In this document: piece by piece, positions 1 through 64,000 of the stretch | Position numbering within the stretch: position 1 is the stretch's first letter | How the letters are laid out: every line of letters starts with the position of its first letter | Translations under genes and position numbers: made by a program | Source of the DNA: Blastococcus saxobsidens DD2 | GTDB lineage: Bacteria; Actinomycetota; Actinomycetes; Mycobacteriales; Geodermatophilaceae | Assembly: GCF_000284015.1 (NCBI RefSeq) | Contig: NC_016943.1 | Location: 1,095,541 to 1,159,540, forward strand | Reading direction: 5' to 3' | DNA length: 64,000 bases | Notes under the pieces: model-generated | The model's database searches: none | What the model was told of the DNA's origin: nothing | Seen by the model: the letters and a program-made list of their open reading frames with translations, nothing else

Positions 1-996
1 CGCAAGACCGTGCTGTTCGTCAGCCACGACCGGGAGCTGCTCGACCGCGTCGCCGACCGGGTGGTCACCGTGGAGGGCGGGACGGCGTGGGTGCACGGGG
101 GCGGGTTCGGCAGCTACCCCGAGGCGCGCGCTGCCCGGCACGAGCGGATGGCCGACGTGCGCCGCCGGTGGGAGGAGGAGCACCAGCGGCTCGTCGACCT
201 GGTGCGCACGTTGCAGCAGCAGGCGGCCAACTCGCCGGACATGGCCAACCGCTACCACGCGATGCAGACCCGGCTGGCCAAGTTCGAGGCGGCCGGGCCG
301 CCGCCCGAGCGGCCGCCGCAGCAGAAGGTGGCGATGCGGCTGCGGGGCGGGCGCACCGGGGTCCGGGCGGTCATGGCCGAGCAGCTGGAGCTCACCGGGT
401 TGATGAAGCCCTTCGACGCGGAGATCTGGTACGGCGACCGGGTCGGCGTCCTGGGGGCGAACGGTGCCGGGAAGTCGCACTTCCTCCGGCTGCTGGCCGG
501 CCAGGACGTGGCGCACACCGGGAGCTGGCGGCTGGGTGCTCGCGTCGTCCCCGGCTTCTTCGCGCAGACCCACGCCCATCCGGAGTGGCAGGACCGCACG
601 CCCGTGGACCTGCTGTGGCACGGGGAGCCCGGCCGCCCCGGCGTCGACCGGGGCCGGGCCATGGCCGCGCTGCGGCAGTACGGGCTCACCGACTCCGCCG
701 ATCAGCCGTTCCGGACCCTCTCGGGTGGGCAGCAGGCGCGGTTCCAGATCCTCCTGCTGGAGCTGTCCGGAGCCACGCTGCTGCTCCTCGACGAGCCGAC
801 GGACAACCTCGATGTCCTCTCGGCCGAGGCGCTGGAGGAGGCGCTGGCCGCCTTCGACGGAACCGTGCTCGCCGTCACCCACGATCGCTGGTTCGCCCGG
901 TCGTTCGACCGCTTCCTCGTGTTCGGTGCCGACGGCCGGGTCTACGAGTCGGCCGATCCGGTCTTCGACGAGGCCCGGGTGGCACGCGCCCGCTGA
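1..996 (+). CDS. ABC-F family ATPase, C-terminal part (5' end outside the window)
   Basis: The reading frame is open from the first base, so the start and first nucleotide-binding domain lie upstream of the window. What remains is the end of domain one (H-loop LFVSHDREL), the ABC-F linker rich in R, E and Q, and a complete second ATPase domain with Walker A (GANGAGKS), signature LSGGQQAR, Walker B (LLLLDEPTDNLD) and H-loop VTHD. There are no membrane segments. Members of this family act on ribosomes as translation factors or antibiotic-resistance proteins; which one applies here cannot be told. The gene converges on the aldo/keto reductase, with a palindromic repeat between them. Confidence 0.9.
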   Translation, partial: RKTVLFVSHDRELLDRVADRVVTVEGGTAWVHGGGFGSYPEARAARHERMADVRRRWEEEHQRLVDLVRTLQQQAANSPDMANRYHAMQTRLAKFEAAGPPPERPPQQKVAMRLRGGRTGVRAVMAEQLELTGLMKPFDAEIWYGDRVGVLGANGAGKSHFLRLLAGQDVAHTGSWRLGARVVPGFFAQTHAHPEWQDRTPVDLLWHGEPGRPGVDRGRAMAALRQYGLTDSADQPFRTLSGGQQARFQILLLELSGATLLLLDEPTDNLDVLSAEALEEALAAFDGTVLAVTHDRWFARSFDRFLVFGADGRVYESADPVFDEARVARAR

Positions 997-1012
997 CGTC
1001 CCGCCGGCCGAA

Positions 1013-1077
1013 CCAGGCATAGGAAGCTATGCATACGGTTCGAGGGCCGAAACCATAGGTAAAGCTTCCTATGCCTG
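1013..1077. repeat. Palindromic repeat, aldo/keto reductase-linked family, copy 1
   Basis: Two perfect 16-bp inverted arms (1013-1028 and 1062-1077) enclose about 33 nt. Read from the aldo/keto reductase side, the arm starts GGCATAGGAAGCTTTACCTA, which differs at one base from the arm of the copy at 28037-28096. It begins about 15 nt after the stop codon of the reductase and lies between two convergent genes, so it could act as a terminator. The shared primary sequence, not only the shared fold, suggests a repeat family or a protein-binding site. Confidence 0.85.
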
Positions 1078-1090
1078 GCGGCGCGCAGCG

Positions 1091-1984
1091 TCAGAGGTCG
1101 ACGTCGGGCTCTCCGCTGCCGCCGATGCGGTCGAGCTCGGCCAGCTCGGCGGGGCCGAGCGCGCGCGCCGCGGCCTGCAGGTTCTCCTCCAGGTGGGCGA
1201 CCGACGAGGTCCCGGGGATGAGCAGGAGGTTGGGGGAGCGGGCCAGCAGCCAGGTCAGCGCCACCTGCATCGGCGTCGTCTCCAGTCGGCGGGCGATGGT
1301 GTCGAGCGCGGCCGACTGCAGCGGCGTGAACCCACCGAGCGGGAAGAAGGGTGTGTAGGGGATGCCTTCCCGGGAGAGCGCGTCGATCAGCGGATCGTCC
1401 GCGCGGTGCACGAGGTTGTAGTGGTTCTGCACGCAGACCACCGGCGCGATGGCGCGCGCCTCGGCGAACATCTGCGGCGTCACGTTGCTCACGCCCAGGT
1501 GCCGGACGAGGCCTTCCTGTTGCAGAGCGGCCAGCGCCTCGAACGGCTCGGCCAGCGAGCGCTGCACCGGCTCGGCGAAGCCGGGCATGCGCAGGTTGAC
1601 CACGTCGAGGGCTTCGACGCCCAGGTGGTCGATGTTCTCTTGGACGGCGCGACGCAGGTCGGCGGCGTCCAGGGCCTCGGGCCAGCCACCGTCGGCGTCG
1701 CGGCGGGCACCCACCTTGGTCACGATGACCAGGTCGTCGGGATACGGGTGCAGGGCCTCGCGGATCAGTTCGTTGACTACCGCCGGCCCGTAGTAGTCGC
1801 TGGTGTCGATGTGGTTGACCCCGAGCTCGACGGCCCGCCGCAGGACCGCCATGGCGGCGTCGCGGTCGGCCGGCGGGCCCATGACGTGGGGGCCGGTCAG
1901 CTGCATCGCGCCGTAACCCAGACGGAAGACCTCGCGGTCGCCGAGGCGGTAGGTGCCGGATCTCTCTGCGGTGGTGGTCGTCAT
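1091..1984 (-). CDS. Aldo/keto reductase family protein lacking the catalytic His
   Basis: A 297-residue TIM-barrel oxidoreductase of the aldo/keto reductase superfamily, expected to use NADPH in the cytoplasm; its substrate is unknown. The N-terminus carries [12 protein letters not shown], the Asp and Tyr of the catalytic tetrad are in HIDTSDYYGP, and the Lys is in VTKVG. The position that is normally His (LHxxD in relatives) reads VVNLRMPG, so the fourth tetrad residue is Arg. The ATG at 1984 was chosen because the homology begins there; the longer frame upstream has no family similarity. It is a paralogue of the gene at 27169, and both genes are followed by the same palindromic repeat. Confidence 0.88.
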   Translation of the reverse strand: MTTTTAERSGTYRLGDREVFRLGYGAMQLTGPHVMGPPADRDAAMAVLRRAVELGVNHIDTSDYYGPAVVNELIREALHPYPDDLVIVTKVGARRDADGGWPEALDAADLRRAVQENIDHLGVEALDVVNLRMPGFAEPVQRSLAEPFEALAALQQEGLVRHLGVSNVTPQMFAEARAIAPVVCVQNHYNLVHRADDPLIDALSREGIPYTPFFPLGGFTPLQSAALDTIARRLETTPMQVALTWLLARSPNLLLIPGTSSVAHLEENLQAAARALGPAELAELDRIGGSGEPDVDL

Positions 1985-2061
1985 GGGTCCTGCGGTACCC
2001 GTCGGCGGTCGAACATGCGCGGCCGGGCCGGGGTGGGGGTCACCACCGGCCCGGCACGGCG

Positions 2062-3243
2062 TCACGGCTGGAGCAGCACCTTGACGGTGCCGTCCTTCTT
2101 CTGGCGGAAGTTCGCGTAGGCCTCCGGCGCCTGCTCCAGTGGAACCCGGTGGGTGGCGAACTCGTCGACGCCCAGCGGGTCGCCGTCGATCAGCAGCGGC
2201 AGGATGTCGGGCACCCAACGCCACACGTTGGCCTGGCCCATGCGCAGCTGGATCTGCTTGTCGAACATGCGCATCAGGGGCAGTGGGTCGGTGGCCCCGC
2301 CGTAGACGCCGACCAGCGAGATCGTGCCGCCCCGACGGACCGCCTCGATGGCGGTGTTCAGTGCGGCGAGCCGGTCGATGCCGGCCACCGTCATGACCTT
2401 CTCCATGATCATGTCGGGCACCACCGCGCTGGCCTTCTGGACGGCCCACGCGACCGGCGAGCCGTGCGCCTCCATGCCGACGGCGTCGATGACGGCGTCC
2501 GGGCCCCGGCCGTCGGTCAGGTCGCGCACCCGCGCGACGACGTCGGCCTGCCTGGTGGAGTCGATGACGGTGATGCCGTTGCGCCGGGCGCGGGCCAGCC
2601 GCTCGGGAACGTCGTCCGAGGCGATCACCTGGCCGGCGCCCAGGTGCCGGGCGACGCGGGTCGCCATGTCACCGATCGGCCCGAGGCCGAGGACGAGCAC
2701 GCTACCGCCGTCGGGGATCCCGGCGTACTGCACCGCCTGCCACGCCGTCGACAGGACGTCGGACAGATAGACGTAGCGGTCGTCGAGCGGGGCGTCGGGA
2801 ACCTTGATCGGCAGCGTGTTGCCGAACGGGACGCGCAGGTACTCCGCCTGGCCGCCGGGCACCTGGCCGTAGAGCTTGGTGTAGCCGAACAGTGAGGCGC
2901 CGAAGCCCTGTTCGCGGTTCTGCGTGGTCTCGCACTGGGACTGCAGGCCCTGGGAGCACATCCAGCAGGTCCCGCAGTTGATGTTGAACGGGACGACGAC
3001 GCGGTCGCCCGGCTTGACCGCGGTGACCTCACGGCCCACCTCGCGGACGATCCCCATGGGTTCGTGACCCATGATGTCGCCGACCGTCATGAACGGGGCC
3101 AGCACTTCGATGAGGTGCAGGTCGGAGCCGCAGATGCCGCTCGAGGTGATCTCGACGATGACATCGGTCTGGTCCTGGATGGTGGGGTCGGGAACCGTCT
3201 CCACCCGGACGTCCCCCCGGCCGTGCCAGGTCACTGCGCGCAT
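2062..3243 (-). CDS. Zinc-dependent alcohol/formaldehyde dehydrogenase family protein
   Basis: A 393-residue medium-chain dehydrogenase. Catalytic-zinc features are GICGSDLH and GHEP near residues 37-65; the structural-zinc cysteines are in the CGTCWMCSQGLQSQC stretch; the Rossmann motif is VLGLGPIG near residue 185. The long MCR insert and the closing AxEAYANFRQKKDGTVKV resemble the glutathione-independent formaldehyde dehydrogenase-like branch used for detoxification of aldehydes, but the substrate is not provable from sequence. Its stop lies about 77 nt upstream of the start of the reductase on the same strand, so the two could form one transcription unit. Confidence 0.9.
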   Translation of the reverse strand: MRAVTWHGRGDVRVETVPDPTIQDQTDVIVEITSSGICGSDLHLIEVLAPFMTVGDIMGHEPMGIVREVGREVTAVKPGDRVVVPFNINCGTCWMCSQGLQSQCETTQNREQGFGASLFGYTKLYGQVPGGQAEYLRVPFGNTLPIKVPDAPLDDRYVYLSDVLSTAWQAVQYAGIPDGGSVLVLGLGPIGDMATRVARHLGAGQVIASDDVPERLARARRNGITVIDSTRQADVVARVRDLTDGRGPDAVIDAVGMEAHGSPVAWAVQKASAVVPDMIMEKVMTVAGIDRLAALNTAIEAVRRGGTISLVGVYGGATDPLPLMRMFDKQIQLRMGQANVWRWVPDILPLLIDGDPLGVDEFATHRVPLEQAPEAYANFRQKKDGTVKVLLQP

Positions 3244-3518
3244 GCGGAATCTCCCTCGATCGGACCGCTGAAAAGGGCTTCTGCCCGTTCCGTGAGCTGG
3301 ATCGCGCCACTCTCAACCATCTGCGGCGCGTTCATGACGCTGTGTCAAATCGTGATTACGTAGAGATGAACAACACGCGTGGAGCTTGGTGATCCACTTC
3401 ACGAATCTGCAGGTCAATACCCCCGTCCGCAGATCACGAACCCATCACGGCGTGTTTACATGTGCCCCGCTCCTCTCCCCGGGAGCTGCTTGCAATGTCC
3501 GCCGACGGAAGTCAGTGA
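3244..3518. other. Divergent intergenic region between the dehydrogenase and the M23 peptidase
   Basis: These 275 bases hold no gene. The stretch from about 3340 to 3450 is visibly richer in A and T than its surroundings, and a TTGACA-like hexamer is present on the minus strand (tgtcaa at 3343-3348), but no well-spaced -10 partner is seen. Promoters for both flanking genes must lie here. I looked for a c-di-AMP (ydaO) riboswitch ahead of the cell-wall peptidase and did not find a convincing one. Confidence 0.4.
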
Positions 3519-4904
3519 ATGAGCTCGCTCCACCACGACCGCCTCCCCGAGGAAGGTGCGGCGCCGGCCGATCCGGTGGTCACCACGGCCACCCCGGCTC
3601 GCCGGACGACCCGTTCGTCCACCGCAGCCACCGAGGGCACGGCCGGCTCCCCGGTCCCGCCGCAGCGCCAGGGGAAGGTGCAGTCGGCAGGGGGTCGCCG
3701 GGTCGCCGGGTCGACCGCCCGGGCCGTCGGTGCGGCGGCTGTCGGCGCGGAGACCGCCGGCACGAAGGCCGTCACGGTGACCACGGCCACCGCCGAGGTC
3801 CTGCACGCGAAGGCGACGACCGCCACGCCGGCCACGCGAAAGGCGGCCGGGGCGGCGCGCACCGTCGCAGCGGCCGCGAAGGCACCCGCTGCGGCGAAGG
3901 CGGCGACGGCGAAGCCGGCCGCGGAGGGGACGGCGACCCGCCGGCCGACGCCCTGCAAGCGGAACGCCGTCGACCCGGCCGCCCCGGAGCCGGGCGTCCA
4001 CCGGACCGGCCTCGTGACGACCCGCCCCGCGACCGCCGAGACAGCCCTGGTCGTGGTGGCGGACGTCCCGCCGGCCGCACCGAGCCCCGCGCTCGTCCTT
4101 CCCGTGCCGGCCGACGTCGCACGGTCCGCCGATGCGGAGCGCGTCGTCGCAGGCGTGGCGCAGGGCCGTGCGGGTCTGCTCGCCCGCCGGCTGCCGTCGG
4201 TGCGGCGCAGGCCGGTCATCTACCTCGCCGCCGCCCTGATCGGCGCGCTGAGCGTCAGCGGGGCGTCGGCGGCCCCGGCCGAGGTCCAGACCCGGACGGT
4301 GAGCCACTCGGTCAGCGTGGCCGAACAGCTCGGCCTCGAGGCGACGGCCCCGGCCGTGGTCGACGATGAGGCCACGTCGCACCTGCGGGGCCTGGTTGCC
4401 AGTCGCAACGCTCGCGACGCCGAACGCACCGCGGCCGCGGACGCCCAGGCAGAGGCCGATCGGCTCGCCGCCGAGGAGGCCGCACGGATCGCTGCGGAGG
4501 CGGCACGTCCCAAGGCCGTCCACCCGGTCGAGGGGGCCCGGCTCACCAGCGGCTTCGGTGCGCGGTGGGGGACCTTGCACGCCGGCGTCGACTTCGCTGC
4601 GCCGATGCGTACGCCCGAGCGTGCCGCCATGGACGGCGTCGTGCTCGAGGCGGGTCCGGCCGCCGGCTTCGGCCTGGTGGTCTACCTCCAGCACGAGAAC
4701 GGCGACGTCACCGTCTACGGGCACATGGACGAGATCCTGGTGGAGCCCGGCCAGGTCGTCCGCGCCGGCGACACGATCGCCCTGCTGGGCAACCGGGGCC
4801 AGTCGACCGGCCCGCACCTCCACTTCGAGGTGCGCGTCGGCGGCCTCGACGGCCAGAAGGTCGACCCCCTGCCGTGGCTGCGGGAGCGCGGCGTCCACAT
4901 CTGA
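3519..4904 (+). CDS. M23 family peptidoglycan metallopeptidase, membrane-anchored
   Basis: A 461-residue envelope protein. Residues 1-225 are a low-complexity Ala/Thr/Lys/Pro-rich cytoplasmic stretch. One hydrophobic segment follows (IYLAAALIGALSVSGASA, about residues 230-247), then a short Ala/Glu/Arg coiled linker, and a LytM/peptidase M23 domain from about residue 335. Zinc ligands are visible in LHAGVDF (His and Asp) and in HLHFEVR (His). Such enzymes cleave peptide cross-links in peptidoglycan, or are inactive regulators; here the ligand set is complete. The start follows a ggaag Shine-Dalgarno at about 3505. The unusually long, repetitive N-terminus is the odd feature. Confidence 0.85.
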   Translation: MSSLHHDRLPEEGAAPADPVVTTATPARRTTRSSTAATEGTAGSPVPPQRQGKVQSAGGRRVAGSTARAVGAAAVGAETAGTKAVTVTTATAEVLHAKATTATPATRKAAGAARTVAAAAKAPAAAKAATAKPAAEGTATRRPTPCKRNAVDPAAPEPGVHRTGLVTTRPATAETALVVVADVPPAAPSPALVLPVPADVARSADAERVVAGVAQGRAGLLARRLPSVRRRPVIYLAAALIGALSVSGASAAPAEVQTRTVSHSVSVAEQLGLEATAPAVVDDEATSHLRGLVASRNARDAERTAAADAQAEADRLAAEEAARIAAEAARPKAVHPVEGARLTSGFGARWGTLHAGVDFAAPMRTPERAAMDGVVLEAGPAAGFGLVVYLQHENGDVTVYGHMDEILVEPGQVVRAGDTIALLGNRGQSTGPHLHFEVRVGGLDGQKVDPLPWLRERGVHI

Positions 4905-5113
4905 TCTGCCCGCCGTCGGCGGCGTCTGCCCGGTCGGCCACGTCGACATGGCGCACTGCACCGTTCCACCTCGAGCCGGCGGCCCACGGCGCCCGCGAGG
5001 CGCCGGTGCACGACTGAGGACGGACCGCTCTCCTGCCCGCCAGGAGTGGGGCGCCTGCGGGCAGCCGGGTGGGACAGTGGAGTGGCACGACCGGCCGGCA
5101 GGAGGAGATCGCG

Positions 5114-6076
5114 GTGGAGCACGGGCACCACTCGGGCATGTGGGTGCCCGACCAGCCACCGACTTGGGGGCGGATGTTCCTGCCGCACCTGGACGGCTGG
5201 TCGGTGCTGGCGGTGCTGAGCATCGTCGGGCTGGTGGTCTACCTCGCGGCGGTCGTCCGGTTGCGCCGTTCCGGGGTCACCTGGCCGTGGTGGCGCACGC
5301 TGGCCTGGATCGGCGGCACCGCATCGCTGTTCGCGGTCACCGGCACCTGGCTCAACGGCTACAGCATGGTGGTCTTCAGCATCCACATGACCCAGCACAT
5401 GGTGCTGTCGCTGATCACGCCGCTGCTGCTGCTCCTCGCCGCACCGGTCACCCTGGCCCTGCGCACCCTCCCGCGTGGCCGGGGTGCTGCGGGGACGCCG
5501 CGCGCGCTGCTGCTCGGGGCGCTGCACAGCCGGTTCGCCCGGTTCGTGGCATCCCCGCTGTTCACCGTGCCGCTGTTCATCGCCAGCCTCTACGGCGTCT
5601 ACTTCACGCCGTTGTTCGACGCGCTCATGTCGAGCCCCGCCGGCCACCAATTCATGCTGGCGCACTTCGTCGTCACCGGGTTGCTGTTCTTCGGGCCGAT
5701 CGTCGCGCAGGACCCGTGGCCGCGGACCCTCAGCCACCCCGGCCGGATGCTGGAGCTCTTCCTGCCGGTGCCCTTCCACGCCTTCTTCGGGGTGGCGATC
5801 ATGATGGCCGGGTCGCTCGTCGTCGACTCGTTCGCCCGGTCACCGGCCGGTTGGGGGATCGATCCGTTCACCGACCAGAGCGTGGCCGGCGGCATCGTGT
5901 GGGCCTTCGGCGAGCTGCCCACCGTGCTGGTGCTCGCCGTCGTCTTCTTCTCGTGGGCCCGGTCCGACGACCGCCGGGCCCGCACCCTCGACCGCGCGGC
6001 CGACCGGGACGGCGACGCGGAGCTCGTGGCCTACAACGCGCGCCTTCGCACGCTCGCCGGGAACAGCAACACCTGA
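5114..6076 (+). CDS. ctaG: Cytochrome c oxidase assembly protein, CtaG (caa3 type)
   Basis: A 320-residue polytopic membrane protein with about seven hydrophobic helices and the family landmarks WLNGYSMVVFSIHMTQHM and PFHAFFGVAIMMAG. CtaG proteins help deliver copper to cytochrome oxidase; the oxidase subunit I gene lies 1.8 kb downstream, which fits. The start is the GTG at 5114, preceded by a strong ggaggag Shine-Dalgarno at 5101; an upstream in-frame GTG at 5069 has none. The N-terminus is His-rich (EHGHHSGM), plausible for metal handling. Confidence 0.88.
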   Translation: MEHGHHSGMWVPDQPPTWGRMFLPHLDGWSVLAVLSIVGLVVYLAAVVRLRRSGVTWPWWRTLAWIGGTASLFAVTGTWLNGYSMVVFSIHMTQHMVLSLITPLLLLLAAPVTLALRTLPRGRGAAGTPRALLLGALHSRFARFVASPLFTVPLFIASLYGVYFTPLFDALMSSPAGHQFMLAHFVVTGLLFFGPIVAQDPWPRTLSHPGRMLELFLPVPFHAFFGVAIMMAGSLVVDSFARSPAGWGIDPFTDQSVAGGIVWAFGELPTVLVLAVVFFSWARSDDRRARTLDRAADRDGDAELVAYNARLRTLAGNSNT

Positions 6077-6103
6077 GACGCGGCCCCCGCCGTCACGGTG
6101 CGC

Positions 6104-6137
6104 GACGACGGGGGCCGGAGGCCTTCCCGGGGAAGGG
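6104..6137. repeat. GC-rich hairpin repeat, third copy of the GACGA-GGGGCCGGAGGC family
   Basis: Reads GACGACGGGGGCCGGAGGCC followed by a TTCCC-GGGGAAGG hairpin. It closely resembles two tandem copies at 37291-37324 and 37351-37385. It lies 27 bp after the ctaG stop, between convergent genes, and could terminate transcription. Confidence 0.6.
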
Positions 6138-6199
6138 ACTCGGCGGGGGCGGGACGGCCGCTGGTCGGGGGTGTCGTCCGGTGGACGACGGTGCAGGGC

Positions 6200-6383
6200 T
6201 CACCCGACGTGGACGACGGCGTCGCCCTCGGCCGGCAGGTCCTCCTTGGTGGCCTTGATCACGAAGGCCGACCAGGAGGACGGTCATGGCGATGACGCCG
6301 AGGGCGAGTCAGCGCTGCTCGTACGGCTCGTCGGGGGAGCTCGCCGTACCGGCGGCAGGCGTGGTGGGAACGGGTTCGGTCAC
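6200..6383 (-). pseudogene. Decayed small membrane protein gene (in-frame stop plus frameshift)
   Basis: On the minus strand a GTG start at 6383, with a gagga Shine-Dalgarno six bases before it, opens a frame reading MTEPVPTTPAAGTASS then DEPYEQR and a TGA at 6309-6311. After the stop the same frame gives a hydrophobic run (LALGVIAMTVLLVG), and after one extra base the next frame completes it as FVIKATKEDLPAEG, ending in VVHVG and a TGA at 6200. Corrected, this would be a 60-residue single-helix protein; the 184-nt length is 61 codons plus one base. A TGG-to-TGA change and a one-base insertion explain it. Sequencing error is an alternative but would need two errors. Confidence 0.6.
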
Positions 6384-6459
6384 GGGAGGTCCTCGGGTCG
6401 TGCGGGGAGGGCCGGATCGCCGGCCGGGAGAGAAGGTAGCGGCCTGCAACCATGGCGTC

Positions 6460-6969
6460 GTGCCCGTTTCGCTGGTGTTGACGTCCGACACGCACGTGCC
6501 GAAGCGGGCGCGCGACCTACCTCATGCGCTGTGGCGTGAGATCGCGGCCGCCGACGTCGTCGTGCACGCGGGCGACTGGGTGGACGCTGCACTGCTCGAT
6601 CTCTTCGAGCAGCGTGCCCACCGGCTCGTCACGGTGTACGGGAACAACGACCACGGCGTGCTCCGGCAGCGGTTGCCGGAGGTCGCGCACGACGAGATCG
6701 AGGGCCTCCGCTTCGCCGTCGTCCACGAGACCGGCGACGCCAAGGAACGCGAGACGCGCTGCGCGGCGCGCTTCCCGGACGCCGACGTCCTCGTCTTCGG
6801 GCACAGCCACATCCCCTGGGACACCACGGCCCCGAACGGCCTGCGGCTGATCAACCCGGGGTCGCCGACCGACCGGCGGCGCCAGCCGCACGGCACGTTC
6901 GTGACCGCGGTCGCCGACGCGGGCCGGCTGCGGGACGTCGTCTTCCACGCGGTGCCGCCGCGCTCGTGA
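6460..6969 (+). CDS. Metallophosphoesterase, YfcE/MJ0936-like phosphodiesterase
   Basis: A 169-residue calcineurin-like phosphoesterase near the minimal family length. Metal-binding motifs occur in order: SDTH at residues 9-12, HAGDW, YGNND and FGHSHIPW, followed by LINPGSP, the usual YfcE signature. It should hydrolyse phosphodiesters or phosphomonoesters in the cytoplasm with two divalent metals; the physiological substrate is unknown. The GTG at 6460 fits the family start; the frame is open upstream but shows no homology. Its stop overlaps the next start by four bases (GTGA), so translation of the two is coupled. Confidence 0.85.
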   Translation: MPVSLVLTSDTHVPKRARDLPHALWREIAAADVVVHAGDWVDAALLDLFEQRAHRLVTVYGNNDHGVLRQRLPEVAHDEIEGLRFAVVHETGDAKERETRCAARFPDADVLVFGHSHIPWDTTAPNGLRLINPGSPTDRRRQPHGTFVTAVADAGRLRDVVFHAVPPRS

Positions 6970-7832
6970 GCGTTCGCCCGCCGCTGCCGCAGGCCGCCGC
7001 CGCCCTGCTGGCCTGCCCCTCCTGCGCCGCACCGCTGTCGGCCGACGAGGGGCAGGGTGCGCTGCGCTGTTCCGCCGGGCACTCCTTCGACCGTGCCCGG
7101 CAGGGGCACGTGACGCTGCTGCCACCGGGGCACAGGCCCCCGTCGGGTGACTCGGCGCAGATGGTCGCCGACCGGATGTCCTTCCTCGCGGCCGGCCACT
7201 ACGCCGGCATCAGCGCGGCTCTCGGGGATGTGGTGCTCACCGGGGAGGGGACGGCGCCGTCGACGCTGCTCGACCTCGGCGGCGGCACCGGGCAGCACCT
7301 CGCCGCCGTCCTCGACCGCGCTCCCGCGGCGACCGGCGTGGTGCTCGACTCCTCGCCCTACGCGGCCCGCCGGGCCGCCCGGGCGCATCCGCGGGCCATG
7401 GCGGTCGTGGCGGACACGTGGGCGCGGCTGCCCGTGCGCGACGGCGCCCTGGACCGGGTGCTGGTGGTCTTCGCCCCGCGCAACGGCCCGGAGATCGCCC
7501 GCGTGCTGCGTCCCGACGGCCGGCTGGTCGTGGTGACCCCCGCGCAGGACCACCTCGCCGAGATCGTCGGCCCCCTCGGCCTGCTGCGGGTGGATCCGGA
7601 CAAGGGTGAGCGGCTGAGCGCGTCGCTGGAGCCGCACCTGCGGCCGGTGAGGACGACCGCGCACCGGCAGACCCTGCTCCTGGACCACGCCGCTGTGGCG
7701 ATCCTGGTCGGGATGGGCCCCCACGCGCGGCATCTCACCGCCGACGGCCTGGCCGCGTCGCTGGGCCGTCTGCCCAGGTCGGTGGAGGTCACGATCTCGG
7801 TGGACGTCGCCTCCTACCGGCGGGTCCCGTGA
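6966..7832 (+). CDS. 23S rRNA (guanine-N1)-type methyltransferase, RlmA family
   Basis: A 288-residue SAM-dependent methyltransferase. The N-terminal zinc finger typical of RlmAI/RlmAII has Cys17, Cys20, Cys35 and His39, followed by the family phrase GHVTLL and the GDS-AQMVADR-FLAAGHY block. The SAM-binding motif LDLGGGTGQH starts near residue 98. Relatives methylate G745 or G748 of 23S rRNA, and the RlmAII/TlrB branch can give macrolide tolerance; which nucleotide applies cannot be told here. The GTG start overlaps the stop of the phosphoesterase. Confidence 0.85.
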   Translation: MSVRPPLPQAAAALLACPSCAAPLSADEGQGALRCSAGHSFDRARQGHVTLLPPGHRPPSGDSAQMVADRMSFLAAGHYAGISAALGDVVLTGEGTAPSTLLDLGGGTGQHLAAVLDRAPAATGVVLDSSPYAARRAARAHPRAMAVVADTWARLPVRDGALDRVLVVFAPRNGPEIARVLRPDGRLVVVTPAQDHLAEIVGPLGLLRVDPDKGERLSASLEPHLRPVRTTAHRQTLLLDHAAVAILVGMGPHARHLTADGLAASLGRLPRSVEVTISVDVASYRRVP

Positions 7833-7882
7833 CTCTTCCGGCGCGCCCCACCGCCCGTCCTGAGCCGTCCGCCGGCACGGTC

Positions 7883-7888
7883 TAAGCT
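7883..7888 (+). promoter_or_regulatory. -10 element TAAGCT for a probable leaderless ctaD transcript
   Basis: TAAGCT matches TANNNT and lies 7 nt before the GTG of ctaD, which has no Shine-Dalgarno. This spacing puts the transcript start at or next to the start codon. The same arrangement recurs before several genes in this window. Confidence 0.55.
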
Positions 7889-7895
7889 GCGAGCC

Positions 7896-9653
7896 GTGAC
7901 GATTGCACCGGCGCCTATCGTGAGCCGGCCCAGCCCGGCTCACGTGGTCGAGAAGGGTTCGCGGCTGTCGAACCTGCTGCGGACCACGGACCACAAGACC
8001 ATCGGTCTGATGTACATGACCGTCTCGTTCGTGTTCTTCGTGCTCGGCGGGCTGATGGCCATGCTGATGCGCGGCGAGCTGGGACGGCCGGGGCTGCAGT
8101 TCCTGTCCCCGGAGCAGTACAACCAGCTGGTCACCATGCACGGCACGATCATGCTGCTGATGTTCGCGACGCCGCTGTTCTTCGCCTTCGCGAACCTGAT
8201 CATGCCGCTGCAGATCGGTGCGCCCGACGTCGCCTTCCCACGGCTGAACGCGCTGTCGTTCTGGCTCTTCCTCTTCGGCAGCATCACCGTCGTGTCGGGG
8301 TTCCTGACCCCGGGTGGCGCGGCCGACTTCGGCTGGTACGCCTACACGCCGCTGTCCCTCGTCGAGCACTCCCCGGGTGCCGGCGCCAGCCTGTGGTTCG
8401 GCGGCCTGGCCGTCAGCGGGCTCGGCACGATCCTCGGTGGCGTCAACTTCGTCGCCACGATCGTCTGCCTGCGGGCTCCGGGCATGACGCTGTTCCGGAT
8501 GCCGATCTTCACCTGGAACGCGCTGGTCACCAGCCTGCTGATCCTGCTGGCGTTCCCCATCCTGACCGCCGCGCTCATGGCCCAGCTCTACGACCGCAAC
8601 CTCGGCGGCCTGATCTTCTCGGAGGAGAACGGGGGCGCCATGCTGTGGCAGCACCTGTTCTGGTTCTTCGGGCACCCCGAGGTCTACATCATCGCGCTGC
8701 CGTTCTTCGGCATCGTCACCGAGATCATCCCGGTCTTCGCCCGCAAGCCGCTGTTCGGCTACAAGGGCATGGTCTTCGCGACCATCTCCATCGGGGCGCT
8801 CTCGCTGGCGGTGTGGGCCCACCACATGTACGCCACCGGCGCGGTGCTGCTGCCGTTCTTCGCCTTCCTGACCTACCTGATCGCCGTGCCGACCGGGATC
8901 AAGTTCTTCAACTGGATCGGCACCATGTGGCGGGGTCAGATGACCTTCGAGACGCCGATGCTGTTCTCGGTCGGCTTCATGATCACCTTCCTCCTCGGTG
9001 GTCTGACCGGCGTACTCCTGGCCAGCCCGCCGCTGGACTGGCACGTCAACGACAGCTACTTCGTCGTGGCCCACTTCCACTACGTCGTCTTCGGCACCGT
9101 GGTGTTCGCCGCCTACGCCGGCATCTACTTCTGGTTTCCGAAGATGTGCGGCCGGATGATGGACGAGCGGCTGGGGAAGCTGCAGTTCTGGATGACGTTC
9201 ATCGGCTTCCACGGCACCTTCCTGATCCAGCACTGGCTGGGGAGCGCGGGCATGCCGCGTCGGTACGTCGACTACCTGCCCACCGACGGCTTCACCACGA
9301 TGCACGCGATCTCGACGGTCTTCTCCTTCGTGCTGGGGGCGGCCACCATCCCGTTCATCTACAACGTGGTGCGCTCGTGGAAGTACGGGAAGCTCGCCCT
9401 GCGCGACGACCCGTGGGGCCACGGCAACTCGCTGGAGTGGGCGACATCCTCGCCGCCGCCCCGGCACAACTTCGTCGAGATCCCGCGGATCCGCTCCGAG
9501 CGCCCGGCGTTCGAGGCCCACTACCCGCACCTGCTGCAGCGACTGCAGGACGAGGCGCACGTCGGCAAGCGGCACACGCCCTACGGCGGTGTGAGCGAGC
9601 TGGTCGGCGGCACCGGTCCCCGGCAGGGTGAGAAGGACCCCGACCCGACCTGA
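7896..9653 (+). CDS. ctaD: Cytochrome c oxidase subunit I (aa3 type)
   Basis: A 585-residue, 12-helix heme-copper oxidase subunit that reduces oxygen and pumps protons in the cytoplasmic membrane. Heme and copper ligands are visible: MHGTIM (low-spin heme His), [10 protein letters not shown] (CuB His and cross-linked Tyr), HHMYATG (CuB histidines) and HFHYV (both heme histidines). Length and the C-terminal hydrophilic tail fit the actinobacterial aa3 enzyme. Subunits II and III are not nearby, which is common for ctaD in this group. CtaG upstream is its likely assembly factor. Confidence 0.97.
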
Positions 9654-9658
9654 GCAAG

Positions 9659-9712
9659 GACCCCGGTTCCCCCACCGCTCGCACGCTCGCGGCGGGACCC
9701 TGAACGGGGCTC
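9659..9712. repeat. Intergenic structured repeat, conserved-core family, copy 1
   Basis: A core CCCCACCGCTCGCACGCTCG followed by CGGCGGGACCCTG recurs at 17838-17892. The flanks (CCCCGGTTC and GAACGGGG) can pair with each other, while the other copy has different but also roughly pairing flanks. It begins 5 nt after the ctaD stop. Confidence 0.7.
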
Positions 9713-9826
9713 TTTCCAGCACGTTGCGGCGCCCCGTCGGCCTCCTGGCCGGCGGGGCGCCGGCCGTCCGGGGGCGCACGAGGGGACCCGCCGGGAGCCG
9801 CTCGGGCGGTGCGGCACGATGGCGGA

Positions 9827-11095
9827 GTGCCATTCGACTCCACTCCGCGCCCCATCCCGGTGCCGCTCCCGCAGGTCCCGCGCGCGGTGCTGACCGTCTC
9901 CGGCGCGGACCGGCCCGGTGTCACCGCCCAGTTGTTCGCCGCGCTGGCCGACAGCGAGGCGGGCGTGCCCGCGGTCGAGGTCCTCGATGTCGAGCAGGTG
10001 GTCGTGCACGGGCACCTGGTGCTCGGGGTCGTCGTCGGCGCGGCCGCCACCGACGGCGGGCCCGCCGTCGACGGGCCGACCCTCCTCGCCCGCCTGCGCC
10101 GGGTGGCGGACGACGTCTCGGCGGCGGTCGGCGTGGAGGTGACCGTGGAGTCGGCTTCCACCCCGGCGCGGGAGCCTGCGGCCGGGCGGGCGCACCACGT
10201 CATCGTGCTCGGCCGACCGGTCCCACCGGAGGCCGTGGCGGGCGCCGCCCGTGCCATCGCGGGCATCGGCGGCAACATCGACGCCATCCGGCGGCTCTCG
10301 GACCTCCCGGTGACCAGCTTCGAGCTGACCGTGTCGGGGACGGACGCGACGGCGCTGCGCACGGCGCTCGCGGAGGTCGCCACCGCCACCGGGGCGGACA
10401 TCGCCGTCGAGCGGGCGGGCCTGGCCCGGCGCAGCAAGCGGCTGATCGTCCTGGACGTGGACTCCACCCTGGTGCGCGGCGAGGTCATCGACGAACTGGC
10501 CGCCCGCGCCGGCCGGGCGGCGGAGGTCGCCCGGATCACGGCCGCCGCCATGAACGGCGAACTGGACTTCGCCGAGTCGCTCCGCGCCCGGGTCGCCGTC
10601 CTCGCCGGTCTGCCCGAGGAGGTGCTCGACGAGGTGCGCGAGCACCTGGTCCTCACCCCGGGAGCGCGCACCCTGATCCGGACGCTGCAGCGCCTCGGTT
10701 TCCGCTGCGGGATCGTCAGCGGCGGCTTCACCCAGATCACCGACCCGCTGGCCGAGAGCCTCGGCCTGGACTTCGCGGCGGCCAACACCCTGGAGGTGGT
10801 CGACGGCCGGCTGACCGGGGGCCTCGTCGGTGAAATCGTGGACCGCCCGGGGAAGGCGCGCGCGCTGGCCCGGTTCGCCGAGCAGTACGGCATCCCGCTG
10901 GAGCAGACGGTCGCGGTCGGGGACGGCGCCAACGACCTCGACATGCTCAACGCGGCGGGGCTGGGCATCGCCTTCAACGCCAAGCCGTTCGTGCGGGAGC
11001 AGGCGCACACGGCGCTCAACCAGCCCTACCTCGACGCCGTCCTGCAGGTCCTCGGTTTCACCCGTGACGAGGTGCTCGACGCCGGGCCTTGTTGA
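9827..11095 (+). CDS. serB: Phosphoserine phosphatase with ACT-like N-terminus
   Basis: A 422-residue enzyme for the last step of serine synthesis (phosphoserine to serine). Two ACT-like regulatory regions occupy about residues 10-200 (starting RAVLTVSGADRPGVTAQ), as in mycobacterial SerB2; the HAD phosphatase domain has DVDSTLVRGEV (nucleophile and acid/base Asp), SGGFTQI and GDGANDLDML. A GTG at 9827 follows a CACGAT -10-like hexamer by six bases, suggesting a leaderless start; an in-frame GTG at 9809 is the alternative. The stop codon lies inside the left arm of a perfect palindrome. Confidence 0.93.
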   Translation: MPFDSTPRPIPVPLPQVPRAVLTVSGADRPGVTAQLFAALADSEAGVPAVEVLDVEQVVVHGHLVLGVVVGAAATDGGPAVDGPTLLARLRRVADDVSAAVGVEVTVESASTPAREPAAGRAHHVIVLGRPVPPEAVAGAARAIAGIGGNIDAIRRLSDLPVTSFELTVSGTDATALRTALAEVATATGADIAVERAGLARRSKRLIVLDVDSTLVRGEVIDELAARAGRAAEVARITAAAMNGELDFAESLRARVAVLAGLPEEVLDEVREHLVLTPGARTLIRTLQRLGFRCGIVSGGFTQITDPLAESLGLDFAAANTLEVVDGRLTGGLVGEIVDRPGKARALARFAEQYGIPLEQTVAVGDGANDLDMLNAAGLGIAFNAKPFVREQAHTALNQPYLDAVLQVLGFTRDEVLDAGPC

Positions 11096-11169
11096 TCAGG
11101 TGACCTGATCAACAAGGGTCCTGGCTCAGCACCGGTCGTGAGCCAGGACCCCACCAGGTGAGCCAGGAC
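11087..11169. repeat. Composite palindromic repeat at gene 3' end, copy 1 (intact)
   Basis: Module one is a perfect palindrome centred on GATCAGGTGACCTGATC with 15-bp arms (11087-11101 and 11103-11117), overlapping the serB stop codon. Module two is a hairpin with arms GGGTCCTGGCTCA and TGAGCCAGGACCC (11116-11128 and 11139-11151). A tail CACCAGGTGAGCCAGGAC ends at 11169. A near-identical copy lies at 46091-46168, and a copy split by an insertion sequence lies at 47242-47290 plus 48874-48903. It sits between convergent serB and pncA, so termination is a likely by-product. Confidence 0.9.
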
Positions 11170-11186
11170 GTCAGCGGCGTACCGGC

Positions 11187-11759
11187 TCAGCCCCCGTGCA
11201 CCGAGCCCTCCAGCTGGACTCCTGCCGTCCCGAGCTGATCGAGGGCGGCCTCGACCGTGCCCTCGGCGACGCCCGCCGTCAGCGGCAGCAGCACCCGGGT
11301 GGCGAACCCCTCCGCGACGGCGTCCAGGGCGGTCGCGCGCACGCAGTGGTCGGTCGCGATGCCGACGACGTCGACGGAATCGACCCCGCGCTCCTGCAGC
11401 CACCGGGCCAGGGGGACGCCGTCGGCGGCACCCTCGAAGCCCGAGTAGGCGGCGGCGTACTCGCCCTTGTCGAACACGGCCTCGATCGGGCCGCGGTCCA
11501 GCGCGGGGTGCAGCTCGGCGCCGCCGGTGCCGACGACGCAGTGCTCGGGCCAGGTCTCGACGAAGTCGGGCGCCGCGGCGAAGTGGTGCCCCGGGTCGAT
11601 GTGGTGGTCCCGGGTCGCGACGACATGCGCGTACTCGCCGCCCGCCGTCCGGATGTGCTCGGTGACGGCGGCCGCGACCGCGGCGCCGCCGGCCACGGCC
11701 AGGCTGCCGCCTTCGCAGAAGTCGTTCTGCACGTCGACGACGATCAGGGCACGGGTCAT
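11187..11759 (-). CDS. pncA: Nicotinamidase, isochorismatase family
   Basis: A 190-residue enzyme that converts nicotinamide to nicotinate in NAD salvage. The catalytic triad is visible: Asp9 in VVDVQNDF, Lys98 in FDKGEY and Cys139 in GIATDHCVRAT. Metal ligands Asp51, His53 and His58 lie in RDHHIDPGHHF. Length matches the family. It follows pncB on the same strand with about 16 nt between them, so the two consecutive steps of nicotinamide salvage are co-transcribed. This is also the enzyme type that activates pyrazinamide in mycobacteria. Confidence 0.95.
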   Translation of the reverse strand: MTRALIVVDVQNDFCEGGSLAVAGGAAVAAAVTEHIRTAGGEYAHVVATRDHHIDPGHHFAAAPDFVETWPEHCVVGTGGAELHPALDRGPIEAVFDKGEYAAAYSGFEGAADGVPLARWLQERGVDSVDVVGIATDHCVRATALDAVAEGFATRVLLPLTAGVAEGTVEAALDQLGTAGVQLEGSVHGG

Positions 11760-11775
11760 GGTGGCTTCCTCCCGG

Positions 11776-13059
11776 TCAGGCGGGAACGGTCTCGAGGACG
11801 GGCTCGCCGCGCGAGAGCGCCCAGGCCTCGGGGGGCAGGGCCTCGCGCGACTGGGCGTGGTGCTGCCGGGCCCGGCGCAGGGCCTCGGCGGGGGAGGTGC
11901 GGTCGCAGAGCTCGCCGGACCGGACCAGCGGGACGACGAGATCCCGGTCGCCGTCCCGCGGCGGGATCGGCGCGCTGCTCACCACCTCGGCGACGGCGAT
12001 CCCGTCGGCGGAGTGCCGGCGGACGGCGGACTTGCGCCCGCCGACGGAGTTCTTGCCCTCCGACTTCTTCGCCACCGGGACGCCGTCCCGCTCGACCAGC
12101 TTGTAGACCATCCCGGCCGTCGGCGCCCCGGACCCGGTGACCAGCGAAGTGCCCACGCCGTAGCCGTCGACGGGTGCGGCCATCAAGCCGGCGATGGCGT
12201 ACTCGTCGAGGTCGCTGGTGACGATCACGCGCGTCCCCGTGGCGCCCAGCTCGTCGAGCAGCTCCCGGGCGCGGGTGGCGAGGGTGGGCAGGTCGCCGGA
12301 GTCCAGGCGGATCGCGCCCAGCCCGGGTCCGGCGACGTCGATCGCCGTCCGGATGCCCTGCTCGACGTCGTAGGTGTCCACCAGCAGGGTCGTGCCCACG
12401 CCGAGCGTGTCGACCTGGGCACGGAAGGCCGCGCGCTCGTCGTCGTGCAGCAGGGTGAACGCGTGCGCGCTGGTGCCGGTGGTCGGCACGCCGTAGCGGC
12501 GCCCGGCCTCCAGGTTCGAGCTGGCCCCGAATCCGGCGAGGTGCGCCGCCCGTGCTGCCGCCACGGCCGCCTCCTCGTGGGTGCGCCGGGAGCCCATCTC
12601 GATGCAGGGACGTTCGCAGGCGGCGGCCACCATGCGCGCTGCCGCCGAGGCGATCGCCGAGTCGTGGTTGAGGATGGACAGCGCCAGGGTCTCCAGCAGC
12701 ACGCCCTCGCCGAACGAGGCGCGCACGGTGAGGACCGGCGAGCCGGGGAAGTACAGCTCACCCTCGGCGTAGCCGTCGATGTCGCCGCCGAACCGGAAGT
12801 CGGCGAGCCAGTCGAGCAGCCGCTGGTCGGTCAGCCCCTGGAACCGCAGGGCATCGAGTTCGGCCTTGCCGAACCGGAACCCGGGGAGCGCCTCGAGCAG
12901 CCGCCCGGTGCCGGCCAGCACCCCGTACCGGCGGCCGTGGGGGAGCCGGCGGGCGAACACCTCGAAGACGCAGTCCCGGTCCGCCGTGCCGTCGGCGAGC
13001 GCAGCGGCCAGCATCGTCAGCTCGTAGCGGTCGGTGAGCAGGGCGGTCGCCGTCGGCAT
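11776..13059 (-). CDS. pncB: Nicotinate phosphoribosyltransferase
   Basis: A 427-residue enzyme joining nicotinate to PRPP to give nicotinate mononucleotide. Family features are the start LLTDRYELTML, FEVFARRLP, EMGSRRTHE with the preceding NHDSA, and IRLDSGDLP in the C-terminal barrel. The ATG at 13059 is preceded by TACGCT (13068-13073 on the plus strand), spaced 8 nt, with no Shine-Dalgarno, so it looks leaderless. It is transcribed divergently from clpS and heads the pncB-pncA unit. Confidence 0.95.
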   Translation of the reverse strand: MPTATALLTDRYELTMLAAALADGTADRDCVFEVFARRLPHGRRYGVLAGTGRLLEALPGFRFGKAELDALRFQGLTDQRLLDWLADFRFGGDIDGYAEGELYFPGSPVLTVRASFGEGVLLETLALSILNHDSAIASAAARMVAAACERPCIEMGSRRTHEEAAVAAARAAHLAGFGASSNLEAGRRYGVPTTGTSAHAFTLLHDDERAAFRAQVDTLGVGTTLLVDTYDVEQGIRTAIDVAGPGLGAIRLDSGDLPTLATRARELLDELGATGTRVIVTSDLDEYAIAGLMAAPVDGYGVGTSLVTGSGAPTAGMVYKLVERDGVPVAKKSEGKNSVGGRKSAVRRHSADGIAVAEVVSSAPIPPRDGDRDLVVPLVRSGELCDRTSPAEALRRARQHHAQSREALPPEAWALSRGEPVLETVPA

Positions 13060-13106
13060 GGCACCGGAGCGTAGGCGGACCGCAGGACCTGGGCCGAGCG
13101 GCGTCC

Positions 13107-13112
13107 TAAGGT
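13107..13112 (+). promoter_or_regulatory. -10 element TAAGGT for a probable leaderless clpS transcript
   Basis: TAAGGT lies 6 nt before the GTG of clpS with no Shine-Dalgarno. A matching TACGCT for pncB lies 33 bp away on the opposite strand, making this a compact divergent promoter pair. Confidence 0.55.
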
Positions 13113-13118
13113 GGACCC

Positions 13119-13415
13119 GTGGCCGGACCGCTCGCTCCGACTCGGACTCCCGAGACGACGGAAGAGGAACGCGGAGACCTCGACCGCCCGTGGGTCACCA
13201 TCGTCTGGAACGACCCGGTCAACCTCATGAACTACGTGACGTTCGTCCTGCAGGAGCTCTTCGGCTACGACGAGCCGACGGCGACCGCGCTGATGCTGCA
13301 GGTGCACCACGACGGCAAGGCGATCGTGAGCTCGGGGCCGCGGGAGCGGATGGAGCACGACACCAGCCGGCTGCACGCCTACGGGTTGTGGGCCAGCTAC
13401 CAGCGGGACTCGTGA
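13119..13415 (+). CDS. clpS: ATP-dependent Clp protease adaptor ClpS
   Basis: A 98-residue adaptor that hands N-degron substrates to ClpAP/ClpCP. The signature [20 protein letters not shown] carries the substrate-pocket residues, followed by the [10 protein letters not shown] motif and the helix that contacts the Clp ATPase. The first 25 residues form the flexible extension. It is followed 31 nt later by the DUF2017 gene, a conserved actinobacterial pairing. Confidence 0.95.
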
Positions 13416-13446
13416 CCGGGCTCGTGGCCAGCGCCGAGGAGATCCG

Positions 13447-13944
13447 GTGAAGCCGTTCCGCGCGCGACGCGACCAGGTGGTCGCCCGCCTCGACCGGGCC
13501 GAGGCCGGCATCGTCGGGCTGCTGCTGGACCAGCTGGAGCAGTTGCTCCTCGCCGACCCGGAGGACAGCACCGGCGACCCGGTGATCGACCGGATCTACC
13601 CGGCGGGGCACCGATCGGACCGGGCGCTGGCGGACGACTACCGCGACCTGACCGAGCGGACGCTCCGCGAGGGGAAGGCCGACGACCTCGCCACCGTGCG
13701 CGCCACCCTCCCGGCCGACGGGGGAGAGGTGCGGCTCGACGTCGACCAGGCCGGGGCCTGGCTGCGCACGAGCAACGACCTGCGGCTGGCCCTGGGCACC
13801 CGGCTCGACATCAGCGAGGAATCCGAGCCGCCGGAGGAGATCGTCGACGAGGGCGACCACCAGCTGGCGGTCTACTACTGGCTCACCGCGCTGCAGGGCT
13901 CGCTCGTCGACGCACTGGTCGCCGCTCGCGCCGGCCGAAGGTGA
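13447..13944 (+). CDS. DUF2017 family protein
   Basis: A 165-residue acidic cytoplasmic protein without membrane segments. The start KPFRARRDQVVARLD, the pattern of short helices and its position directly after clpS identify it as the conserved DUF2017 partner gene of actinobacteria; its function is unknown. A gagga Shine-Dalgarno lies upstream of the GTG at 13447. Its last 62 bases overlap, tail to tail, the end of a membrane protein gene on the other strand. Confidence 0.85.
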   Translation: MKPFRARRDQVVARLDRAEAGIVGLLLDQLEQLLLADPEDSTGDPVIDRIYPAGHRSDRALADDYRDLTERTLREGKADDLATVRATLPADGGEVRLDVDQAGAWLRTSNDLRLALGTRLDISEESEPPEEIVDEGDHQLAVYYWLTALQGSLVDALVAARAGRR

Positions 13945-14236
13945 GCAGGACCAGCGCCGTCAGCAGCAGGTCCAGCGTGAACAGGACGTAGACCATGCCG
14001 TGCAGCTCCACGCGGGCCACCATCGCGCCGATCGTGGACACCAGGACCACGGCCGAGATCGTCAGCAGGAGCAGCAGGAGGATTCCGCGCAGCACGACGA
14101 TCGTGATGACCGAGGCCCGGTCGGCAGGCTCGGTAGCGCTGTAGCCGCGGTGCCGGAACAGCCCGCGGAGGCCGAGGAACAGCGCAGGCAGGGCCAGCAG
14201 CACGACGCCGGCGGTCAGGAGCGACGGGACCCACAC
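13883..14236 (-). CDS. Small membrane protein of unknown function, three predicted helices
   Basis: About 117 residues from a GTG at 14236. Three hydrophobic segments are clear: SLLTAGVVLLALPALFLG, the ILLLLLLTISAVVLVSTIGA region, and MVYVLFTLDLLLTALVLL. The basic C-terminal tail (about 20 residues) is encoded antisense to the end of the DUF2017 gene. No family is recognised. The frame extends far upstream without homology, so the start is chosen at the first hydrophobic segment and is uncertain. Confidence 0.65.
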   Translation of the reverse strand: MWVPSLLTAGVVLLALPALFLGLRGLFRHRGYSATEPADRASVITIVVLRGILLLLLLTISAVVLVSTIGAMVARVELHGMVYVLFTLDLLLTALVLLTFGRRERRPVRRRASPAAR

Positions 14237-14328
14237 GCGGCCGACCGTATCGGTCCTCGGCCGTTCTCCCGACGGCCGGTCGGCCGGGCCCTCCGGGGGC
14301 GACCCCGGGGGTCCCGCAGCGGACCGCC

Positions 14329-14334
14329 TAGACT
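14329..14334 (+). promoter_or_regulatory. -10 element TAGACT for a probable leaderless mec transcript
   Basis: TAGACT lies 6 nt before the GTG of mec, and no Shine-Dalgarno is present. It would drive the mec-cysO-cysM unit. Confidence 0.55.
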
Positions 14335-14340
14335 GGCGCC

Positions 14341-14826
14341 GTGCTGCGCATCGACCGCGCGACCTACGACGCCATCGTGGCCCACGCCCGGAAGGACCAT
14401 CCGGACGAGGCCTGTGGCATCGTCGCCGGCCCGGAGGGGACCGAGCGCCCCGAGCGCTTCGTCCCGATGCTGAACGCGGCCCGGTCGCCGACGTTCTACG
14501 AGTTCGACAGCGCCGACCTGCTGGCGCTGTACCGCGACCTGGACGACCGGGACGAGTGGCCCGTCGTCGTCTACCACTCGCACACCGCCACCGAGGCCTA
14601 CCCCTCGCGCACCGACATCGGGTACGCCTCCGGTCCCGCTGCCGACCCCCGGACCCACTACGTGCTGGTGTCCACCCGGCACCACGGGTCGGAGACCGGC
14701 CTGGCCGGCGACGAGGTCGAGTTCCGCAGCTACCGCATCGTCGGCGGGGAGGTGTCCGAGGAGGAGGTCGAGATCGTCGAGTCCTACCTGTTCGGCCACT
14801 CGCCGACGACGGTCGTCTACGACTGA
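14341..14826 (+). CDS. mec: JAMM/MPN metalloprotease Mec (CysO-cysteine hydrolase)
   Basis: A 161-residue JAMM-fold zinc peptidase. Glu23 lies in DEACGIVAG, and the zinc motif is His79, His81, Ser89 and Asp92 in VYHSHTATEAYPSRTD. In mycobacteria Mec releases free cysteine from the CysO-cysteine adduct. The following two genes, cysO and cysM, complete the same pathway in the same order, so the assignment is firm. The C-terminal acidic stretch and end TTVVYD are usual. See cysO for a C-terminal residue that Mec may need to remove. Confidence 0.92.
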   Translation: MLRIDRATYDAIVAHARKDHPDEACGIVAGPEGTERPERFVPMLNAARSPTFYEFDSADLLALYRDLDDRDEWPVVVYHSHTATEAYPSRTDIGYASGPAADPRTHYVLVSTRHHGSETGLAGDEVEFRSYRIVGGEVSEEEVEIVESYLFGHSPTTVVYD

Positions 14827-14947
14827 CGGGTGACCTGCGCCGCCGTCCGGAATCGACGGCGGACACCGGGCGTTGCCCGGCTCAGACGCACCACCGCTGC
14901 TCCGCGCAGCGACCTTTCGCATCGACGTTCCCGAGGAGAACCACGCC

Positions 14948-16226
<1,279 letters not shown>

Positions 16227-16249
16227 GGGGGTTCGTCGGAGCGGCCGGT

Positions 16250-16255
16250 TAGCCT
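16250..16255 (+). promoter_or_regulatory. -10 element TAGCCT before murI
   Basis: TAGCCT lies 10 nt before the ATG of murI with no clear Shine-Dalgarno between them, suggesting a near-leaderless start separate from the cysM transcript. Confidence 0.45.
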
Positions 16256-16265
16256 GGCGCGCGAC

Positions 16266-17093
16266 ATGGGGACGACGCGGCCGGGTGCGGATGCACCGAT
16301 CGGCATCTTCGACTCGGGCGTCGGTGGGCTCACCGTCGCCCGCGCAGTGCTGGACCAGTTGCCCGGCGAGGCGGTCCGCTACATCGGCGACACGGCGAAC
16401 GGCCCCTACGGCCCGTTGCCGATCGCCGAGGTGCGCCGGCACTCCCTCGCGGTGATGGACGAGCTGGTGGACAGCGGCGTGAAGATGCTCGTGGTCGCCT
16501 GCAACTCGGCCAGCGCCGCCTCCCTGCGCGACGCCCGGGAGCGGTACGACGTGCCGGTGGTGGAGGTCGTGCTGCCCGCCGCGCGCCGGGCCATCGCCGC
16601 CACCCGCAACGGCCGGATCGGCGTCATCGGCACCCAGGCCACCGTCACCAGCGGCGCCTACGACGACGCGTTCGCCGCCGCGCCGCAGGTGTCGGTCACC
16701 TCGGCGGCCTGCCCGAGCTTCGTCGACTTCGTGGAGCGGGGGGTCACCAGCGGCCGGCAGCTGCTGGGCCTGGCGCAGTCCTACCTCGACCCGTTGCTGG
16801 TGGCCGGGGTGGACACCGTCGTCCTCGGGTGCACCCACTACCCGCTGCTCACCGGCGTGCTCTCGGTGGTGCTCGGCGACGACGTCACGCTGGTCTCCAG
16901 CGCCGAGGAGACGGCGAAGGACGTGTACCGGGTGCTCACCCGCGCCGACCTGCTGCGCGATCCCGGCTCCACGCCGCCGGAGCACGTATTCCTGGCCACG
17001 GGCGACCCCGAGCCCTTCGCCCGGCTGGGGCGCCGGTTCCTCGGCCCGGAGGTCGGCGCGGTGCTGTCCGCCGGAACGGTGGACGCCACGTGA
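16266..17093 (+). CDS. murI: Glutamate racemase
   Basis: A 275-residue enzyme that makes D-glutamate for peptidoglycan. The two catalytic cysteines lie in [10 protein letters not shown] and LGCTHYPLL, and the family start [14 protein letters not shown] is intact. Its stop overlaps the next gene by four bases (GTGA). The cysM-murI-MBL hydrolase order is a conserved actinobacterial neighbourhood. Confidence 0.96.
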
Positions 17094-17833
17094 AGCTGAC
17101 CGTCATCGGGTGCTGCGGCAGCGGCCCGGGCCCTGAGTCGCCGGCCTCCTGCTACCTCGTCGAGCACGACGGCTTCCGGCTGGTGCTGGATCTCGGCAAC
17201 GGCTCGTTCGGAGCGTTGCAGGGGCTCATCGACCCGGGGTCGGTGGATGCGGTGTTCCTCTCGCACCTGCACGCCGACCACTGCCTCGACGTCGCCCCGT
17301 TCGTGGTCTGGCACCGCTACTCCGGCCGGGCACGCGGGCCCCTGGTGCCGCTGTACGCGCCGGTCGGCGCCGAGCGCCGCCTGGCGCTGGCCTACGACCT
17401 GGACGGCGACGGCCTCACCGACGTCTTCGACTTCGTCCCGGTGGGCCCGGGCGCGTTCCGCCTGGGGACGTTCGACGTCGAGCTGGCGCGGACCGCGCAC
17501 CCGGTCGAGACCTACGCCATCCGGCTCACCGCCGGCGGCCGCTCGCTGGTCTACACCGGCGACACCGGCCCGTCCGACCGGGTGATCGAGCTCGCCCGCG
17601 GCGCCGACGTCCTGCTGGCCGAGGCGGCGCACCCCGACAACGTGCCCGACCAGCCGCCGGCGCTGCACCTCACCGGTCGGCAGGCCGGCCAGCACGCCGC
17701 CGCGGCGGGCGTCGCGCGCCTGCTGCTCACCCACGTGCCGGCCTGGGTGGACCACATCGGTCAGTTGTTCGCCGCCAGCTCGGTGTTCTCCGAGACCGAA
17801 CTCGTGCGCCCGGGCGGGGTCTACGAGATCTGA
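17090..17833 (+). CDS. MBL-fold metallo-hydrolase, RNase Z-like
   Basis: A 247-residue metallo-beta-lactamase fold protein. The metal motif is [12 protein letters not shown]; later ligands are in [14 protein letters not shown] and LLTHVPAW. It resembles the short RNase Z/phosphodiesterase-like hydrolases that follow murI in mycobacteria (Rv1339-like, reported as a cyclic-nucleotide phosphodiesterase); that role is by analogy only. The GTG start overlaps the murI stop. Confidence 0.88.
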
Positions 17834-17837
17834 GGGA

Positions 17838-17892
17838 GGACCCTCCTGCTCCCCACCACTCGCAGGCTCGCGGCGGGACCCTGCAACAGGGC
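17838..17892. repeat. Intergenic structured repeat, conserved-core family, copy 2
   Basis: Shares CCCCACCACTCGCAGGCTCG and the following CGGCGGGACCCTG with 9659-9712. A small CCCTG-CAA-CAGGG hairpin closes the right end. It begins 4 nt after the stop of the MBL hydrolase. Confidence 0.7.
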
Positions 17893-17940
17893 CGCCAACC
17901 GGGCGACGTGCGGTTGCCCGGGTGACCTCGTGCGGGCAGC

Positions 17941-18894
17941 GTGACCGGCGTGGCGGATGACGAACGCGACGGCGTCACGCTGAGCAGCCTCGACTCGCCG
18001 CTGGGCGACGGCCTCGGCGTGACGAAGAGACAGCTCGTCGACCACCTGGACGCGGTCGCCGACCGGCTGGTGCCGCTGCTGGCCGGCCGGCCGCTGTCGG
18101 TGCTGCGGGTGCGCCCCGGTCAGCCCCCGTTCATGCAGCGCAACGTCAGCAAGGGCGCGCCGGACTGGGTGCGCACGGTGGCGGTCTGGGCCGAGTCGGC
18201 GCATCGCGAGGTGCACCAGGTGCTCTGCGACGACCGCCGGACGCTGCTGTGGCTGGCCAACCAGCGTGCGGTCGAGTTCCACGTGCCGTTCCTGCCGGCC
18301 GGCTCCCGGGAGCCCACCGGCCTGGTGCTCGACCTGGACCCGCCGGACGGCGCCGACTTCTCCGCCGTGGTGGCCACGGCCCGGCTCGCCCGGCAGGCGC
18401 TGGAGGACCCCGGGCTGGCGGGCGCGGTGAAGACGAGTGGCTCCTCGGGCCTGCACGTCGTGGTGCCCGTCCACGGGTCACCGGTGGAGGACGTCGCGGC
18501 CGCCACCCGGGCACTGGCGCACCGGACGGCGCGGCTCGACCCCGCGATCGCGACGACGGCGTTTCTCAAGGAGGAGCGGCACGGCCGGGTCTTCGTGGAC
18601 TCCACGCGGTCGGGGACGGGCACGGTCGTCGCCGCCTACAGCCCCCGGGTGCGCCCGGAGCTGCCGGTGTCGGCGCCGGTGGACTGGGCCGACCTGGACA
18701 CGGTCCGGCCGGGCGACGTCACCGTCGCCTCCGGAGCCGAACGGCTGGGCGACTGGTCGGCGCTGCTGCCGGAGCCGCAGCGCCTGCCCGCCGAGCTGGT
18801 GGCGGAGGGGCACACGATCCCGGTCGCCCGGGTGGCCGCCATGCACGAGGGCAAGCGGCGGGCACGGGAGCGCCGCGCCGCCGACGACGGCTGA
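17941..18894 (+). CDS. LigD-type polymerase/primase (PrimPol) domain protein, stand-alone
   Basis: A 317-residue archaeo-eukaryotic primase-fold polymerase like the polymerase domain of LigD, used in non-homologous end joining and related repair. Visible motifs are [10 protein letters not shown] (metal-binding Asp pair), [13 protein letters not shown], and [16 protein letters not shown] with the later catalytic Asp region. There is no ligase or phosphoesterase domain and no Ku or ligase gene in the window. Stand-alone PolD homologues are known in mycobacteria. It could act in gap filling or ribonucleotide-tolerant repair. Confidence 0.85.
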
Positions 18895-19009
18895 CGGCGT
18901 CCCCGCCCGAGCATGCCGTCGAGCGGCCGCCGTCCACAGGTCACCCGCTCATCCACATGAGCAGACAGCCGCCCGCCGACTGTCGGTGCCCGGTCGCAGG
19001 CTGACCGGC

Positions 19010-19495
19010 ATGACGACCGATCCGCAGACCCTCGCCTGGCTCGACCAGGAGGACAGCCGGCTGGCGCAGACCATCCGGGCCTACCGCGTCGCCGTGCAGT
19101 ACGTGATGCGCGGCGAGGAGTCCGACGAACCACCGTTCGGCTACACCGTCGGCCTGTTCGGGGTCGGCCATCCCGAACTCGTCGTGGTGGGGGTCGGGCA
19201 CGAGACCGCCTGCAGGATGCTCAACACGGTGGCCGACCTGGTCCTCGACGGGCGCGACCTGTTGCCCGGGGAGGTGATCGGGCAGGAGGACGGCGAGCGG
19301 ATGCTCACCGTGGAGGTGCTGCCCAACCCGGCCGAGGTGCTGTTCTCGGCCAACCGCTTCTACCAGCGCCCCGACGAGTTCTCCGTGCCCGCGTACCAGC
19401 TCACCTGGGCCCACGCCGGCGGCGTCTTCCCGTGGGACCGGGGCTATCCCTGCCCGCCCGAGTGCCAGCCCCGGCCGGGGACCTGGCGGGCGTGA
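19010..19495 (+). CDS. DUF4262 family protein
   Basis: A 161-residue cytoplasmic protein recognised by [16 protein letters not shown] near residues 43-60 and the [17 protein letters not shown] ending typical of DUF4262. Function is unknown. The C-terminus adds a Pro/Cys stretch ([12 protein letters not shown]). It converges on the peroxiredoxin gene, leaving 3 bp between stops. Confidence 0.8.
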
Positions 19496-19498
19496 GGC

Positions 19499-19987
19499 TC
19501 AGTCCAGGCCGAGGTCGCGGCGCAGCTTGGCGACGTGTCCGGTGGCCTTGACGTTGTAAGAGGCCCGCTCGATCCGCCCCTCGGCGTCGATCACGAACGT
19601 CGAGCGGATCACCCCCACGACCTCCTTGCCGTACAGCTTCTTCGGGCCGTAGGCGCCGTAGGCCTGCATCACCTGCTTGTCGGGGTCGGACACCAGCGTG
19701 ATCCGCAGGCCCTCCTCGTCCCGGAACTTCGCCAGCTTCTCCACCGGGTCGGGGGAGACCCCGACGATGTCGAGCCCGGCGTCGGCGAGGTCGCCGGCCG
19801 CGGCGGTGAAGTCGACCGCCTGGGTGGTGCAGCCGGGGGTGAGCGCGGCGGGGTAGCAGTAGACGATCACCCGCCGGCCCCGGAAGCCGGCCAGCGCGAC
19901 CGGGTTGCCGTCGGCGTCGGACAGCGTGAACTCCGGCGCCTGGTCGCCGGCGGCCAGGCGAACGGGAGCGACGTCGGTCTCGGTCAT
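19499..19987 (-). CDS. bcp: Thioredoxin-dependent peroxiredoxin, BCP/PrxQ type
   Basis: A 162-residue thiol peroxidase that reduces hydroperoxides. The peroxidatic Cys lies in ALTPGCTTQAVDF. The position five residues later, often the resolving Cys of PrxQ (GCTxEACxF), is Val here, so it is likely a one-Cys type or uses another partner. The rest (GVSPDPVEKLAKF, TLVSDPDKQV, GVIRSTFVID) is canonical. A CAGGAT hexamer sits six bases before the ATG, consistent with a leaderless start. Confidence 0.93.
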   Translation of the reverse strand: MTETDVAPVRLAAGDQAPEFTLSDADGNPVALAGFRGRRVIVYCYPAALTPGCTTQAVDFTAAAGDLADAGLDIVGVSPDPVEKLAKFRDEEGLRITLVSDPDKQVMQAYGAYGPKKLYGKEVVGVIRSTFVIDAEGRIERASYNVKATGHVAKLRRDLGLD

Positions 19988-20038
19988 GCCCTGATCCTGC
20001 CGTGTCGTCCTGTCCCGGTCACGCGCGGGCGGCGCGGG

Positions 20039-20443
20039 TCATCCGGTGAGGAAGGAGAACCGCACCTGCCGCTGGTGGTTGTCGGTGTTGGTGTCGACCA
20101 GGCAGATCCGCTGCCAGGTGCCCAGCATCAGCCGGCCCTCGAGCACCGGCACGCTGGCGTGCGGCGGCACGACGGCGGGCAGCACGTGGTCACGCCCGTG
20201 CCCGGGGCTGCCGTGGCGGTGCCGCCACCGGTCGTCCCGGGGGAGCAGCTCGTCGAGCTGGGCGAGCAGGTCGTCGTCGCTGCCCGACCCGGTCTCCAGG
20301 ATCGCCAGGCCCGCGGTGGCGTGCGGCACGAACACGTGCAGCAGGCCGTCGGCCTCCGGCTGCACGAACTCGGCGCATTCGTCGGTCACGTCGACGACGA
20401 CGGGGACACCGCCGGTCCGGACGGCGCGCAGTTCCGATCTCAT
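20039..20443 (-). CDS. YjbQ/UPF0047 family protein (secondary thiamine-phosphate synthase enzyme)
   Basis: A 134-residue single-domain protein. The conserved histidine/acidic pattern is visible in [32 protein letters not shown] and [11 protein letters not shown], diagnostic of the YjbQ fold. Homologues show weak thiamine-phosphate synthase activity, but the true role is unsettled. The ATG at 20443 is preceded by GAGGAT at 7 nt, a leaderless-type arrangement, and is divergent from rph. Confidence 0.88.
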
Positions 20444-20503
20444 GGCGCCGATCCTCGCCGTCCGTGGCGATCTCCGCCGCGCGGACCTCCGGTCGGCGCG
20501 CAC

Positions 20504-20509
20504 TACTGT
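20504..20509 (+). promoter_or_regulatory. -10 element TACTGT for a probable leaderless rph transcript
   Basis: TACTGT lies 8 nt before the GTG of rph; no Shine-Dalgarno is visible. Confidence 0.5.
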
Positions 20510-20517
20510 CGGCACTC

Positions 20518-21273
20518 GTGACCCAGCCTCGTACCACTCCCCGTGCCGATGGGCGTGCAGCCGACCAGCTCCGGCCCGTGACGATCACCCGCAACTGGCT
20601 CGACCACGCCGAGGGCTCGGTGCTCGTGGAATTCGGCCGCACCCGGGTGCTCTGCGCCGCAAGCGTCACCGAAGGCGTGCCCCGGTGGCGCAAGGGCTCG
20701 GGCCTGGGCTGGGTCACCGCCGAGTACTCGATGCTGCCGCGGGCCACGCACACCCGCAGCGACCGCGAGTCGGTCAAGGGCCGGATCGGCGGCCGCACTC
20801 ACGAGATCAGCCGGCTGATCGGGCGGTCGCTGCGTGCCTCGGTCGATCTCGGCGCGCTGGGAGAGAACAGCATCGCGATCGACTGCGACGTCCTGCAGGC
20901 CGACGGCGGCACCCGGACCGCGGCCATCACCGGCGCCTACGTGGCGCTGGCCGACGCGGTCTCGTGGCTGGGCGAGCGCAAGAAGCTGGCCAGGCCGACC
21001 GCGATCGTCCAGTCGGTGGCGGCGGTGAGCGTCGGCGTCATCGACGGTGAGCCGCGGCTCGACCTCCCGTACGAGGAGGACGTGCGGGCCGGTACCGACA
21101 TGAACGTCGTCTGCACCGGCGACGGCGGGTTCGTCGAGGTGCAGGGCACCGCGGAAGGCGCGGTCTTCGACCGGCCGACGCTGGACGCACTCCTCGACCT
21201 CGCGGTCGCCGGCTGTGCGGAGCTGACCCGGCTGCAGGCCGAGGCGCTGGCCCGGGAGCCCGGCGCCCGATGA
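20518..21273 (+). CDS. rph: Ribonuclease PH
   Basis: A 251-residue phosphorolytic 3'-exoribonuclease that trims tRNA precursors. Family landmarks are [49 protein letters not shown] and the phosphate-site stretch AGTDMNVV. The GTG at 20518 is favoured over an upstream in-frame start by its leaderless-type spacing. rdgB follows after 85 nt, a widely conserved pair. Confidence 0.96.
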
Positions 21274-21358
21274 GCGGACCGAAGCTCTCTCGTTCCCCTG
21301 CGCACCTCCGGGGTGTGACCGGTGCCTGCGGCGCCGTCCTCACCCCTGCGGAGCAGGA

Positions 21359-21970
21359 TTGAGCACCCGACTGCTGCTGGCCACCCGCAACGCCGGCAAG
21401 CTGGCCGAGCTGCAGCGGCTGCTGGAGAGCGCGGTGCCGGGTGTGGCGGTCGTGGGTCTGCGGGACGTCGAGGAGTACCCGGAGGCTCCCGAGACCGGTG
21501 CGACCTTCGCGGAGAACGCGCTGCTGAAGGCGCGGGAGGCCGTGCGGTACACCGGCTTCCCCGCGGTGGCGGACGACTCCGGGATCACCGTCGATGCGCT
21601 GAAGGGCATGCCGGGGGTGCTGTCGGCGCGCTGGTCGGGCCGGCACGGCGACGACGACGCCAACACCGCGCTTCTGCTGGGGCAGCTCGCGGACGTCCCC
21701 GACGAGCGGCGGGGCGCGGCGTTCGTGTGCGCCGCCGCGCTGGTCACCCCGGACGGCACCGAACGGGTGCTGGAGCGGGAGTGGCGGGGAACGGTGATCC
21801 GCGAGAAGCGGGGCAGCAACGGCTTCGGCTACGACCCGGTGTTCGTGCCGGCCGGGCTCCAGCAGACCTCCGCGGAGCTCTCGCCGGCGGACAAGGACGC
21901 CCGCAGCCACCGGGGTCAGGCCTTCGCCGCGCTGGTGCCCGTCCTCGCCGAGGTGCTGGGCAATCGCTGA
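21359..21970 (+). CDS. rdgB: Non-canonical purine NTP pyrophosphatase, RdgB/HAM1 family
   Basis: A 203-residue house-cleaning enzyme that hydrolyses ITP, dITP and XTP to monophosphates. The start LLLATRNAGKLAELQ, the motif ETGATFAENALLKAR, ADDSGITVDAL and SNGFGYDPVF are canonical. It begins with a TTG codon. It is coupled in order with rph, as in many bacteria. Confidence 0.96.
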   Translation: MSTRLLLATRNAGKLAELQRLLESAVPGVAVVGLRDVEEYPEAPETGATFAENALLKAREAVRYTGFPAVADDSGITVDALKGMPGVLSARWSGRHGDDDANTALLLGQLADVPDERRGAAFVCAAALVTPDGTERVLEREWRGTVIREKRGSNGFGYDPVFVPAGLQQTSAELSPADKDARSHRGQAFAALVPVLAEVLGNR

Positions 21971-21993
21971 CCGACGGGAAGCCGGGCGCCGGA

Positions 21994-22224
21994 TCAGTCC
22001 CCGCGGAAGCTGAACCCCAGCCAGGCCAGCGAGTCCTCCTCCTCCGGCTCGGCGTGCCGTCCGTGGCGGACCAGCTGCTCCTCGCCGGCCACCCGCTCCA
22101 CGGGGCCGAACTCCGGCGCCCGGTGCCGGCCGCGGGCAGGGGCGGCGGCGGGGGAGTGGACGACGGCGGCGCGCACCATGGCGGCGGGCAGCCAGGTGGT
22201 GGTGGGGGTGGCGCTGGAGGTCAT
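21994..22224 (-). CDS. Small hypothetical protein
   Basis: A 76-residue frame starting at an ATG (22224); a second in-frame ATG 15 codons later is an alternative. The N-terminal third is Thr/Ala-rich, the middle is charged, and it ends with an acidic run and SLAWLGFSFRGD. No family is recognised. It would converge on rdgB with 23 bp between stops. Support is only the open frame in an otherwise empty 440-bp gap and ordinary codon use, so it may not be real. Confidence 0.4.
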   Translation of the reverse strand: MTSSATPTTTWLPAAMVRAAVVHSPAAAPARGRHRAPEFGPVERVAGEEQLVRHGRHAEPEEEDSLAWLGFSFRGD

Positions 22225-22407
22225 GCCGGGCTGATCGGCTCGGCCGGCGTCCCGCTCGAGGCGCGGACGAGCGGAGCCGCCCCAGCGGGTGACTCGAGCG
22301 TCCCGGTCCGTCGGCTGCGCTGGCGACCGCCCACCTGCTCGTCGTGGTCCTCTGGACCCGACCCCTACCGGCGCGTGAGCCGCCGCGGACGAGGGCACTG
22401 ACCCGCG

Positions 22408-23328
22408 ATGCGAGTTCACGTGGACGCCGCCCGGCCGCTGCGCTTCGACGACGGGACGCCGGTCACCGCCGCCTCCGGTGTGGTGCCGCTGGGCGACGGC
22501 TGGCTCGTGGTGCAGGACGACTCGACGATCGCCGCCTGGCGGCGCCCTGACGGGGTGACCGCGCTGCGGATGCTGCCGTCCGTCGACGGGCTCGACACGT
22601 TCCGCGCCGCCGAGGGCACCAAGCACCTCAAGCCCGACCTCGAGGCCGCCTGCCCGGCCGAGGTGGACGGCGGACCGGCCGCACTGCTGCTCGGGTCCGG
22701 ATCCTCACCGCGGCGCATGCGTGGCGTGCTGGTGCGCCTGGATGACGGGGAGCCCGTCGTGCACGCGGCCGAGCTGGGGCCGCTCTACGAGCGGGTGGCC
22801 GATCGGCTCGGGCTGCCGATGGACCACGTCAACCTGGAGGGCGCGAGCCGCCACGGTGACGTCGTCCGGTGGTTCAACCGGGGCAACCTGACGGCCGGCG
22901 TCCGGTCCGCGAGCGTCGACGTGCTGCTGGAGGGCCTGGTCGACGCGGTGCTCGGTCGCGCAGGAGCATCCGAGGTGGCGGTCGAGCAGCCCCGCGAGTA
23001 CCGGATCGGCCAGGTGGAGGGCGTGGGTCTGGCCGTGACCGACGCCATCGCGCTGCCCGACGGGCGGGTGCTGCTCAGCGCGGCGGCGGAGGACACCCCG
23101 AACGCCGTCGACGACGGCCCGGTGGTGGCGACCGCCATCGCCCTGGTCGACGGCGACACCGTGCTGGCGGTCGCGCCGATCCCCGAGGTGGACGGGCACG
23201 TGCACAAGGTGGAGGGGCTGGCGCTGCGCGGGGTCAGCGACGACGTCGTGCACCTCCTCGCCGTCGTCGACGACGACGACCCGGAGAGCCCCTCGGCCGA
23301 GCTCGAGCTGCGGGTCGAGCTGGGCTGA
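22408..23328 (+). CDS. Conserved hypothetical protein, beta-propeller-like repeats
   Basis: A 306-residue soluble protein without signal peptide. It has recurring beta-strand units of the kind GDGWLVVQDDSTIAAW, LVRLDDGEPV and DAIALPDGRVLLSAA, suggesting a propeller fold; the motif HVNLEGASRHGD is probably functional. It resembles a DUF6929-type family I cannot name with certainty. No neighbouring gene suggests its job. Confidence 0.75.
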   Translation: MRVHVDAARPLRFDDGTPVTAASGVVPLGDGWLVVQDDSTIAAWRRPDGVTALRMLPSVDGLDTFRAAEGTKHLKPDLEAACPAEVDGGPAALLLGSGSSPRRMRGVLVRLDDGEPVVHAAELGPLYERVADRLGLPMDHVNLEGASRHGDVVRWFNRGNLTAGVRSASVDVLLEGLVDAVLGRAGASEVAVEQPREYRIGQVEGVGLAVTDAIALPDGRVLLSAAAEDTPNAVDDGPVVATAIALVDGDTVLAVAPIPEVDGHVHKVEGLALRGVSDDVVHLLAVVDDDDPESPSAELELRVELG

Positions 23329-23454
23329 CCGCCGGGGTTCCCGGCTTCGCCGCCGACGGGACCGTGAGGGACAGGTCGGGATCACCCGGCTGCGCTGACG
23401 TGGCGCGTGCGCGCGCTACGTTCTCCGCCATCTGCGACGGAAGAGGGCGGTGCA

Positions 23455-23973
23455 GTGAGCGGTCCGGGACACCAGCAGGGGCAGCCGCCCTGGGGTCCAC
23501 CGCCCCCGGGGTACGGCCCACCGCCCTCGTACGCGCCGCCACCGCCCTGGTCGCCGCCGCCCCGCCGGCGGCGTTCCCGGTGGCTGACCATCGGCCTGCC
23601 GGTCGGTGGTGTCCTGTTCCTGGCCGGGCTCGTCGCGCTGGTGGTGGTGGCCGTGAACGGGTTCACCAGCAGTCTCCGGCCGGCGCAGGAGGCCGCCGAG
23701 GCGTACGCCACCGCGCTGGTGGACGGGCGGTGGGACGAGGCGCACGGCATGTTGTGCCGGCGCAGCGCGGCCGACCTGACCGCCGACGACCTCGCCGTGC
23801 TGTTCGGCGACCCGCCCCTGGCCGGCTTCAGCATCGACGGGATCGACGTCGCCTGGTCCAACGGGGAGTCGAGCGGCGACGTGACCATCACCTTCGAGAC
23901 CGAGGGTGGGCTGCAGAGCCGGACGGTGCTGGGACTGGTCGAGGAGGGCGAGGGCTGGCGGCCCTGTCCTTGA
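23455..23973 (+). CDS. Membrane-anchored extracytoplasmic protein, Pro-rich N-terminus
   Basis: A 172-residue protein. Residues 1-40 are Gly/Pro/Tyr-rich (PPPGYGPPPSYAPPPP-like), followed by basic residues, one transmembrane helix (IGLPVGGVLFLAGLVALVVVAV, split here by rough position 43-64) and an external domain of about 100 residues resembling DUF4878/NTF2-like lumazine folds with two Cys-containing turns (MLCRRS and WRPCP). The GTG follows a gaggg Shine-Dalgarno. Function is unknown. Confidence 0.75.
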   Translation: MSGPGHQQGQPPWGPPPPGYGPPPSYAPPPPWSPPPRRRRSRWLTIGLPVGGVLFLAGLVALVVVAVNGFTSSLRPAQEAAEAYATALVDGRWDEAHGMLCRRSAADLTADDLAVLFGDPPLAGFSIDGIDVAWSNGESSGDVTITFETEGGLQSRTVLGLVEEGEGWRPCP

Positions 23974-24034
23974 GGCATCGCCGTCGACCGGCGTCAGGCC
24001 GGCCTGTCCGGCGGTCGCCGGGAACCGGTGCGCG

Positions 24035-24115
24035 TGCGGGAGGCGGGAGTCGAACCCGCACGCCCGAAGGCACCAGATCCTAAGTCTGGCGTGGCTGCCG
24101 TTACACCACTCCCGC
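24035..24115 (-). tRNA. tRNA-Leu, anticodon UAG
   Basis: On the minus strand the acceptor GCGGGAG pairs with CTCCCGC. The anticodon stem CCAGA/TCTGG encloses the loop CTTAGGA, giving anticodon TAG (24080-24082 on the plus strand). The variable arm (TGCCTTCGGGCGT) makes it a class II tRNA, and the T arm reads GCGGG-TTCGACT-CCCGC. The 3' CCA is not encoded. It reads CUA and related CUN leucine codons. Confidence 0.95.
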
Positions 24116-24204
24116 GTGGAGCAGGAGTCTAGGGAGTAGCCCACCCGGGTGCTCCTGGGCACCGTCGGCGCGCTCACCTGGAGCCCGTCTGGCAGGCTGT
24201 CGCC

Positions 24205-24489
24205 GTGCCCCGCGACCCACGACAGATCCAGCTCGAGATCGACTCCGCCCGGGAGTCGCTGGCCGCCACCCTGGACCAGCTCGCGTACCGCAGCAGCCCG
24301 ACGCGCTTGAAGGCGCAGGGCAAGGACGCGGTGCAGCGCTTCCTCCAGACGCCGGCGGGTCAGGCCACCATCGGTGCCGTAGGCCTCCTGGTCACCCTCG
24401 TCGTGGTGCAGAAGGTGCGGCACCGCAAGGCGCCGAAGACCCGGAACCGCGAGGTCGTCGTGGAGAAGGTCCAGTACCACAGGCGCTGA
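24205..24489 (+). CDS. DUF3618 family protein
   Basis: A 94-residue protein. The N-terminal half has the DUF3618 pattern IQLEIDSARESLAATLDQLA, and the C-terminal half has one helix (ATIGAVGLLVTLVVVQKV) followed by basic residues. Members are small membrane-associated proteins of unknown function in actinobacteria. A strong hairpin terminator follows. Confidence 0.85.
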   Translation: MPRDPRQIQLEIDSARESLAATLDQLAYRSSPTRLKAQGKDAVQRFLQTPAGQATIGAVGLLVTLVVVQKVRHRKAPKTRNREVVVEKVQYHRR

Positions 24490-24506
24490 CCCGCCCTACG
24501 CGCGAA

Positions 24507-24551
24507 CGACGAGACCGGCCCGTCCCCACAGGGGGCGGGCCGGTCTCGTCG
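24507..24551. terminator. Bidirectional hairpin terminator
   Basis: Perfect 16-bp arms (24507-24522 and 24536-24551, containing GAGACCGGCCCG) enclose a 13-nt loop. It lies between the convergent DUF3618 and TetR genes. There is no T-run, as is common in GC-rich actinobacteria. Confidence 0.8.
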
Positions 24552-24571
24552 GTGTCCGGACGGTCAGCCGG

Positions 24572-25192
24572 TCAGGCGCTGACCCGGTTGCGCGCCAGCG
24601 GCAGGACGACGGTGTCGAGCACCTCGTCGGCGTAGGCGTCGTCGACCGGGTGACCGGTGAGCAGCCAGCGCTGCACGATCAGCGCGCTGATGGTCTCCGC
24701 GGCGACCGAGGTGGCGAACGACGGGTCGATCTCGCCGCGGGCCTCGGCGTTCTGCCACACCTGCTCGAACGTCTGGTTCCACACCGTCAGCGGGCCGGTG
24801 CGGAAGGCCTCGGCCAGGGCCGGCTGCCGTGGCATGGTGGAGAGCAGGGACAAGGTCGCCGCCCCGGTGGGCCCGTTCACCACGCCGACGAACGTGTGCA
24901 TGATCTCCCGCAGGTCTCCTTCGAGGGAGCCGGTGTCAGGCGTGCGCACCTCCGCCCGGTTGAGGTCGGCGATGGTGTCGACGACCAGGTCCTGCTTGGT
25001 GCGCCACCGGCGGTAGATGGTCGCCTTGCCCACGCCGGCCTCCGCCGCCACCGCGTCCATCGTCAGTGCGCCGTAGCCCACGTCGGCGAGGAGCCGGAGG
25101 ATGGCGGCGCGGATGACGCCGTCCCGACTGGGGTCGCGAGGCCGGCCGCCCCGGCTGACGCGGGCGACTTCGGCGGTAGAGGGAGCGGCCAT
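24572..25192 (-). CDS. TetR/AcrR family transcriptional regulator
   Basis: A 206-residue repressor-type protein. The N-terminal helix-turn-helix spans about residues 22-68 (IRAAILRLLADVGYGALTMD then VGKATIYRRWRTKQDLV). The C-terminal ligand domain matches the TetR_C_11-like branch (LREIMHTFVGVVNGP, RGEIDPSF). The target is unknown; no transporter is divergent from it, the nearest being the EAL gene 125 bp away, which is a candidate. Confidence 0.9.
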   Translation of the reverse strand: MAAPSTAEVARVSRGGRPRDPSRDGVIRAAILRLLADVGYGALTMDAVAAEAGVGKATIYRRWRTKQDLVVDTIADLNRAEVRTPDTGSLEGDLREIMHTFVGVVNGPTGAATLSLLSTMPRQPALAEAFRTGPLTVWNQTFEQVWQNAEARGEIDPSFATSVAAETISALIVQRWLLTGHPVDDAYADEVLDTVVLPLARNRVSA

Positions 25193-25316
25193 GGCGAAAC
25201 CTTAGACAGTGATCGTGTGAACTTCCTGAGCGTCCCCTGCGAGTACCCCGGAAGTGGGTTCCGATACGGCCGCGCGCCTGTCACCCGACCGGGCGCCGGT
25301 GAGTCACCCTGGATCG

Positions 25317-26429
25317 GTGGGAACCATCTGCGGCGGTGTCTGTGGATGCCGTCAGAACTGGGAGCTGCCCGGGCGCGCCACCCGTGCCCTGCTGGCCACC
25401 TCCATCGGGCACGTCCTTCCCCACGTCGCCCGCACCGCCAAGGCCCTGGGCCTCACCGTCTACTCCTCCCCGCAGCTGGTCGACGTCGTCGACGACCGGG
25501 GCGGCACGGGTCTGGAGCGGCTGTTCCAGCGGCTGGCCCGGGAGCTGACGGCCGCGGAGACCGAGGCGGTGCGGGTGGCCACCGACCCGCCCGACGACGG
25601 CGCCGCGCTCACCGCCCGGCTGCTCACCGCACCGACCCTCGCCGTCGAGCTCGCCCGGCGCGGCGTCACCGTCGAGGTGGGCGTGCTGGCCGAGGCCGAG
25701 TTCTGGTCGGTCTACCAGCCGATCGTCTCCCTGGCCGACCGCTCCGTCATCGCCCACGAGGCGCTGCTGCGGGGGCTGGTCGACGGCCGGGAGGTCGGCG
25801 GTGGGGACCTGTTCTTCGTCGCCGAGTCCGCCGGCTGGCTGCACCGCCTGGACCGCATCGGCCGGGAGTCGGCCATCGCCGGCGCGATGCCGTGGCTGGG
25901 CGGTGACGACCTGTTCGTGAACTTCAACCCGACCTCGATCTACCGCCCCCAGGTCTGCCTGGCCAGCACCGAGCGCGTCGCCCACGAGGTCGGCATCGAC
26001 CCGCACCAGCTGGTCTTCGAGGTGGTGGAGTCGCACGCCATCGCCGACCGTGGGCACCTGGTCTCGATCCTCGAGCACTACCGGTCGCTGGGCTGGCGGG
26101 TGGCGTTGGACGACGTCGGCGCCGGGTGGTCGAGCCTGTCGCTGTTGGCCGCCGTCCGGCCCGAGGTGGTCAAGCTGGACAAGGGCCTGGTGCAGGAGCT
26201 GCCCGACGACGGCGCCCGGACGGTGCTGAAGGCCGTCACCGACCTGGCCCACCAGCTCGGCGCCGTCGTCGTCGCCGAAGGGATCGAGACCGAGCAGCTG
26301 GCCGAGGAGGTGACCGCGCTGGGTGCGGACATGGGGCAGGGCTGGCTGTTCGGCCGCCCGGTGCGCCCGGACCCGCCGGTCGAGGAGCCCGAGGGTCGCT
26401 GGCAGCCGGTCAGTCCGCACCGGGCCTGA
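25317..26429 (+). CDS. EAL-domain c-di-GMP phosphodiesterase with N-terminal cysteine cluster
   Basis: About 370 residues from a GTG at 25317. The first residues carry a cysteine cluster (TICGGVCGC), a middle region of about 110 residues resembles a DICT/sensor-like module, and the EAL domain starts near YQPIVSLADRSVIAHEALLRG. Catalytic positions are present: Glu of EAL, Asn in VNFNP, Glu in FEVVES, Asp pair in ALDDVGAGWSS, Lys in VKLDKGLV and Glu in VVAEGIET. It should linearise c-di-GMP. There is no GGDEF domain. The start is uncertain because the frame is open upstream to 25254. Confidence 0.85.
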   Translation: MGTICGGVCGCRQNWELPGRATRALLATSIGHVLPHVARTAKALGLTVYSSPQLVDVVDDRGGTGLERLFQRLARELTAAETEAVRVATDPPDDGAALTARLLTAPTLAVELARRGVTVEVGVLAEAEFWSVYQPIVSLADRSVIAHEALLRGLVDGREVGGGDLFFVAESAGWLHRLDRIGRESAIAGAMPWLGGDDLFVNFNPTSIYRPQVCLASTERVAHEVGIDPHQLVFEVVESHAIADRGHLVSILEHYRSLGWRVALDDVGAGWSSLSLLAAVRPEVVKLDKGLVQELPDDGARTVLKAVTDLAHQLGAVVVAEGIETEQLAEEVTALGADMGQGWLFGRPVRPDPPVEEPEGRWQPVSPHRA

Positions 26430-26459
26430 CTCCGGCCCCGAGCCGTCGAAGTCCGCCGT

Positions 26460-26519
26460 CCTCACCTGCGGGTCGCCGTCCTCGCGCTCCAGCACGAGGA
26501 CGGCGACCCGCAGGTGAGG
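26460..26519. terminator. Long perfect hairpin between convergent genes
   Basis: Two perfect 25-bp arms (26460-26484 and 26495-26519, starting CTCACCTGCGGGTCG) enclose a 10-nt loop. Position between the EAL gene and the phosphatase stop fits a bidirectional terminator. The length and perfection exceed ordinary terminators. Confidence 0.75.
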
Positions 26520-26528
26520 TCTGCGAGA

Positions 26529-27110
26529 TCAGTCGAGGGCCCACCCGGTGAGCACCGGCCGGCCGTGCTCGTGGCCCAGGACGCCGTACCGCCCGGCCGG
26601 CAGCGCGAAGAGGGCGCCGGCCTCGGGTGCCAGCCCCAGCCAGCGGGCGGTGAGCACCCGGAGGACGTGCCCGTGGGCCACCAGCGCCACGTCGCCGTCG
26701 GCCAGCCGGGCGCGCGCCCGGACCAGCACCCGGTCCACCCGCCGGCCGACCTCGGCGAGGGTCTCGCCCGGGGAGTTCCCCGGGACGGTCCCGTTCCGCC
26801 AGACCGACCACTCCCGGCCGAGCTCGGCGCTGATCTCCACCGTCGTCCGGCCCTCGTAGCCGCCGTAGTCGATCTCGGCCAGGTCGTCGTCCACCGCCGT
26901 CTCCCGCAAGCCGGCCAGCTCGGCGGTCCGGCGGGCACGGCGCCGCGGGCTGACGCGGACCTCGGCGAAGCGACGTCCGGCCAGGGCCCGGCGCACCCCC
27001 TGCGCCTGGTGCTCGCCCTCGGGGAGGAGCGGCAGGTCGGTGATGCCGGTGTGCCGCCCGTCCCGGCTCCACTCCGTCTGCCCGTGCCGCAGCACCACGA
27101 TCTCGCCCAT
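26529..27110 (-). CDS. Histidine phosphatase family protein (phosphoglycerate mutase-like)
   Basis: A 193-residue branch-one histidine phosphatase. The phospho-acceptor is in [11 protein letters not shown]; the second His is in [11 protein letters not shown]; the acid Glu region is EIDYGGYEG. Length and features fit the GpmB/PhoE-like phosphatases rather than a glycolytic mutase; the substrate is unknown. The ATG at 27110 is preferred, because the longer frame upstream overlaps the divergent reductase promoter. Confidence 0.88.
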
Positions 27111-27168
27111 GCCGCCATCGAACACGCTGCCGGGAACACGGGCCCGGCTTTCCGTGCTGGGCCGGGAC

Positions 27169-28023
27169 ATGACCACCGCGCAGAGCACTGAGATCTTCTC
27201 CATCGGCGGCGACCTGCCGGTCCACCGGCTGGGCTACGGCGCGATGCAGCTGCCCGGCCAGGGTGTGTGGGGCGAGCCGGCCGACCGGGACGGCGCCCTG
27301 CGGGTCGTCCGCGCGGCCGTCGAGCAGGGCGTCGACTTCATCGACACCGCCGACTCCTACGGCCCGTTCGTCAGCGAGCAGATCATCGCCGAGGCGCTGC
27401 ACCCGTACCCGGAGAACCTGGTCATCGCGACCAAGGCGGGGCTCACCCGTCAGGGCCCGGGCATCTGGACGCCCGTCGGCCGGCCGGCCTACCTCAAGCA
27501 GCAGGCGGAGCTCTCGCTGCGGCACCTGAAGGTGGACCGGATCGACCTGATGCAGCTGCACCGCATCGACGCCGACGTCCCGCTGGCCGACCAGCTCGGC
27601 GCTTTCAAGGAGCTGCAGGACGAGGGCAAGATCCGGCACATCGGCGTCTCCGAGGTGTCGGTGGCGGAGCTGGCGGCCGCACGGGAGATCGTGGAGATCG
27701 TCAGTGTGCAGAACCTCTACAACCTGACGACCCGGCAGAGCCAGGACGTGCTGGACTACGCCACCGCCGAGGGCATCGCCTTCATCCCGTGGTTCCCGAT
27801 CGCCACCGGCGAGCTCGCCGCCCCCGACAGCCCGGTCGCCGACATCGCGCGCGAGCTCGGCGCCACCCCGTCCCAGGTGGCGCTGGCCTGGCTGCTGCAG
27901 AAGTCGCCGGTCGTCCTGCCGATCCCCGGCACCAAGTCGGTCGACCACCTGACCGAGAACCTCGGCGCGGCGCGGCTGACCCTGTCCGACGAGGACATGG
28001 CCCGCCTGGACGCCCTGGCCTGA
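27169..28023 (+). CDS. Aldo/keto reductase family oxidoreductase
   Basis: A 284-residue NADPH-type reductase. The full catalytic tetrad is visible: Asp and Tyr in [11 protein letters not shown], Lys in IATKAG and His in LMQLHRID. It is a paralogue of the gene at 1091-1984 (shared [15 protein letters not shown] and [10 protein letters not shown] regions) but keeps the His that the other has lost. The start is the ATG at 27169, 58 bp from the divergent phosphatase start. The same palindromic repeat follows it. Confidence 0.92.
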
Positions 28024-28036
28024 TCCCGCCCGGCGA

Positions 28037-28096
28037 GGCATAGGAGGCTTTACCTAGGTTCGGCAGCCCCGGGACATAGGTAGAGCCTCCTATGCC
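28037..28096. repeat. Palindromic repeat, aldo/keto reductase-linked family, copy 2
   Basis: Arms GGCATAGGAGGCTTTACCTA (28037-28056) and its complement (28077-28096, one mismatch) enclose 20 nt. It begins 13 nt after the stop of the aldo/keto reductase and ends 63 bp before the acyl-CoA dehydrogenase start. Inside, CATAGG-N8-CCTATG forms an operator-like sub-site. Compare 1013-1077. Confidence 0.85.
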
Positions 28097-28159
28097 GGGT
28101 CGGCGGGAGGGCTGGACCCCGCCTCGACGGCCGGCAGAGGTACGCGTCAGCATGTCGGC

Positions 28160-29314
28160 ATGGACGCCGAGGACTTCCGTCAGGTCAAGGACGCCGTTCG
28201 TCAGCTGATCCGCGAATCGGTGCTGCCGCGCGAGGAGCAGATCGAGGACGAGGACCGCATCCCCGACGACCTGCGGGCGCAGGCCGCCGAGATGGGCCTG
28301 TTCGGCTACGCGCTGCCCGAGGAGCACGGCGGACTCGGCGTCTCGATGACCGAGGACGTGGAGCTGGCGTTCGAGTTCGGCTACACGACGCCGGCCTTCC
28401 GTTCGCTGTTCGGCACCAACAACGGCATCTCCGGTCAGGTGATCGCCAAGTTCGGCAGCGAGGAGCAGAAGGAGAAGTACCTGCCGGGCCTGTCGGCCGG
28501 GACGCTGATCGGCTCCTTCGCCCTCACCGAGGCCGAGGCCGGCTCGGACCCCGCCGGGCTGCGCACGAACGCCCGCCGCGACGGCGAGGGGTGGGTCATC
28601 AACGGCGGCAAGCGGTATATCACGAACGCGCCGATCGCCGACCTGTTCGTCGTCTTCGCCCGCACCGACCCGGAGCAGAAGGGCGGCCGGGGGATCTCCA
28701 GCTTCGTCGTCGAGACGACGACGCCGGGCGTCACGGTCGGCCCCAAGGACAAGAAGATGGGCCAGGCCGGCGCCTGGACCAGCGAGGTCTTCTTCGACGA
28801 CGTGCACGTGCCGGCCGACGCGCTGATCGGCGAGGAGGGCCGGGGCTACGCCAAAGCGCTGACCGTGCTCTCCCGCGGCCGGCTGCACATCGCCGCCCTG
28901 TGCGTCGGCATGGCGCAGCGGGTGCTCGACGAGTCGGTCGCCTACGCGGCCACCGCGAAGCAGGGCGGGGCGCCGATCGGCCGCTTCCAGCTGGTGCAGG
29001 CCATGCTCGCCGACATGCACGCCGAGCTGCTGGCCGGCCGCAGCCTGGCGCGCGACGTCGCCGCCCGCTACGACTCCGGCGAGGACACCTCGGTCGGCCC
29101 GTCGTCGGCCAAGCTCTTCTGCACCGAGATGGTCGGCCGCGCGGTCGACAAGGCGGTGCAGGTGCACGGCGGCATGGGTTACCTGCGGACGACGCCGGTC
29201 GAGCGCTTCTACCGCGACGCCCGGCTGTTCCGCCTCTACGAGGGCACCAGCGAGGTGCAGCGGGTCATCATCGGTGGTGCGCTGCTGCGCGAGGCCGGTA
29301 TGGCGCGTGGCTGA
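28160..29314 (+). CDS. Acyl-CoA dehydrogenase
   Basis: A 384-residue FAD enzyme introducing the alpha-beta double bond in acyl-CoA. Signature regions are ALTEAEAGSDPAGLRT (FAD/substrate) and the C-terminal VHGGMGYLR-PVERFYRDARLFRLYEGTSE, which includes the catalytic Glu position near EGTSEVQ. The chain-length class is not clear. The next gene overlaps its stop, and a hotdog thioesterase partner suggests acyl-CoA handling in one unit. Confidence 0.94.
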   Translation: MDAEDFRQVKDAVRQLIRESVLPREEQIEDEDRIPDDLRAQAAEMGLFGYALPEEHGGLGVSMTEDVELAFEFGYTTPAFRSLFGTNNGISGQVIAKFGSEEQKEKYLPGLSAGTLIGSFALTEAEAGSDPAGLRTNARRDGEGWVINGGKRYITNAPIADLFVVFARTDPEQKGGRGISSFVVETTTPGVTVGPKDKKMGQAGAWTSEVFFDDVHVPADALIGEEGRGYAKALTVLSRGRLHIAALCVGMAQRVLDESVAYAATAKQGGAPIGRFQLVQAMLADMHAELLAGRSLARDVAARYDSGEDTSVGPSSAKLFCTEMVGRAVDKAVQVHGGMGYLRTTPVERFYRDARLFRLYEGTSEVQRVIIGGALLREAGMARG

Positions 29315-29990
29315 GCGACCGGAGCTCTCCGCCGAGCAGCGGGCGGTCCGCCGGGACGCGGTCGGCGACCTCGGCGCCGCGCTGCGCGATCTGGTCGACG
29401 CCGCGGTTCGCACCGAGGTGCCGCTGGAGGAGCTGGCCGACGTCGCCGGGGCCGTGCGGGAGCTGGCCGGCCGGCTGCGCGCCGACGGCCGGGGGCTGCA
29501 CGACATCGCCTCGGTCGACGACCCCGAGATCGGGGAGCGCTGGTACAGCCCCGTGTACGGCCCCGGGAACCCGGTGGCGCCACCGATGCACGCGAGCAGC
29601 ACCCCGGAGGGGCGGGCCACCGGGCGCGTGACGCTCGGCAAGACGCACGAGGGCCCGCCCGGCCTGGTGCACGGGGGAGTGGTGGCGACGATGCTCGACC
29701 ACGTGCTCGCCCGGGCCGTCCGCGCGGCGGGGCGCGGCGGTCTCACCGCCACCCTGACGGTCACCTACCGGCGTCCGGTGCACCTGGGCGTGCCCCTGCT
29801 GGCGACGGCCCAGCTCGGCACCACCGAGGGCCGGCGGACCACCGCCACCGCCCGCCTGGTGGCCGAGGACGACCCCGACACCACGCTGGCCGAGGCCGAG
29901 GGGCTGTTCGTCGCGCTGCGCCCCGAGCGGGCCGCCGACGTCTTCGCCGCCATGGACCGCCAGGTCGGCGCCTGGACCAGCCGGAGCTGA
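29307..29990 (+). CDS. PaaI-like hotdog thioesterase
   Basis: About 227 residues. The first 100 are charged helices, and the hotdog domain has GPPGLVHGGVVATMLDHVLARA (central helix with the catalytic region) and TLTVTYRRPVHLGVPL. It likely hydrolyses acyl-CoA thioesters. The GTG at 29307 overlaps the dehydrogenase stop by 8 bp, indicating coupled translation; a start at 29274 is the alternative. Confidence 0.87.
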   Translation: MAERPELSAEQRAVRRDAVGDLGAALRDLVDAAVRTEVPLEELADVAGAVRELAGRLRADGRGLHDIASVDDPEIGERWYSPVYGPGNPVAPPMHASSTPEGRATGRVTLGKTHEGPPGLVHGGVVATMLDHVLARAVRAAGRGGLTATLTVTYRRPVHLGVPLLATAQLGTTEGRRTTATARLVAEDDPDTTLAEAEGLFVALRPERAADVFAAMDRQVGAWTSRS

Positions 29991-30067
29991 CGCCGGCGGG
30001 AGAAAGCAGCGGCGCGGACCTACCGGTTCCGCTACCGTCCGCCTCCTGTCGTCCCAGGAGGTCCTGC

Positions 30068-31552
30068 GTGCCCCATCGTCGTCGTTACGTGACCTACAGC
30101 GGCTCCTACGAGCCGCTCCCGTCCGCTCTCCCGGCTGCGGACGGCGCCCTGCGACCCGAGCTGGCCGACGTCGGCCGGCTGCTGCGCCGTGGGGTCCGTG
30201 CGGTGGTGGGCGCGGCGCGGGCGGGGGAGCGGCCGGCGTTGCCGGCGCTGCTGGTCGACCACCTCGGCGGATCCGGCGCCGGGCTCGACGTCGTCGAGGA
30301 GACGTGGCCCGGCTACGAGCAGGTCAACGTGCAGGCCGGGCTGGAGGCCTGGCTGGCTGCGCCGGGCCGCTCGGCGCAACTGGTCGGCGTCGTCGGCTAC
30401 CAGCACGGCCCGTTCGGGCTCGGTGAGCTGCTGAGCGACGACGCGGGTCCCCACCGGCCGTTCGGGCCGCGGCCGGGCAATGCGGCCAGCGTGAACCTGG
30501 CCTGCGGCCCGGACGGCGCGGTGCGGCCGTGCGTGCGGTGCGGCCTCTACCTGGTGACCGAGGGGGAGGCGCGCACCGCCGTCCTGCTGCGTGGTGCCGA
30601 TCCGGAGTACGGCCACCCCCAGGTGTCGGTGCAGGTCGTGAGCAGCACCCCGGGCGGCGCGGCCGATGCGGCGGCCGGCATCCGGGCGGCGGCGGTCGAG
30701 CACAACGTGTTCCGCGGTCAGGTGCTCTCCTTCGGCCAGGAGATCTTCGGGCACGGGCAGACCCTGCTCCAGTTCCACCGCCGACCCGAGCTGCAGGCCG
30801 ACCAGCTGATCCTCGTGCCGGAGACGCTCGCGGAGATCCGTCGCCAGGTCGTCGACGTCGCCCGGCACAAGGCCCGGCTGCTGGCGGCCGGCCAGCACCT
30901 CAAGCGCGGGGTGCTGCTGTACGGCCCGCCGGGCGTCGGGAAGACGCACACCGTCCGTTACCTGATGAGCAGCCTGCGCGACACCACGGTCATCCAGCTG
31001 ACCGGCAACGCCCTGCACCTGATCGCGGAGGCCTGCTCGGTGGCCCGCGCGCTGCAGCCGGCCATGGTGATCGTCGAGGACGTCGACCTCATCGCCGAAG
31101 ACCGCGGCATGCACCCCGGGCAGCACCCACTGCTGTTCCAGTTGCTCAACGAGATGGACGGGCTCGCCGAGGACGCCGACGTCGTCTTCGTCCTGACCAC
31201 CAACCGGGCCGACCTGCTCGAGCCGGCGCTGGCTGCGCGACCCGGGCGGGTGGACCAGGCGGTGGCCCTCGACCTGCCCGACGGCGCCGCCCGTCGCGCC
31301 CTGTTCGACCTCTACCGGGGGTCGCTGGAGGTGGACACCTCCCGGCTGGACGACGTGCTCGCGCGGTCGGAGGGGGTGACGGCGTCGTTCCTCAAGGAAC
31401 TGCTGCGCCGGGCGGCCCTGCTGGCGGCCACCCGCACCGCGGCCGGCGACCGGCTGGTGGTGTCGGCCGACGACCTCACCGCCGCGCTCGACGAACTGCT
31501 CGACACCCGCAACGCGATGACCCGTACGTTGCTGGGGAGTGCACCGGGCTGA
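30068..31552 (+). CDS. AAA-family ATPase with unrecognised N-terminal domain
   Basis: A 494-residue protein. Residues 1-265 show no family I know but include a two-Cys motif (RPCVRCGLYL). The AAA module has Walker A YGPPGVGKTHT near residue 285, Walker B MVIVEDVDLIAED near 334, sensor region FVLTTNRADLLEPALAARPGR with Arg finger, and a C-terminal lid. It resembles FtsH/CDC48-type AAA domains without a protease. It stands alone on its strand with its own tcccaggagg Shine-Dalgarno. It is probably a remodelling ATPase with unknown target. Confidence 0.8.
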   Translation: MPHRRRYVTYSGSYEPLPSALPAADGALRPELADVGRLLRRGVRAVVGAARAGERPALPALLVDHLGGSGAGLDVVEETWPGYEQVNVQAGLEAWLAAPGRSAQLVGVVGYQHGPFGLGELLSDDAGPHRPFGPRPGNAASVNLACGPDGAVRPCVRCGLYLVTEGEARTAVLLRGADPEYGHPQVSVQVVSSTPGGAADAAAGIRAAAVEHNVFRGQVLSFGQEIFGHGQTLLQFHRRPELQADQLILVPETLAEIRRQVVDVARHKARLLAAGQHLKRGVLLYGPPGVGKTHTVRYLMSSLRDTTVIQLTGNALHLIAEACSVARALQPAMVIVEDVDLIAEDRGMHPGQHPLLFQLLNEMDGLAEDADVVFVLTTNRADLLEPALAARPGRVDQAVALDLPDGAARRALFDLYRGSLEVDTSRLDDVLARSEGVTASFLKELLRRAALLAATRTAAGDRLVVSADDLTAALDELLDTRNAMTRTLLGSAPG

Positions 31553-31553
31553 G

Positions 31554-32672
31554 TCAGTTCGCCCGTGGGCCGGGTGCGTTGGCCGGGTCGCCGGCGGGGT
31601 CCAGCGTGCCGCCGCCGGCGGGCCGGAACAGCGGCCCGGGGGCGCCGTCGCCCCGCCCGAGGGCGGCGACGAACTGCCGCAGCACGTCGTCTCCGGTGTG
31701 GAACGGCGCCCAGTCCAGCAGCTTGCGCGCCCGGCCGGTGTCCAGCGCCGGTACCTGCGTGCCCAGGTCGAGCCAGCCCGGCTCGGTGGGCACCACGTGC
31801 GCGGTGAAGGCGGCGTGCAGCCCGGCGCGAAGGGCGAACGCCGGGGTGGGCACCCGCACGGTGCCCAGGGCGCGGGCGAGCGCGGCGGCGTCCAGCAGCG
31901 GTTCGGCGGCGAGGTTGAACGGGCCGGAGGCGCGCCGGTCGAGCATCCGCTCGATCCCGTCGGCGACGTCGTCGGCGTGCACGAACGCGATCGCCAGCGC
32001 GGGTAGCGGCAGAGGCAGCAGCCGGGCCAGCGGACCCGGCAGCACGCGGGCCGCGCCGAACAGTAGCGGGCCGAGGAAGTAGCGGCCGATCTCGCTGCCC
32101 GCCTCCGGCTGCAGCACCAGCGTGGGGCGCACCACGGTCAGCGTGGTGTCGCGGTGCCGGCCGAACACCTCGCGGACCACCCGCTCGGCCTCGGACTTGT
32201 CGCGGCTGTACTGCGAGGTGGGGATGCCCGTGGTGGGCCAGTCCTCGGTCACCCGGGAACCACGGGCGCCGGCGGCGTAGGCGCCGATCGAGCTCATGTG
32301 CACGAACTGGCCGACGCCGGCCGCCGCGGCGGCGCGGGCCACCCGGCGGGTGCCCTCGACGTTCACCTCGCGCAGCCGGTCGGGCTGCCGTCCGGGCTGC
32401 AGCGCCCACGCCAGGTGCACGACCGCGTCGGCGCCCGCGACGAACTCCGCGATCTCCGCCTCGCTCGCCGCCTCGCCGAGGTCGGCGTGATGCCAGCGCA
32501 CGCCGTCGTAGGGCGGCATCGACGGCGCCGGCCGACGGGCCAGGCCGCGGACCTCGGCCGGCCCGGCTCCGGGTGCGGTGAGCCGGCGCAGCAGGGCCGT
32601 GCCGACGTTGCCGCTGGCTCCGGTGACGGCGACCGTGCGACCGGCGAGGTGGCCGGGGGAGAGGTTCGGCAT
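31554..32672 (-). CDS. NAD-dependent epimerase/dehydratase family protein
   Basis: A 372-residue extended short-chain dehydrogenase. The nucleotide motif is VTGASGNVGTALLRRL, the active site is MSSIGAYAAG with QYSRDKSEAE (Tyr-x-x-x-Lys), and HLAW is the family substrate stretch. It most resembles SDR-a5/a7-like proteins of unknown substrate in actinobacteria. The gene's stop abuts the AAA ATPase stop (1 bp between). It is co-directional with the MFS gene upstream, with only 9 bp between them. Confidence 0.88.
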   Translation of the reverse strand: MPNLSPGHLAGRTVAVTGASGNVGTALLRRLTAPGAGPAEVRGLARRPAPSMPPYDGVRWHHADLGEAASEAEIAEFVAGADAVVHLAWALQPGRQPDRLREVNVEGTRRVARAAAAAGVGQFVHMSSIGAYAAGARGSRVTEDWPTTGIPTSQYSRDKSEAERVVREVFGRHRDTTLTVVRPTLVLQPEAGSEIGRYFLGPLLFGAARVLPGPLARLLPLPLPALAIAFVHADDVADGIERMLDRRASGPFNLAAEPLLDAAALARALGTVRVPTPAFALRAGLHAAFTAHVVPTEPGWLDLGTQVPALDTGRARKLLDWAPFHTGDDVLRQFVAALGRGDGAPGPLFRPAGGGTLDPAGDPANAPGPRAN

Positions 32673-32681
32673 GCTCTGCCG

Positions 32682-33950
32682 CTACCCGGCCATCCCCGCG
32701 CCAACCGGTACCCGCAGCCGCAGCGAGACCGCCGCCGCGAACAGCAGCGCGGCGACGGCGACGGCGAACCCGGCCGTGTCGCTGGTCGCATCGGCCAGCC
32801 GCGCCACCGCGAGGCTGCCGACGATCCCGCCGGCCTGCAGCGCCAGGGAGGCGACGGAGACCGTCGTCGCCCGGTGCTCGGCGGTGACGCGGGTGTGCAT
32901 GAGCTGCTGGCGCAGCGGCCAGCCGGCCGCGTTCACGAGGTAGAACAGCGCGTAGCTGACCGCCGTCACGGCGAGCACCGGGCTCAGGGCCGTGCCGGCG
33001 AGGACGAGCGCGGCCAGCAGGGCCACCCCGGCGGTGGCGACGGCGGTCGATCCGCCGGCGGCGCGGCGGACCCGGCCGGCCAGCACCGAGCCGACGGAGG
33101 CCGCGGCGAACGACGCCGCCATGACCACCCCGAACACGGCCGTGCCCTCGGTGGCCCCGCCGGCGAGCTCGGCGAACCGCAGCGGACCGAGCAGTTCCAG
33201 CGTCGAGAACACCAGCCCGCTCACCGCCGAGAGGATCAGCAGCCGGCGCAGGATCCCGTCGTCGCGGGTGAGCCGGGCGGTCTCCCGGATCAGCCGCGGC
33301 ACGTCGCGGCAGCCCCGCAGGAGCGCCGCCGCGGCCGACGTTGGCGCCGGAGCGGTGCGCAGCGGCGTCACCAGCGCCATCAGCGCCACGAGGTAGACGA
33401 CGTCGACGCCGGCGGCGAGCAGGAAGGGGATGGTGAGCGCCGCGCTGCCCGCCCCGTCGGCGAGCAGCGGCACCAGGCCGCCGAGCACCGCGCCGAGCGC
33501 GAGCCCGAGACCGCTGGCCGCGGCGGCCCGGCTCAGGCCGGGCGTGGTGTCGGCACCGGGGTCGGCGGCGTGCGTCGCATCGACGAACCAGGACTCCAGC
33601 GGGCCGGAGTCCAGCGCCCGGCCGGCGCCGATCAGCCCGTAGGCGAGGGCGAAGACGGCGACGTCCTGGGCGGCGGCCATCGTGAGCAGCCCGGCCGCGC
33701 CGAGCACCGCGGAGAGCACGAGCACCGGCCGGTGCCCGATCGCGTCGGCGAGGCCGCCGGTGGGCAGCTCCAGCGAGACGGCGACGATGGAGTGCACCGC
33801 GACCGTCAGCCCGATCTCGGTGGTGCTCAGGCCCCGGGCCGACGCCAGCAGCACGATCACCGGCACGGTGATGCCGAGCGGCAGCCAGCGCAGCGCGGTG
33901 AGGCCCACGTACCGGCGCTGCACGGCCGCGGCGGTCAGCACGGAGCTCAC
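32682..33950 (-). CDS. MFS transporter, drug/solute efflux type
   Basis: A 422-residue, 12-helix major facilitator. The loop 2-3 region GGLADAIGHRPVLVLSAV is the MFS motif A analogue. Its start overlaps the stop of the ArsR-type regulator by four bases, so regulator and transporter are expressed together, which suggests the regulator senses what the transporter moves. Substrate unknown. Confidence 0.9.
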   Translation of the reverse strand: MSSVLTAAAVQRRYVGLTALRWLPLGITVPVIVLLASARGLSTTEIGLTVAVHSIVAVSLELPTGGLADAIGHRPVLVLSAVLGAAGLLTMAAAQDVAVFALAYGLIGAGRALDSGPLESWFVDATHAADPGADTTPGLSRAAAASGLGLALGAVLGGLVPLLADGAGSAALTIPFLLAAGVDVVYLVALMALVTPLRTAPAPTSAAAALLRGCRDVPRLIRETARLTRDDGILRRLLILSAVSGLVFSTLELLGPLRFAELAGGATEGTAVFGVVMAASFAAASVGSVLAGRVRRAAGGSTAVATAGVALLAALVLAGTALSPVLAVTAVSYALFYLVNAAGWPLRQQLMHTRVTAEHRATTVSVASLALQAGGIVGSLAVARLADATSDTAGFAVAVAALLFAAAVSLRLRVPVGAGMAG

Positions 33951-34534
33951 AGCGGGTAGGCCTCGAGCGGGAACAGGTCGACCAGCACGTGCACCAGCGG
34001 CTGGTCGGGGCTCTCGCGCGTCTCACGCCACCGCTCCAGGACGGCGAGCAGCTCGGCGGCGAGCTCGCGGGTGTGCTCGGGGGTCAGCCGCAGGCCGGCG
34101 TCGTTGAGCGATGTCGCGGCGCGCCAGCCGTCGTCCAGGCCGTCGCGTTCGGCGGCGTGGGCGGCCAGCATCCGGCGCTGCTGGGCGACGATCCGGCCGA
34201 CCAGGTCATCGGCCAGCTCGCGGCCACCGGGCTGGGCGGTGAGCTCGGCCTCGTCCCAGCGGGTGCTGCGGTGCAGCGCCCGCCACCAGCGTTCCCGGCC
34301 GGTGCCCTCTCCCTCGACCTCCTCCACGAAGCCGGCGCCGGCCAGCTGGCGCAGGTGGTAGCTGGTGGAGCCGCTGCTCTCGCCGAGGCGGCCGGCCAGC
34401 CGGCTGGCGGTCGAGGGACCGTCGGTGCGGAGGGCGGCGAGCAGGGACATCCGCAGCGGGTGGGCCAGCGCCCGCAGCCTACGGGGATCGTGGACGTCGA
34501 CCATCTGCTGGGCGTCTTCCGGCCATCGGCTCAC
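33947..34534 (-). CDS. ArsR-like winged helix transcriptional regulator
   Basis: A 195-residue regulator. The DNA-binding part spans residues 15-80 (RALAHPLRMSLLAALR, then STASRLAGRLGESSGSTSYH). The C-terminal half is helical, without metal-binding Cys clusters, so it probably senses a small molecule or protein rather than a metal. A symmetric AAAGG/CCTTT site lies just upstream and is a likely operator; the MFS gene follows, coupled. Confidence 0.9.
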   Translation of the reverse strand: MSRWPEDAQQMVDVHDPRRLRALAHPLRMSLLAALRTDGPSTASRLAGRLGESSGSTSYHLRQLAGAGFVEEVEGEGTGRERWWRALHRSTRWDEAELTAQPGGRELADDLVGRIVAQQRRMLAAHAAERDGLDDGWRAATSLNDAGLRLTPEHTRELAAELLAVLERWRETRESPDQPLVHVLVDLFPLEAYPL

Positions 34535-34552
34535 GACATCCAGTCAACCAAG

Positions 34553-34582
34553 GCAAAGGTTACTTTGCAAAGACACCTTTGC
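34553..34582. promoter_or_regulatory. Candidate operator of the ArsR-like regulator
   Basis: Inverted arms GCAAAGGT (34553-34560) and ACCTTTGC (34575-34582) flank a second palindrome CTTTGCAAAG (34563-34572). The site lies 19-48 bp upstream of the regulator start and is far richer in A and T than the surroundings. Autoregulation of the regulator-transporter pair is inferred. Confidence 0.65.
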
Positions 34583-34610
34583 AGGTGGACGGCTCGGCGG
34601 TCGGCCGGTG

Positions 34611-34961
34611 TCAGGCGGGCCCGAGGATCCCCGGTCCCGCGGGGCCGCCCGCGCCGCCGCCCGCGCCGTCCTTCAGCTCGACGAACAGGACGTGGGTCTC
34701 GGTCTCTCCGATGTTCTGGCCGGAGTGCTCCTGCGCAGGCAGCCAGCCGGTCGTGCCCACCACCATCTCCACGTCGCGGTGCGCGTCCGCGGAGTACAGC
34801 CGTCGGCGGAACGAGCTGAGGGTGTACATGACACTGTCCGGGTGCGCGTGCGGCGTCGTCCGCTCACCGGGCAGATCGGTGTATTCGAGCACCCGCACCC
34901 GATCGTTCTCGAAGACCACCCGGTAGTGGCTGGGGTTGGTCCGCACCGGATCGAGCTCCAT
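34611..34961 (-). CDS. Small cupin-fold protein
   Basis: A 116-residue single cupin domain. The N-terminus reads NPSHYRVVFENDRVRVLEY, and the metal-binding histidine motif 1 is in TTPHAHPDS; GWLPAQEHSGQNIG supplies the later His. The ending is Gly/Ala-rich. Homologues are annotated only as cytoplasmic cupins. The ATG at 34961 fits the family start. It is codirectional with the MFS gene upstream (86 bp). Confidence 0.83.
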   Translation of the reverse strand: MELDPVRTNPSHYRVVFENDRVRVLEYTDLPGERTTPHAHPDSVMYTLSSFRRRLYSADAHRDVEMVVGTTGWLPAQEHSGQNIGETETHVLFVELKDGAGGGAGGPAGPGILGPA

Positions 34962-35047
34962 GCGGTCGACTGTGCTCGGTTCCGGGCGCCGTGACCATGG
35001 GTTCCGGTGCGAGTGGGCGCCCGTTCCTGACCGGCGGTCGGTCTCGT

Positions 35048-36400
35048 TCAGTCCCGGAGTGCGGTGGTCGGCGCCGGCGCGTCCAGCGCCTCCCCACGCC
35101 GCTCGGGCAACCCCCAGGTCGCCAGGGCCGCCAGCAGGAAGAAGCCGGCGAACGTGCCGAAGACCAGGCCGGTACCGCCGGCGCCGACCAGCAGCGGCAC
35201 GCACAGCGGCGCGGCGATCGAGGCCAGCCGACCGAACCCGGCAGCGGCGCCGGCGCCCGTCGCGCGCAGCGCCGTGGGGTAGATCTCCGGCGTCACAGCG
35301 TAGAGGGCGCCCCAGGCACCGAGGTTGAAGAACGACAGGACCATGCCGGTGGCGAGGACCGCCGTGTCGGCGTCGGCGGCGGCGAACATCCCCGCTCCGA
35401 CCGCCGAGCCGACGAGGAAGGTCGCCAGCGTGGGGCGCCGGCCCCACTTCTCGATGAGGTAGGCCGCGACCGCGTACCCGGGCAGCTGGGCCAGGGTGAT
35501 GATCAGCGTGTACTGGAAGGACTTCACCACGGAGAAGCCGTCGTTGAACAGCAGCGTCGGCAGCCAGATGAAGGCTCCGTAGTACGCGAAGTTGATGCTG
35601 AACCAGACGATCCAGAGCGACGCGGTGCGCACACCGGTCCCGGCTGCCCAGAGGGCGCCCGGCCCCGGCGTCCTGGCCGGCGGCTCGGGCGGCGGCGACG
35701 CGACGGGGTCCACGCCGGCCGCCCGCTCGAACCGGCGCACCGCGGCCTCGGCCTCGTCGGTGCGGCCGCGCAGTTCGAGGAAGCGCACCGACTCGGGCAG
35801 CCCGCGCCGGACGACGACGGCGTACAGCGCGGGCACGGCGCCGATCGCCAGCGCCCAGCGCCACCCGTCGTCGCTGCGCGGGACGACGAAGTAGCCGATC
35901 AGCGCGGCCAGCGTCCACCCCACCGCCCAGAACGCCTCGAGCATGACGACCACGCGGCCGCGCACCCGGGCGGGCGCGAACTCGCTGACCAGGGTGGAAG
36001 CCACCGGCAGCTCCGCTCCCAGGCCGAGGCCGATGATGAACCGGAACACCAGGAGTGCGCCGAGCGACCAGGACAGGGCCGCCGCCCCCGTGGCGAGCCC
36101 GAACACCAGCAGGGTGAGGGCGAAGACCTGGCGCCGGCCGTACCGGTCGGCCAGCAGCCCGCCGAGCGTCGCGCCCAGCGCCATGCCGACGAAGCCGATC
36201 GACCCGATCAGGGACAGCTCGGTGTCGGACAGTCCCCACTGGGCGGCCAGGGCCAGCATCACGAAGGAGATGAGGCCGACGTCCATGGCGTCCAGCGCCC
36301 AGCCCAGCCCCGACCCGACGACCAGCCGGCCGTGCTCACGGGTGAAGGGCAGCCGGTCGAGGCGTTCGGCCCGGGTCAGCGGCGACGTCGTCTGCGTCAT
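35048..36400 (-). CDS. MFS transporter, sugar/aromatic acid symporter-like
   Basis: A 450-residue, 12-helix carrier. The signature GGLLADRYGRRQVF (motif A), the second RGR-type loop EFAPARVRGRVV, the central Pro-rich cytoplasmic loop and the later YLIEKWGRRPTL repeat place it in the sugar porter/SV2-like or AAHS group. The Asp in GWALDAMDVG, near residue 37, is typical of proton-coupled aromatic-acid symporters. The substrate is not known. Confidence 0.9.
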   Translation of the reverse strand: MTQTTSPLTRAERLDRLPFTREHGRLVVGSGLGWALDAMDVGLISFVMLALAAQWGLSDTELSLIGSIGFVGMALGATLGGLLADRYGRRQVFALTLLVFGLATGAAALSWSLGALLVFRFIIGLGLGAELPVASTLVSEFAPARVRGRVVVMLEAFWAVGWTLAALIGYFVVPRSDDGWRWALAIGAVPALYAVVVRRGLPESVRFLELRGRTDEAEAAVRRFERAAGVDPVASPPPEPPARTPGPGALWAAGTGVRTASLWIVWFSINFAYYGAFIWLPTLLFNDGFSVVKSFQYTLIITLAQLPGYAVAAYLIEKWGRRPTLATFLVGSAVGAGMFAAADADTAVLATGMVLSFFNLGAWGALYAVTPEIYPTALRATGAGAAAGFGRLASIAAPLCVPLLVGAGGTGLVFGTFAGFFLLAALATWGLPERRGEALDAPAPTTALRD

Positions 36401-36427
36401 GCGGTGCAGTCTTCCAATCGCTCCGTG

Positions 36428-37255
36428 TCAGCCGCGGACGTGGGCGGTGACGAGCTCGGCGGTCCGGTCGGCGGCCAGCTCCGGGATCCAGTGGGTCACG
36501 TCGTCGAGGATCTCCAGCCGGTAGGGCGCCTCGACGAAGCGGGCGGTGTCCTCGGTGGCGGCCCGGCCGAGGAAGGCGTCGCCGGTGCTCCACACGTGCA
36601 GGGTCGGGACGCGCACCCGGCCGACCGGGTCGCGGCCGGCCCACGGCAGCGCCCGGTACCAGTTGACCGCCGCGGTGAGCGCGCCCGGCTCGCGCATCCG
36701 CCGGACGTAGCGGGCGACGGCGTCGTCGGGGAGGCCGCCGTGCGCCAGCATCCGGCGCAGGGCGGCACCGTTCCCGGCGAGCAGCAGTTGCTCGGGCAGC
36801 ACCGGCAGCTGGAACAGCCCCATGTAGTAGGAGCGGAGCGCCTGGTCGCTGGTGACCATGGCGCGGGCCATCGCGCCCGGGTGCGGGACGGAGAGCGCGG
36901 TCAGGGTGCGCACCCGGTCGGGGTGCCAGGCGCCGAGCGCCCAGCCGACGATGCCGCCCCAGTCGTGGCCGACCACGTGGGCGTCCGGGAGCCCGGCGGC
37001 GTCGAGCAGCGCGAGGACGTCGCTCACCGTCTCCCGCAGCCGGTAGTGCGACCGGCCGCGCGGGCGGGCCATGGGGGAGTAGCCGCGCTGGTCCGGCGCG
37101 AGGGTGCGCAAGCCGTGCTGGTGCAGCGCGGGGGCCACCCGGTCCCAGGCCGTGGAGTCCTGCGGGAAGCCGTGCAGGAGGACGACGGGGTCCCCGTCGT
37201 CCGGTCCGGCGTCCCGGACGTCGAAGGTCAGGCCGCCCCGGCGAAAGCTGTCCAC
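36428..37255 (-). CDS. Alpha/beta-fold hydrolase, epoxide hydrolase/dehalogenase-like
   Basis: A 275-residue hydrolase. The oxyanion motif is LLHGFPQDSTAWD, the nucleophile elbow is VVGHDWGGIVGW (Asp nucleophile, as in epoxide hydrolases and haloalkane dehalogenases), and the acid and His are in the STGDAF and DVTHWIPE regions. The lid domain is short. An Asp nucleophile makes epoxide hydrolase the best guess. The GTG at 37255 is chosen from homology. Confidence 0.87.
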   Translation of the reverse strand: MDSFRRGGLTFDVRDAGPDDGDPVVLLHGFPQDSTAWDRVAPALHQHGLRTLAPDQRGYSPMARPRGRSHYRLRETVSDVLALLDAAGLPDAHVVGHDWGGIVGWALGAWHPDRVRTLTALSVPHPGAMARAMVTSDQALRSYYMGLFQLPVLPEQLLLAGNGAALRRMLAHGGLPDDAVARYVRRMREPGALTAAVNWYRALPWAGRDPVGRVRVPTLHVWSTGDAFLGRAATEDTARFVEAPYRLEILDDVTHWIPELAADRTAELVTAHVRG

Positions 37256-37290
37256 GGAAGAACTGTGCCAAAGGAACCGCGGGATGTCGT

Positions 37291-37385
37291 GACGAGCGGG
37301 GGCCGGAGGCTCCCCGAGGAGCGGCATGGAGCCGCCCTGCGAGGCGGTCCGACGAAGGGCGGCCGGAGGCCTCCCTGAGAAGGGC
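37291..37385. repeat. Tandem pair of GACGA-GGGGCCGGAGGC repeats
   Basis: Copies at 37291-37324 and 37351-37385 both start GACGA and contain GGCCGGAGGC followed by a small hairpin; they are 60 bp apart. A third copy is at 6104-6137. They sit between the divergent hydrolase and idi genes, so they are not simple terminators. Confidence 0.55.
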
Positions 37386-37428
37386 CGGTAACGGCTCAGT
37401 GCACCAGGAGAACGGCAATTGGCCGCGG

Positions 37429-37449
37429 TGTCGCCCGGAGGGCGACAAT
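37429..37449 (+). promoter_or_regulatory. Hairpin and -10-like GACAAT before idi
   Basis: TGTCGCCC-GGA-GGGCGACA is a perfect 8-bp hairpin (37429-37447). GACAAT (37444-37449), overlapping its right arm, lies 7 nt before the GTG of idi and would make a leaderless -10. A factor binding the inverted repeat would block this promoter. Confidence 0.45.
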
Positions 37450-37456
37450 ATGCACC

Positions 37457-37981
37457 GTGGAGCTGATCGTGCTGGTCGACGACGACGGACGGGAGATCGG
37501 CACCCTGCCCAAGCCGCAGGTACACCACGGGGAGACCCCCTTGCACCGGGCGTTCTCCGCCTACCTTTTCGACGACGCGGGCCGGCTGCTGGTCACCCGT
37601 CGTGCGGCGGACAAGGCGACCTTCCCGGGGATGTGGACCAACACCGTCTGCGGGCACCCCGGCCCGGGGGAGGACGACGGTGCGGCGATCGCGCGGCGCG
37701 CGGAGTTCGAGCTGGGACTGCAGGTGGCCGACGTCCGGCCGGCCCTGCCCGGGTACCGCTACCGCGCGGTCTTCCGCGGGGTCGTGGAGAACGAGATCTG
37801 CCCCGTCTACGTCGGGCGGTTCATCGGGACGCCGGCACCGGAACCCACCGAGGTGGGGGAGTGGGAGCTGCTCGACTGGGCCGCGTTCCGCCGTCGCCAG
37901 GAGACCGAGGGGGACGCCTGGTCGCCCTGGTGCCGCGAGCAGGCGCGGCTGATCGAGGACGCGGGCCTGCACCGGAGCTGA
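37457..37981 (+). CDS. idi: Isopentenyl-diphosphate delta-isomerase, type I
   Basis: A 174-residue Nudix-like metal enzyme interconverting IPP and DMAPP for isoprenoids such as carotenoids and menaquinone. The catalytic Cys is in NTVCGHPGPGE, and the metal-binding His residues and the Glu in ENEICPVYVG are present. Length matches bacterial Idi. No other isoprenoid gene is in the window. Confidence 0.95.
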   Translation: MELIVLVDDDGREIGTLPKPQVHHGETPLHRAFSAYLFDDAGRLLVTRRAADKATFPGMWTNTVCGHPGPGEDDGAAIARRAEFELGLQVADVRPALPGYRYRAVFRGVVENEICPVYVGRFIGTPAPEPTEVGEWELLDWAAFRRRQETEGDAWSPWCREQARLIEDAGLHRS

Positions 37982-38098
37982 CCGGCAGGTCGGTCACCCG
38001 GCGCGTTCGGTCGGTCGTCGGCGCAGGCCCGACCTGCGGCCCCCACGAACTTCGGCGAGGCTGTCGGCGACGGACACGACCGACGACGGAGGAGTCGA

Positions 38099-38872
38099 AT
38101 GGAAGAGTCGCTGAAGGGCCGGGTCGCACTCGTGACGGGCGGGGCCAGCGGGCTGGGGCGGGCGACCGCACTGGCACTGGCGGAGGCCGGCGCCCACGTG
38201 GCGATCGCCGACATCAACGCGCCCGGCAGCGACGAGACGCTCGCGCAGGTGTCGGCTGCCGGCGGCTCCGCCGAGGTCGTCGCCCTCGACGTGACCGACG
38301 ACGAGAGCCGGCGGTCCGTCGTGGCCGGCCTCTTCGACCGGCACGGTGACGCCTTCGACATCCTGGTCAACGTGGCCGGCATCGACCGGCCCGGCTACAT
38401 CACCGACATCGACCTGGCCGACTACCGCCAGGTGCAGGCGGTGAACTGCGAGGGGCCGATCTTCCTCACCAGCGAGTTCATGAAGCGGGTCCAGCACCTG
38501 CCGGACGAGCGCACGGCCGACGTCGTGCACGTCGTCTCGCTGTCGGCCGTCACCTCCGGCAGCGGCGCGATCGCCTACAACGGCTCGAAGGCGGGCTTCC
38601 TCAACGCCACGAAGTGCATCCAGCGGGAGCTGCGGGAGAAGGCCGTCCGGCAGCCCGACGGCAGCGAGCGGCCCTTCCCCTGCCGGGTGCAGAGCGTCAT
38701 CCCGGCTGCCATGGACACCCCGATGATGGAGCAGTGGGGCATCCCCGAGCACCTGATGATGCCGCCGTCGGCGGTGGCGGAGGCGATCCGCACCCTGCTC
38801 CTGCTGCACCCGGCCAGCTTCGTTCCGGAGATGCAGATCGTGCCCCGGCTCGAACCCAACTTCCCCCGCTGA
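38099..38872 (+). CDS. SDR family NAD(P)-dependent oxidoreductase
   Basis: A 257-residue classical short-chain dehydrogenase. The cofactor motif is TGGASGLGRA with DI after strand two; NVAGIDRPG follows; the catalytic Ser is in VVSLSAVTSG and Tyr/Lys in AYNGSKAGF. Substrate is unknown. A good ggaggag Shine-Dalgarno lies before the ATG at 38099. The following small gene begins 6 nt after its stop. Confidence 0.93.
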   Translation: MEESLKGRVALVTGGASGLGRATALALAEAGAHVAIADINAPGSDETLAQVSAAGGSAEVVALDVTDDESRRSVVAGLFDRHGDAFDILVNVAGIDRPGYITDIDLADYRQVQAVNCEGPIFLTSEFMKRVQHLPDERTADVVHVVSLSAVTSGSGAIAYNGSKAGFLNATKCIQRELREKAVRQPDGSERPFPCRVQSVIPAAMDTPMMEQWGIPEHLMMPPSAVAEAIRTLLLLHPASFVPEMQIVPRLEPNFPR

Positions 38873-38878
38873 CCGACC

Positions 38879-39169
38879 GTGAGGAACAGCCGCGTGAACG
38901 CCCCGGACGACCCCACCCCGGACACTGCGATGGCGTCGGGCTCCGACGCCGGCGAGCCCGGCGGCCACCTCGGCCCCGGTGACCTCGCGCCGGACGAGGA
39001 GCGGCTGCTGGCCGCGCTGGAACGGCGCGACGGGACGGACCTGGTGGGCTCGCCGCAGGAGGTCGTCGCCGCGACACGGGCGGCGGAGGACGAGGGTCCG
39101 CTGCCGGCCCAGGGTGGTGCGCCCGACGACGGACTGACCCCCCGGTTCACCGCTCCGGGGGCGGACTGA
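38879..39169 (+). CDS. Small acidic hypothetical protein
   Basis: A 96-residue hydrophilic protein, rich in Asp, Gly and Pro, with one predicted helical stretch (PDEERLLAALERRDG). A GTG at 38894 is an alternative start. It has no recognised domain. Its tight spacing after the SDR gene suggests co-transcription, and it converges on the phytochrome gene with 12 bp between stops. Confidence 0.6.
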   Translation: MRNSRVNAPDDPTPDTAMASGSDAGEPGGHLGPGDLAPDEERLLAALERRDGTDLVGSPQEVVAATRAAEDEGPLPAQGGAPDDGLTPRFTAPGAD

Positions 39170-39181
39170 CCGGGAGCCGGC

Positions 39182-41545
39182 TCAGCGGTGCTGCGGTCGC
39201 AGGCGGACGGCGACGAGCGCGACGTCGTCCTCCGCGCCGCCGGGCAGCAGCCGTGCGATGAGCCGGTCGCAGATCGCCGTCACCGGCAGGTGGCGCAGCT
39301 CCGCCAGCGCCTCGCCGAGCAGCGTCACGCCGTCGTCGAACACCTGGTCGCGGCGCTCGACCAGCCCGTCGGTGTAGAGCAGCAGGGTCGAGCCGCGCGC
39401 GAGCACGGTCACCTGCTCGCTCCGCGGACGTGCCGGGTCGACGCCCAGCAGCAGCCCGGGGCGGTCGGGGACCAGCAGCTGCTGGGCGCCGTCGGGGGCG
39501 ACCACCAGTGGGGGCAGGTGCCCGGCGGTGGCCCACCGGAGCCGGGTCACGCCTCCGGCGCGTTCGGCCGGCGTCTGCTCCAGCCGGCCCACCAGCACGG
39601 TGGCCATGGCACCGAGCCCGAGGCCCTCGACCGCGGCGTCCAGCCGGGACAGCACCGCCGCCGGTCCGGCGGCGCTGTCGTAGGCGATGCCGCGCAGCAG
39701 CCCGCGCAGCTGCGCCATCGTGGCCGCGGCCTCCGTGTCGTGCCCGACCACGTCGCCGATGACCAGCATCGTCGACCCGTCGGGCTGCGGAAACACGTCG
39801 TACCAGTCGCCGCCGACCTGGGCCTCCCGGGTGGCCGGCACGTACCGCACCGCCACCTCGAGGTGGTCGGGCTCGGGTGGGTCGGAGAGCAGGCTGCGCT
39901 GCAGCGTCTCCGCGGCGCGCACGATGCTGCGCGACCGCGCGTAGAGCGCCTCGAGCAGGTGCGTGCGCAGCTCGGCGGCCTCACCGATCTCCTGCGGGGT
40001 CCACGGCTCCGACCGGCCCCGGACGGTCTCCCGCCAGCGCTCGAACGACTTGCGCGGGCTGAGCCGGACCTCGTCGCCCTCCCGTTCGGCGATCGCCTTG
40101 TTGTGCGGATCGCCGCCCCAGTCGATGTGCCGGACCGCCTCGCCGCGGAACCAGAGCACGTACTGGCCCTCCGGGAGCGGCAGCACCAGCACGCCGCACA
40201 CCGGGCCGGTCGCCGACCCCAGCCCGGGGGCCACCGAGGCCAGGGCGTCGGTGGCCACGACGTCGTCACCCTGGGCCGCCGCCCAGCCCGCGACGGCGTC
40301 GGCCAGGCCGGGTGGCAGTGCTGCGCCGGCGCAGCCGCGCGCGCCCTGCAGGTTCACCGCGACGCCGTCGGCGGCCTGCAGGTCCAGCAGGCTCGGGGTG
40401 CCGAGGACGGTCTCGCTGAGCGGGCGCTCCTCGTCCATGGTGGCGGCGGTGAGCCAGGCCAGCGTCGAGCGCACCCGCAGGGCGCGCTGGAACTCCTCCT
40501 CCTGCGCCCGGTCGATGAGCCGCAGCGACATCGTCGACCCGAGGAACTCGGCCGCGGCCCGGGTGGCGTAGGGCGGGGCGTGCGGGCCGCTGTAGTGGTG
40601 GCAGGCGATGAGGCCCCACAGCTCGTCGTCGCGCAGCAGCGAGATCGACATCGAGGCGTGCACGCCCATGTTCTTCAGGTACTCGACGTGGATCGGCGAG
40701 ACGCTGCGCAACGACGAGTAGGTGAGGTCGAGGGGGCGCCCGCTGAGCGGGTGGTCGACGGGCTGGAGCGGGACCGGCGCGTAGTCGACGTCGGAGATGA
40801 GCCGGATCCAGTTCTTCTCGTACAGCGCCCGCGCCTGCGCGGGGATGTCCGACGCCGGGTAGTGCAGGCCCAGGAAGGAGTTGAGGTGCGGTGCCTTCGC
40901 CTCGGCCACCACCTCGCCGTTGTGGTCGGCGTCGTAGCGGTAGACCATGACCCGGTCGAAGCCGGTGAGCTCCCGCACCGCCCGGGCGGTGATGTCGTAG
41001 AGCTCCTGCAGCGTGCCGGCGCGGTTGAGCTCGCCGATGGTGCCGCGCACCGCCTGGTAGGTGTTGGGGAAGGAGAACGGCCGCGGGCCGTGGGCCGGCT
41101 CGAGCTCGACGACGAGGGCGGTGACGGGCAGCGCCCCGGCCGGGTCGGCCCCGGATCGGCTGTCCGTGGCGCCCGGATCGAGCTGGGTGCGGTGCAGCAG
41201 GGCGTCGACCGGCACGGCAGCGCCGCCGACGTCGAGGGTGATCTCCACCGGGTTGCGCTCGCGCAGGTCACCGAAGGCGCTGGCCGAACGGATCACCGCC
41301 TCGGCGGCCCGGATGCCGATGACCTCGGGGAGCGGGCGGCCCAGCGCCTCCCGCCACCCGACCCCGGTCAGGTCGGCGAGGTTCTCCGAGACCTGCTGGA
41401 CGATCCAGTCCGGATCGCTCACCGCGATGAGCACCCCCCGCGGCTGGATGCTGCCCGGGATGTGGATCGGCTCCCGCTCGCAGTTGGTCAGGTCGACCGC
41501 TTCGCCGGGTGCGAGGAACTCCACCTCGCGGTCGACGTCGGTCAC
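39182..41545 (-). CDS. Bacteriophytochrome with PP2C/SpoIIE phosphatase output
   Basis: A 787-residue red/far-red photoreceptor. PAS: the biliverdin-attaching Cys22 is in LTNCEREPIHIPGSIQPRG. GAF: PASDIP at 230-235, with chromophore-pocket His residues in SPIHVEYL (about 286) and IACHHYS (316-317). PHY: WGG at 476-478 and the tongue motif LSPRKSF near 496-501. Output: SpoIIE-type Ser/Thr phosphatase with GGDWYD (578-583) and IGDVVGHD (596-603), ending EDDVALVAVR. There is no histidine kinase domain, so light would control dephosphorylation, probably of an anti-sigma-factor antagonist. The GTG start overlaps the heme oxygenase stop by four bases. Confidence 0.93.
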   Translation of the reverse strand: MTDVDREVEFLAPGEAVDLTNCEREPIHIPGSIQPRGVLIAVSDPDWIVQQVSENLADLTGVGWREALGRPLPEVIGIRAAEAVIRSASAFGDLRERNPVEITLDVGGAAVPVDALLHRTQLDPGATDSRSGADPAGALPVTALVVELEPAHGPRPFSFPNTYQAVRGTIGELNRAGTLQELYDITARAVRELTGFDRVMVYRYDADHNGEVVAEAKAPHLNSFLGLHYPASDIPAQARALYEKNWIRLISDVDYAPVPLQPVDHPLSGRPLDLTYSSLRSVSPIHVEYLKNMGVHASMSISLLRDDELWGLIACHHYSGPHAPPYATRAAAEFLGSTMSLRLIDRAQEEEFQRALRVRSTLAWLTAATMDEERPLSETVLGTPSLLDLQAADGVAVNLQGARGCAGAALPPGLADAVAGWAAAQGDDVVATDALASVAPGLGSATGPVCGVLVLPLPEGQYVLWFRGEAVRHIDWGGDPHNKAIAEREGDEVRLSPRKSFERWRETVRGRSEPWTPQEIGEAAELRTHLLEALYARSRSIVRAAETLQRSLLSDPPEPDHLEVAVRYVPATREAQVGGDWYDVFPQPDGSTMLVIGDVVGHDTEAAATMAQLRGLLRGIAYDSAAGPAAVLSRLDAAVEGLGLGAMATVLVGRLEQTPAERAGGVTRLRWATAGHLPPLVVAPDGAQQLLVPDRPGLLLGVDPARPRSEQVTVLARGSTLLLYTDGLVERRDQVFDDGVTLLGEALAELRHLPVTAICDRLIARLLPGGAEDDVALVAVRLRPQHR

Positions 41546-42180
41546 ACCGGCACCTCTCGGTCGCCGGCCACCGGCCGGCACCACTGCGCCAGGGCGCGGA
41601 ACGTCTCGCGGGCGGAGGCGAGGATGCGGTCGGCGTCACCCCCGGCGCGGACGTGCTCACGGGTGACCCGCCGGTAGGCGGCCCACATGGCCCCGGTGTC
41701 CGCCCCGTAGGGCGAGAAGGCGCGGATCCGGACGTCGGCGAGACCGGGCAGCCCGGCGAGGTGGCGGTCGATGAACGTGCCGCCGAGCGTGGAGCCCTCC
41801 AGCACGTAGAGCCGACCCAGCGCCTCGTCGGTGTCCGCGACGGCGGGCAGCAGCGGCACGTCGGCCGACGCCGGGGCGCCGAGCGCGCGCAGGTCGGTGG
41901 CGAACAGCCCCGCCCGGCGTCGCCGGTCCCACGCCACGCTCCGGGCGTCGGCCGGCCGGCGGGCGGCCCACGCGTCGAGGCACCGCTCGGCCGCCACCCA
42001 GAAGCCGTGCATGACGGTCAGCACCTGCGCCAGCCGCCGCCGGTCGAGCTGCGGGTCCAGCAGGTCGAGCAGGTCCTCGACCGCGCGGTGCTCCGCGGCG
42101 GTCCCGGTGCGCAGGGCGCGCAGGACGTCGTCGTGCCCGCTGCGGTCGTCCCGGTGCGCAGCCATCTCTCCCGCAGCCAT
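41542..42180 (-). CDS. bphO: Biliverdin-producing heme oxygenase
   Basis: A 212-residue all-helical heme oxygenase. The proximal heme His is in TAAEHRAVE near residue 28, and the distal Gly-rich helix is in LGGTFIDRHL (LEGSTLGG). It converts heme to biliverdin, the chromophore of the phytochrome encoded next, with which it is translationally coupled. An in-frame ATG at 42165 is an alternative start. Confidence 0.9.
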   Translation of the reverse strand: MAAGEMAAHRDDRSGHDDVLRALRTGTAAEHRAVEDLLDLLDPQLDRRRLAQVLTVMHGFWVAAERCLDAWAARRPADARSVAWDRRRRAGLFATDLRALGAPASADVPLLPAVADTDEALGRLYVLEGSTLGGTFIDRHLAGLPGLADVRIRAFSPYGADTGAMWAAYRRVTREHVRAGGDADRILASARETFRALAQWCRPVAGDREVPV

Positions 42181-42206
42181 CGCGACGAGCGTAGGGGAGC
42201 CGTCGA

Positions 42207-43340
42207 TCAGGAGCGCGGTGGCCGGGTCCCGTCCCGCAACCGTGCGGCGCGCAGCCCGGCGTGCACCAGCAGGCGGGCGTCGCCGTCGGCCAGATCCAGG
42301 CCGGTCAGCGCGGTGATGCGGCCCAGCCGGTAGTAGAGCGTCTGCCGGTGGATGCACAGGGCCTCCGCCGTCCGGGCGGCGCTGCCGGCGCAGTCGAGGA
42401 AGGTCTCCGCGGTCGCGGCGAGCACCGCGTCGGCGAGCAACGGCCGCAGCGCGGGATCCGGTCCCGGGATCTGCGCGGCCAACCGCCACGCGCCCAGCTC
42501 GCCCCAGTGGGCGACGGGGGAGAACCGGTCGACCGCGGCGGCGATCCGCGCGGCGGTACGGGCCTCCTGCCACTGGTCGGCCAGCTCCGCGGCGCCCCGG
42601 CGCACCGCCGACACCCCGGCGCTGCTGCCGGCCGGGAGGCTGCGCAGCGACGCCGCGGTGAGTGCCCCGGCCGGACGGAGGTCGGCCGGCGCCGGCAGCG
42701 GCACCAGGACGGCGACCGCCCCGCCGGCGACGACGGTCGCCACCGCACCGGCGGCCGGGAGCCGCCATCCCCGGGGCACGGCGCCGCCCGCGGGGCAGAG
42801 CGCGACCAGCACCTGGAGGCCGTCGCCGGTCAGCCGCTCGGCCAGCCGGCGCTCGGCCGGAGGGCGCGCCCCCGGCCGGCCGTCGAGGACGTCGGCGAGC
42901 GCGTCCCCGAGGTCGGCGGCGGCACGCCCGGCCAGCAGCCGGCCCGCGTCCGCGGCCAGGTCCTGGGCGCGCTCGAGCGCCGGGTCCCCGTCGTCGTCGG
43001 GGTCGATGCGCCCGTCGTCGAGCAGCCAGAGGTAGCCGCGGATCTCGCCGCCGTGGCGGACCGGCAGGACCAGCCGGGTGAGGATGCCGGCCGCCGGCTC
43101 CGCCGGCGTCCGCAGCGGCCGGGTCGCCGAGGCGATGCCGAAGTCCTCGAACCAGCGACGGGTCTCCGGCGCCGAGCCCCGGGTCAGGATGGACCGCGTG
43201 CGGACGGCGTCGATCGGGTCGGCACCGCTGTCGTCGTGGGCGCAGAAGGCCAGCAACGTGAAGTCGGCGTCCTCCAGGGTGGCGGGCGCGGCCAGCACAC
43301 GGGACACCTCGTCGACCAGGTCCTGCAGGTCGTCGCGCAT
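42207..43340 (-). CDS. PucR-type transcriptional regulator of proline catabolism
   Basis: A 377-residue regulator with a GAF-like N-terminal sensory part and, at the C-terminus, the PucR helix-turn-helix (CAGSAARTAEALCIHRQTL then YYRLGRITALTG). It is divergent from proline dehydrogenase and P5C dehydrogenase, the arrangement in which PruR/PutR of actinobacteria activates those genes in response to proline. The role is inferred from this context. The divergent 123-bp region holds two overlapping palindromes. Confidence 0.87.
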   Translation of the reverse strand: MRDDLQDLVDEVSRVLAAPATLEDADFTLLAFCAHDDSGADPIDAVRTRSILTRGSAPETRRWFEDFGIASATRPLRTPAEPAAGILTRLVLPVRHGGEIRGYLWLLDDGRIDPDDDGDPALERAQDLAADAGRLLAGRAAADLGDALADVLDGRPGARPPAERRLAERLTGDGLQVLVALCPAGGAVPRGWRLPAAGAVATVVAGGAVAVLVPLPAPADLRPAGALTAASLRSLPAGSSAGVSAVRRGAAELADQWQEARTAARIAAAVDRFSPVAHWGELGAWRLAAQIPGPDPALRPLLADAVLAATAETFLDCAGSAARTAEALCIHRQTLYYRLGRITALTGLDLADGDARLLVHAGLRAARLRDGTRPPRS

Positions 43341-43350
43341 CGGACCCCCC

Positions 43351-43376
43351 GTCTGTACAGCTGTATGAGAACAGAC
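43351..43376. promoter_or_regulatory. Candidate operator between putR-like gene and proline dehydrogenase
   Basis: GTCTGT (43351-43356) and ACAGAC (43371-43376) are inverted arms, and TACAGCTGTA (43356-43365) is a perfect 10-bp palindrome inside. The location, 11-36 bp upstream of the regulator start and about 90 bp upstream of the dehydrogenase, fits binding by the PucR-type regulator. Confidence 0.55.
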
Positions 43377-43463
43377 CGCGGAACTCCCGACATCTGTCCC
43401 TGGCCCGGACGGGTGACCGTGCCTAGCGTTGCGCCCAGGCGTCATCCGTTCCCGGGAGGTCCC

Positions 43464-44393
<930 letters not shown>

Positions 44394-44449
44394 AGCCCCG
44401 GCCGCACTCATGGCCATGGGTGCGGCACCTACCGACTGGGAGGTCCGAC

Positions 44450-46075
44450 ATGGACGCCGTCACCCGAGTTCCCGCCCCCCGCAACGAGCCGGTCCTCACC
44501 TACGCCCCCGGCACGGCCGAGCGCGCGGAGCTGCAGGCCCGCCTGACCGAGCTGGCCGCCGAGCCGATCGAGTTGACCGCGACGTTCGGCGGACGGCAGC
44601 GGATGGCCGCCGGCGAGGCGTTCGAGGTGGTGCAGCCGCACCGGCACAGCGCCGTCCTCGGGACCTCCGCGCACGCCACGCACGCCGACGCACAGGGCGC
44701 CGTCCGCTGTGCGAAGGACGCGGCGCCGGCTTGGCAGGAGCTCTCCTTCGACGACCGCGCCGCGGTGTTCCTCAAGGCCGCCGACCTGCTGGCCGGCCCC
44801 TGGCGGCAGACGCTCAACGCCGCCACCATGCTCGGCCAGAGCAAGACCGCCCAGCAGGCGGAGATCGACAGCGCCTGCGAGCTGGTCGACTTCTGGCGGT
44901 GGAACGTGCACTTCGCGCGGCAGATCCTCGCCGAGCAGCCGGAGTCGGCCCCCGGCTTCTGGAACCGCAGCGACCACCGGCCGCTCGAGGGCTTCGTCTA
45001 CGCGATCACCCCGTTCAACTTCACCGCGATCGCCGGCAACCTGCCCACCGCGCCGGCGCTCATGGGCAACACCGTGGTCTGGAAGCCCTCACCGACCCAG
45101 CAGTTCGCCGCGCACTTCCTGATGCGGCTGCTGGAGGCCGCGGGCCTGCCGCCCGGCGTGATCAACATGGTCCCCGGCGACGGCATCCCGGTCTCGGAGG
45201 TGGCGCTGGCCGACCCGGACCTGGCCGGCATCCACTTCACCGGGTCGACGCCGGTCTTCCACCACCTGTGGCGCACGGTGGGGCAGAACATCGCCTCCTA
45301 CCGCGGGTACCCCCGGATCGTCGGGGAGACCGGCGGCAAGGACTTCGTCGTCGCGCACGCCTCGGCCGACGTCGACGTGCTGCGCACCGCCCTGGTCCGC
45401 GGCGCCTTCGAGTACCAGGGCCAGAAGTGCTCCGCGGCCTCGCGCGCCTACGTCCCGCGCAGCGTGTGGTCGCGGCTGAAGGACGACCTGGTCGCCACCA
45501 CCGAGTCGCTCGAGATGGGCGACGTCACCGACTTCTCGAAGTTCATGGGCGCGGTCATCGACCGGAAGTCGTTCTCGAAGCTCTCCGGCCTCCTGGACCG
45601 GGTGGACGGCGACCCGGCGCTCTCGATCGTCGCCGGCGGCACGGCCGACGACAGCGAGGGCTTCTTCGTGCGTCCCACGATCATCGAGGGCACCGACCCC
45701 GGGCACGAGGTCTTCACCACCGAGTACTTCGGGCCGGTGCTCGCGGTGCACGTCTACGACGACGCCGACTACGACGCGGTGCTCACCCAGATGGAGTCGG
45801 CGGCGCCGTACGCCCTCACCGGCGCGGTCATCGCGCAGGACCGCCAGGCGATCGCGCACGCGCAGAAGTTCCTCCGGCACGCGGCGGGCAACTTCTACGT
45901 CAACGACAAGCCGACCGGTGCCGTCGTCGGCCAGCAGCCGTTCGGCGGCGGGCGGGCCTCGGGCACCAACGACAAGGCCGGCGCCGCGCAGAACCTCCAG
46001 CGGTGGACCAGCACCCGGTCGATCAAGGAGACGTTCGCGCCCGCGACCGACCACCGCTACCCGCACATGGGCTGA
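44450..46075 (+). CDS. pruA: L-glutamate gamma-semialdehyde (P5C) dehydrogenase
   Basis: A 541-residue NAD-dependent aldehyde dehydrogenase making glutamate. Landmarks are SPTQQFAAHFLM, the Glu in GETGGKDFV, the catalytic Cys in YQGQKCSAASRAYVP, and EYFGPVLAVHVYDD. The start ATG follows a gggaggt Shine-Dalgarno. It works with the preceding proline dehydrogenase under the PucR-type regulator. A composite palindromic repeat begins 16 bp after the stop. Confidence 0.96.
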   Translation: MDAVTRVPAPRNEPVLTYAPGTAERAELQARLTELAAEPIELTATFGGRQRMAAGEAFEVVQPHRHSAVLGTSAHATHADAQGAVRCAKDAAPAWQELSFDDRAAVFLKAADLLAGPWRQTLNAATMLGQSKTAQQAEIDSACELVDFWRWNVHFARQILAEQPESAPGFWNRSDHRPLEGFVYAITPFNFTAIAGNLPTAPALMGNTVVWKPSPTQQFAAHFLMRLLEAAGLPPGVINMVPGDGIPVSEVALADPDLAGIHFTGSTPVFHHLWRTVGQNIASYRGYPRIVGETGGKDFVVAHASADVDVLRTALVRGAFEYQGQKCSAASRAYVPRSVWSRLKDDLVATTESLEMGDVTDFSKFMGAVIDRKSFSKLSGLLDRVDGDPALSIVAGGTADDSEGFFVRPTIIEGTDPGHEVFTTEYFGPVLAVHVYDDADYDAVLTQMESAAPYALTGAVIAQDRQAIAHAQKFLRHAAGNFYVNDKPTGAVVGQQPFGGGRASGTNDKAGAAQNLQRWTSTRSIKETFAPATDHRYPHMG

Positions 46076-46090
46076 CCCCGGCCGGTGTCG

Positions 46091-46168
46091 TTGATCAGGT
46101 GACCTGATCGTTTTGGGTCCTGGCTCACGACCGGTGGTGAGCCAGGACCACACCAGGTGAGCCAGGAC
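46091..46168. repeat. Composite palindromic repeat at gene 3' end, copy 2 (intact)
   Basis: GATCAGGTGACCTGATC (46093-46109), then the hairpin GGTCCTGGCTCAC/GTGAGCCAGGACC (46116-46128 and 46137-46149), then the tail CACCAGGTGAGCCAGGAC ending at 46168. Very similar to 11087-11169. Lies between pruA and the convergent AbiEi/DUF559 gene, whose stop is 7 bp from the tail. Confidence 0.9.
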
Positions 46169-46175
46169 GCCCCGA

Positions 46176-47177
46176 TCAGGCGACGTCGAGCTCCGACCCG
46201 GGCTCCGGACGACGTACGACGGTGAACCGGCGCGGCTCCGAGTACGGCGTCGCGAGCATCCGGGTGAGATCGGCGACCGTCCTCGGCCAGGCGGCGCCCA
46301 GGTCGGCCTTGACCAGCCGGACCACCCGGACGTCGAGCCGGCGGACGCGGTCCTCACGGCGCTTCTCCTCCCACAGGACATCGTGCGGAGAACGCCCGCC
46401 GTACGGGTCGCGGTACTTCACCTGGCCGTCGAACTCGATCGCCACGGCCGCCTCCTCGTACCAGGCGTCGAGGCGCGCGACGAACCCACGCGCGTCCTGC
46501 AGGTCGACCTGGAGCTCGGGCGTGGGGAGACCGGCGGCCAGCAGCGCCAGCCGCCCCTCGGTCTCCAGCGGCGACTCGGCCCGTCCGTCGCTGAGGCCGA
46601 GCGCCCGCGCCGCCTGGGAGGCCCCCGTCCGGTGCCGGGCGGCGTGCACGGCGTGCTGCAGGTCGGAGCGGCGCACGCGCCGCTCGTGCAACGCGGCATC
46701 CAGGGCGATGACCGCGTCCGGCAGCGACCACTCCCGGCCGCAATCGATCAGGGTGCGGGAGGGCGAGGTGGTCGCGAACCGCCCGATCCAGGGGACGACG
46801 TCCGTGTCGGGCAGCTTGGCGCGCGCCACGCGGTAGCCCCGGCCGGCGCGCCACTGGTCGACTGCGGTGACACGCACGTCGCTGCCCGCGGACGTCGGCA
46901 CGAGCAGCCCGTGTCGCCGGGCGGCCGACGCGTGGCTGAGCACCGGGCCGGGGTCGAGGCTGAGGAGGACGGCGATGCCGGCCATCAGGTGGCGGTCGAC
47001 CTCGCTTGCCGCGGCCAGCCGCGTGGAGGCGGTGTAGACGCCCTTGCGCAGCCGCGTCCACCGCCGGGTGCGCAACTCCGTGCGGATGTCGTCGACCGAG
47101 TAGCCGGCGGCCTGGGCCTCCTGGCTGGTGAACACTCCGAGTCGCCCGTCGGCGCGGCACTGCAGCAGAGGGTGCAC
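46176..47177 (-). CDS. AbiEi-type winged helix plus DUF559 nuclease-like protein
   Basis: A 333-residue protein. The N-terminal 50 residues match the AbiEi antitoxin winged helix (VFTSQEAQAAGYSVDDIRTE then RLRKGVY). The C-terminal 110 residues resemble the DUF559/Vsr PD-(D/E)xK fold: Glu in ESPLETEGR, Asp in ARLDAWYEE, then AIEFDGQVKY with the E-x-D-G-x-x-K pattern. This architecture is highly duplicated in actinobacteria and its role is unresolved; toxin-antitoxin or defence roles are guesses. No toxin partner is adjacent. Inverted repeat copies bracket the gene. Confidence 0.83.
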   Translation of the reverse strand: MHPLLQCRADGRLGVFTSQEAQAAGYSVDDIRTELRTRRWTRLRKGVYTASTRLAAASEVDRHLMAGIAVLLSLDPGPVLSHASAARRHGLLVPTSAGSDVRVTAVDQWRAGRGYRVARAKLPDTDVVPWIGRFATTSPSRTLIDCGREWSLPDAVIALDAALHERRVRRSDLQHAVHAARHRTGASQAARALGLSDGRAESPLETEGRLALLAAGLPTPELQVDLQDARGFVARLDAWYEEAAVAIEFDGQVKYRDPYGGRSPHDVLWEEKRREDRVRRLDVRVVRLVKADLGAAWPRTVADLTRMLATPYSEPRRFTVVRRPEPGSELDVA

Positions 47178-47241
47178 CGCAGGAGTCTCACCAGTCCGCG
47201 CGCATGAGTGGTCCAGAGCGGCAGATCTGTGGATAGCCGCC

Positions 47242-47290
47242 GTCCTGGCTCACCTCGTGGGGTCCTGGCTCACCGTCGACGCTGAGCCAG
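47242..47290 (-). repeat. Composite palindromic repeat, copy 3, left half (split by IS110)
   Basis: Reverse orientation relative to copies 1 and 2: GTCCTGGCTCACCTCGTGGG, GTCCTGGCTCACC and GCTGAGCCAG follow the consensus to the CAG at 47288-47290, where similarity stops. Confidence 0.85.
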
Positions 47291-47512
47291 CATCCTTGGC
47301 CTTTCCGGCCGCGCGTTCCGCGCTGAAAATGTGCGTCGGGTCGCCCGCCGACGCACGTTGTCCCTGATCGTGGGAGGTCGTGAGCCAGCAGGGTGCCGAG
47401 GGCTGCGCCGTGGGCGCTTCCTTGTCGCTTCGAGCACGCGGATCAGATTGCTCGTCCTGCCCAGCAGTCCTCGCGGGCGGCCCCCCGAGGGGTCGGTGAG
47501 AGCGAGGAGGTC
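47291..47512 (+). ncRNA. Candidate bridge RNA region of the IS110 element
   Basis: IS110-group elements encode a bridge RNA in the left non-coding end. This 222-nt end holds a hairpin TGCGTCGG/CCGACGCA (about 47332-47355) and, at 47376-47388, GGTCGTGAGCCAG, identical to the 13 nt left of the core in repeat copy 1 and on the minus strand of copy 2. That is the expected position type for a left target guide. CGGATCAG near 47439 resembles the right end CGGGTCAG and might be a donor guide. RNA ends are not determined. Confidence 0.5.
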
Positions 47513-48784
47513 ATGGTGCTTCAGGAAGATCAACAGGTCGAGGAGATCGTCGCCCGGGTGGCGGCGCTGGATATCGGCAAGGCCGAGCTGGTGTGCTGTG
47601 TGCGGGTGCCGCATCCGACCCGGCCGGGCAAGCGGATGCAGGAGGTGGTCACCTATCGCACGATGACCCGCTCACTGCTGGTGATGGCCGACCGGCTGGC
47701 CGGGCTGGGCGTCAGCGAGGTGGTCATGGAGGCCACCAGCGACTACTGGAAGCCGCCGTACTACCTGCTCGAGGCCCGCGGATTGAACCCGAAGCTGGTC
47801 AACGCCCGCGACGTCAAGCACCTGCCCGGCCGGCCCAAGACCGACAAGCTGGACGCGGTGTGGCTGGCCAAGCTGGCCGAGCGCGGCATGCTGCGGCCCA
47901 GCTTCGTGCCTCCGCCGAAGATCCGCCGGCTGCGCGATGTCACCCGCTACCGCGCCGATCTGGTCGAGGTGCGTACCGCGGAGAAGCAGCGGGTGGAGAA
48001 GCTGCTCGAAGACGCACAGATCAAGCTGTCGGTGGTGGCCAGCGACATCTTCGGCGCCTCCGGGCGGGACATGCTGGCCGCGCTGATCGCCGGCACCCGC
48101 GACCCCAAGGTGCTCGCCGCGCTGGCCCGGGGCCGGATGCGCGCCAAGCTCACCGACCTGGAAGAGGCGTTCACCGGCTACTTCACCGATCACCACGCCC
48201 GGCTGCTGACCACGATGCTGGCCCGCATCGACGGCCTCTCAGCCGACATCGCCGAGCTCGAGGTGATGATCGAGGAGATGGTCGCCCCTTTCACCGACGC
48301 GGTGGCGAAGCTCGATGAGATCCCCGGCATCGGCCGCGTCGCCGCCAGCGCAATCCTGGCCGAGATCGGCCTGGACATGAGTCGGTTCCCCACCGACGGG
48401 CACCTGTGCGCCTGGGCCCGCTTCGCCCCCGGCACCAAGGAATCGGCCGGCAAGAAGAAGGGCGCCGGCAGCACCGGCCACGGAAACCGCTACCTGGCCA
48501 AAGTCATCGGCGAGGCCGTCGCCGGCGCGGCGAAGACCGACACCTTCCTCGGCGAGCGATATCGCCGCCTGGCCCGCCGCCGCGGCGGGAAGAAGGCCAT
48601 GGTCGCCGTCGGCCGCTCCATGCTGGTGATCATCTGGCATCTGCTGTCTGATCCCGACGCCCGATTCGTCGACCTCGGCTCGGACTTCCACGCCAAACGA
48701 ACCGACCCCGACCGGCGACGCCGCGCTCACGTTCACCAGCTCGAAGCCCTCGGCTACACCGTCACCCTCACCCCAGCCGCCTAA
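47513..48784 (+). CDS. IS110-family transposase (recombinase)
   Basis: A 423-residue DEDD-type transposase. The RuvC-like domain has Asp20 in LDIGKAE, Glu in MEATSDYWKP, and Asp residues in KTDKLDAVWLAKL. The C-terminal transposase_20 domain has IPGIGRVAASAILAEIG and the conserved GSTGHGNRYL region with the candidate catalytic Ser. The ATG at 47513 follows a strong gaggaggt Shine-Dalgarno. The gene is intact, so the element may be active. Confidence 0.95.
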   Translation: MVLQEDQQVEEIVARVAALDIGKAELVCCVRVPHPTRPGKRMQEVVTYRTMTRSLLVMADRLAGLGVSEVVMEATSDYWKPPYYLLEARGLNPKLVNARDVKHLPGRPKTDKLDAVWLAKLAERGMLRPSFVPPPKIRRLRDVTRYRADLVEVRTAEKQRVEKLLEDAQIKLSVVASDIFGASGRDMLAALIAGTRDPKVLAALARGRMRAKLTDLEEAFTGYFTDHHARLLTTMLARIDGLSADIAELEVMIEEMVAPFTDAVAKLDEIPGIGRVAASAILAEIGLDMSRFPTDGHLCAWARFAPGTKESAGKKKGAGSTGHGNRYLAKVIGEAVAGAAKTDTFLGERYRRLARRRGGKKAMVAVGRSMLVIIWHLLSDPDARFVDLGSDFHAKRTDPDRRRRAHVHQLEALGYTVTLTPAA

Positions 48785-48873
48785 CCCCACAAGCGTTCGC
48801 CCGTCCCCGACTCGGCGCAGCCCCAAGGCCGAGCCGTCGGTTCCGTTCGCCCGTACCCCAGTCATTTTCGGGT

Positions 48874-48903
48874 CAGGACCCAGAACGATCAGGTGACCTG
48901 ATC
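48874..48903 (-). repeat. Composite palindromic repeat, copy 3, right half
   Basis: CAGGACCCAGAAC followed by GATCAGGTGACCTGATC (48887-48903). The palindrome encodes the last four residues (DQVT) and stop of the DUF488 gene on the minus strand. Confidence 0.85.
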
Positions 48904-49437
48904 ACGATCCGGGGCCGCCGGCCAGTGGACCTGCCCGTCGGGGCGGAGCACGGCGCCGTCGGAGGGCCGGTGCGGGGTCAGCCGGCCGTCGGGCATCAGG
49001 TGGCTGACCGGCTCTCCGCGGGCGACGACGGCGACGTCGGCGATCAGCCGGCGGTGGCAGCGCCACCACACCGCCTCGCTGCACATGACCGCGACCGTGC
49101 GACCAGCCGCCTCGGCGAGCACCTGGTCGAGCCCGGCGACGAACTCCACCGTGCGGGTGTGCGCCGCGTAGGCGGCGAACTGCGCCACGGTCCACCAGTC
49201 GTCGACGACCGGGTCACCGGCCGCAAGCCGCCGCCGCCCCCCGAGGCGTTCCTCCCACCGGTAGCCGATGCCGGCGGCCGGCAGCCACTCGGCCAGCGCC
49301 TCGCGCCGGGAGTCCGGGTTGTTCCGGCTGCCGGGGAAGCGGCGGACGTCGACGAGCAGGTCCACCCCGGCCCCGGAGAGGCGGGCGCCCAGGCGGTCGC
49401 GATCCTCGGACCCGTGGCCCACGGTCATCAGCGGCAC
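48889..49437 (-). CDS. DUF488 family protein
   Basis: A 182-residue protein with the DUF488 start TVGHGSEDRDRL, VDVRRFPGSRNN, the central WEERLGGRRR and the conserved Cys/His cluster VMCSEAVWWRCHRRLIAD. Function is unknown; the cysteines may bind metal or be catalytic. Its final residues DQVT and stop come from the palindromic repeat, so insertion of the repeat probably altered the original C-terminus. Confidence 0.87.
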   Translation of the reverse strand: MPLMTVGHGSEDRDRLGARLSGAGVDLLVDVRRFPGSRNNPDSRREALAEWLPAAGIGYRWEERLGGRRRLAAGDPVVDDWWTVAQFAAYAAHTRTVEFVAGLDQVLAEAAGRTVAVMCSEAVWWRCHRRLIADVAVVARGEPVSHLMPDGRLTPHRPSDGAVLRPDGQVHWPAAPDRDQVT

Positions 49438-49516
49438 GCCCTCTGCCTACCCGAGCGCGGCCGGCCATGCGCCGGGAGTCATGCTCGACGTGCGTAACGA
49501 CGATCGGTGGGGTGGC

Positions 49517-50689
49517 GTGAGCGGGGGAACGGTGGAGGTCCAGGCCGTCCTGTGGCGGTCCCGCGGGGTGCAGGCGCTGGTGGGCGTGACGGCGCTCGGG
49601 TTCGCCAGCTACTTCCTCACGCTGGCCTCGCTGCCCACGTACGCGGTGGCCGGTGGGGCGTCGGCGGCCACCGCCGGCGTGGTCACCGCGGTCTTCCTGG
49701 TGGTCACGATCCTCGTGCAGACCGTGGTTCCCGCGCTGACCGTGCGGTTCGGCGTGGGGCCGGTGTTCGCGGCCGGGCTGCTCGCGCTGGGGGTGCCCGC
49801 GCCGCTGTACGTGCTCGACGACGGCGTCGGCTGGATCTCGTTGCTCTCGGCCGTGCGCGGCGCCGGGTTCGCGGTCATCACCGTGCTCGGGGCCACTCTC
49901 TCCGTCCGGGTCGCACCGCCGGAGCGGCGCGGCGAGTCCATCGGCCTCTACGGGCTGGCGATCGCGCTGCCCAACATGGCGGCGATCCCGGCCGGGGTCG
50001 CGCTGGTCCTCGACGGGCACGTCGGCTGGCTGGCGTGGCTGTCGGCGTCGCCGGTGCTGGGGCTCTTCTTCCTCCCGATGCTGCTGCGCTCGGTGACCAC
50101 CCGCGAGGAGCGCGGCGCGAAGGGGAACGCACGAACGGCGGTGCGGGCCGCGCTGGCGCCGTCCCTGGTGCTGTTCGTGGTGACGACCGCCGGCGGTGGG
50201 CTGGTCACCTTCCTGCCGATCGAGCGACCCGACGGCCGGCTGGCCACCGTGGCCCTGCTGCTGTGGGGACTGTTCGGCGCGCTCACCCGGTGGCGGGCCG
50301 GCGTGCTGGCCGACCGGCTGGGCACCGGGCTGCTGCTGCCGCTGGCGGTGCTGGTCGGCGCCGCCGGACTCGCGGTGACCGCGGTCGGCCTGTGGACCGC
50401 CTCGGCCTGGGTGCTCGTCGGTGCGGCCGTCTTCGGCGCCGGGTTCGGGGCGGTGCAAAACCTCACCCTGCTGCGGGCCTTCTCCCGCGCCGGCGACCAG
50501 GGGACGACGGCGGCGAGCGCCCTCTGGAACGCCTCGTTCGACGCCGGGACCGCCTGTGGGGCGCTGCTGCTGGGCTTCGTCTTCGGCGCCGTGGGGTTGC
50601 CGTGGACATTCGTGTTCAGCGCCGTCGCGCTGGCCATCCTCCTGCCGCTGGCGCAGGCGGCCGCGCGGCCGGCGCCCGCCCGTCCCTGA
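49517..50689 (+). CDS. MFS transporter, efflux type
   Basis: A 390-residue major facilitator with about 12 hydrophobic segments. The start FASYFLTLASLPTYAVAGG and the PERRGESIGLYGLAIALPNM region (loop and helix 5) are characteristic of EmrD/arabinose-efflux-like exporters. The GTG at 49517 is chosen because the first helix follows directly. Substrate unknown; no regulator is adjacent. Confidence 0.87.
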   Translation: MSGGTVEVQAVLWRSRGVQALVGVTALGFASYFLTLASLPTYAVAGGASAATAGVVTAVFLVVTILVQTVVPALTVRFGVGPVFAAGLLALGVPAPLYVLDDGVGWISLLSAVRGAGFAVITVLGATLSVRVAPPERRGESIGLYGLAIALPNMAAIPAGVALVLDGHVGWLAWLSASPVLGLFFLPMLLRSVTTREERGAKGNARTAVRAALAPSLVLFVVTTAGGGLVTFLPIERPDGRLATVALLLWGLFGALTRWRAGVLADRLGTGLLLPLAVLVGAAGLAVTAVGLWTASAWVLVGAAVFGAGFGAVQNLTLLRAFSRAGDQGTTAASALWNASFDAGTACGALLLGFVFGAVGLPWTFVFSAVALAILLPLAQAAARPAPARP

Positions 50690-50700
50690 CGGAAAGCGGC

Positions 50701-51042
50701 TCAGACCTGCCGGGCGGCGGCGTGCAGCGAGCGGATGAAGAGGATCTCCTCGCCGGATCGCCGCAACCAGGTGCGCAGCCCGTCGGGATCGAAGCGGTTC
50801 CCGTCCCGCAGCTGACCCAGCTGCACCTGGCGGGTGCTCGCCTGCGCCCGCTGGGCGGTGGGCAGCGCCCGGCCCTCGGCGCGGGCGATGGCCGTCAGCC
50901 CCGCCCCCACGAACACCAGGTCGCGGATCTCGGTCAGACCGGCGAGCAGCCGCTCGGCGGCGGCGTCGTCGGCCGCGGTCAGGGCGGCGAGCAGTTCGTC
51001 GGCGCGGCGGCGGCCCTCGGCGGCCGGGTCGAGAGAGGTCAC
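50701..51042 (-). CDS. Hypothetical protein, small helical
   Basis: A 113-residue soluble protein predicted all-helical, with an Ala/Asp/Glu-rich first half (RRADELLAALTAADDAAAERL) interrupted by an aromatic-poor core and ending FIRSLHAAARQV. No family is recognised. It is 31 bp downstream of the cupin gene on the same strand and may be co-transcribed. Confidence 0.6.
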   Translation of the reverse strand: MTSLDPAAEGRRRADELLAALTAADDAAAERLLAGLTEIRDLVFVGAGLTAIARAEGRALPTAQRAQASTRQVQLGQLRDGNRFDPDGLRTWLRRSGEEILFIRSLHAAARQV

Positions 51043-51073
51043 GCTCCCACTCTCCCTGGTGGACCCGGGGCGG

Positions 51074-51565
51074 TCACGCGAGGGGCGGCCCCAGCACGTC
51101 CATCCCGTGCTGCCTCGCCGCCGCCACGAGGGCCGCCATGTCCGGCGGGCCGTCGGGCGGGGGAGGCAGGGTCGGTTCCTCGGCCGGCCGTCCCGTGGCG
51201 CGCACGAACAGGTCGAACCGGGCCGGGACGGCCAGCGCGAGCAGGCGGGCGGTGGGCGAGTCGACCCGGAACGTGTGCGGTAGCCCGCGGGGGGCCCAGA
51301 CGAAGTTGCCCCGTGCGGCTGCCCAGGTGCGCTTCCCGACCTGGAAGGTGAGCTCGCCGTCCAGGACGAACCAGGCCTCGTCCTCCTCGTGGTGGACGTG
51401 CAGCGGCGGCGAGGAGCGGTGCGGGAGCAGCTGCTCCCAGACGGCGAGCCGCCCGCCGGTGTCCTCGGTCAGGGCCTTGAACGTCATCAGGGTGTCGACG
51501 TGCCAGATCGCCGTTCCCTGGCCGGGGGTGCGGACGACGGCGTGCTCGGTGCGGGATGTGGTCAT
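51074..51565 (-). CDS. Cupin domain protein
   Basis: A 163-residue cupin. Motif 1 is PLHVHHEEDEAWFVLDGEL with its metal-binding His, His and Glu; motif 2 is in WAPRGLPHTFRV with the final His. The N-terminal WHVDTLMTFKALTEDTGG is shared by small quercetinase-like cupins. Enzymatic role is unproven. It is divergent from the LuxR regulator, which may control it. Confidence 0.87.
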   Translation of the reverse strand: MTTSRTEHAVVRTPGQGTAIWHVDTLMTFKALTEDTGGRLAVWEQLLPHRSSPPLHVHHEEDEAWFVLDGELTFQVGKRTWAAARGNFVWAPRGLPHTFRVDSPTARLLALAVPARFDLFVRATGRPAEEPTLPPPPDGPPDMAALVAAARQHGMDVLGPPLA

Positions 51566-51641
51566 GGCCGGAAGAGTCGACCGCGGTCCGGCGTCCCGGA
51601 CATCCCTGAAGCGAGGGGTTTCCCGCGGTGCCCCGCGGGCC

Positions 51642-51647
51642 TACCGT
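51642..51647 (+). promoter_or_regulatory. -10 element TACCGT for a probable leaderless LuxR-regulator transcript
   Basis: TACCGT lies 6 nt before the ATG at 51654, and no Shine-Dalgarno is visible. Confidence 0.5.
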
Positions 51648-51653
51648 TCCGGC

Positions 51654-52778
51654 ATGGCACCGACGGCCGCGGTGCGCGACCGGATCGAGCGGCTCTGCCG
51701 GTCGGCGACCGATCCGCTCACGCTGTACCGGGACGTCGTCCCGGTACTCGGCCGCGCGGTTCCGTCCGACCTCTGGTGCGGCCTGCTCCTCGACCCGGCG
51801 ACGGTGCTGAACACCGGCGGCTACCACGACGAGGGGCTGCCGCTGGAGGTGCTTCCCCGCCTGCTCGAGCTGGAGGTCGGCGCGGACGACGTCAACCAGC
51901 TGCCCGCCCTGGCGCGGGACCGGTCGGGCGTCGGCACCATCCACCGCCGCACCCGGGGACGCCCGGAGCTCAGCGCCCGCTACCGCGACGTCATGCTGCC
52001 GGCCGGGATGGGCCCGGAGCTGCGCGCGGTGCTGCGGAACCGGGGCCGGCCCTGGGGGGCGGTGGTGTTCTTCCGGGAGACCGGGGCGCCGGACTTCACG
52101 GACGCGGAGCTGGAGTTCGTCGCCGCGGTCGCCCCCGACATCGCGGCGGCCGTGCGCCGCACCCTCCTGGTCTCCGAGATCACCCACCGGGATGTCGAGG
52201 AAGGTCCCGGGATGGCGGTGCTGCGGGTGGACGGCCTGCGGATCGACGTCGAGCTGGCCAGCCGGGCCGCGCGGGCGCTCATGGAGGCGATGCCCGACTC
52301 CCGCATCGACGGTGTGCCGGTCGGCGTGGTCATGCTCGTGTCCCGGCTGGTCGCGGCGGGAGGACGCCGGCAGTCGGCGCGGGTGCGGCTGCGGACCGGC
52401 CGGTGGATGAGCGTGCAGCTCGACGTCCTGCAGCCGGCCGGCCAGGAGGGGTGCGAGCGGCTGTCACTGGTGATCGAGCCGGTCGCGCCGTACGAGCTGG
52501 CCGAGGTGATCGCCGAGGCCTACGGGCTCACCGCCCGCGAGCGGGAGGTGGCCCGTCTGGTGGTGGCGGGCAACCGCAACCCGGAGGTGGCTGCCGCGCT
52601 GTCGATCTCGCTGACCACCGTCCAGGACCACTTGAAGAAGGTCTTCGCCAAGCTCGGGGTCGGCAGCCGGTACGAGCTGACCGCCCGGATGTTCTTCGAC
52701 CAGTACCTGCCGCGCCAGCTGTCGCGGCAGCCGGTCGGCGGCGACGGCTGGTACCTCCCCGCACGCCTGCCCCGCTGA
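51654..52778 (+). CDS. LuxR-family transcriptional regulator with GAF-like sensory region
   Basis: A 374-residue regulator. The first 180 residues are GAF-like (MGPELRAVLRNRGRPWGAVV and FTDAELEFVAAVAPDIAAAVR), a PAS-like middle follows, and the C-terminal helix-turn-helix reads GLTAREREVARLVVAGNRN and VQDHLKKVFAKLGVGSR. The ligand is unknown. The divergent cupin operon is the obvious target candidate. Confidence 0.88.
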   Translation: MAPTAAVRDRIERLCRSATDPLTLYRDVVPVLGRAVPSDLWCGLLLDPATVLNTGGYHDEGLPLEVLPRLLELEVGADDVNQLPALARDRSGVGTIHRRTRGRPELSARYRDVMLPAGMGPELRAVLRNRGRPWGAVVFFRETGAPDFTDAELEFVAAVAPDIAAAVRRTLLVSEITHRDVEEGPGMAVLRVDGLRIDVELASRAARALMEAMPDSRIDGVPVGVVMLVSRLVAAGGRRQSARVRLRTGRWMSVQLDVLQPAGQEGCERLSLVIEPVAPYELAEVIAEAYGLTAREREVARLVVAGNRNPEVAAALSISLTTVQDHLKKVFAKLGVGSRYELTARMFFDQYLPRQLSRQPVGGDGWYLPARLPR

Positions 52779-52818
52779 CCACCGGTCCAGCGGGGCAGGC
52801 TGCGGGGTGGCTGAGCTG

Positions 52819-53637
52819 TCAGGCGTCGCGGCGTCGCAGCACCAGGTAGCCGGCCAGCAGCACGACCGCCACCTCCGCGCAGAACACCGCGAAGCCGACC
52901 CAGGGGTCGAGCACGTTCGGGTTGAACGACACCGGCGTCGCCACGACCGAGCCGGCGTTGCCGGGCATCAGCTTGCCGGCCCACTCGCCCCATGCGCCCG
53001 GCAGCAGCATCACCATGTTGCCGACCACCAGGATCAGCGCCAGCACGATCGCCAGCACCGCGGCGGTGTGCCGGACCAGCAGCCCGACGGCGGCGGCGAA
53101 CAGCCCGATCCCCGCCATGTAGAGGCCGCTGCCGAACAGCGCGCGGAGCACGCCCTCGTCGCCGAGGGCGACGCCGATGCCCTGCCGCTCGAGGAACCAG
53201 TTGCCGCCCAGGTAGCCGAGCACGGCGGTGAGCGTGCCGACGATGAACAGCGTGCCGGTGAGGACGACGGCCTTCGCCGTGAGCACCCGGCCGCGGTGCG
53301 GCGTGGCGGTCAACGTCGCCCGGATCATCCCGGTGCCGTATTCGCTGGTGACCACGAGCGAGCCCAGCACGATGGCGGTGATCTGGGCGATGGTCATCCC
53401 CCAGGTGATGAAGGAGCCGGCCGCCTCGCCGGCGGAGCCGTCGGCGAGGTCCTCCGCGCTGACCGCGCAGACCAGCACGGTGAGCCCGGCGCCGAGCACC
53501 ACCAGCGCGACGATCGACCAGACCGTGGAGCGCACCGACCAGAACTTGATCCACTCCGCGCGCAGGGTCGCACCGAAGCCCGGCCGGCGCACTCCCGGCA
53601 CGTTCCGGTGGGGGTCGAGGGCGACCGTGTCGATCAT
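52819..53637 (-). CDS. ABC transporter permease
   Basis: A 272-residue ABC-2 type membrane subunit with six hydrophobic segments. The N-terminus has the typical RAEWIKFWSVRSTVW entry and the TSEYGTGMIRATLTATPHR loop. It pairs with the ATPase gene, with a 4-bp overlap. The pair resembles actinobacterial drug or lipid exporters of the DrrAB/NatAB type; substrate unknown. Confidence 0.9.
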   Translation of the reverse strand: MIDTVALDPHRNVPGVRRPGFGATLRAEWIKFWSVRSTVWSIVALVVLGAGLTVLVCAVSAEDLADGSAGEAAGSFITWGMTIAQITAIVLGSLVVTSEYGTGMIRATLTATPHRGRVLTAKAVVLTGTLFIVGTLTAVLGYLGGNWFLERQGIGVALGDEGVLRALFGSGLYMAGIGLFAAAVGLLVRHTAAVLAIVLALILVVGNMVMLLPGAWGEWAGKLMPGNAGSVVATPVSFNPNVLDPWVGFAVFCAEVAVVLLAGYLVLRRRDA

Positions 53638-54560
53638 CGGAGGGCTCCGGCAGGGGTCTGCTGCCGCGCGGAGTACTCCACGCTGGCGGCGGTCAGGGTC
53701 ATGAAGGCGTCCTCGAGCGAGGAACGGACCAGGGTCAGCTCGTGCAGCAGCAGGCCCTGGCGGCCGACCAGCTCGCCGACGGAAGCGGCGTCGCGCCCCT
53801 GGATGTGCAGCTCGCCGTCGACGTCGGTCACCTCGAGGCCGTTCCGCCGCAGGAGCGCGGCGACCTCGGCCTGCTGGGGGCTGCGCAGCCGCACGTAGGA
53901 GGCGGCGTGCTCGGCGATGAAGTCGGGCATCGAGCAGTCGGCGAGCACCCGGCCGCGGCCGATGACGACGAGGTGGTCGGCGGTCAGCGCCATCTCGCTC
54001 ATGAGGTGGCTGGAGAGGAAGACCGTGCGCCCCTCGGCGGCGAGCGTCCGGGTGAGCGTGCGCACCCAGCGGATGCCCTCGGGGTCCAGGCCGTTCACCG
54101 GCTCGTCGAGGACGACGACCGGCGGGTCGCCCAGCAGCGCGACGGCGATACCCAGGCGCTGCCCCATGCCGAGGGAGAAGCCGCCCACCCGCTGTCCGGC
54201 GACGTCGGGAAGCCCCACCAGGTCGAGCACCTCGTCGACCCGCCGGACGGGGATCCCGTTGCTGGCGGCCATCCACCGCAGGTGGTCGCGGGCCGAGCGG
54301 CCCGGGTGCAGGGCGCGGGCCTCGAGCAGGGCGCCGACCTCGCGCAGCGGTGCGGGGAAGTCGGCGTAGCTGCGGCCGTTGACCATCACGCTGCCGGCGG
54401 TCGGGCGGTCCAGCCCGAGCAGCATGCGCATCGTCGTCGACTTGCCGGCGCCGTTGGGCCCGAGGAACCCGGTGACCCGCCCCGGGTGGACGGTGAAGGA
54501 GATGCCGTCGACGGCGGTTCGGTCGCCGTACTTCTTGGTGAGCCCCTGCGCCTCGATCAT
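53634..54560 (-). CDS. ABC transporter ATP-binding protein
   Basis: A 308-residue ATPase: Walker A GPNGAGKSTT near residue 34, signature FSLGMGQRLG (variant of LSGGQ), Walker B VVVLDEPVNGLD, H-loop FLSSHLMSEM. The C-terminal 80 residues are the accessory region of exporter ATPases. It heads a two-gene operon with the permease. Confidence 0.94.
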   Translation of the reverse strand: MIEAQGLTKKYGDRTAVDGISFTVHPGRVTGFLGPNGAGKSTTMRMLLGLDRPTAGSVMVNGRSYADFPAPLREVGALLEARALHPGRSARDHLRWMAASNGIPVRRVDEVLDLVGLPDVAGQRVGGFSLGMGQRLGIAVALLGDPPVVVLDEPVNGLDPEGIRWVRTLTRTLAAEGRTVFLSSHLMSEMALTADHLVVIGRGRVLADCSMPDFIAEHAASYVRLRSPQQAEVAALLRRNGLEVTDVDGELHIQGRDAASVGELVGRQGLLLHELTLVRSSLEDAFMTLTAASVEYSARQQTPAGALR

Positions 54561-54671
54561 CGCGGGGCTCCGGGGAGCAGTCGGGAAGTCATGGCCCGGA
54601 CCCTGTCAGCGGCGGCGCTCCCGGAACATCGGGGAGCGCCCTGATCCGACCCTGATCCGCCCCGGAGCCGG

Positions 54672-55781
54672 TCAGCCGGTGCGCGGCAGGGGAGCGCCGG
54701 GCCGCAGCTCGCGGCGCAGCACCCGGGCGGCGGCCTGGCCGGCGCGGTTCGCGCCGATCGTGCTGGCCGAGGGGCCGTAGCCGACCAGGTGCAGCCGGGG
54801 CTCGCCGGCGACCTGGGTGCCCTCCATGCGGAAGCCCCGGCCCGGGTCGCGGAGCCGGAGCGGCGCGAGGTGGCCGACCGCCGCGCGGAAGCCGGTGGCC
54901 CACAGGATCACGTCGGCCGCCACGAAGCGGCTCTCCACCCCGCCGGCGGCGTCCCAGGCGACACCGCCGGGGGTGATCCGGTCGAACATCGGCAGCCGCT
55001 GGAGCACCCCGCGGTCCAGGCCCTCGCGGATGTAGGGCGTGGAGGTGGGGAGGCCGGTGACGCCGACGACGCTGCCCGGGCGCCGCCCCTCCCGGACCGC
55101 CTCCTCCACCATCGCCACCGCCCGGCGGCCGGCGTCGGCGTCGAACGGGCCCGCCCGCCACACCGGTGGGCGGCGGGTCACCCACGTCGTGGAGGTGACC
55201 CGGGAGATCTCGGCGAGCAACTGGGTGGCCGAGGCGCCGCCGCCCACGACGACGACGTGCTGTCCCCGGAACTCCTCGGCGGAGCGGTAGTCGACGGTGT
55301 GCAGCTGGCGGCCGCGGAAACGTTCCTGGCCGGGGTAGCGCGGGACGAACGGCCGGGTCCAGGTGCCGGTCGCGTTGACGACGGCGCGCGCCGTCCAGGC
55401 ACCGCGGTCGGTCTCCACCCGGAAGCGGTGGTCGGCGCCGCGGCGCACGGCGGCCACCCGCACGGGCCGCAGGACCGGCAGGCCGAAGCGCTGCTCGTAC
55501 TCGGTGAAGTACGCGGGGACGGATTCCACCGCCGGCGCGCTGTCGTCGTCGGGCGTGAACGGCAGCCCGGGGAGGTCGTGCACCCGATGGGTCGTGCCGA
55601 GGGTGAGCGAGGGCCAGCGGTGCCGCCAGGCGCCACCCGGCGCCTCCTCCCCGTCGAGGACCACGAACCCGGTGCCCGGTGCGAAGCCCTGCCGGGCGAG
55701 CGCCCACGCCGTGGACAGCCCGGCCTGCCCTGCGCCGATCACGACGACGTCGACGTCGCGGGGTCCCGGCGTGCTCGTCAC
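54672..55781 (-). CDS. Flavin-containing monooxygenase-like FAD/NAD(P) oxidoreductase
   Basis: A 369-residue protein. The FAD motif is VVIGAGQAGLSTAW at the N-terminus, the second dinucleotide motif is VVVGGGASATQLLAEI, and ATGTWTRPFVPRYPG resembles the FMO fingerprint region. It is shorter than Baeyer-Villiger monooxygenases and lacks their full fingerprint. The GTG at 55781 begins just before the first strand. The substrate is unknown. Confidence 0.85.
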   Translation of the reverse strand: MTSTPGPRDVDVVVIGAGQAGLSTAWALARQGFAPGTGFVVLDGEEAPGGAWRHRWPSLTLGTTHRVHDLPGLPFTPDDDSAPAVESVPAYFTEYEQRFGLPVLRPVRVAAVRRGADHRFRVETDRGAWTARAVVNATGTWTRPFVPRYPGQERFRGRQLHTVDYRSAEEFRGQHVVVVGGGASATQLLAEISRVTSTTWVTRRPPVWRAGPFDADAGRRAVAMVEEAVREGRRPGSVVGVTGLPTSTPYIREGLDRGVLQRLPMFDRITPGGVAWDAAGGVESRFVAADVILWATGFRAAVGHLAPLRLRDPGRGFRMEGTQVAGEPRLHLVGYGPSASTIGANRAGQAAARVLRRELRPGAPLPRTG

Positions 55782-55950
55782 ACGGGAGCAACCGGTGGAC
55801 GGCCCGGCGCCTTCCCGCGCGGTGCTGCCCGTACCGGAGAGCCGCCAGCTCAGCACGGCGATTCGGATACGCGGCGTTACCCGTTCCGCGGGAAACCGAC
55901 CGGCCGGTATGGTCCAGCTGCTCTGACCGGACCGGGAGGGACAGTCCACC

Positions 55951-57372
55951 ATGCCGACGCCCGTGGCGCCCGACGACCCCGCCGTGACCCTTCCCGGTTC
56001 CGGGAATCCGTGGTTCGTCGTGGTCGAGGTGCTCGTGCGCCCGGACGCCGCGCGTCCCGAGTTCGGGGCGGGGGAGCGGCTGGACGCCCCCGGGGTGGCA
56101 CAGCTGGAATCCGCTCGGCTGCGGGGCCTGCGCACGGCGGTCCTGGCGCGGCACCGCGCCTGCTACGGCGAGGAGCTCGACGGGCTGGTCGACCGGTGGA
56201 TCGACTGCGACACCCGGGACGAGGGCGCGATCGTCGCCGCGGTGCGCGGCCTGGACGGCGAGATCGCTGCGCTGACCAGTTCCGTCGACGGCTTCACCGG
56301 CTCGGCCGCCGGTGCCGCCCGGGTGCTCGGCCTGCGCGGTCCGACGCCCGGGTCGCCTGCGCTGGCTGACGACCGGCGGGCGCTGCACGGCGCGCTCGCC
56401 GCGGCAGGCCTGGCGCATGTCGCCTGGGCGGAGATCCCGTCCGACGCCGATCGGCCTGGATCGCCCGTCGGCTATCCCTGCGTGGTCCAGCCGGTCGACG
56501 GGGGTGCCGGCTGGGACGTCGGCCTGGTCTCCGACGATCGGGAGCTGCAGGAGCTGGCTGCCCGGCATCTCGCGCGGCCGCACTACGGCCGGGGGCTGCG
56601 ACCCCGGTACCAGTTGGTCGCCGAGGAGTACGTCCCCGGTCCGCGCTACGGCGCCGACGGCTTCGTCGACGACGGCCGGCCCGTCGTCCTGGCCTGGTCG
56701 GAGAGCGTCACGACGCCGCCGCCGCACGTCGCCGACCTCCTCCGCACCGCCACCATCCGGCCCCCGAGCGTGGAGGCCGCCGGCTGGGTCCGCGACTGCC
56801 TCGCCGCGGTCGGGTACGACTTCGGCCCGTTCCACCTCGAGTTCGTGCTGGGTCCCGCCGGTCCGCGGCTGGTCGCGCTGAACCCGACGCTCGCCGGGGA
56901 CGGCGCCCACCACTGCGTGGATCTGGTGAGCGGCGTCGAGACCGCGGATGCCACCGTGGCGCAGCTGCTGGGGGAGCCCCCCGCCGTTCCCGCGGAGCCG
57001 GCGGGTGCCGTGGCGGCCAGCACGCAGATGCACCTCAGCGCACAGGTGGCCGGCCGGGTGCGGGCGGTGTCGGGTGTCCGCGCGGTCGGCGGGATCCCCG
57101 GCCTGATCGCGGCCGAGGTGTTCGCCGACGTCGGCGAGATGACCGGGCCGGTCGGGCCCGGCCGGGAGCGCCTCGGGCACGTGGTCACCGTCGGACAGAC
57201 GCCGGAGCAGGCGCGGCGTCGGGCGGTGGCCGCGGTCGACGCGATCCGCGTGGTCGTCGACGAGCTGGAGCCCGCGCCGTCGGCCTGGCGATGCGACGAC
57301 GGCAGCTGCGCGGGTGGGGCGCTGCCCGTGGTCGTGGTGCGGCATCCCGGACCGATCCCCGGGACCCGCTGA
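55951..57372 (+). CDS. ATP-grasp domain carboxylate-amine ligase-like protein
   Basis: A 473-residue protein. An N-terminal preATP-grasp region includes GNPWFVVVEVLV, the ATP-grasp core has a Lys-less CVVQPVDGGAGWDVG loop where the Gly-rich strand-loop should be, VAEEYVPGPRYGADGFV (Glu and metal region), and FHLEFVLGP followed by LVALNPTLAGDGAHH. It belongs with orphan ligases that join an acid to an amine via acyl-phosphate. No peptide or biosynthetic partner gene is adjacent. The C-terminus has a Cys pair (RCDDGSCAGG). Confidence 0.8.
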   Translation: MPTPVAPDDPAVTLPGSGNPWFVVVEVLVRPDAARPEFGAGERLDAPGVAQLESARLRGLRTAVLARHRACYGEELDGLVDRWIDCDTRDEGAIVAAVRGLDGEIAALTSSVDGFTGSAAGAARVLGLRGPTPGSPALADDRRALHGALAAAGLAHVAWAEIPSDADRPGSPVGYPCVVQPVDGGAGWDVGLVSDDRELQELAARHLARPHYGRGLRPRYQLVAEEYVPGPRYGADGFVDDGRPVVLAWSESVTTPPPHVADLLRTATIRPPSVEAAGWVRDCLAAVGYDFGPFHLEFVLGPAGPRLVALNPTLAGDGAHHCVDLVSGVETADATVAQLLGEPPAVPAEPAGAVAASTQMHLSAQVAGRVRAVSGVRAVGGIPGLIAAEVFADVGEMTGPVGPGRERLGHVVTVGQTPEQARRRAVAAVDAIRVVVDELEPAPSAWRCDDGSCAGGALPVVVVRHPGPIPGTR

Positions 57373-57837
57373 CCGGCCGCTTCATCGCCGGGAACCGCTG
57401 CGCAGTGGCGCAGCGCGGCGCGCCCGGAAACCGGCCCCGGCCGGCGACCTGACCGCCGGGGCGGTCAGCCGGGCCACCGCAACGTGCTCGCCACACGCAT
57501 GTGCACCCGATCGGGTGTGTCCACCCCCCATGAGCGGCGGCCGGACGGTCACCGGATCGCATGGTGATCGATCCGTGATCCTTCGAGGGGGCAAGGTCGG
57601 AAGATCTACCCCTAGAGTCTCGGCACATGTGCGCCAGATCACCCTCCGGGCGCCCGGATGTCCCGGGCCTCGCGGCCGGTCAGGGGCGCGGCGAGCCGGG
57701 CGCCGGCGCAGGGGGCCGTCCACGGCGCTCGCGGCCGCCGCTCGCCCCGGCTCCCGCGACCCCGTGAGCCCCTCTTCCCCCGACCGCAGCAGGCTCGCCC
57801 CGGCGCCGTCCGCCGGTGCAGAAAGGATGTGCTGTCC
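57373..57837. other. 465-bp non-coding region upstream of the branched-chain ABC operon
   Basis: No convincing gene. A long frame from 57658 into the first ABC gene has an Arg/Pro composition typical of a GC-rich shadow. TAGAGT at 57612-57617 could be a -10; the first gene's gaaagga Shine-Dalgarno is at 57821. A leader RNA is possible given the distance, but I saw no recognisable riboswitch. Confidence 0.4.
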
Positions 57838-58625
<788 letters not shown>

Positions 58626-58629
<4 letters not shown>

Positions 58630-59498
58630 GCGCCGCCACGCGGGCCGAGGAGTCCGGGACCCGCTCGGACATCCCGCCCGTCGAGGTCGACGGGGTGAGC
58701 GTCCGGTTCGGTGCGATCACGGCGCTGTCGGAGGTGTCGTTCACCGTCCTCCCCGGCACGATCCACGCGATCATCGGGCCCAACGGCGCCGGGAAGTCGA
58801 CGATGTTCAACGTCCTGTCGGGCGTCTACAAGGCCGCCGAGGGCGAGGTCAGGTTCGGCGACGCGCGGCTGGACAAGATGCGGCCGTACCAGATCGCCGG
58901 CATCGGGGTGGCGCGGGCGTTCCAGAACATCGCGCTCTCGGGCACCCAGTCGGTGGCCGAGAATCTGATGCTCGGCCGACACCACCTGACCAAGGCGGGC
59001 TTCCTCGCCGCCGGCCTGCGCCTCCCGCGGGCGACGCGGGAGGGCAAGCGCCACGGCGAGCGCGTCGCCGAGATCGCCGACTTCCTCGACCTCGGCGACA
59101 AGCTGCACACGCCCGTCGGTGTGCTGTCCTACGGCGACCAGAAGCGGGTGGAGGTGGCGCGGGCGCTGTGCACCGAGCCGCGGCTGCTGCTCCTGGACGA
59201 GCCGGTGGCCGGCATGAACGCCGAGGAGACCGACCGCATGGCCGCGGCCATCCTCGAGATCCGGTCGGCGCTCGGGATCTCGGTCGTCCTGGTCGAGCAC
59301 GACATGGGGATGGTCATGTCCCTGGCCGACCAGGTCACCGTCCTGGACTTCGGCCGCCGGATCGCCGACGGCACCCCGGCGCAGGTGCAGACCGACCCCG
59401 AGGTGATCCGCGCCTACCTGGGCTCCGGTGACGAGGACAGCCCCTCCGAAGCCGCGGCCCACCACCACCCCTCCGACACACCTGGGGCGACCTCGTGA
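58626..59498 (+). CDS. livG: Branched-chain amino acid type ABC transporter ATPase, LivG-like
   Basis: A 290-residue ATPase: Walker A GPNGAGKSTM, ARAFQNIALSGTQSVAENLMLG (Q-loop), a signature that is LSYGDQKRVE, Walker B LLLLDEPVAGMNAEE (LivG mark) and H-loop LVEHDMGMVM. The ATG overlaps the livF stop by four bases. It carries a longer Ser/His-rich tail than usual. Confidence 0.94.
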
Positions 59499-60385
59499 CC
59501 CAGTTCCTCTCCCTGCTGCTCAACGGGCTCTCCCTCGGTGCCCTCTACGCGCTCATCGCCCTCGGCTTCGTGATCATCTTCAAGGCGAGCGAGGTGGTGA
59601 GCTTCACGCACGGCTCGCTGCTGCTGCTGGGCGCCTACTCCATCGCCCGGCTCTCGGACTCGATCGGGTTCCTGCCGGCCGTCCTGGTGGGCATCCTCAT
59701 CACGGCGGCCGCGGCGATCGTGATCGAGCGCCTGATCATCAACCGGCTCCGCGGTGCGGCGGTGATCAGCCTGGCCATCGTGACCATCGGCGTCGACATC
59801 ATCCTGCTCACCGAACTCATCCGGCGGCTGGGCTCGGACATCCTCAACGTGCCGCATCCGTGGGGCGGGGAGTCGTTCCGGATCGGCAGCGTCGGGCTCA
59901 GCCAGAACCGGCTGATCGCCTTCCTCGTGGCGGCGGTCCTCATCGCGCTGTTCTTCGTGGCCTTCAAGTACTCCAGCTGGGGCATCGCGATGCGGGCGTC
60001 GGCCGAGGACGGCGAGACGGCGGCGCTGATGGGCATCCGGCAGGGACGCGTCTCCGCCCTGGCATGGGTGGTCGCCGGTGTGCTCGCCGCGGTCGCGGCC
60101 CTGTTCCTCGTCGGGTCACCCACCCCGGGCGTCACGCCGACGGCGTACGCCGTCGCGCTCCGGGCGTTCCCGGCGGCGATCCTCGGCGGTCTCGACTCGA
60201 CCGGGGGCGCGCTGGTAGGGGGCCTGCTGATCGGTATCGCCGAGGCCATGGCAGCCGGCTACCAGGACCAGCTGCTGTTCCTCGGTCGCGGGTTCAGCGC
60301 CGTCGTCCCCTTCATCGTGATGATCGCCGTCCTGATGTTCCGTCCCTCCGGCCTGTTCGGGACGAAGGAGCTGACCCGTGTCTGA
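59495..60385 (+). CDS. livH: Branched-chain amino acid type ABC permease, LivH-like
   Basis: A 296-residue permease with about eight hydrophobic helices. The start LLNGLSLGALYALIALGFVI and RASAEDGETAALMGI (the EAA-like coupling loop) identify the family. The GTG overlaps the livG stop by four bases. Confidence 0.94.
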   Translation: MTQFLSLLLNGLSLGALYALIALGFVIIFKASEVVSFTHGSLLLLGAYSIARLSDSIGFLPAVLVGILITAAAAIVIERLIINRLRGAAVISLAIVTIGVDIILLTELIRRLGSDILNVPHPWGGESFRIGSVGLSQNRLIAFLVAAVLIALFFVAFKYSSWGIAMRASAEDGETAALMGIRQGRVSALAWVVAGVLAAVAALFLVGSPTPGVTPTAYAVALRAFPAAILGGLDSTGGALVGGLLIGIAEAMAAGYQDQLLFLGRGFSAVVPFIVMIAVLMFRPSGLFGTKELTRV

Positions 60386-61613
60386 GTCGACCGTCACCGC
60401 CCCCTCGTCGGGGGCGCAGCGCTCCGGGGTCAGTGCCCAGGCGCCGGCCGGTCGCGGGCGCTCCCTCCTGCGTCCGCTGCTGCTGGTCGTGCTGCTGGTG
60501 GTGCTGCTCGCGCTGCCGCTGTACGTCGAGGAGTTCTGGCTGCGCACCGGCTTCGCGGTCTTCGGTGCGGCCGTCGGGGCGATCGGGTTGAACCTGCTGG
60601 TCGGCAACGCCGGGCAGCTGTCACTCGCCCATGCCTTCTTCCTCGCCGTGGGCGCGGTCAGCTACGTCTACATCTCCGGCGAGCCGGGCGGGCTCGGCGT
60701 CGCCGAGGTCGGCGGTCTGGGTCTGCCGCCGATCATCGGAATGATCGTGGGGGTCCTCCTGGCCGGTCTGGCGGGTCTGATCTTCAGTCCGCTCGCGGCC
60801 CGGCTGCGCGGGATCTACCTCGGTGTGGCGTCGCTGGCGCTGGTCTTCATCGGCATCCACGTGCTCAACAGCTGGACCGAGGTCACCGGTGGCTTCAACG
60901 GCCGCGCGGCGCCGAACTTCGAGCTGTTCGGCTTCACCTTCGGCAACCGCGACCCGGAGCTCTACGTCCTGGGCGTGCCGTTCCGGGAGGCCGAGCGGCT
61001 GTGGTACTTGGGCCTCGTCCTCCTCCTCCTTGCCTACTGGTACGCCCGCAATCTCCTGCGCAGTCGCCCGGGGCGAGCGTTGCAGACCCTGCGGGACAGC
61101 GAGGTCGCCGCGTCCGTCATGGGCGTCAACGTCCAGCGCTACAAGGCCCGCATCTTCCTGGTCAGCTCCATGTACGCCGGCCTCGCCGGGGTGATGTACG
61201 CGCTGTCCATCGGCAGCATCGCGCCGGAGTCCTTCGGGCTCGAGCTGTCGATCCTCTACCTGGCCATGATCGTGCTCGGCGGCCTGGGCTCGGTGAACGG
61301 TGCGGTGCTCGGCGCGCTGTTCGTCAGCGCGCTGCCGCTGGTCTTCCAGCGGTACGCCGACCTCATCCCGTTCGTCGGGGAACGAGGTGAGGGCGGGCTG
61401 GCGGCGGGCGAGGCGGCCCGCTTCCTGTTCGGCGCAGCCATCGTCCTGGTCATCCTCTTCGAGCCGGCCGGCCTCGCCGGCATCGCCAACCGCATCACCG
61501 GCCGGGTGCGTCGCCGTCCGGGAGGACGGGTCACCGAGCACCCACCCGACTCACCCAGCCATTCCCACGCCCCCGTTCCGTCCGACAAACCAGCCCAAGG
61601 GAGCACCACGTGA
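60378..61613 (+). CDS. livM: Branched-chain amino acid type ABC permease, LivM-like
   Basis: A 411-residue permease with a 30-residue hydrophilic N-terminus, about ten helices, LGVASLALVFIGI and TLRDSEVAASVMGVNVQRYK (coupling loop), and GGLGSVNGAVLGALFV. It overlaps livH by 8 bp and livK by 4. The C-terminus ends in a Pro/Ser-rich tail. Confidence 0.93.
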   Translation: MSESTVTAPSSGAQRSGVSAQAPAGRGRSLLRPLLLVVLLVVLLALPLYVEEFWLRTGFAVFGAAVGAIGLNLLVGNAGQLSLAHAFFLAVGAVSYVYISGEPGGLGVAEVGGLGLPPIIGMIVGVLLAGLAGLIFSPLAARLRGIYLGVASLALVFIGIHVLNSWTEVTGGFNGRAAPNFELFGFTFGNRDPELYVLGVPFREAERLWYLGLVLLLLAYWYARNLLRSRPGRALQTLRDSEVAASVMGVNVQRYKARIFLVSSMYAGLAGVMYALSIGSIAPESFGLELSILYLAMIVLGGLGSVNGAVLGALFVSALPLVFQRYADLIPFVGERGEGGLAAGEAARFLFGAAIVLVILFEPAGLAGIANRITGRVRRRPGGRVTEHPPDSPSHSHAPVPSDKPAQGSTT

Positions 61614-62854
61614 GACTCAGCAAGCGTTCGACCGGCGCGACGATGCTCGCCGCCACGTTCGTCATGGCCGCCACCGGCTGCAGCACCAAGGCGCCGGAGA
61701 CCTCCGGCGGTGGCGGAGGAGGAGCGGCTGCCGGCGACGTCGCGACCGACGTCGGCGTCGAGGGTGAGACGATCAACCTCGGGGTGCTCACCGACCTGAC
61801 CGGCGTCTTCGCCGCGCTGGGCAACGACATCACCAACGCCAACCAGCTGTTCTGGGAGAACAACCAGGTCTGCGACACCTACGACGTCACCATGGAGATC
61901 CAGGACACCGGCTACGTGCCGCAGCAGGGCGTTCAGCTCTACAGCGGGATGCAGGACAACATCCTGGCCATGCAGCAGACCATCGGTTCGCCGATCAACA
62001 CGGCGCTGGCTCCGGAGTACGAGTCCGACCAGATCGTCAACTTCCCGTCCGCGTGGTCGAAGACGCTCACCCAGATCCCGGGCACCGGTGTCGTGGGCGC
62101 CACCTACGACGTGGAGATCGCCAACGGCTACGACTACCTCTTCCGGGAGGGGCTGCTGCAGGAGGGCGACACGGTCGGCCACATCTACTTCGAAGGCGAG
62201 TACGGCGCCAACGGGCTCGAGGGCACCCAGGCCGTCGCCGAGGCGAAGAACCTCGAGGTCATCCCGGCGCAGATCAAGGCGACCGACCAGGACATGAGCG
62301 CGCAGATCACCCAGTTCAAGGCGGCCGGTGTCGACCTCATCGCGCTGACCGTGGCCCCGGGCCAGACGGCCTCGGTCGCCACCGTCGCCGCGGCGCAGGG
62401 GCTGGACGTGCCCATCCTGGGCAGCAACCCGGTCTTCGCGCCCGGGCTGCTGCAGGGCCCTGCGGCCGACTGGCTGAAGACGCACCTGTACGTCGCGTCC
62501 CCGGTGTCGGCCTTCGACGCCCACCCGGAGCTGCTCCAGCAGTACCAGGAGGCCTACCCCGATGCCGCCCCGAGCCTGGGCGTCATCGTCGGCTACGGGA
62601 TGAGCGAGCTGATGAAGCAGGTGCTCGACCAGGCCTGCGAGAACGGCGACCTCACCCGTGAGGGCGTGCTGAACGCGTTCAACGAGCTCGAGCAGGTCGA
62701 GACCGGCGGCCTGGTCGTCCCGATCCGCGGCTTCGAGCTCGGCAAGTCGCCCAGCCTGGAGAGCTTCATCCTCCAGCCGGCCGACGTGCCCGGCGGTGCA
62801 ACCGTCCTGGAGGACTCCTTCGAGGGCGAGTTCGCCGCGGACATCGCCGGCTGA
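61610..62854 (+). CDS. livK: Branched-chain amino acid type ABC substrate-binding lipoprotein
   Basis: A 414-residue periplasmic-binding-type protein, lipid-anchored. The signal peptide ends in the lipobox MAATGC at Cys24; a Gly/Ala linker follows; then the type I binding fold with NLGVLTDLTGVFAALGNDITNA, GVVGATYDVEIANGYDYLFR and KAAGVDLIALTVAPGQT. The ligand may be an amino acid, amide or related small molecule; the tandem of binding protein last in the operon gives no further clue. A terminator follows. Confidence 0.93.
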   Translation: MRLSKRSTGATMLAATFVMAATGCSTKAPETSGGGGGGAAAGDVATDVGVEGETINLGVLTDLTGVFAALGNDITNANQLFWENNQVCDTYDVTMEIQDTGYVPQQGVQLYSGMQDNILAMQQTIGSPINTALAPEYESDQIVNFPSAWSKTLTQIPGTGVVGATYDVEIANGYDYLFREGLLQEGDTVGHIYFEGEYGANGLEGTQAVAEAKNLEVIPAQIKATDQDMSAQITQFKAAGVDLIALTVAPGQTASVATVAAAQGLDVPILGSNPVFAPGLLQGPAADWLKTHLYVASPVSAFDAHPELLQQYQEAYPDAAPSLGVIVGYGMSELMKQVLDQACENGDLTREGVLNAFNELEQVETGGLVVPIRGFELGKSPSLESFILQPADVPGGATVLEDSFEGEFAADIAG

Positions 62855-62866
62855 TCTCCCGCCACC

Positions 62867-62902
62867 GACAGCGCCCCCTCCCTCCGGGGAGGGGGCGCTG
62901 TC
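62867..62902. terminator. Hairpin terminator after the branched-chain ABC operon
   Basis: Perfect 15-bp arms (62867-62881 and 62888-62902, starting GACAGCGCCCCCTCC) with a 6-nt loop, 12 bp after the livK stop and before the convergent MFS stop. Confidence 0.85.
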
Positions 62903-62914
62903 GCGTTCCGGCCC

Positions 62915-64000
62915 CTACAGCCGCCTGGCGCGGGCGGCCGGCAGCAGCCGGATCGCGAGGGCCGCGGCGAGCACGGCGGCCACGGTCAGCGGGAGGGTCG
63001 CCGACGTCGCCCGCGCGGCGACCGCGGTGACGAACGGCGCGGCGAAGCCGACGTACGCGAGCGCGAGGAACAGCGACGTCAGGGCGCCGAGACGGGCTGG
63101 AGCGGCGAGCCGGGCGGTCAAGGTCAGGCCCGCGGCGAGGCACAGCCCGCCGCCGGCGCCCAGCAGGGGAGCGGCGGCGATCAGCCACGGCAGTGACCCC
63201 GTGGCCGCGAAAGCCGCGGCGGACCCGAATCCGAGCGTGCCGAGCGCGGTTCCGACGACGGCGGTCCACGGCCCCAGCCGGCGTTGCAGCCCGGCCACCA
63301 CCGTGCCGGCCCCGAGCGTCACCCCGGCCAGCACGCCGGTGACCGCGACCCCGCCGTAGGGCAGGTCGACCAGCAGCGGGACAGCGGAGATCATCGTCGA
63401 CGGGAACGCGTAGACGCAGACCGCGACCGGGGCCAGCACCGTCGCCACCAGCAGCCCGTCCCCGGGACGGATCAGTGGGGAGGCCGGTGGCGCGACCGCC
63501 CCCGTGGGGCGGTCGCGCTGGAGGTCGACCGTCTCGGGCAGCCGCAGGGCGAAGGCGAGGCCCACGGCGACGAGCAGGGTGTGCAGCAGGTAGGGCAGCA
63601 CGGTCGGTGCCGGGGCGTACTGGCCGAGCAGGCCGCCGGTGAGCGGGCCGAGCGAGAACCCGGCGGTCATGGCGAAGGCGGCCCGTCGTCCGCCGGCGCC
63701 CTCCCCGGATGCCTGGGAGAGCTCGCCCACCCACGCGCTGCCCACGCTGAAGACGACCCCGCTGACCACGCCCTGCAGGAAACGGGCGGCGAACAGGAGG
63801 GTCAGCGAGTCACCGGCCGCGGCGAAGGCGAGGGAGGCCAGTCCGGACAGCACGATGCCGGGGATCGCCACCCGCCGGCGGCCCAGCCGGTCCGACAGCG
63901 GCCCGGCCAGCAGCAGCGCGGGCACCAGCCCGGCGGCATAGCAGCCGAACAGCGCCGTGAGCACCTCGGCCGAGAGGTCCAGTCGCTCCTGGTAGATCAG
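62915..64000 (-). CDS. MFS transporter, partial (5' end outside the window)
   Basis: The frame is open to the window edge, with about 361 residues visible. Motif A is GPLSDRLGRRRVAI after helix two; further helices include FLQGVVSGVVFSVGSAWVGEL and SLGPLTGGLLGQYAP. About ten of the expected twelve helices are seen. Substrate is unknown. The missing start lies beyond 64000. Confidence 0.87.
   Translation of the reverse strand: MIYQERLDLSAEVLTALFGCYAAGLVPALLLAGPLSDRLGRRRVAIPGIVLSGLASLAFAAAGDSLTLLFAARFLQGVVSGVVFSVGSAWVGELSQASGEGAGGRRAAFAMTAGFSLGPLTGGLLGQYAPAPTVLPYLLHTLLVAVGLAFALRLPETVDLQRDRPTGAVAPPASPLIRPGDGLLVATVLAPVAVCVYAFPSTMISAVPLLVDLPYGGVAVTGVLAGVTLGAGTVVAGLQRRLGPWTAVVGTALGTLGFGSAAAFAATGSLPWLIAAAPLLGAGGGLCLAAGLTLTARLAAPARLGALTSLFLALAYVGFAAPFVTAVAARATSATLPLTVAAVLAAALAIRLLPAARARRL

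Follow-up and report, generated by a model that had tools for sequence, protein, structure and literature searches.

An IS110-family insertion sequence interrupts a palindromic repeat

The window, a 64,000-nucleotide stretch of the Blastococcus saxobsidens DD2 genome (positions 1095541-1159540 of a single contig of 4,875,340 bp), contains an insertion sequence (IS) that consists of a single transposase gene and two non-coding ends, the left one, upstream of the gene, being the longer of the two (222 versus 92 bp). The initial annotation had placed this element in the IS110 family, and the transposase agrees with that assignment. It matches the Pfam families PF01548 (E = 1e-25) and PF02371 (E = 2e-15), and it combines the DEDD domain with the C-terminal Transposase_20 domain by which the family is recognised. 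Moreover, it scores 256.6 bits against the NCBIfam model NF033542 ('IS110 family RNA-guided transposase'; cut-off 140), and its sequence resembles that of the IS621 transposase (8wt6; E = 1e-7) and is similar to the ISCro4 transposase.

Table 1 Features of the insertion locus and of the palindromic repeats in the window.
Feature	Position	Strand	Remarks and basis
IS110-family insertion sequence, strict element	47291..48876	+	1586 bp including the core CAG at the right end; five copies and empty site in two relatives
Left non-coding end with predicted bridge RNA	47291..47512	+	222 bp; structured core ~47338-47483; consensus fold of 18 homologous left ends
Predicted right target guide UGUCCC	47359..47364	+	four contiguous pairs with target GGAC; position from clade-wide covariation; weak in the window element
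Predicted left target guide GUGAGCCAG (GTGAGCCAG)	47380..47388	+	identical to the repeat arm on the left of the insertion; covariation
Predicted left donor guide CGGAUCAG (CGGATCAG)	47439..47446	+	right end reads CGGGTCAG, one mismatch
Transposase gene	47513..48784	+	423 aa, DEDD and Transposase_20 domains; Pfam, NCBIfam, similarity to the IS621 transposase (8wt6)
Right non-coding end	48785..48876	+	92 bp; terminus CATTTTCGGGTCAG, same in 5/5 copies; ATTTTC..AG terminus kept in relatives
Interrupted repeat, left part	47241..47290	-	two minus-strand TGAGCCAGGAC units plus the arm as far as the insertion point
Interrupted repeat, right part	48877..48903	-	ends with palindrome GATCAGGTGACCTGATC
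Intact composite repeat	11087..11169	+	
Intact composite repeat	46091..46168	+	

The left flank of the element runs as ...GTCCTGGCTCACCGTCGACGCTGAGCCAG up to position 47290 (also given as GCTGAGCCAG), and the right flank restarts at 48877 with GACCCAGAACGATCAGGTGACCTGATC, i.e. GACCC. The single CAG core that had been proposed to be common to both flanks is present at each junction (47288-47290 and 48874-48876), which implies one CAG in the empty site. The element inserts precisely and lacks terminal inverted repeats, and CAG is all that the two junctions have in common, with no long target duplication. By eye, a CATTTTC near the right terminus is complementary over 7 bp to a GAAAATG about 36 bp inside the left end.

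A whole-element search of the host genome recovered five copies of 99-100% identity. All five start with CATCCTTGGCC, end with CATTTTCGGGTCAG and split their target at the identical position, between a left-hand TGAGCCAG and a right-hand GAC (TGAGCCAG|GAC), while their outer flanks differ. Four copies interrupt an arm of the hairpin stem; the fifth (copy 5, L005) interrupts the third TGAGCCAGGAC unit of the composite repeat. The ends that the initial annotation took to be precisely fixed are thus the same in every copy, as is the target. Its span of 47242-48903, however, takes in the repeat halves on either side and is wider than the strict element. In L004 (G000:C1:702820-704437), the right terminus occurs in tandem, with TCATTTTCGGGTCAG present twice, and similar duplications are found in the relatives L177 and L187, as if the exchange sometimes took an AG further inside the right end.

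The target is a REP-like intergenic repeat with an empty site in relatives

Comparison of the repeats bore out the view that the flanks of the element are the two halves of the composite repeat found intact twice in the window. The repeat is ordered as a palindrome GATCAGGTGACCTGATC, a hairpin GTCCTGGCTCAC-N8-GTGAGCCAGGAC, a few bases and a second GTGAGCCAGGAC; the interrupted repeat is inverted relative to the two intact ones. Allowing one mismatch, GTGAGCCAGGAC occurs nine times in the window against 0.86 expected, and none of 100 shuffles contained nine or more. Genome-wide pattern searches gave 67 exact intact TGAGCCAGGAC sites versus 3 for the reversed control, and 32 strand hits of the hairpin pattern versus none for the control. 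The two intact window repeats and the restored site fold as hairpins with z-scores of -5.1 to -6.2 against shuffles. Gene prediction by codon usage, with the window as training set, placed 20 of 21 sampled repeats entirely in intergenic DNA, and the remaining one reaches 12 bp into the end of a gene; the neighbouring genes are convergent in 11 cases, tandem in nine and divergent in one. With many copies, an extragenic location and palindromic symmetry, the repeat has the hallmarks of REP-like elements. Elsewhere in the window, positions 26454-26525 form a near-perfect inverted repeat with 35-nt arms, 91% complementary and 2 nt apart.

The exact hairpin pattern is found in 12 of 24 genomes of the genus as well as in two other genera of the family. 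Within the genus its distribution is patchy, with many copies in ten genomes, a single site in two and none in twelve. No close copy of the IS was found in the other genomes searched, where the best match, from another genus of the family, reached 74% DNA identity. As the repeat is spread through the genus and the IS is not, the repeat is independent of the IS. We also joined both flanks of the element into a 707-nt query, which aligned uninterrupted to two congeners, G017 (82%) and G016 (80%). In these two relatives, the ones aligned across both flanks, the repeat is intact at the same position and reads TGAGCCAGGACCC, as expected for the empty site anticipated by the initial annotation. In two further genomes (L123 and L129) the repeat adjoins the same DUF488-side gene; the alignments of other genomes begin beyond the hairpin.

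The left end encodes a predicted bridge RNA whose guides covary with target and donor

We compared homologues from genomes and plasmids, down to approximately 44% transposase identity; searches around G146 and G071 contributed few of these elements. The left ends of these relatives contain a conserved GAGGCCGT (GAGCCCGT in distant members), followed by a variable stretch of 5-7 nt that ends in AG. Over 35 insertions, this stretch agrees with the final bases of the left flank at 166 of 175 positions (z = 15.8), compared to 49.2 ± 7.4 when flanks were shuffled among elements, a control that ignores relatedness. The score is somewhat flattered by the single-copy relatives, as their left boundaries were placed by eye and with knowledge of the guide; multi-copy elements are unaffected. 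When RNA columns and left-flank positions of 16 distinct elements were scanned blindly against each other, the four best pairs fell on one diagonal (z of 5.4-6.2). The 14 copies in Kibdelosporangium philippinense illustrate this relation: their guide is GUGCGUUAG (stretch GTGCGTTAG), and all of them follow GCGTTAG or GCATTAG.

A second stretch agrees with the right-end terminus at 128 of 132 positions over 33 insertions (z = 12.5; shuffles ignoring relatedness). By the definitions given for the bridge RNA in PMC11208160, the two covarying stretches are predicted to be the left target guide and the left donor guide. A search for a right donor guide through its match to the left end yielded no clear diagonal, only signals attributable to lineage or chance.

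The consensus fold of 18 left ends obtained with RNAalifold shows compensatory changes in 16 of 39 pairs. It comprises outer and 4-bp stems, an internal loop that is closed by a 5-bp hairpin and contains the left target guide on its 3' side, and a second long stem, which encloses a conserved hairpin beside the donor guide. The predicted fold, with its compensatory changes, would provide both the target-binding and the donor-binding loop of a bridge RNA. Folding the left end of the window element alone was uninformative (z = -1.6), so that the alignment was needed, and an Rfam scan gave no match above threshold.

One left end of K. philippinense (L042:2177-2400) has its first 101 nt, up to the left target guide, doubled without a mismatch, and the two copies meet precisely at the GTGCGTTAG of the guide itself. 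Such an arrangement appears to have arisen when an element inserted into its own guide and copies subsequently recombined.

A putative right target guide precedes the left one

In the relatives, a motif NNNN-CU is found in the 5' part of the target loop, separated by 1-2 nt from the closing hairpin that follows; it complements AG and the first four bases of the right flank. All six positions pair, G-U allowed, in L153 (UGAUCU/AGATCA), L164 (CCGCCU/AGGCGG), L183 (CACUCU/AGAGTG), L190 (ISArsp3; CUCUCU/AGAGGG) and L192 (GCUGCU/AGCGGC). With right boundaries set by the conserved ATTTTC..AG terminus, 39 insertions gave 94 of 156 Watson-Crick pairs compared to 63.0 ± 5.2 after shuffling (z = 6.0, better of two spacings). 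The spacing was picked after inspection, and the z of 4.1 for one fixed spacing is therefore the more conservative value; these shuffles also ignore relatedness. Scanning 172 RNA offsets returned the two right-guide spacings as the two best (z of 4.1 and 2.9; maximum of the control scans 3.3) and no comparable signal 3' of the left target guide. An earlier search with 13 elements had shown no clear signal, which appeared with 21 and then with 39 elements.

Left target, right target and left donor guides match target and donor across the clade. The window element has a weak right target guide, which pairs with only four target bases (GGAC) and mismatches the core A. Judging from this covariation, the clade's right target guide would precede the left one, an order that is apparently new. 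We consider it somewhat more probable than the alternative that this actinobacterial IS110 clade, to approximately 44% transposase identity, uses a permuted bridge RNA, encoded upstream of the transposase gene with the right target guide 5' and the left one 3'. As the left donor guide follows its apical hairpin, the donor loop may be permuted too. In the text of the literature searched, we did not find a permuted target loop described.

The repeat is probably read as linear sequence

The initial annotation held that the element targets a repeated, hairpin-forming site. The repeated intergenic target stands, whereas the hairpin is probably not what is read, as judged from copy 5 and the sites of relatives. 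Recognition of a hairpin or cruciform by the transposase, with sequence mattering only because the repeats are alike, would fit the strong fold of the repeat, the four of five copies that lie in its stem and the relatives L043, L045, L064 and L066, which are also found in palindromes. However, the joined site of copy 5, in the third repeat unit and outside the hairpin, has a fold z of +2.3, and a z of -2 or below is reached by just 12 of 57 joined target sites, including four of the five host-genome copies and some palindromic sites of relatives. Most of the relatives occupy sites that form no hairpin and correspond to their respective guides, and left flanks track the RNA guide of each element. 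The location of copy 5 and of most relatives shows that a hairpin is not required; we therefore rejected a hairpin rule for the clade and regard structural recognition as very unlikely. We likewise dismiss almost entirely the idea that the repeat halves are part of the element and move together with it. Repeat sequence does adjoin both ends of the copies, but more than 60 repeat sites lack an IS, the outer flanks differ between copies, and many congeners carry the repeat without the IS, in addition to the two with an uninterrupted repeat at this locus. The empty sites refute the repeat halves as parts of the element.

A less improbable alternative, although still one we doubt, is that only the left half (TGAGCCAG) is specified and that insertions are confined to repeat sites by selection against those in genes. 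The Kibdelosporangium copies, which have a common left half and varied right flanks, the short right guide of the window element and the intergenic location of the repeats all speak for it. Against it stands the right-flank covariation across the clade. Moreover, TGAGCCAG occurs 271 times in the genome, ten of them as part of IS copies, and GAC follows in about 72 of about 266 candidate sites, yet in five of five insertions, which has a probability of approximately 0.0014 if sites were drawn at random; the 194 other TGAGCCAG sites without a following GAC are unused. The restriction to GAC-continued sites can be explained by right-guide pairing, by selection against hitting genes or by both, which five insertions cannot separate. 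The protection of coding genes invoked by the initial annotation would agree with 20 of 21 repeats being intergenic. Taken together, we favour, with a probability of about 0.9, an IS110-family, bridge-RNA-guided IS whose guide spells an arm of the intergenic repeat, the repeat being read as linear sequence and its hairpin being incidental.

Other palindromes are also interrupted by members of the clade. L064, L065, L066, L069 and L095, from Blastococcus/Geodermatophilus and another genus of the family, carry the left guide TTCTGAAG or a similar one and lie in a different palindrome, (TGTCTC)TGAAG-GCGG or CCGC-CTTCA(GAGACA). Three of the 14 K. philippinense copies (L043, L045 and L053) interrupt yet another palindromic repeat, TCGTGAGTGGTTA..GCGTTAG / AACACG..TAACCACTCACGA. 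A suspected location of L054 and L055 in the anticodon arm of a tRNA was not supported by ARAGORN, whether run on the loci or on the joined flanks.

Comparison with known systems and proposed mechanism

IS110 elements in extragenic palindromes, namely IS621, ISPa11, ISPpu9 and ISPpu10, are already known (PMC1525189), as is RNA-guided targeting by IS110/IS1111 elements (PMC11208160, PMC11187229). Our element apparently belongs to this known kind of RNA-guided IS110 in palindromic repeats, from which the permuted target loop would set it apart. IS621, which is of the IS110 group, uses a bridge RNA and inserts in E. coli REP elements (PMC11208160, PMC1525189). Both elements have related transposases, a long left end with a guide RNA (predicted here), a short core and an extragenic palindromic target, and the left target, right target and left donor guides are recognisable in both; the repeat and the guides differ, and the core is CT in IS621 and AG/CAG here. 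The published IS621 RNA reportedly carries the left target guide before the right one. The right target guide is thus 3' of the left in IS621, in contrast to its putative 5' position in our clade, and the IS621/ISEc21 layout does not apply here, the right-guide signal being 5' of the left guide.

The bottom-strand match is the first of the two in ISEc21 (IS110 type), whereas the IS1111 seekRNAs, exemplified by ISEc11, ISKpn4 and the REP-targeting ISPa11, begin with the top-strand complement (PMC11187229). The apparent order in our clade is therefore opposite to that of ISEc21 and like that of the RNA-guided IS1111 elements, where the top-strand complement (right target guide) also lies 5' of the bottom-strand match (left target guide). 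The RNA region of IS1111 elements is downstream of the transposase gene, whereas here it is upstream, as in the IS110 type including IS621. IS1111 elements also have subterminal inverted repeats of 7-17 bp; in our element, a 7-bp CATTTTC/GAAAATG complementarity was noted by eye. ISPpu9, ISPpu10 and ISPa11, located in Pseudomonas REPs (Tobes and Pareja 2006, PMC1525189), share the precise and repeated insertion into extragenic palindromes, albeit in other bacteria and another repeat, and their guide basis was not known then. ISArsp3 from plasmid 2 of Arthrobacter sp. FB24 belongs to the same clade (46% transposase identity) and has the same guide layout with different guides and a different target (left flank AAGTGAG).

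By analogy with the family, we propose that the left non-coding end encodes an RNA with target-binding and donor-binding loops, which would be transcribed and bound by the transposase. The element would excise as a circle in which the right end (CGGGTCAG) is joined to the left end (CATCC). The transposase-RNA complex would then recombine the circle junction with a site in the chromosome that has the sequence of the left target guide, (G)TGAGCCAG, while the right half of the target (GGAC) would be read by the shorter second guide. Strand exchange at the common AG/CAG core would leave one CAG at each junction. The intergenic palindromic repeat exists in dozens of copies, and as the guide spells one of its arms, approximately 70 mostly harmless sites are at the element's disposal, five of which are occupied.

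This reading explains why an IS110 element settles in a palindromic repeat, namely because its guide spells the repeat, and makes recognition of a hairpin versus a linear sequence directly testable. It also delimits an RNA-guided recombinase system from GC-rich actinobacteria with its ends, core, predicted guides, approximately 70 natural target sites and empty sites. If the permuted order holds, guide order and the location of the RNA, both of which serve to distinguish IS110 from IS1111, would be separable traits, and the reversed order would add a further layout for programmable recombinases.

Follow-up and report, generated by a model that had tools for sequence, protein, structure and literature searches.

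The window, a 64,000-nucleotide stretch of the Blastococcus saxobsidens DD2 genome, carries a complete IS110-group element of 1,586 bp on the plus strand at positions 47291–48876, with one copy of its AG core counted at the right end. Its limits are those of the stretch common to five near-identical copies in the host genome (4.88 Mb, one contig) between diverging flanks; the proteins of the five copies are 99–100% identical, and the copies presumably moved recently. The transposase/recombinase gene (47513–48784, plus strand) encodes 423 aa with a RuvC-like DEDD_Tnp_IS110 domain (PF01548) and a Transposase_20 domain (PF02371), both above the Pfam cut-off (E values of 9.6e-26 and 2e-15), the combination that marks the IS110/IS1111 family. 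By sequence, the nearest relatives of known structure are IS621 (8wt6) and ISCro4 (9t56). The ES of IS621 aligns to the ES within APGTKESAG of the transposase, and the published SG motif reads SA here. The non-coding sequence comprises 222 nt upstream of the gene (47291–47512) versus 92 nt downstream, as is characteristic of the IS110 group; the IS1111-group trait of a non-coding region downstream of the gene is absent, and inspection of the element ends by eye revealed no subterminal inverted repeats, which measure about 11–13 bp in that group. Judged by these sequence features, the element, with its putative DEDD/serine recombinase, is a member of the IS110 group, as the preliminary description had proposed. 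The right end, CGGGTCAG (48869–48876, plus strand), includes the AG core, which reads CT on the opposite strand, and is the same in all copies compared.

All five copies are inserted at TGAGCCAG|GAC of a REP-like palindrome. The left target GAGCCAG (47284–47290, plus strand), which ends in the AG core, lies at the same site in every copy, and the right target GAC (48877–48879, plus strand) follows every copy. Flank and right end have only a short core in common across the five copies, and insertion is site-specific. The flanks of the window element, TGAGCCAG at 47283–47290 and GACCC from 48877 on, are the two halves of one repeat (copy 3) that the element has split, with one half at 47242–47290 on the minus strand and the other at about 48877–48904. 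Two intact copies of the repeat lie on the plus strand, at approximately 11093–11171 (copy 1) and 46092–46170 (copy 2).

The target repeat belongs to a palindromic REP-like family with about 30 loci in the genome, and because GTGAGCCAGGAC is part of that family it is enriched genome-wide (53 occurrences versus 1 for its reversed control); the 8-mer TGAGCCAG alone is not (271 sites versus 254 for the reversed control). Members of the family contain two palindromes, GATCAGGTGACCTGATC and CTGGCTCA...TGAGCCAG, often with a third copy of TGAGCCAG, and the family is patchily distributed across the genus. In roughly half of the genus (23 genomes) the repeat is common, also in genomes that lack the IS, and it is therefore independent of the IS; no Y1 (RAYT-type) transposase was found in the host genome. 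GAGCCAG occurs 897 times in the genome and GAGCCAGGAC only 84 times, yet GAC stands to the right of 5/5 insertions: either the right side of the target is also read, or insertions in genes have been lost. Selection against gene insertions may explain part of why the copies are confined to the repeat.

In the upstream non-coding region, the 13-mer GGTCGTGAGCCAG at 47376–47388 (plus strand) is repeated exactly at 11134–11146 (plus strand) and 46120–46132 (minus strand), and nowhere else in the window. Across the surveyed genomic repeat and IS loci it occurs six times, in four IS left ends and in copies 1 and 2 of the intact repeat. It had been described as the 13 nt to the left of a CAG core, which is incorrect, as the 13-mer itself contains the CAG. 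The proposal that this target match reflects a guide of the bridge-RNA type is strongly supported by comparison with homologues, which we collected from genome contigs, a family search and plasmids; the plasmid homologues proved useful, and phylum- and class-wide protein searches contributed almost no further ones.

Among 51 guide–site pairs with 21 different guides, the AG core agrees completely between guide and site, 234 of 255 cells at positions −3 to −7 are identical, and agreement at −8 and beyond is at the level of swapped pairs. The departures have a direction: 16 of 21 are compatible with wobble pairing by an RNA of this strand, that is, guide G/target A or guide U/target C, pairable with the bottom strand, and 1 of 21 is of the opposite kind, whereas after swapping the two kinds make up 18.5% and 14.9% of the mismatches. 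The agreement confined to −1 to −7, together with the wobble direction, therefore identifies the left-target guide as the 7-nt GAGCCAG at 47382–47388 and the predicted RNA as having the plus-strand sequence. A scan of the RNA across 20 elements gives a strong peak for the left target at −11 to +1 (permutation z 12.7, 0/1000 permutations). When scored without choosing the site, an element's own guide finds a match of 6–10 nt in 24/25 elements, in 23 of those 24 at a nearly fixed distance of 33–38 nt upstream of a conserved anchor.

Across the relatives, guides vary in step with their targets, far beyond chance for the 7-nt guide part. In Kibdelosporangium philippinense, a relative with 72% identity is present in 14 copies after GCRTTAG (GCGTTAG or GCATTAG) and carries GCGTTAG at the aligned guide position. 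GCTTTAG is found in both guide and site in Microtetraspora, Sphaerisporangium and Nonomuraea; relatives from Blastococcus and Geodermatophilus combine the guide TCTGAAG with sites YCTRAAG, and one from Amycolatopsis the guide GCAAAAG with the site ACAAAAG.

Several relatives show further peculiarities at their insertion sites. L058, a 52%-identical relative from another genus of the family, has apparently inserted at another position in a similar REP-like repeat; its guide also differs (TGCTGAG) and largely matches. L041, L042 and their relatives (the Blastococcus/Geodermatophilus type) insert, in either orientation, in the small palindrome CTGAAG-GCGG/CCGC-CTTCAG. The insertion site of L078 and L079, CCGCTTTAG|GAGAGCGG, resembles part of a tRNA gene, with GATTCGAACCTGCGG nearby in L079. 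In L066 of K. philippinense (2174–2383), a 101-bp left-end unit is duplicated that reaches exactly from target to guide (both GCGTTAG). This fits an event in which the guide DNA was itself targeted, or slippage between the two, which are by design direct repeats 101 bp apart.

The consensus of 25 aligned left ends contains a closing stem, a target-loop stem, a pre-guide hairpin, a donor-loop stem and a pre-donor-guide hairpin. In this structure 96.9% of cells are paired, dropping to 38–47% in slid versions, and 19 pairs have changed on both sides as opposed to 8.0 in shuffles. On the plus strand of the window, the closing stem of the predicted bridge RNA has its 5′ arm GGTCGCCCG at 47339–47347 and its 3′ arm CGGGCGGCC at 47474–47482 (7/11 pairs changed on both sides, alignment columns 54–64), and the donor-loop stem its 5′ arm GAGGGCTGC at 47398–47406 and its 3′ arm GCAGTCCTC at 47464–47472 (6/7 aligned pairs changed on both sides); both 3′ arms were placed from the left-end alignment. 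A conserved hairpin, GATC-GTGGGA-GGTC (47366–47379, plus strand; columns 82–84/103–105 and 93–94/101–102), precedes the guide. In the target-loop stem (columns 68–71/117–120) double changes are absent, and its support comes from conservation and one-sided changes. Taken alone, the window left end folds barely better than shuffles (z −1.42), its minimum-energy fold differs from the consensus fold, and an Rfam search of the left-end region returned no matching (bridge-RNA) family. A few bases at 47303–47359 differ between the window copy and the other four copies and result in a stronger hairpin there, GTGCGTCGG/CCGACGCAC, which would be in competition with the conserved fold.

The preliminary description had also pointed to a second candidate near 47439, and we find the left-donor guide CGGATCAG at 47439–47446 (plus strand), facing the right end CGGGTCAG. 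In the scan of 20 elements, the left donor gives a strong peak at +45 to +57 (z 4.6, 0/1000 permutations). Donor guide and right end are one letter apart (A/G, an A·C mismatch) in all five copies, and in the Actinomycetospora relative L091 CGGGTCAG stands at both positions. No guide for the right donor emerged from the corresponding test, whose power is low, as the start of the left end is nearly invariant (mostly TC). The right end of L002 is duplicated in tandem, with TCATTTTCGGGTCAG present twice, and L133 has a similar duplication with a longer unit.

From these comparisons, it is very probable that the left end encodes a bridge RNA that guides insertion into the repeat. The RNA, of roughly 150 nt from about 47335–47485, would run in the same direction as the transposase gene. 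Its left-target guide would pair with the bottom strand of the target; immediately 5′ would lie a shorter guide for the right target, pairing with the top strand, and the donor guide CGGATCAG would pair with the right end of the element. Circle and target would then be joined at the AG core by the DEDD/serine recombinase, giving copies at GAGCC-AG|GAC of the REP-like palindrome. The left-target guide, the donor guide, the scaffold structure and the insertion site are supported by comparison, as is the right-target guide for the family. We infer that the RNA is made and binds the enzyme, that a circle is the intermediate, and that the window element has a right guide of 4 bp.

Two other accounts of the left-end match have to be weighed against this. 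The preliminary description took the entire 13-mer as the guide and predicted the intact repeats, which match it fully, to be suitable targets; on this reading they would be the preferred ones. The exact 13-nt identity to two intact repeats speaks for this, yet concordance ends at −7, and own and swapped pairs are equal at −8 to −12. Agreement past −7 does not exceed chance, GGTCGT being conserved scaffold: GGYCGT stands directly before the guide and is constant among relatives with unrelated targets, and GGTC (47376–47379), the first 4 nt of the 13-mer, is the 3′ arm of the conserved hairpin. Retention of the 13-mer by homologues at unrelated sites had been named as evidence against its role; the first six letters are indeed kept, and the last seven change with the site. 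Members of the repeat family differ in these letters, GGTCG occurring only in the two intact copies and at no occupied site, so that 0/5 insertion sites have the extra match and a preference for the intact copies is unsupported. A guide of 13 nt with preferred full-length targets is thus highly improbable; the guide has 7 nt (5 plus the AG core), and the remaining 6 nt of the 13-mer lie outside it. We give even less credence to recognition of the repeat by the transposase protein alone, with the left-end match as a relic of an earlier insertion or a site of protein binding. The bridge RNA here is a prediction, and the 101-bp duplication of L066, joined exactly at the guide, can be read in favor of such recognition. 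Against it, one conserved scaffold carries 21 guide types that change along with their targets, the departures obey RNA wobble rules, and the scaffold covaries as RNA.

A right-target guide, which had no place in the preliminary description, was added by the present analysis. The candidate in the window, GTCC (47360–47363, plus strand), would pair with the core G and GAC and leave the core A unpaired; the signal is family-wide and weak here (3–4 bp). The right target gives a strong peak at −35 to −23 in the scan of 20 elements (z 4.6, 0/1000 permutations). Exact 7-nt matches occur in L079 (CTCTCCT versus AG|GAGAG), L139 (TCACTCT versus AG|AGTGA) and L044 (CGACACA versus TG|TGTCG), and L042 (GGTGGCT versus AG|CCGCC) needs one wobble. 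For the TG-core group (about 50% identity) alone, the right-guide test gives p 0.45 with wobble and 0.06 when strict, although L044 is still exact. More than half of the elements, as well as the 14 K. philippinense sites, have little or no right-target match, so the right-target guide seems optional. These sequence matches suggest that in this clade it lies 5′ of the left-target guide. If instead, as in IS621, the guide for the right target followed the left guide on its 3′ side, the 5′ signal would be due to chance. In favor of this are a weak signal (z 2.0, p 0.04) at +20 to +40 and the fact that the 5′ site offers only 2–4 bp in several elements, the window element included. We nonetheless regard a 3′ position as unlikely: the 5′ site has z 4.35 and p 0.0002, and its signal survives omission of each clade in turn (p 0.0002 to 0.007); for the right target, no significance is reached immediately 3′ of the left guide (p 0.16); and the exact 5′ matches of L079, L139 and L044 would be left to coincidence. 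The bottom-strand guide lies 5′ of the top-strand guide in the IS110-group order, whereas the family scan puts the top-strand guide 5′. The bottom-strand-first order is known from the few IS110 members studied and may not define the group.

The predicted system resembles IS621 of the Piv branch of the IS110 group (PMC11208160, PMC11208158) in its left-end RNA upstream of the transposase with target and donor guides, its bottom-strand left-target guide, a 2-nt core common to donor and target, a REP-type target and tolerance of rG:dT wobble. It differs in guide order, as in IS621 the left guide is the 5′ one and the right guide the 3′ one, and in having a 7-nt left guide including an AG core in place of 9 nt and a CT core. 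The 423-aa transposase falls within the 395–455 aa of the subgroup of IS110 itself, the IS621 branch having 315–330 aa (PMC11187229). Like the seekRNA of ISEc21 (IS110 family), the RNA lies upstream of the transposase gene and matches both target strands; in ISEc21, however, the bottom-strand match comes first, and here the top-strand complement does (PMC11187229). The suggested guide order is that of the IS1111-group seekRNAs of ISEc11, ISKpn4 and ISPa11, the reverse of that in IS621 and ISEc21, but the RNA of that group lies downstream of the transposase gene and is accompanied by subterminal inverted repeats (PMC11187229). ISPa11 also targets REPs (PMC11187229). A fixed insertion point in a palindromic extragenic repeat is shared with the REP-recognising IS elements of Pseudomonas, Sinorhizobium and Neisseria (PMC1525189); the repeat here is actinobacterial, in a genome without a Y1 (RAYT-type) transposase.

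As in IS621, the 5′ guides tend to end in CU and the 3′ guides in AG, and the simplest reading is that the RNA loop is IS621-like, with target and donor used inverted relative to the transposase. We see about an even chance that this actinobacterial IS110-group clade employs its bridge RNA in a frame opposite to that of IS621, the 3′ guide reading the target half that adjoins the RNA-bearing end and target and donor DNA being inverted relative to the transposase; the clade would then join the RNA position of IS110 with the guide order of IS1111, and its left guide would be strong, its right one often unused. The 21 guides and 51 sites form a natural data set that fixes guide length and wobble rules for the long-transposase IS110 subgroup, which lies outside the tests of the experimental papers compared (PMC11208160, PMC11208158, PMC11187229). 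If the reversed order is true, bridge-RNA discovery and reprogramming by the published rules would look for the right-target guide of this clade in the wrong place, and RNA position and guide order would be separable, which bears on the divergence of IS110 and IS1111.
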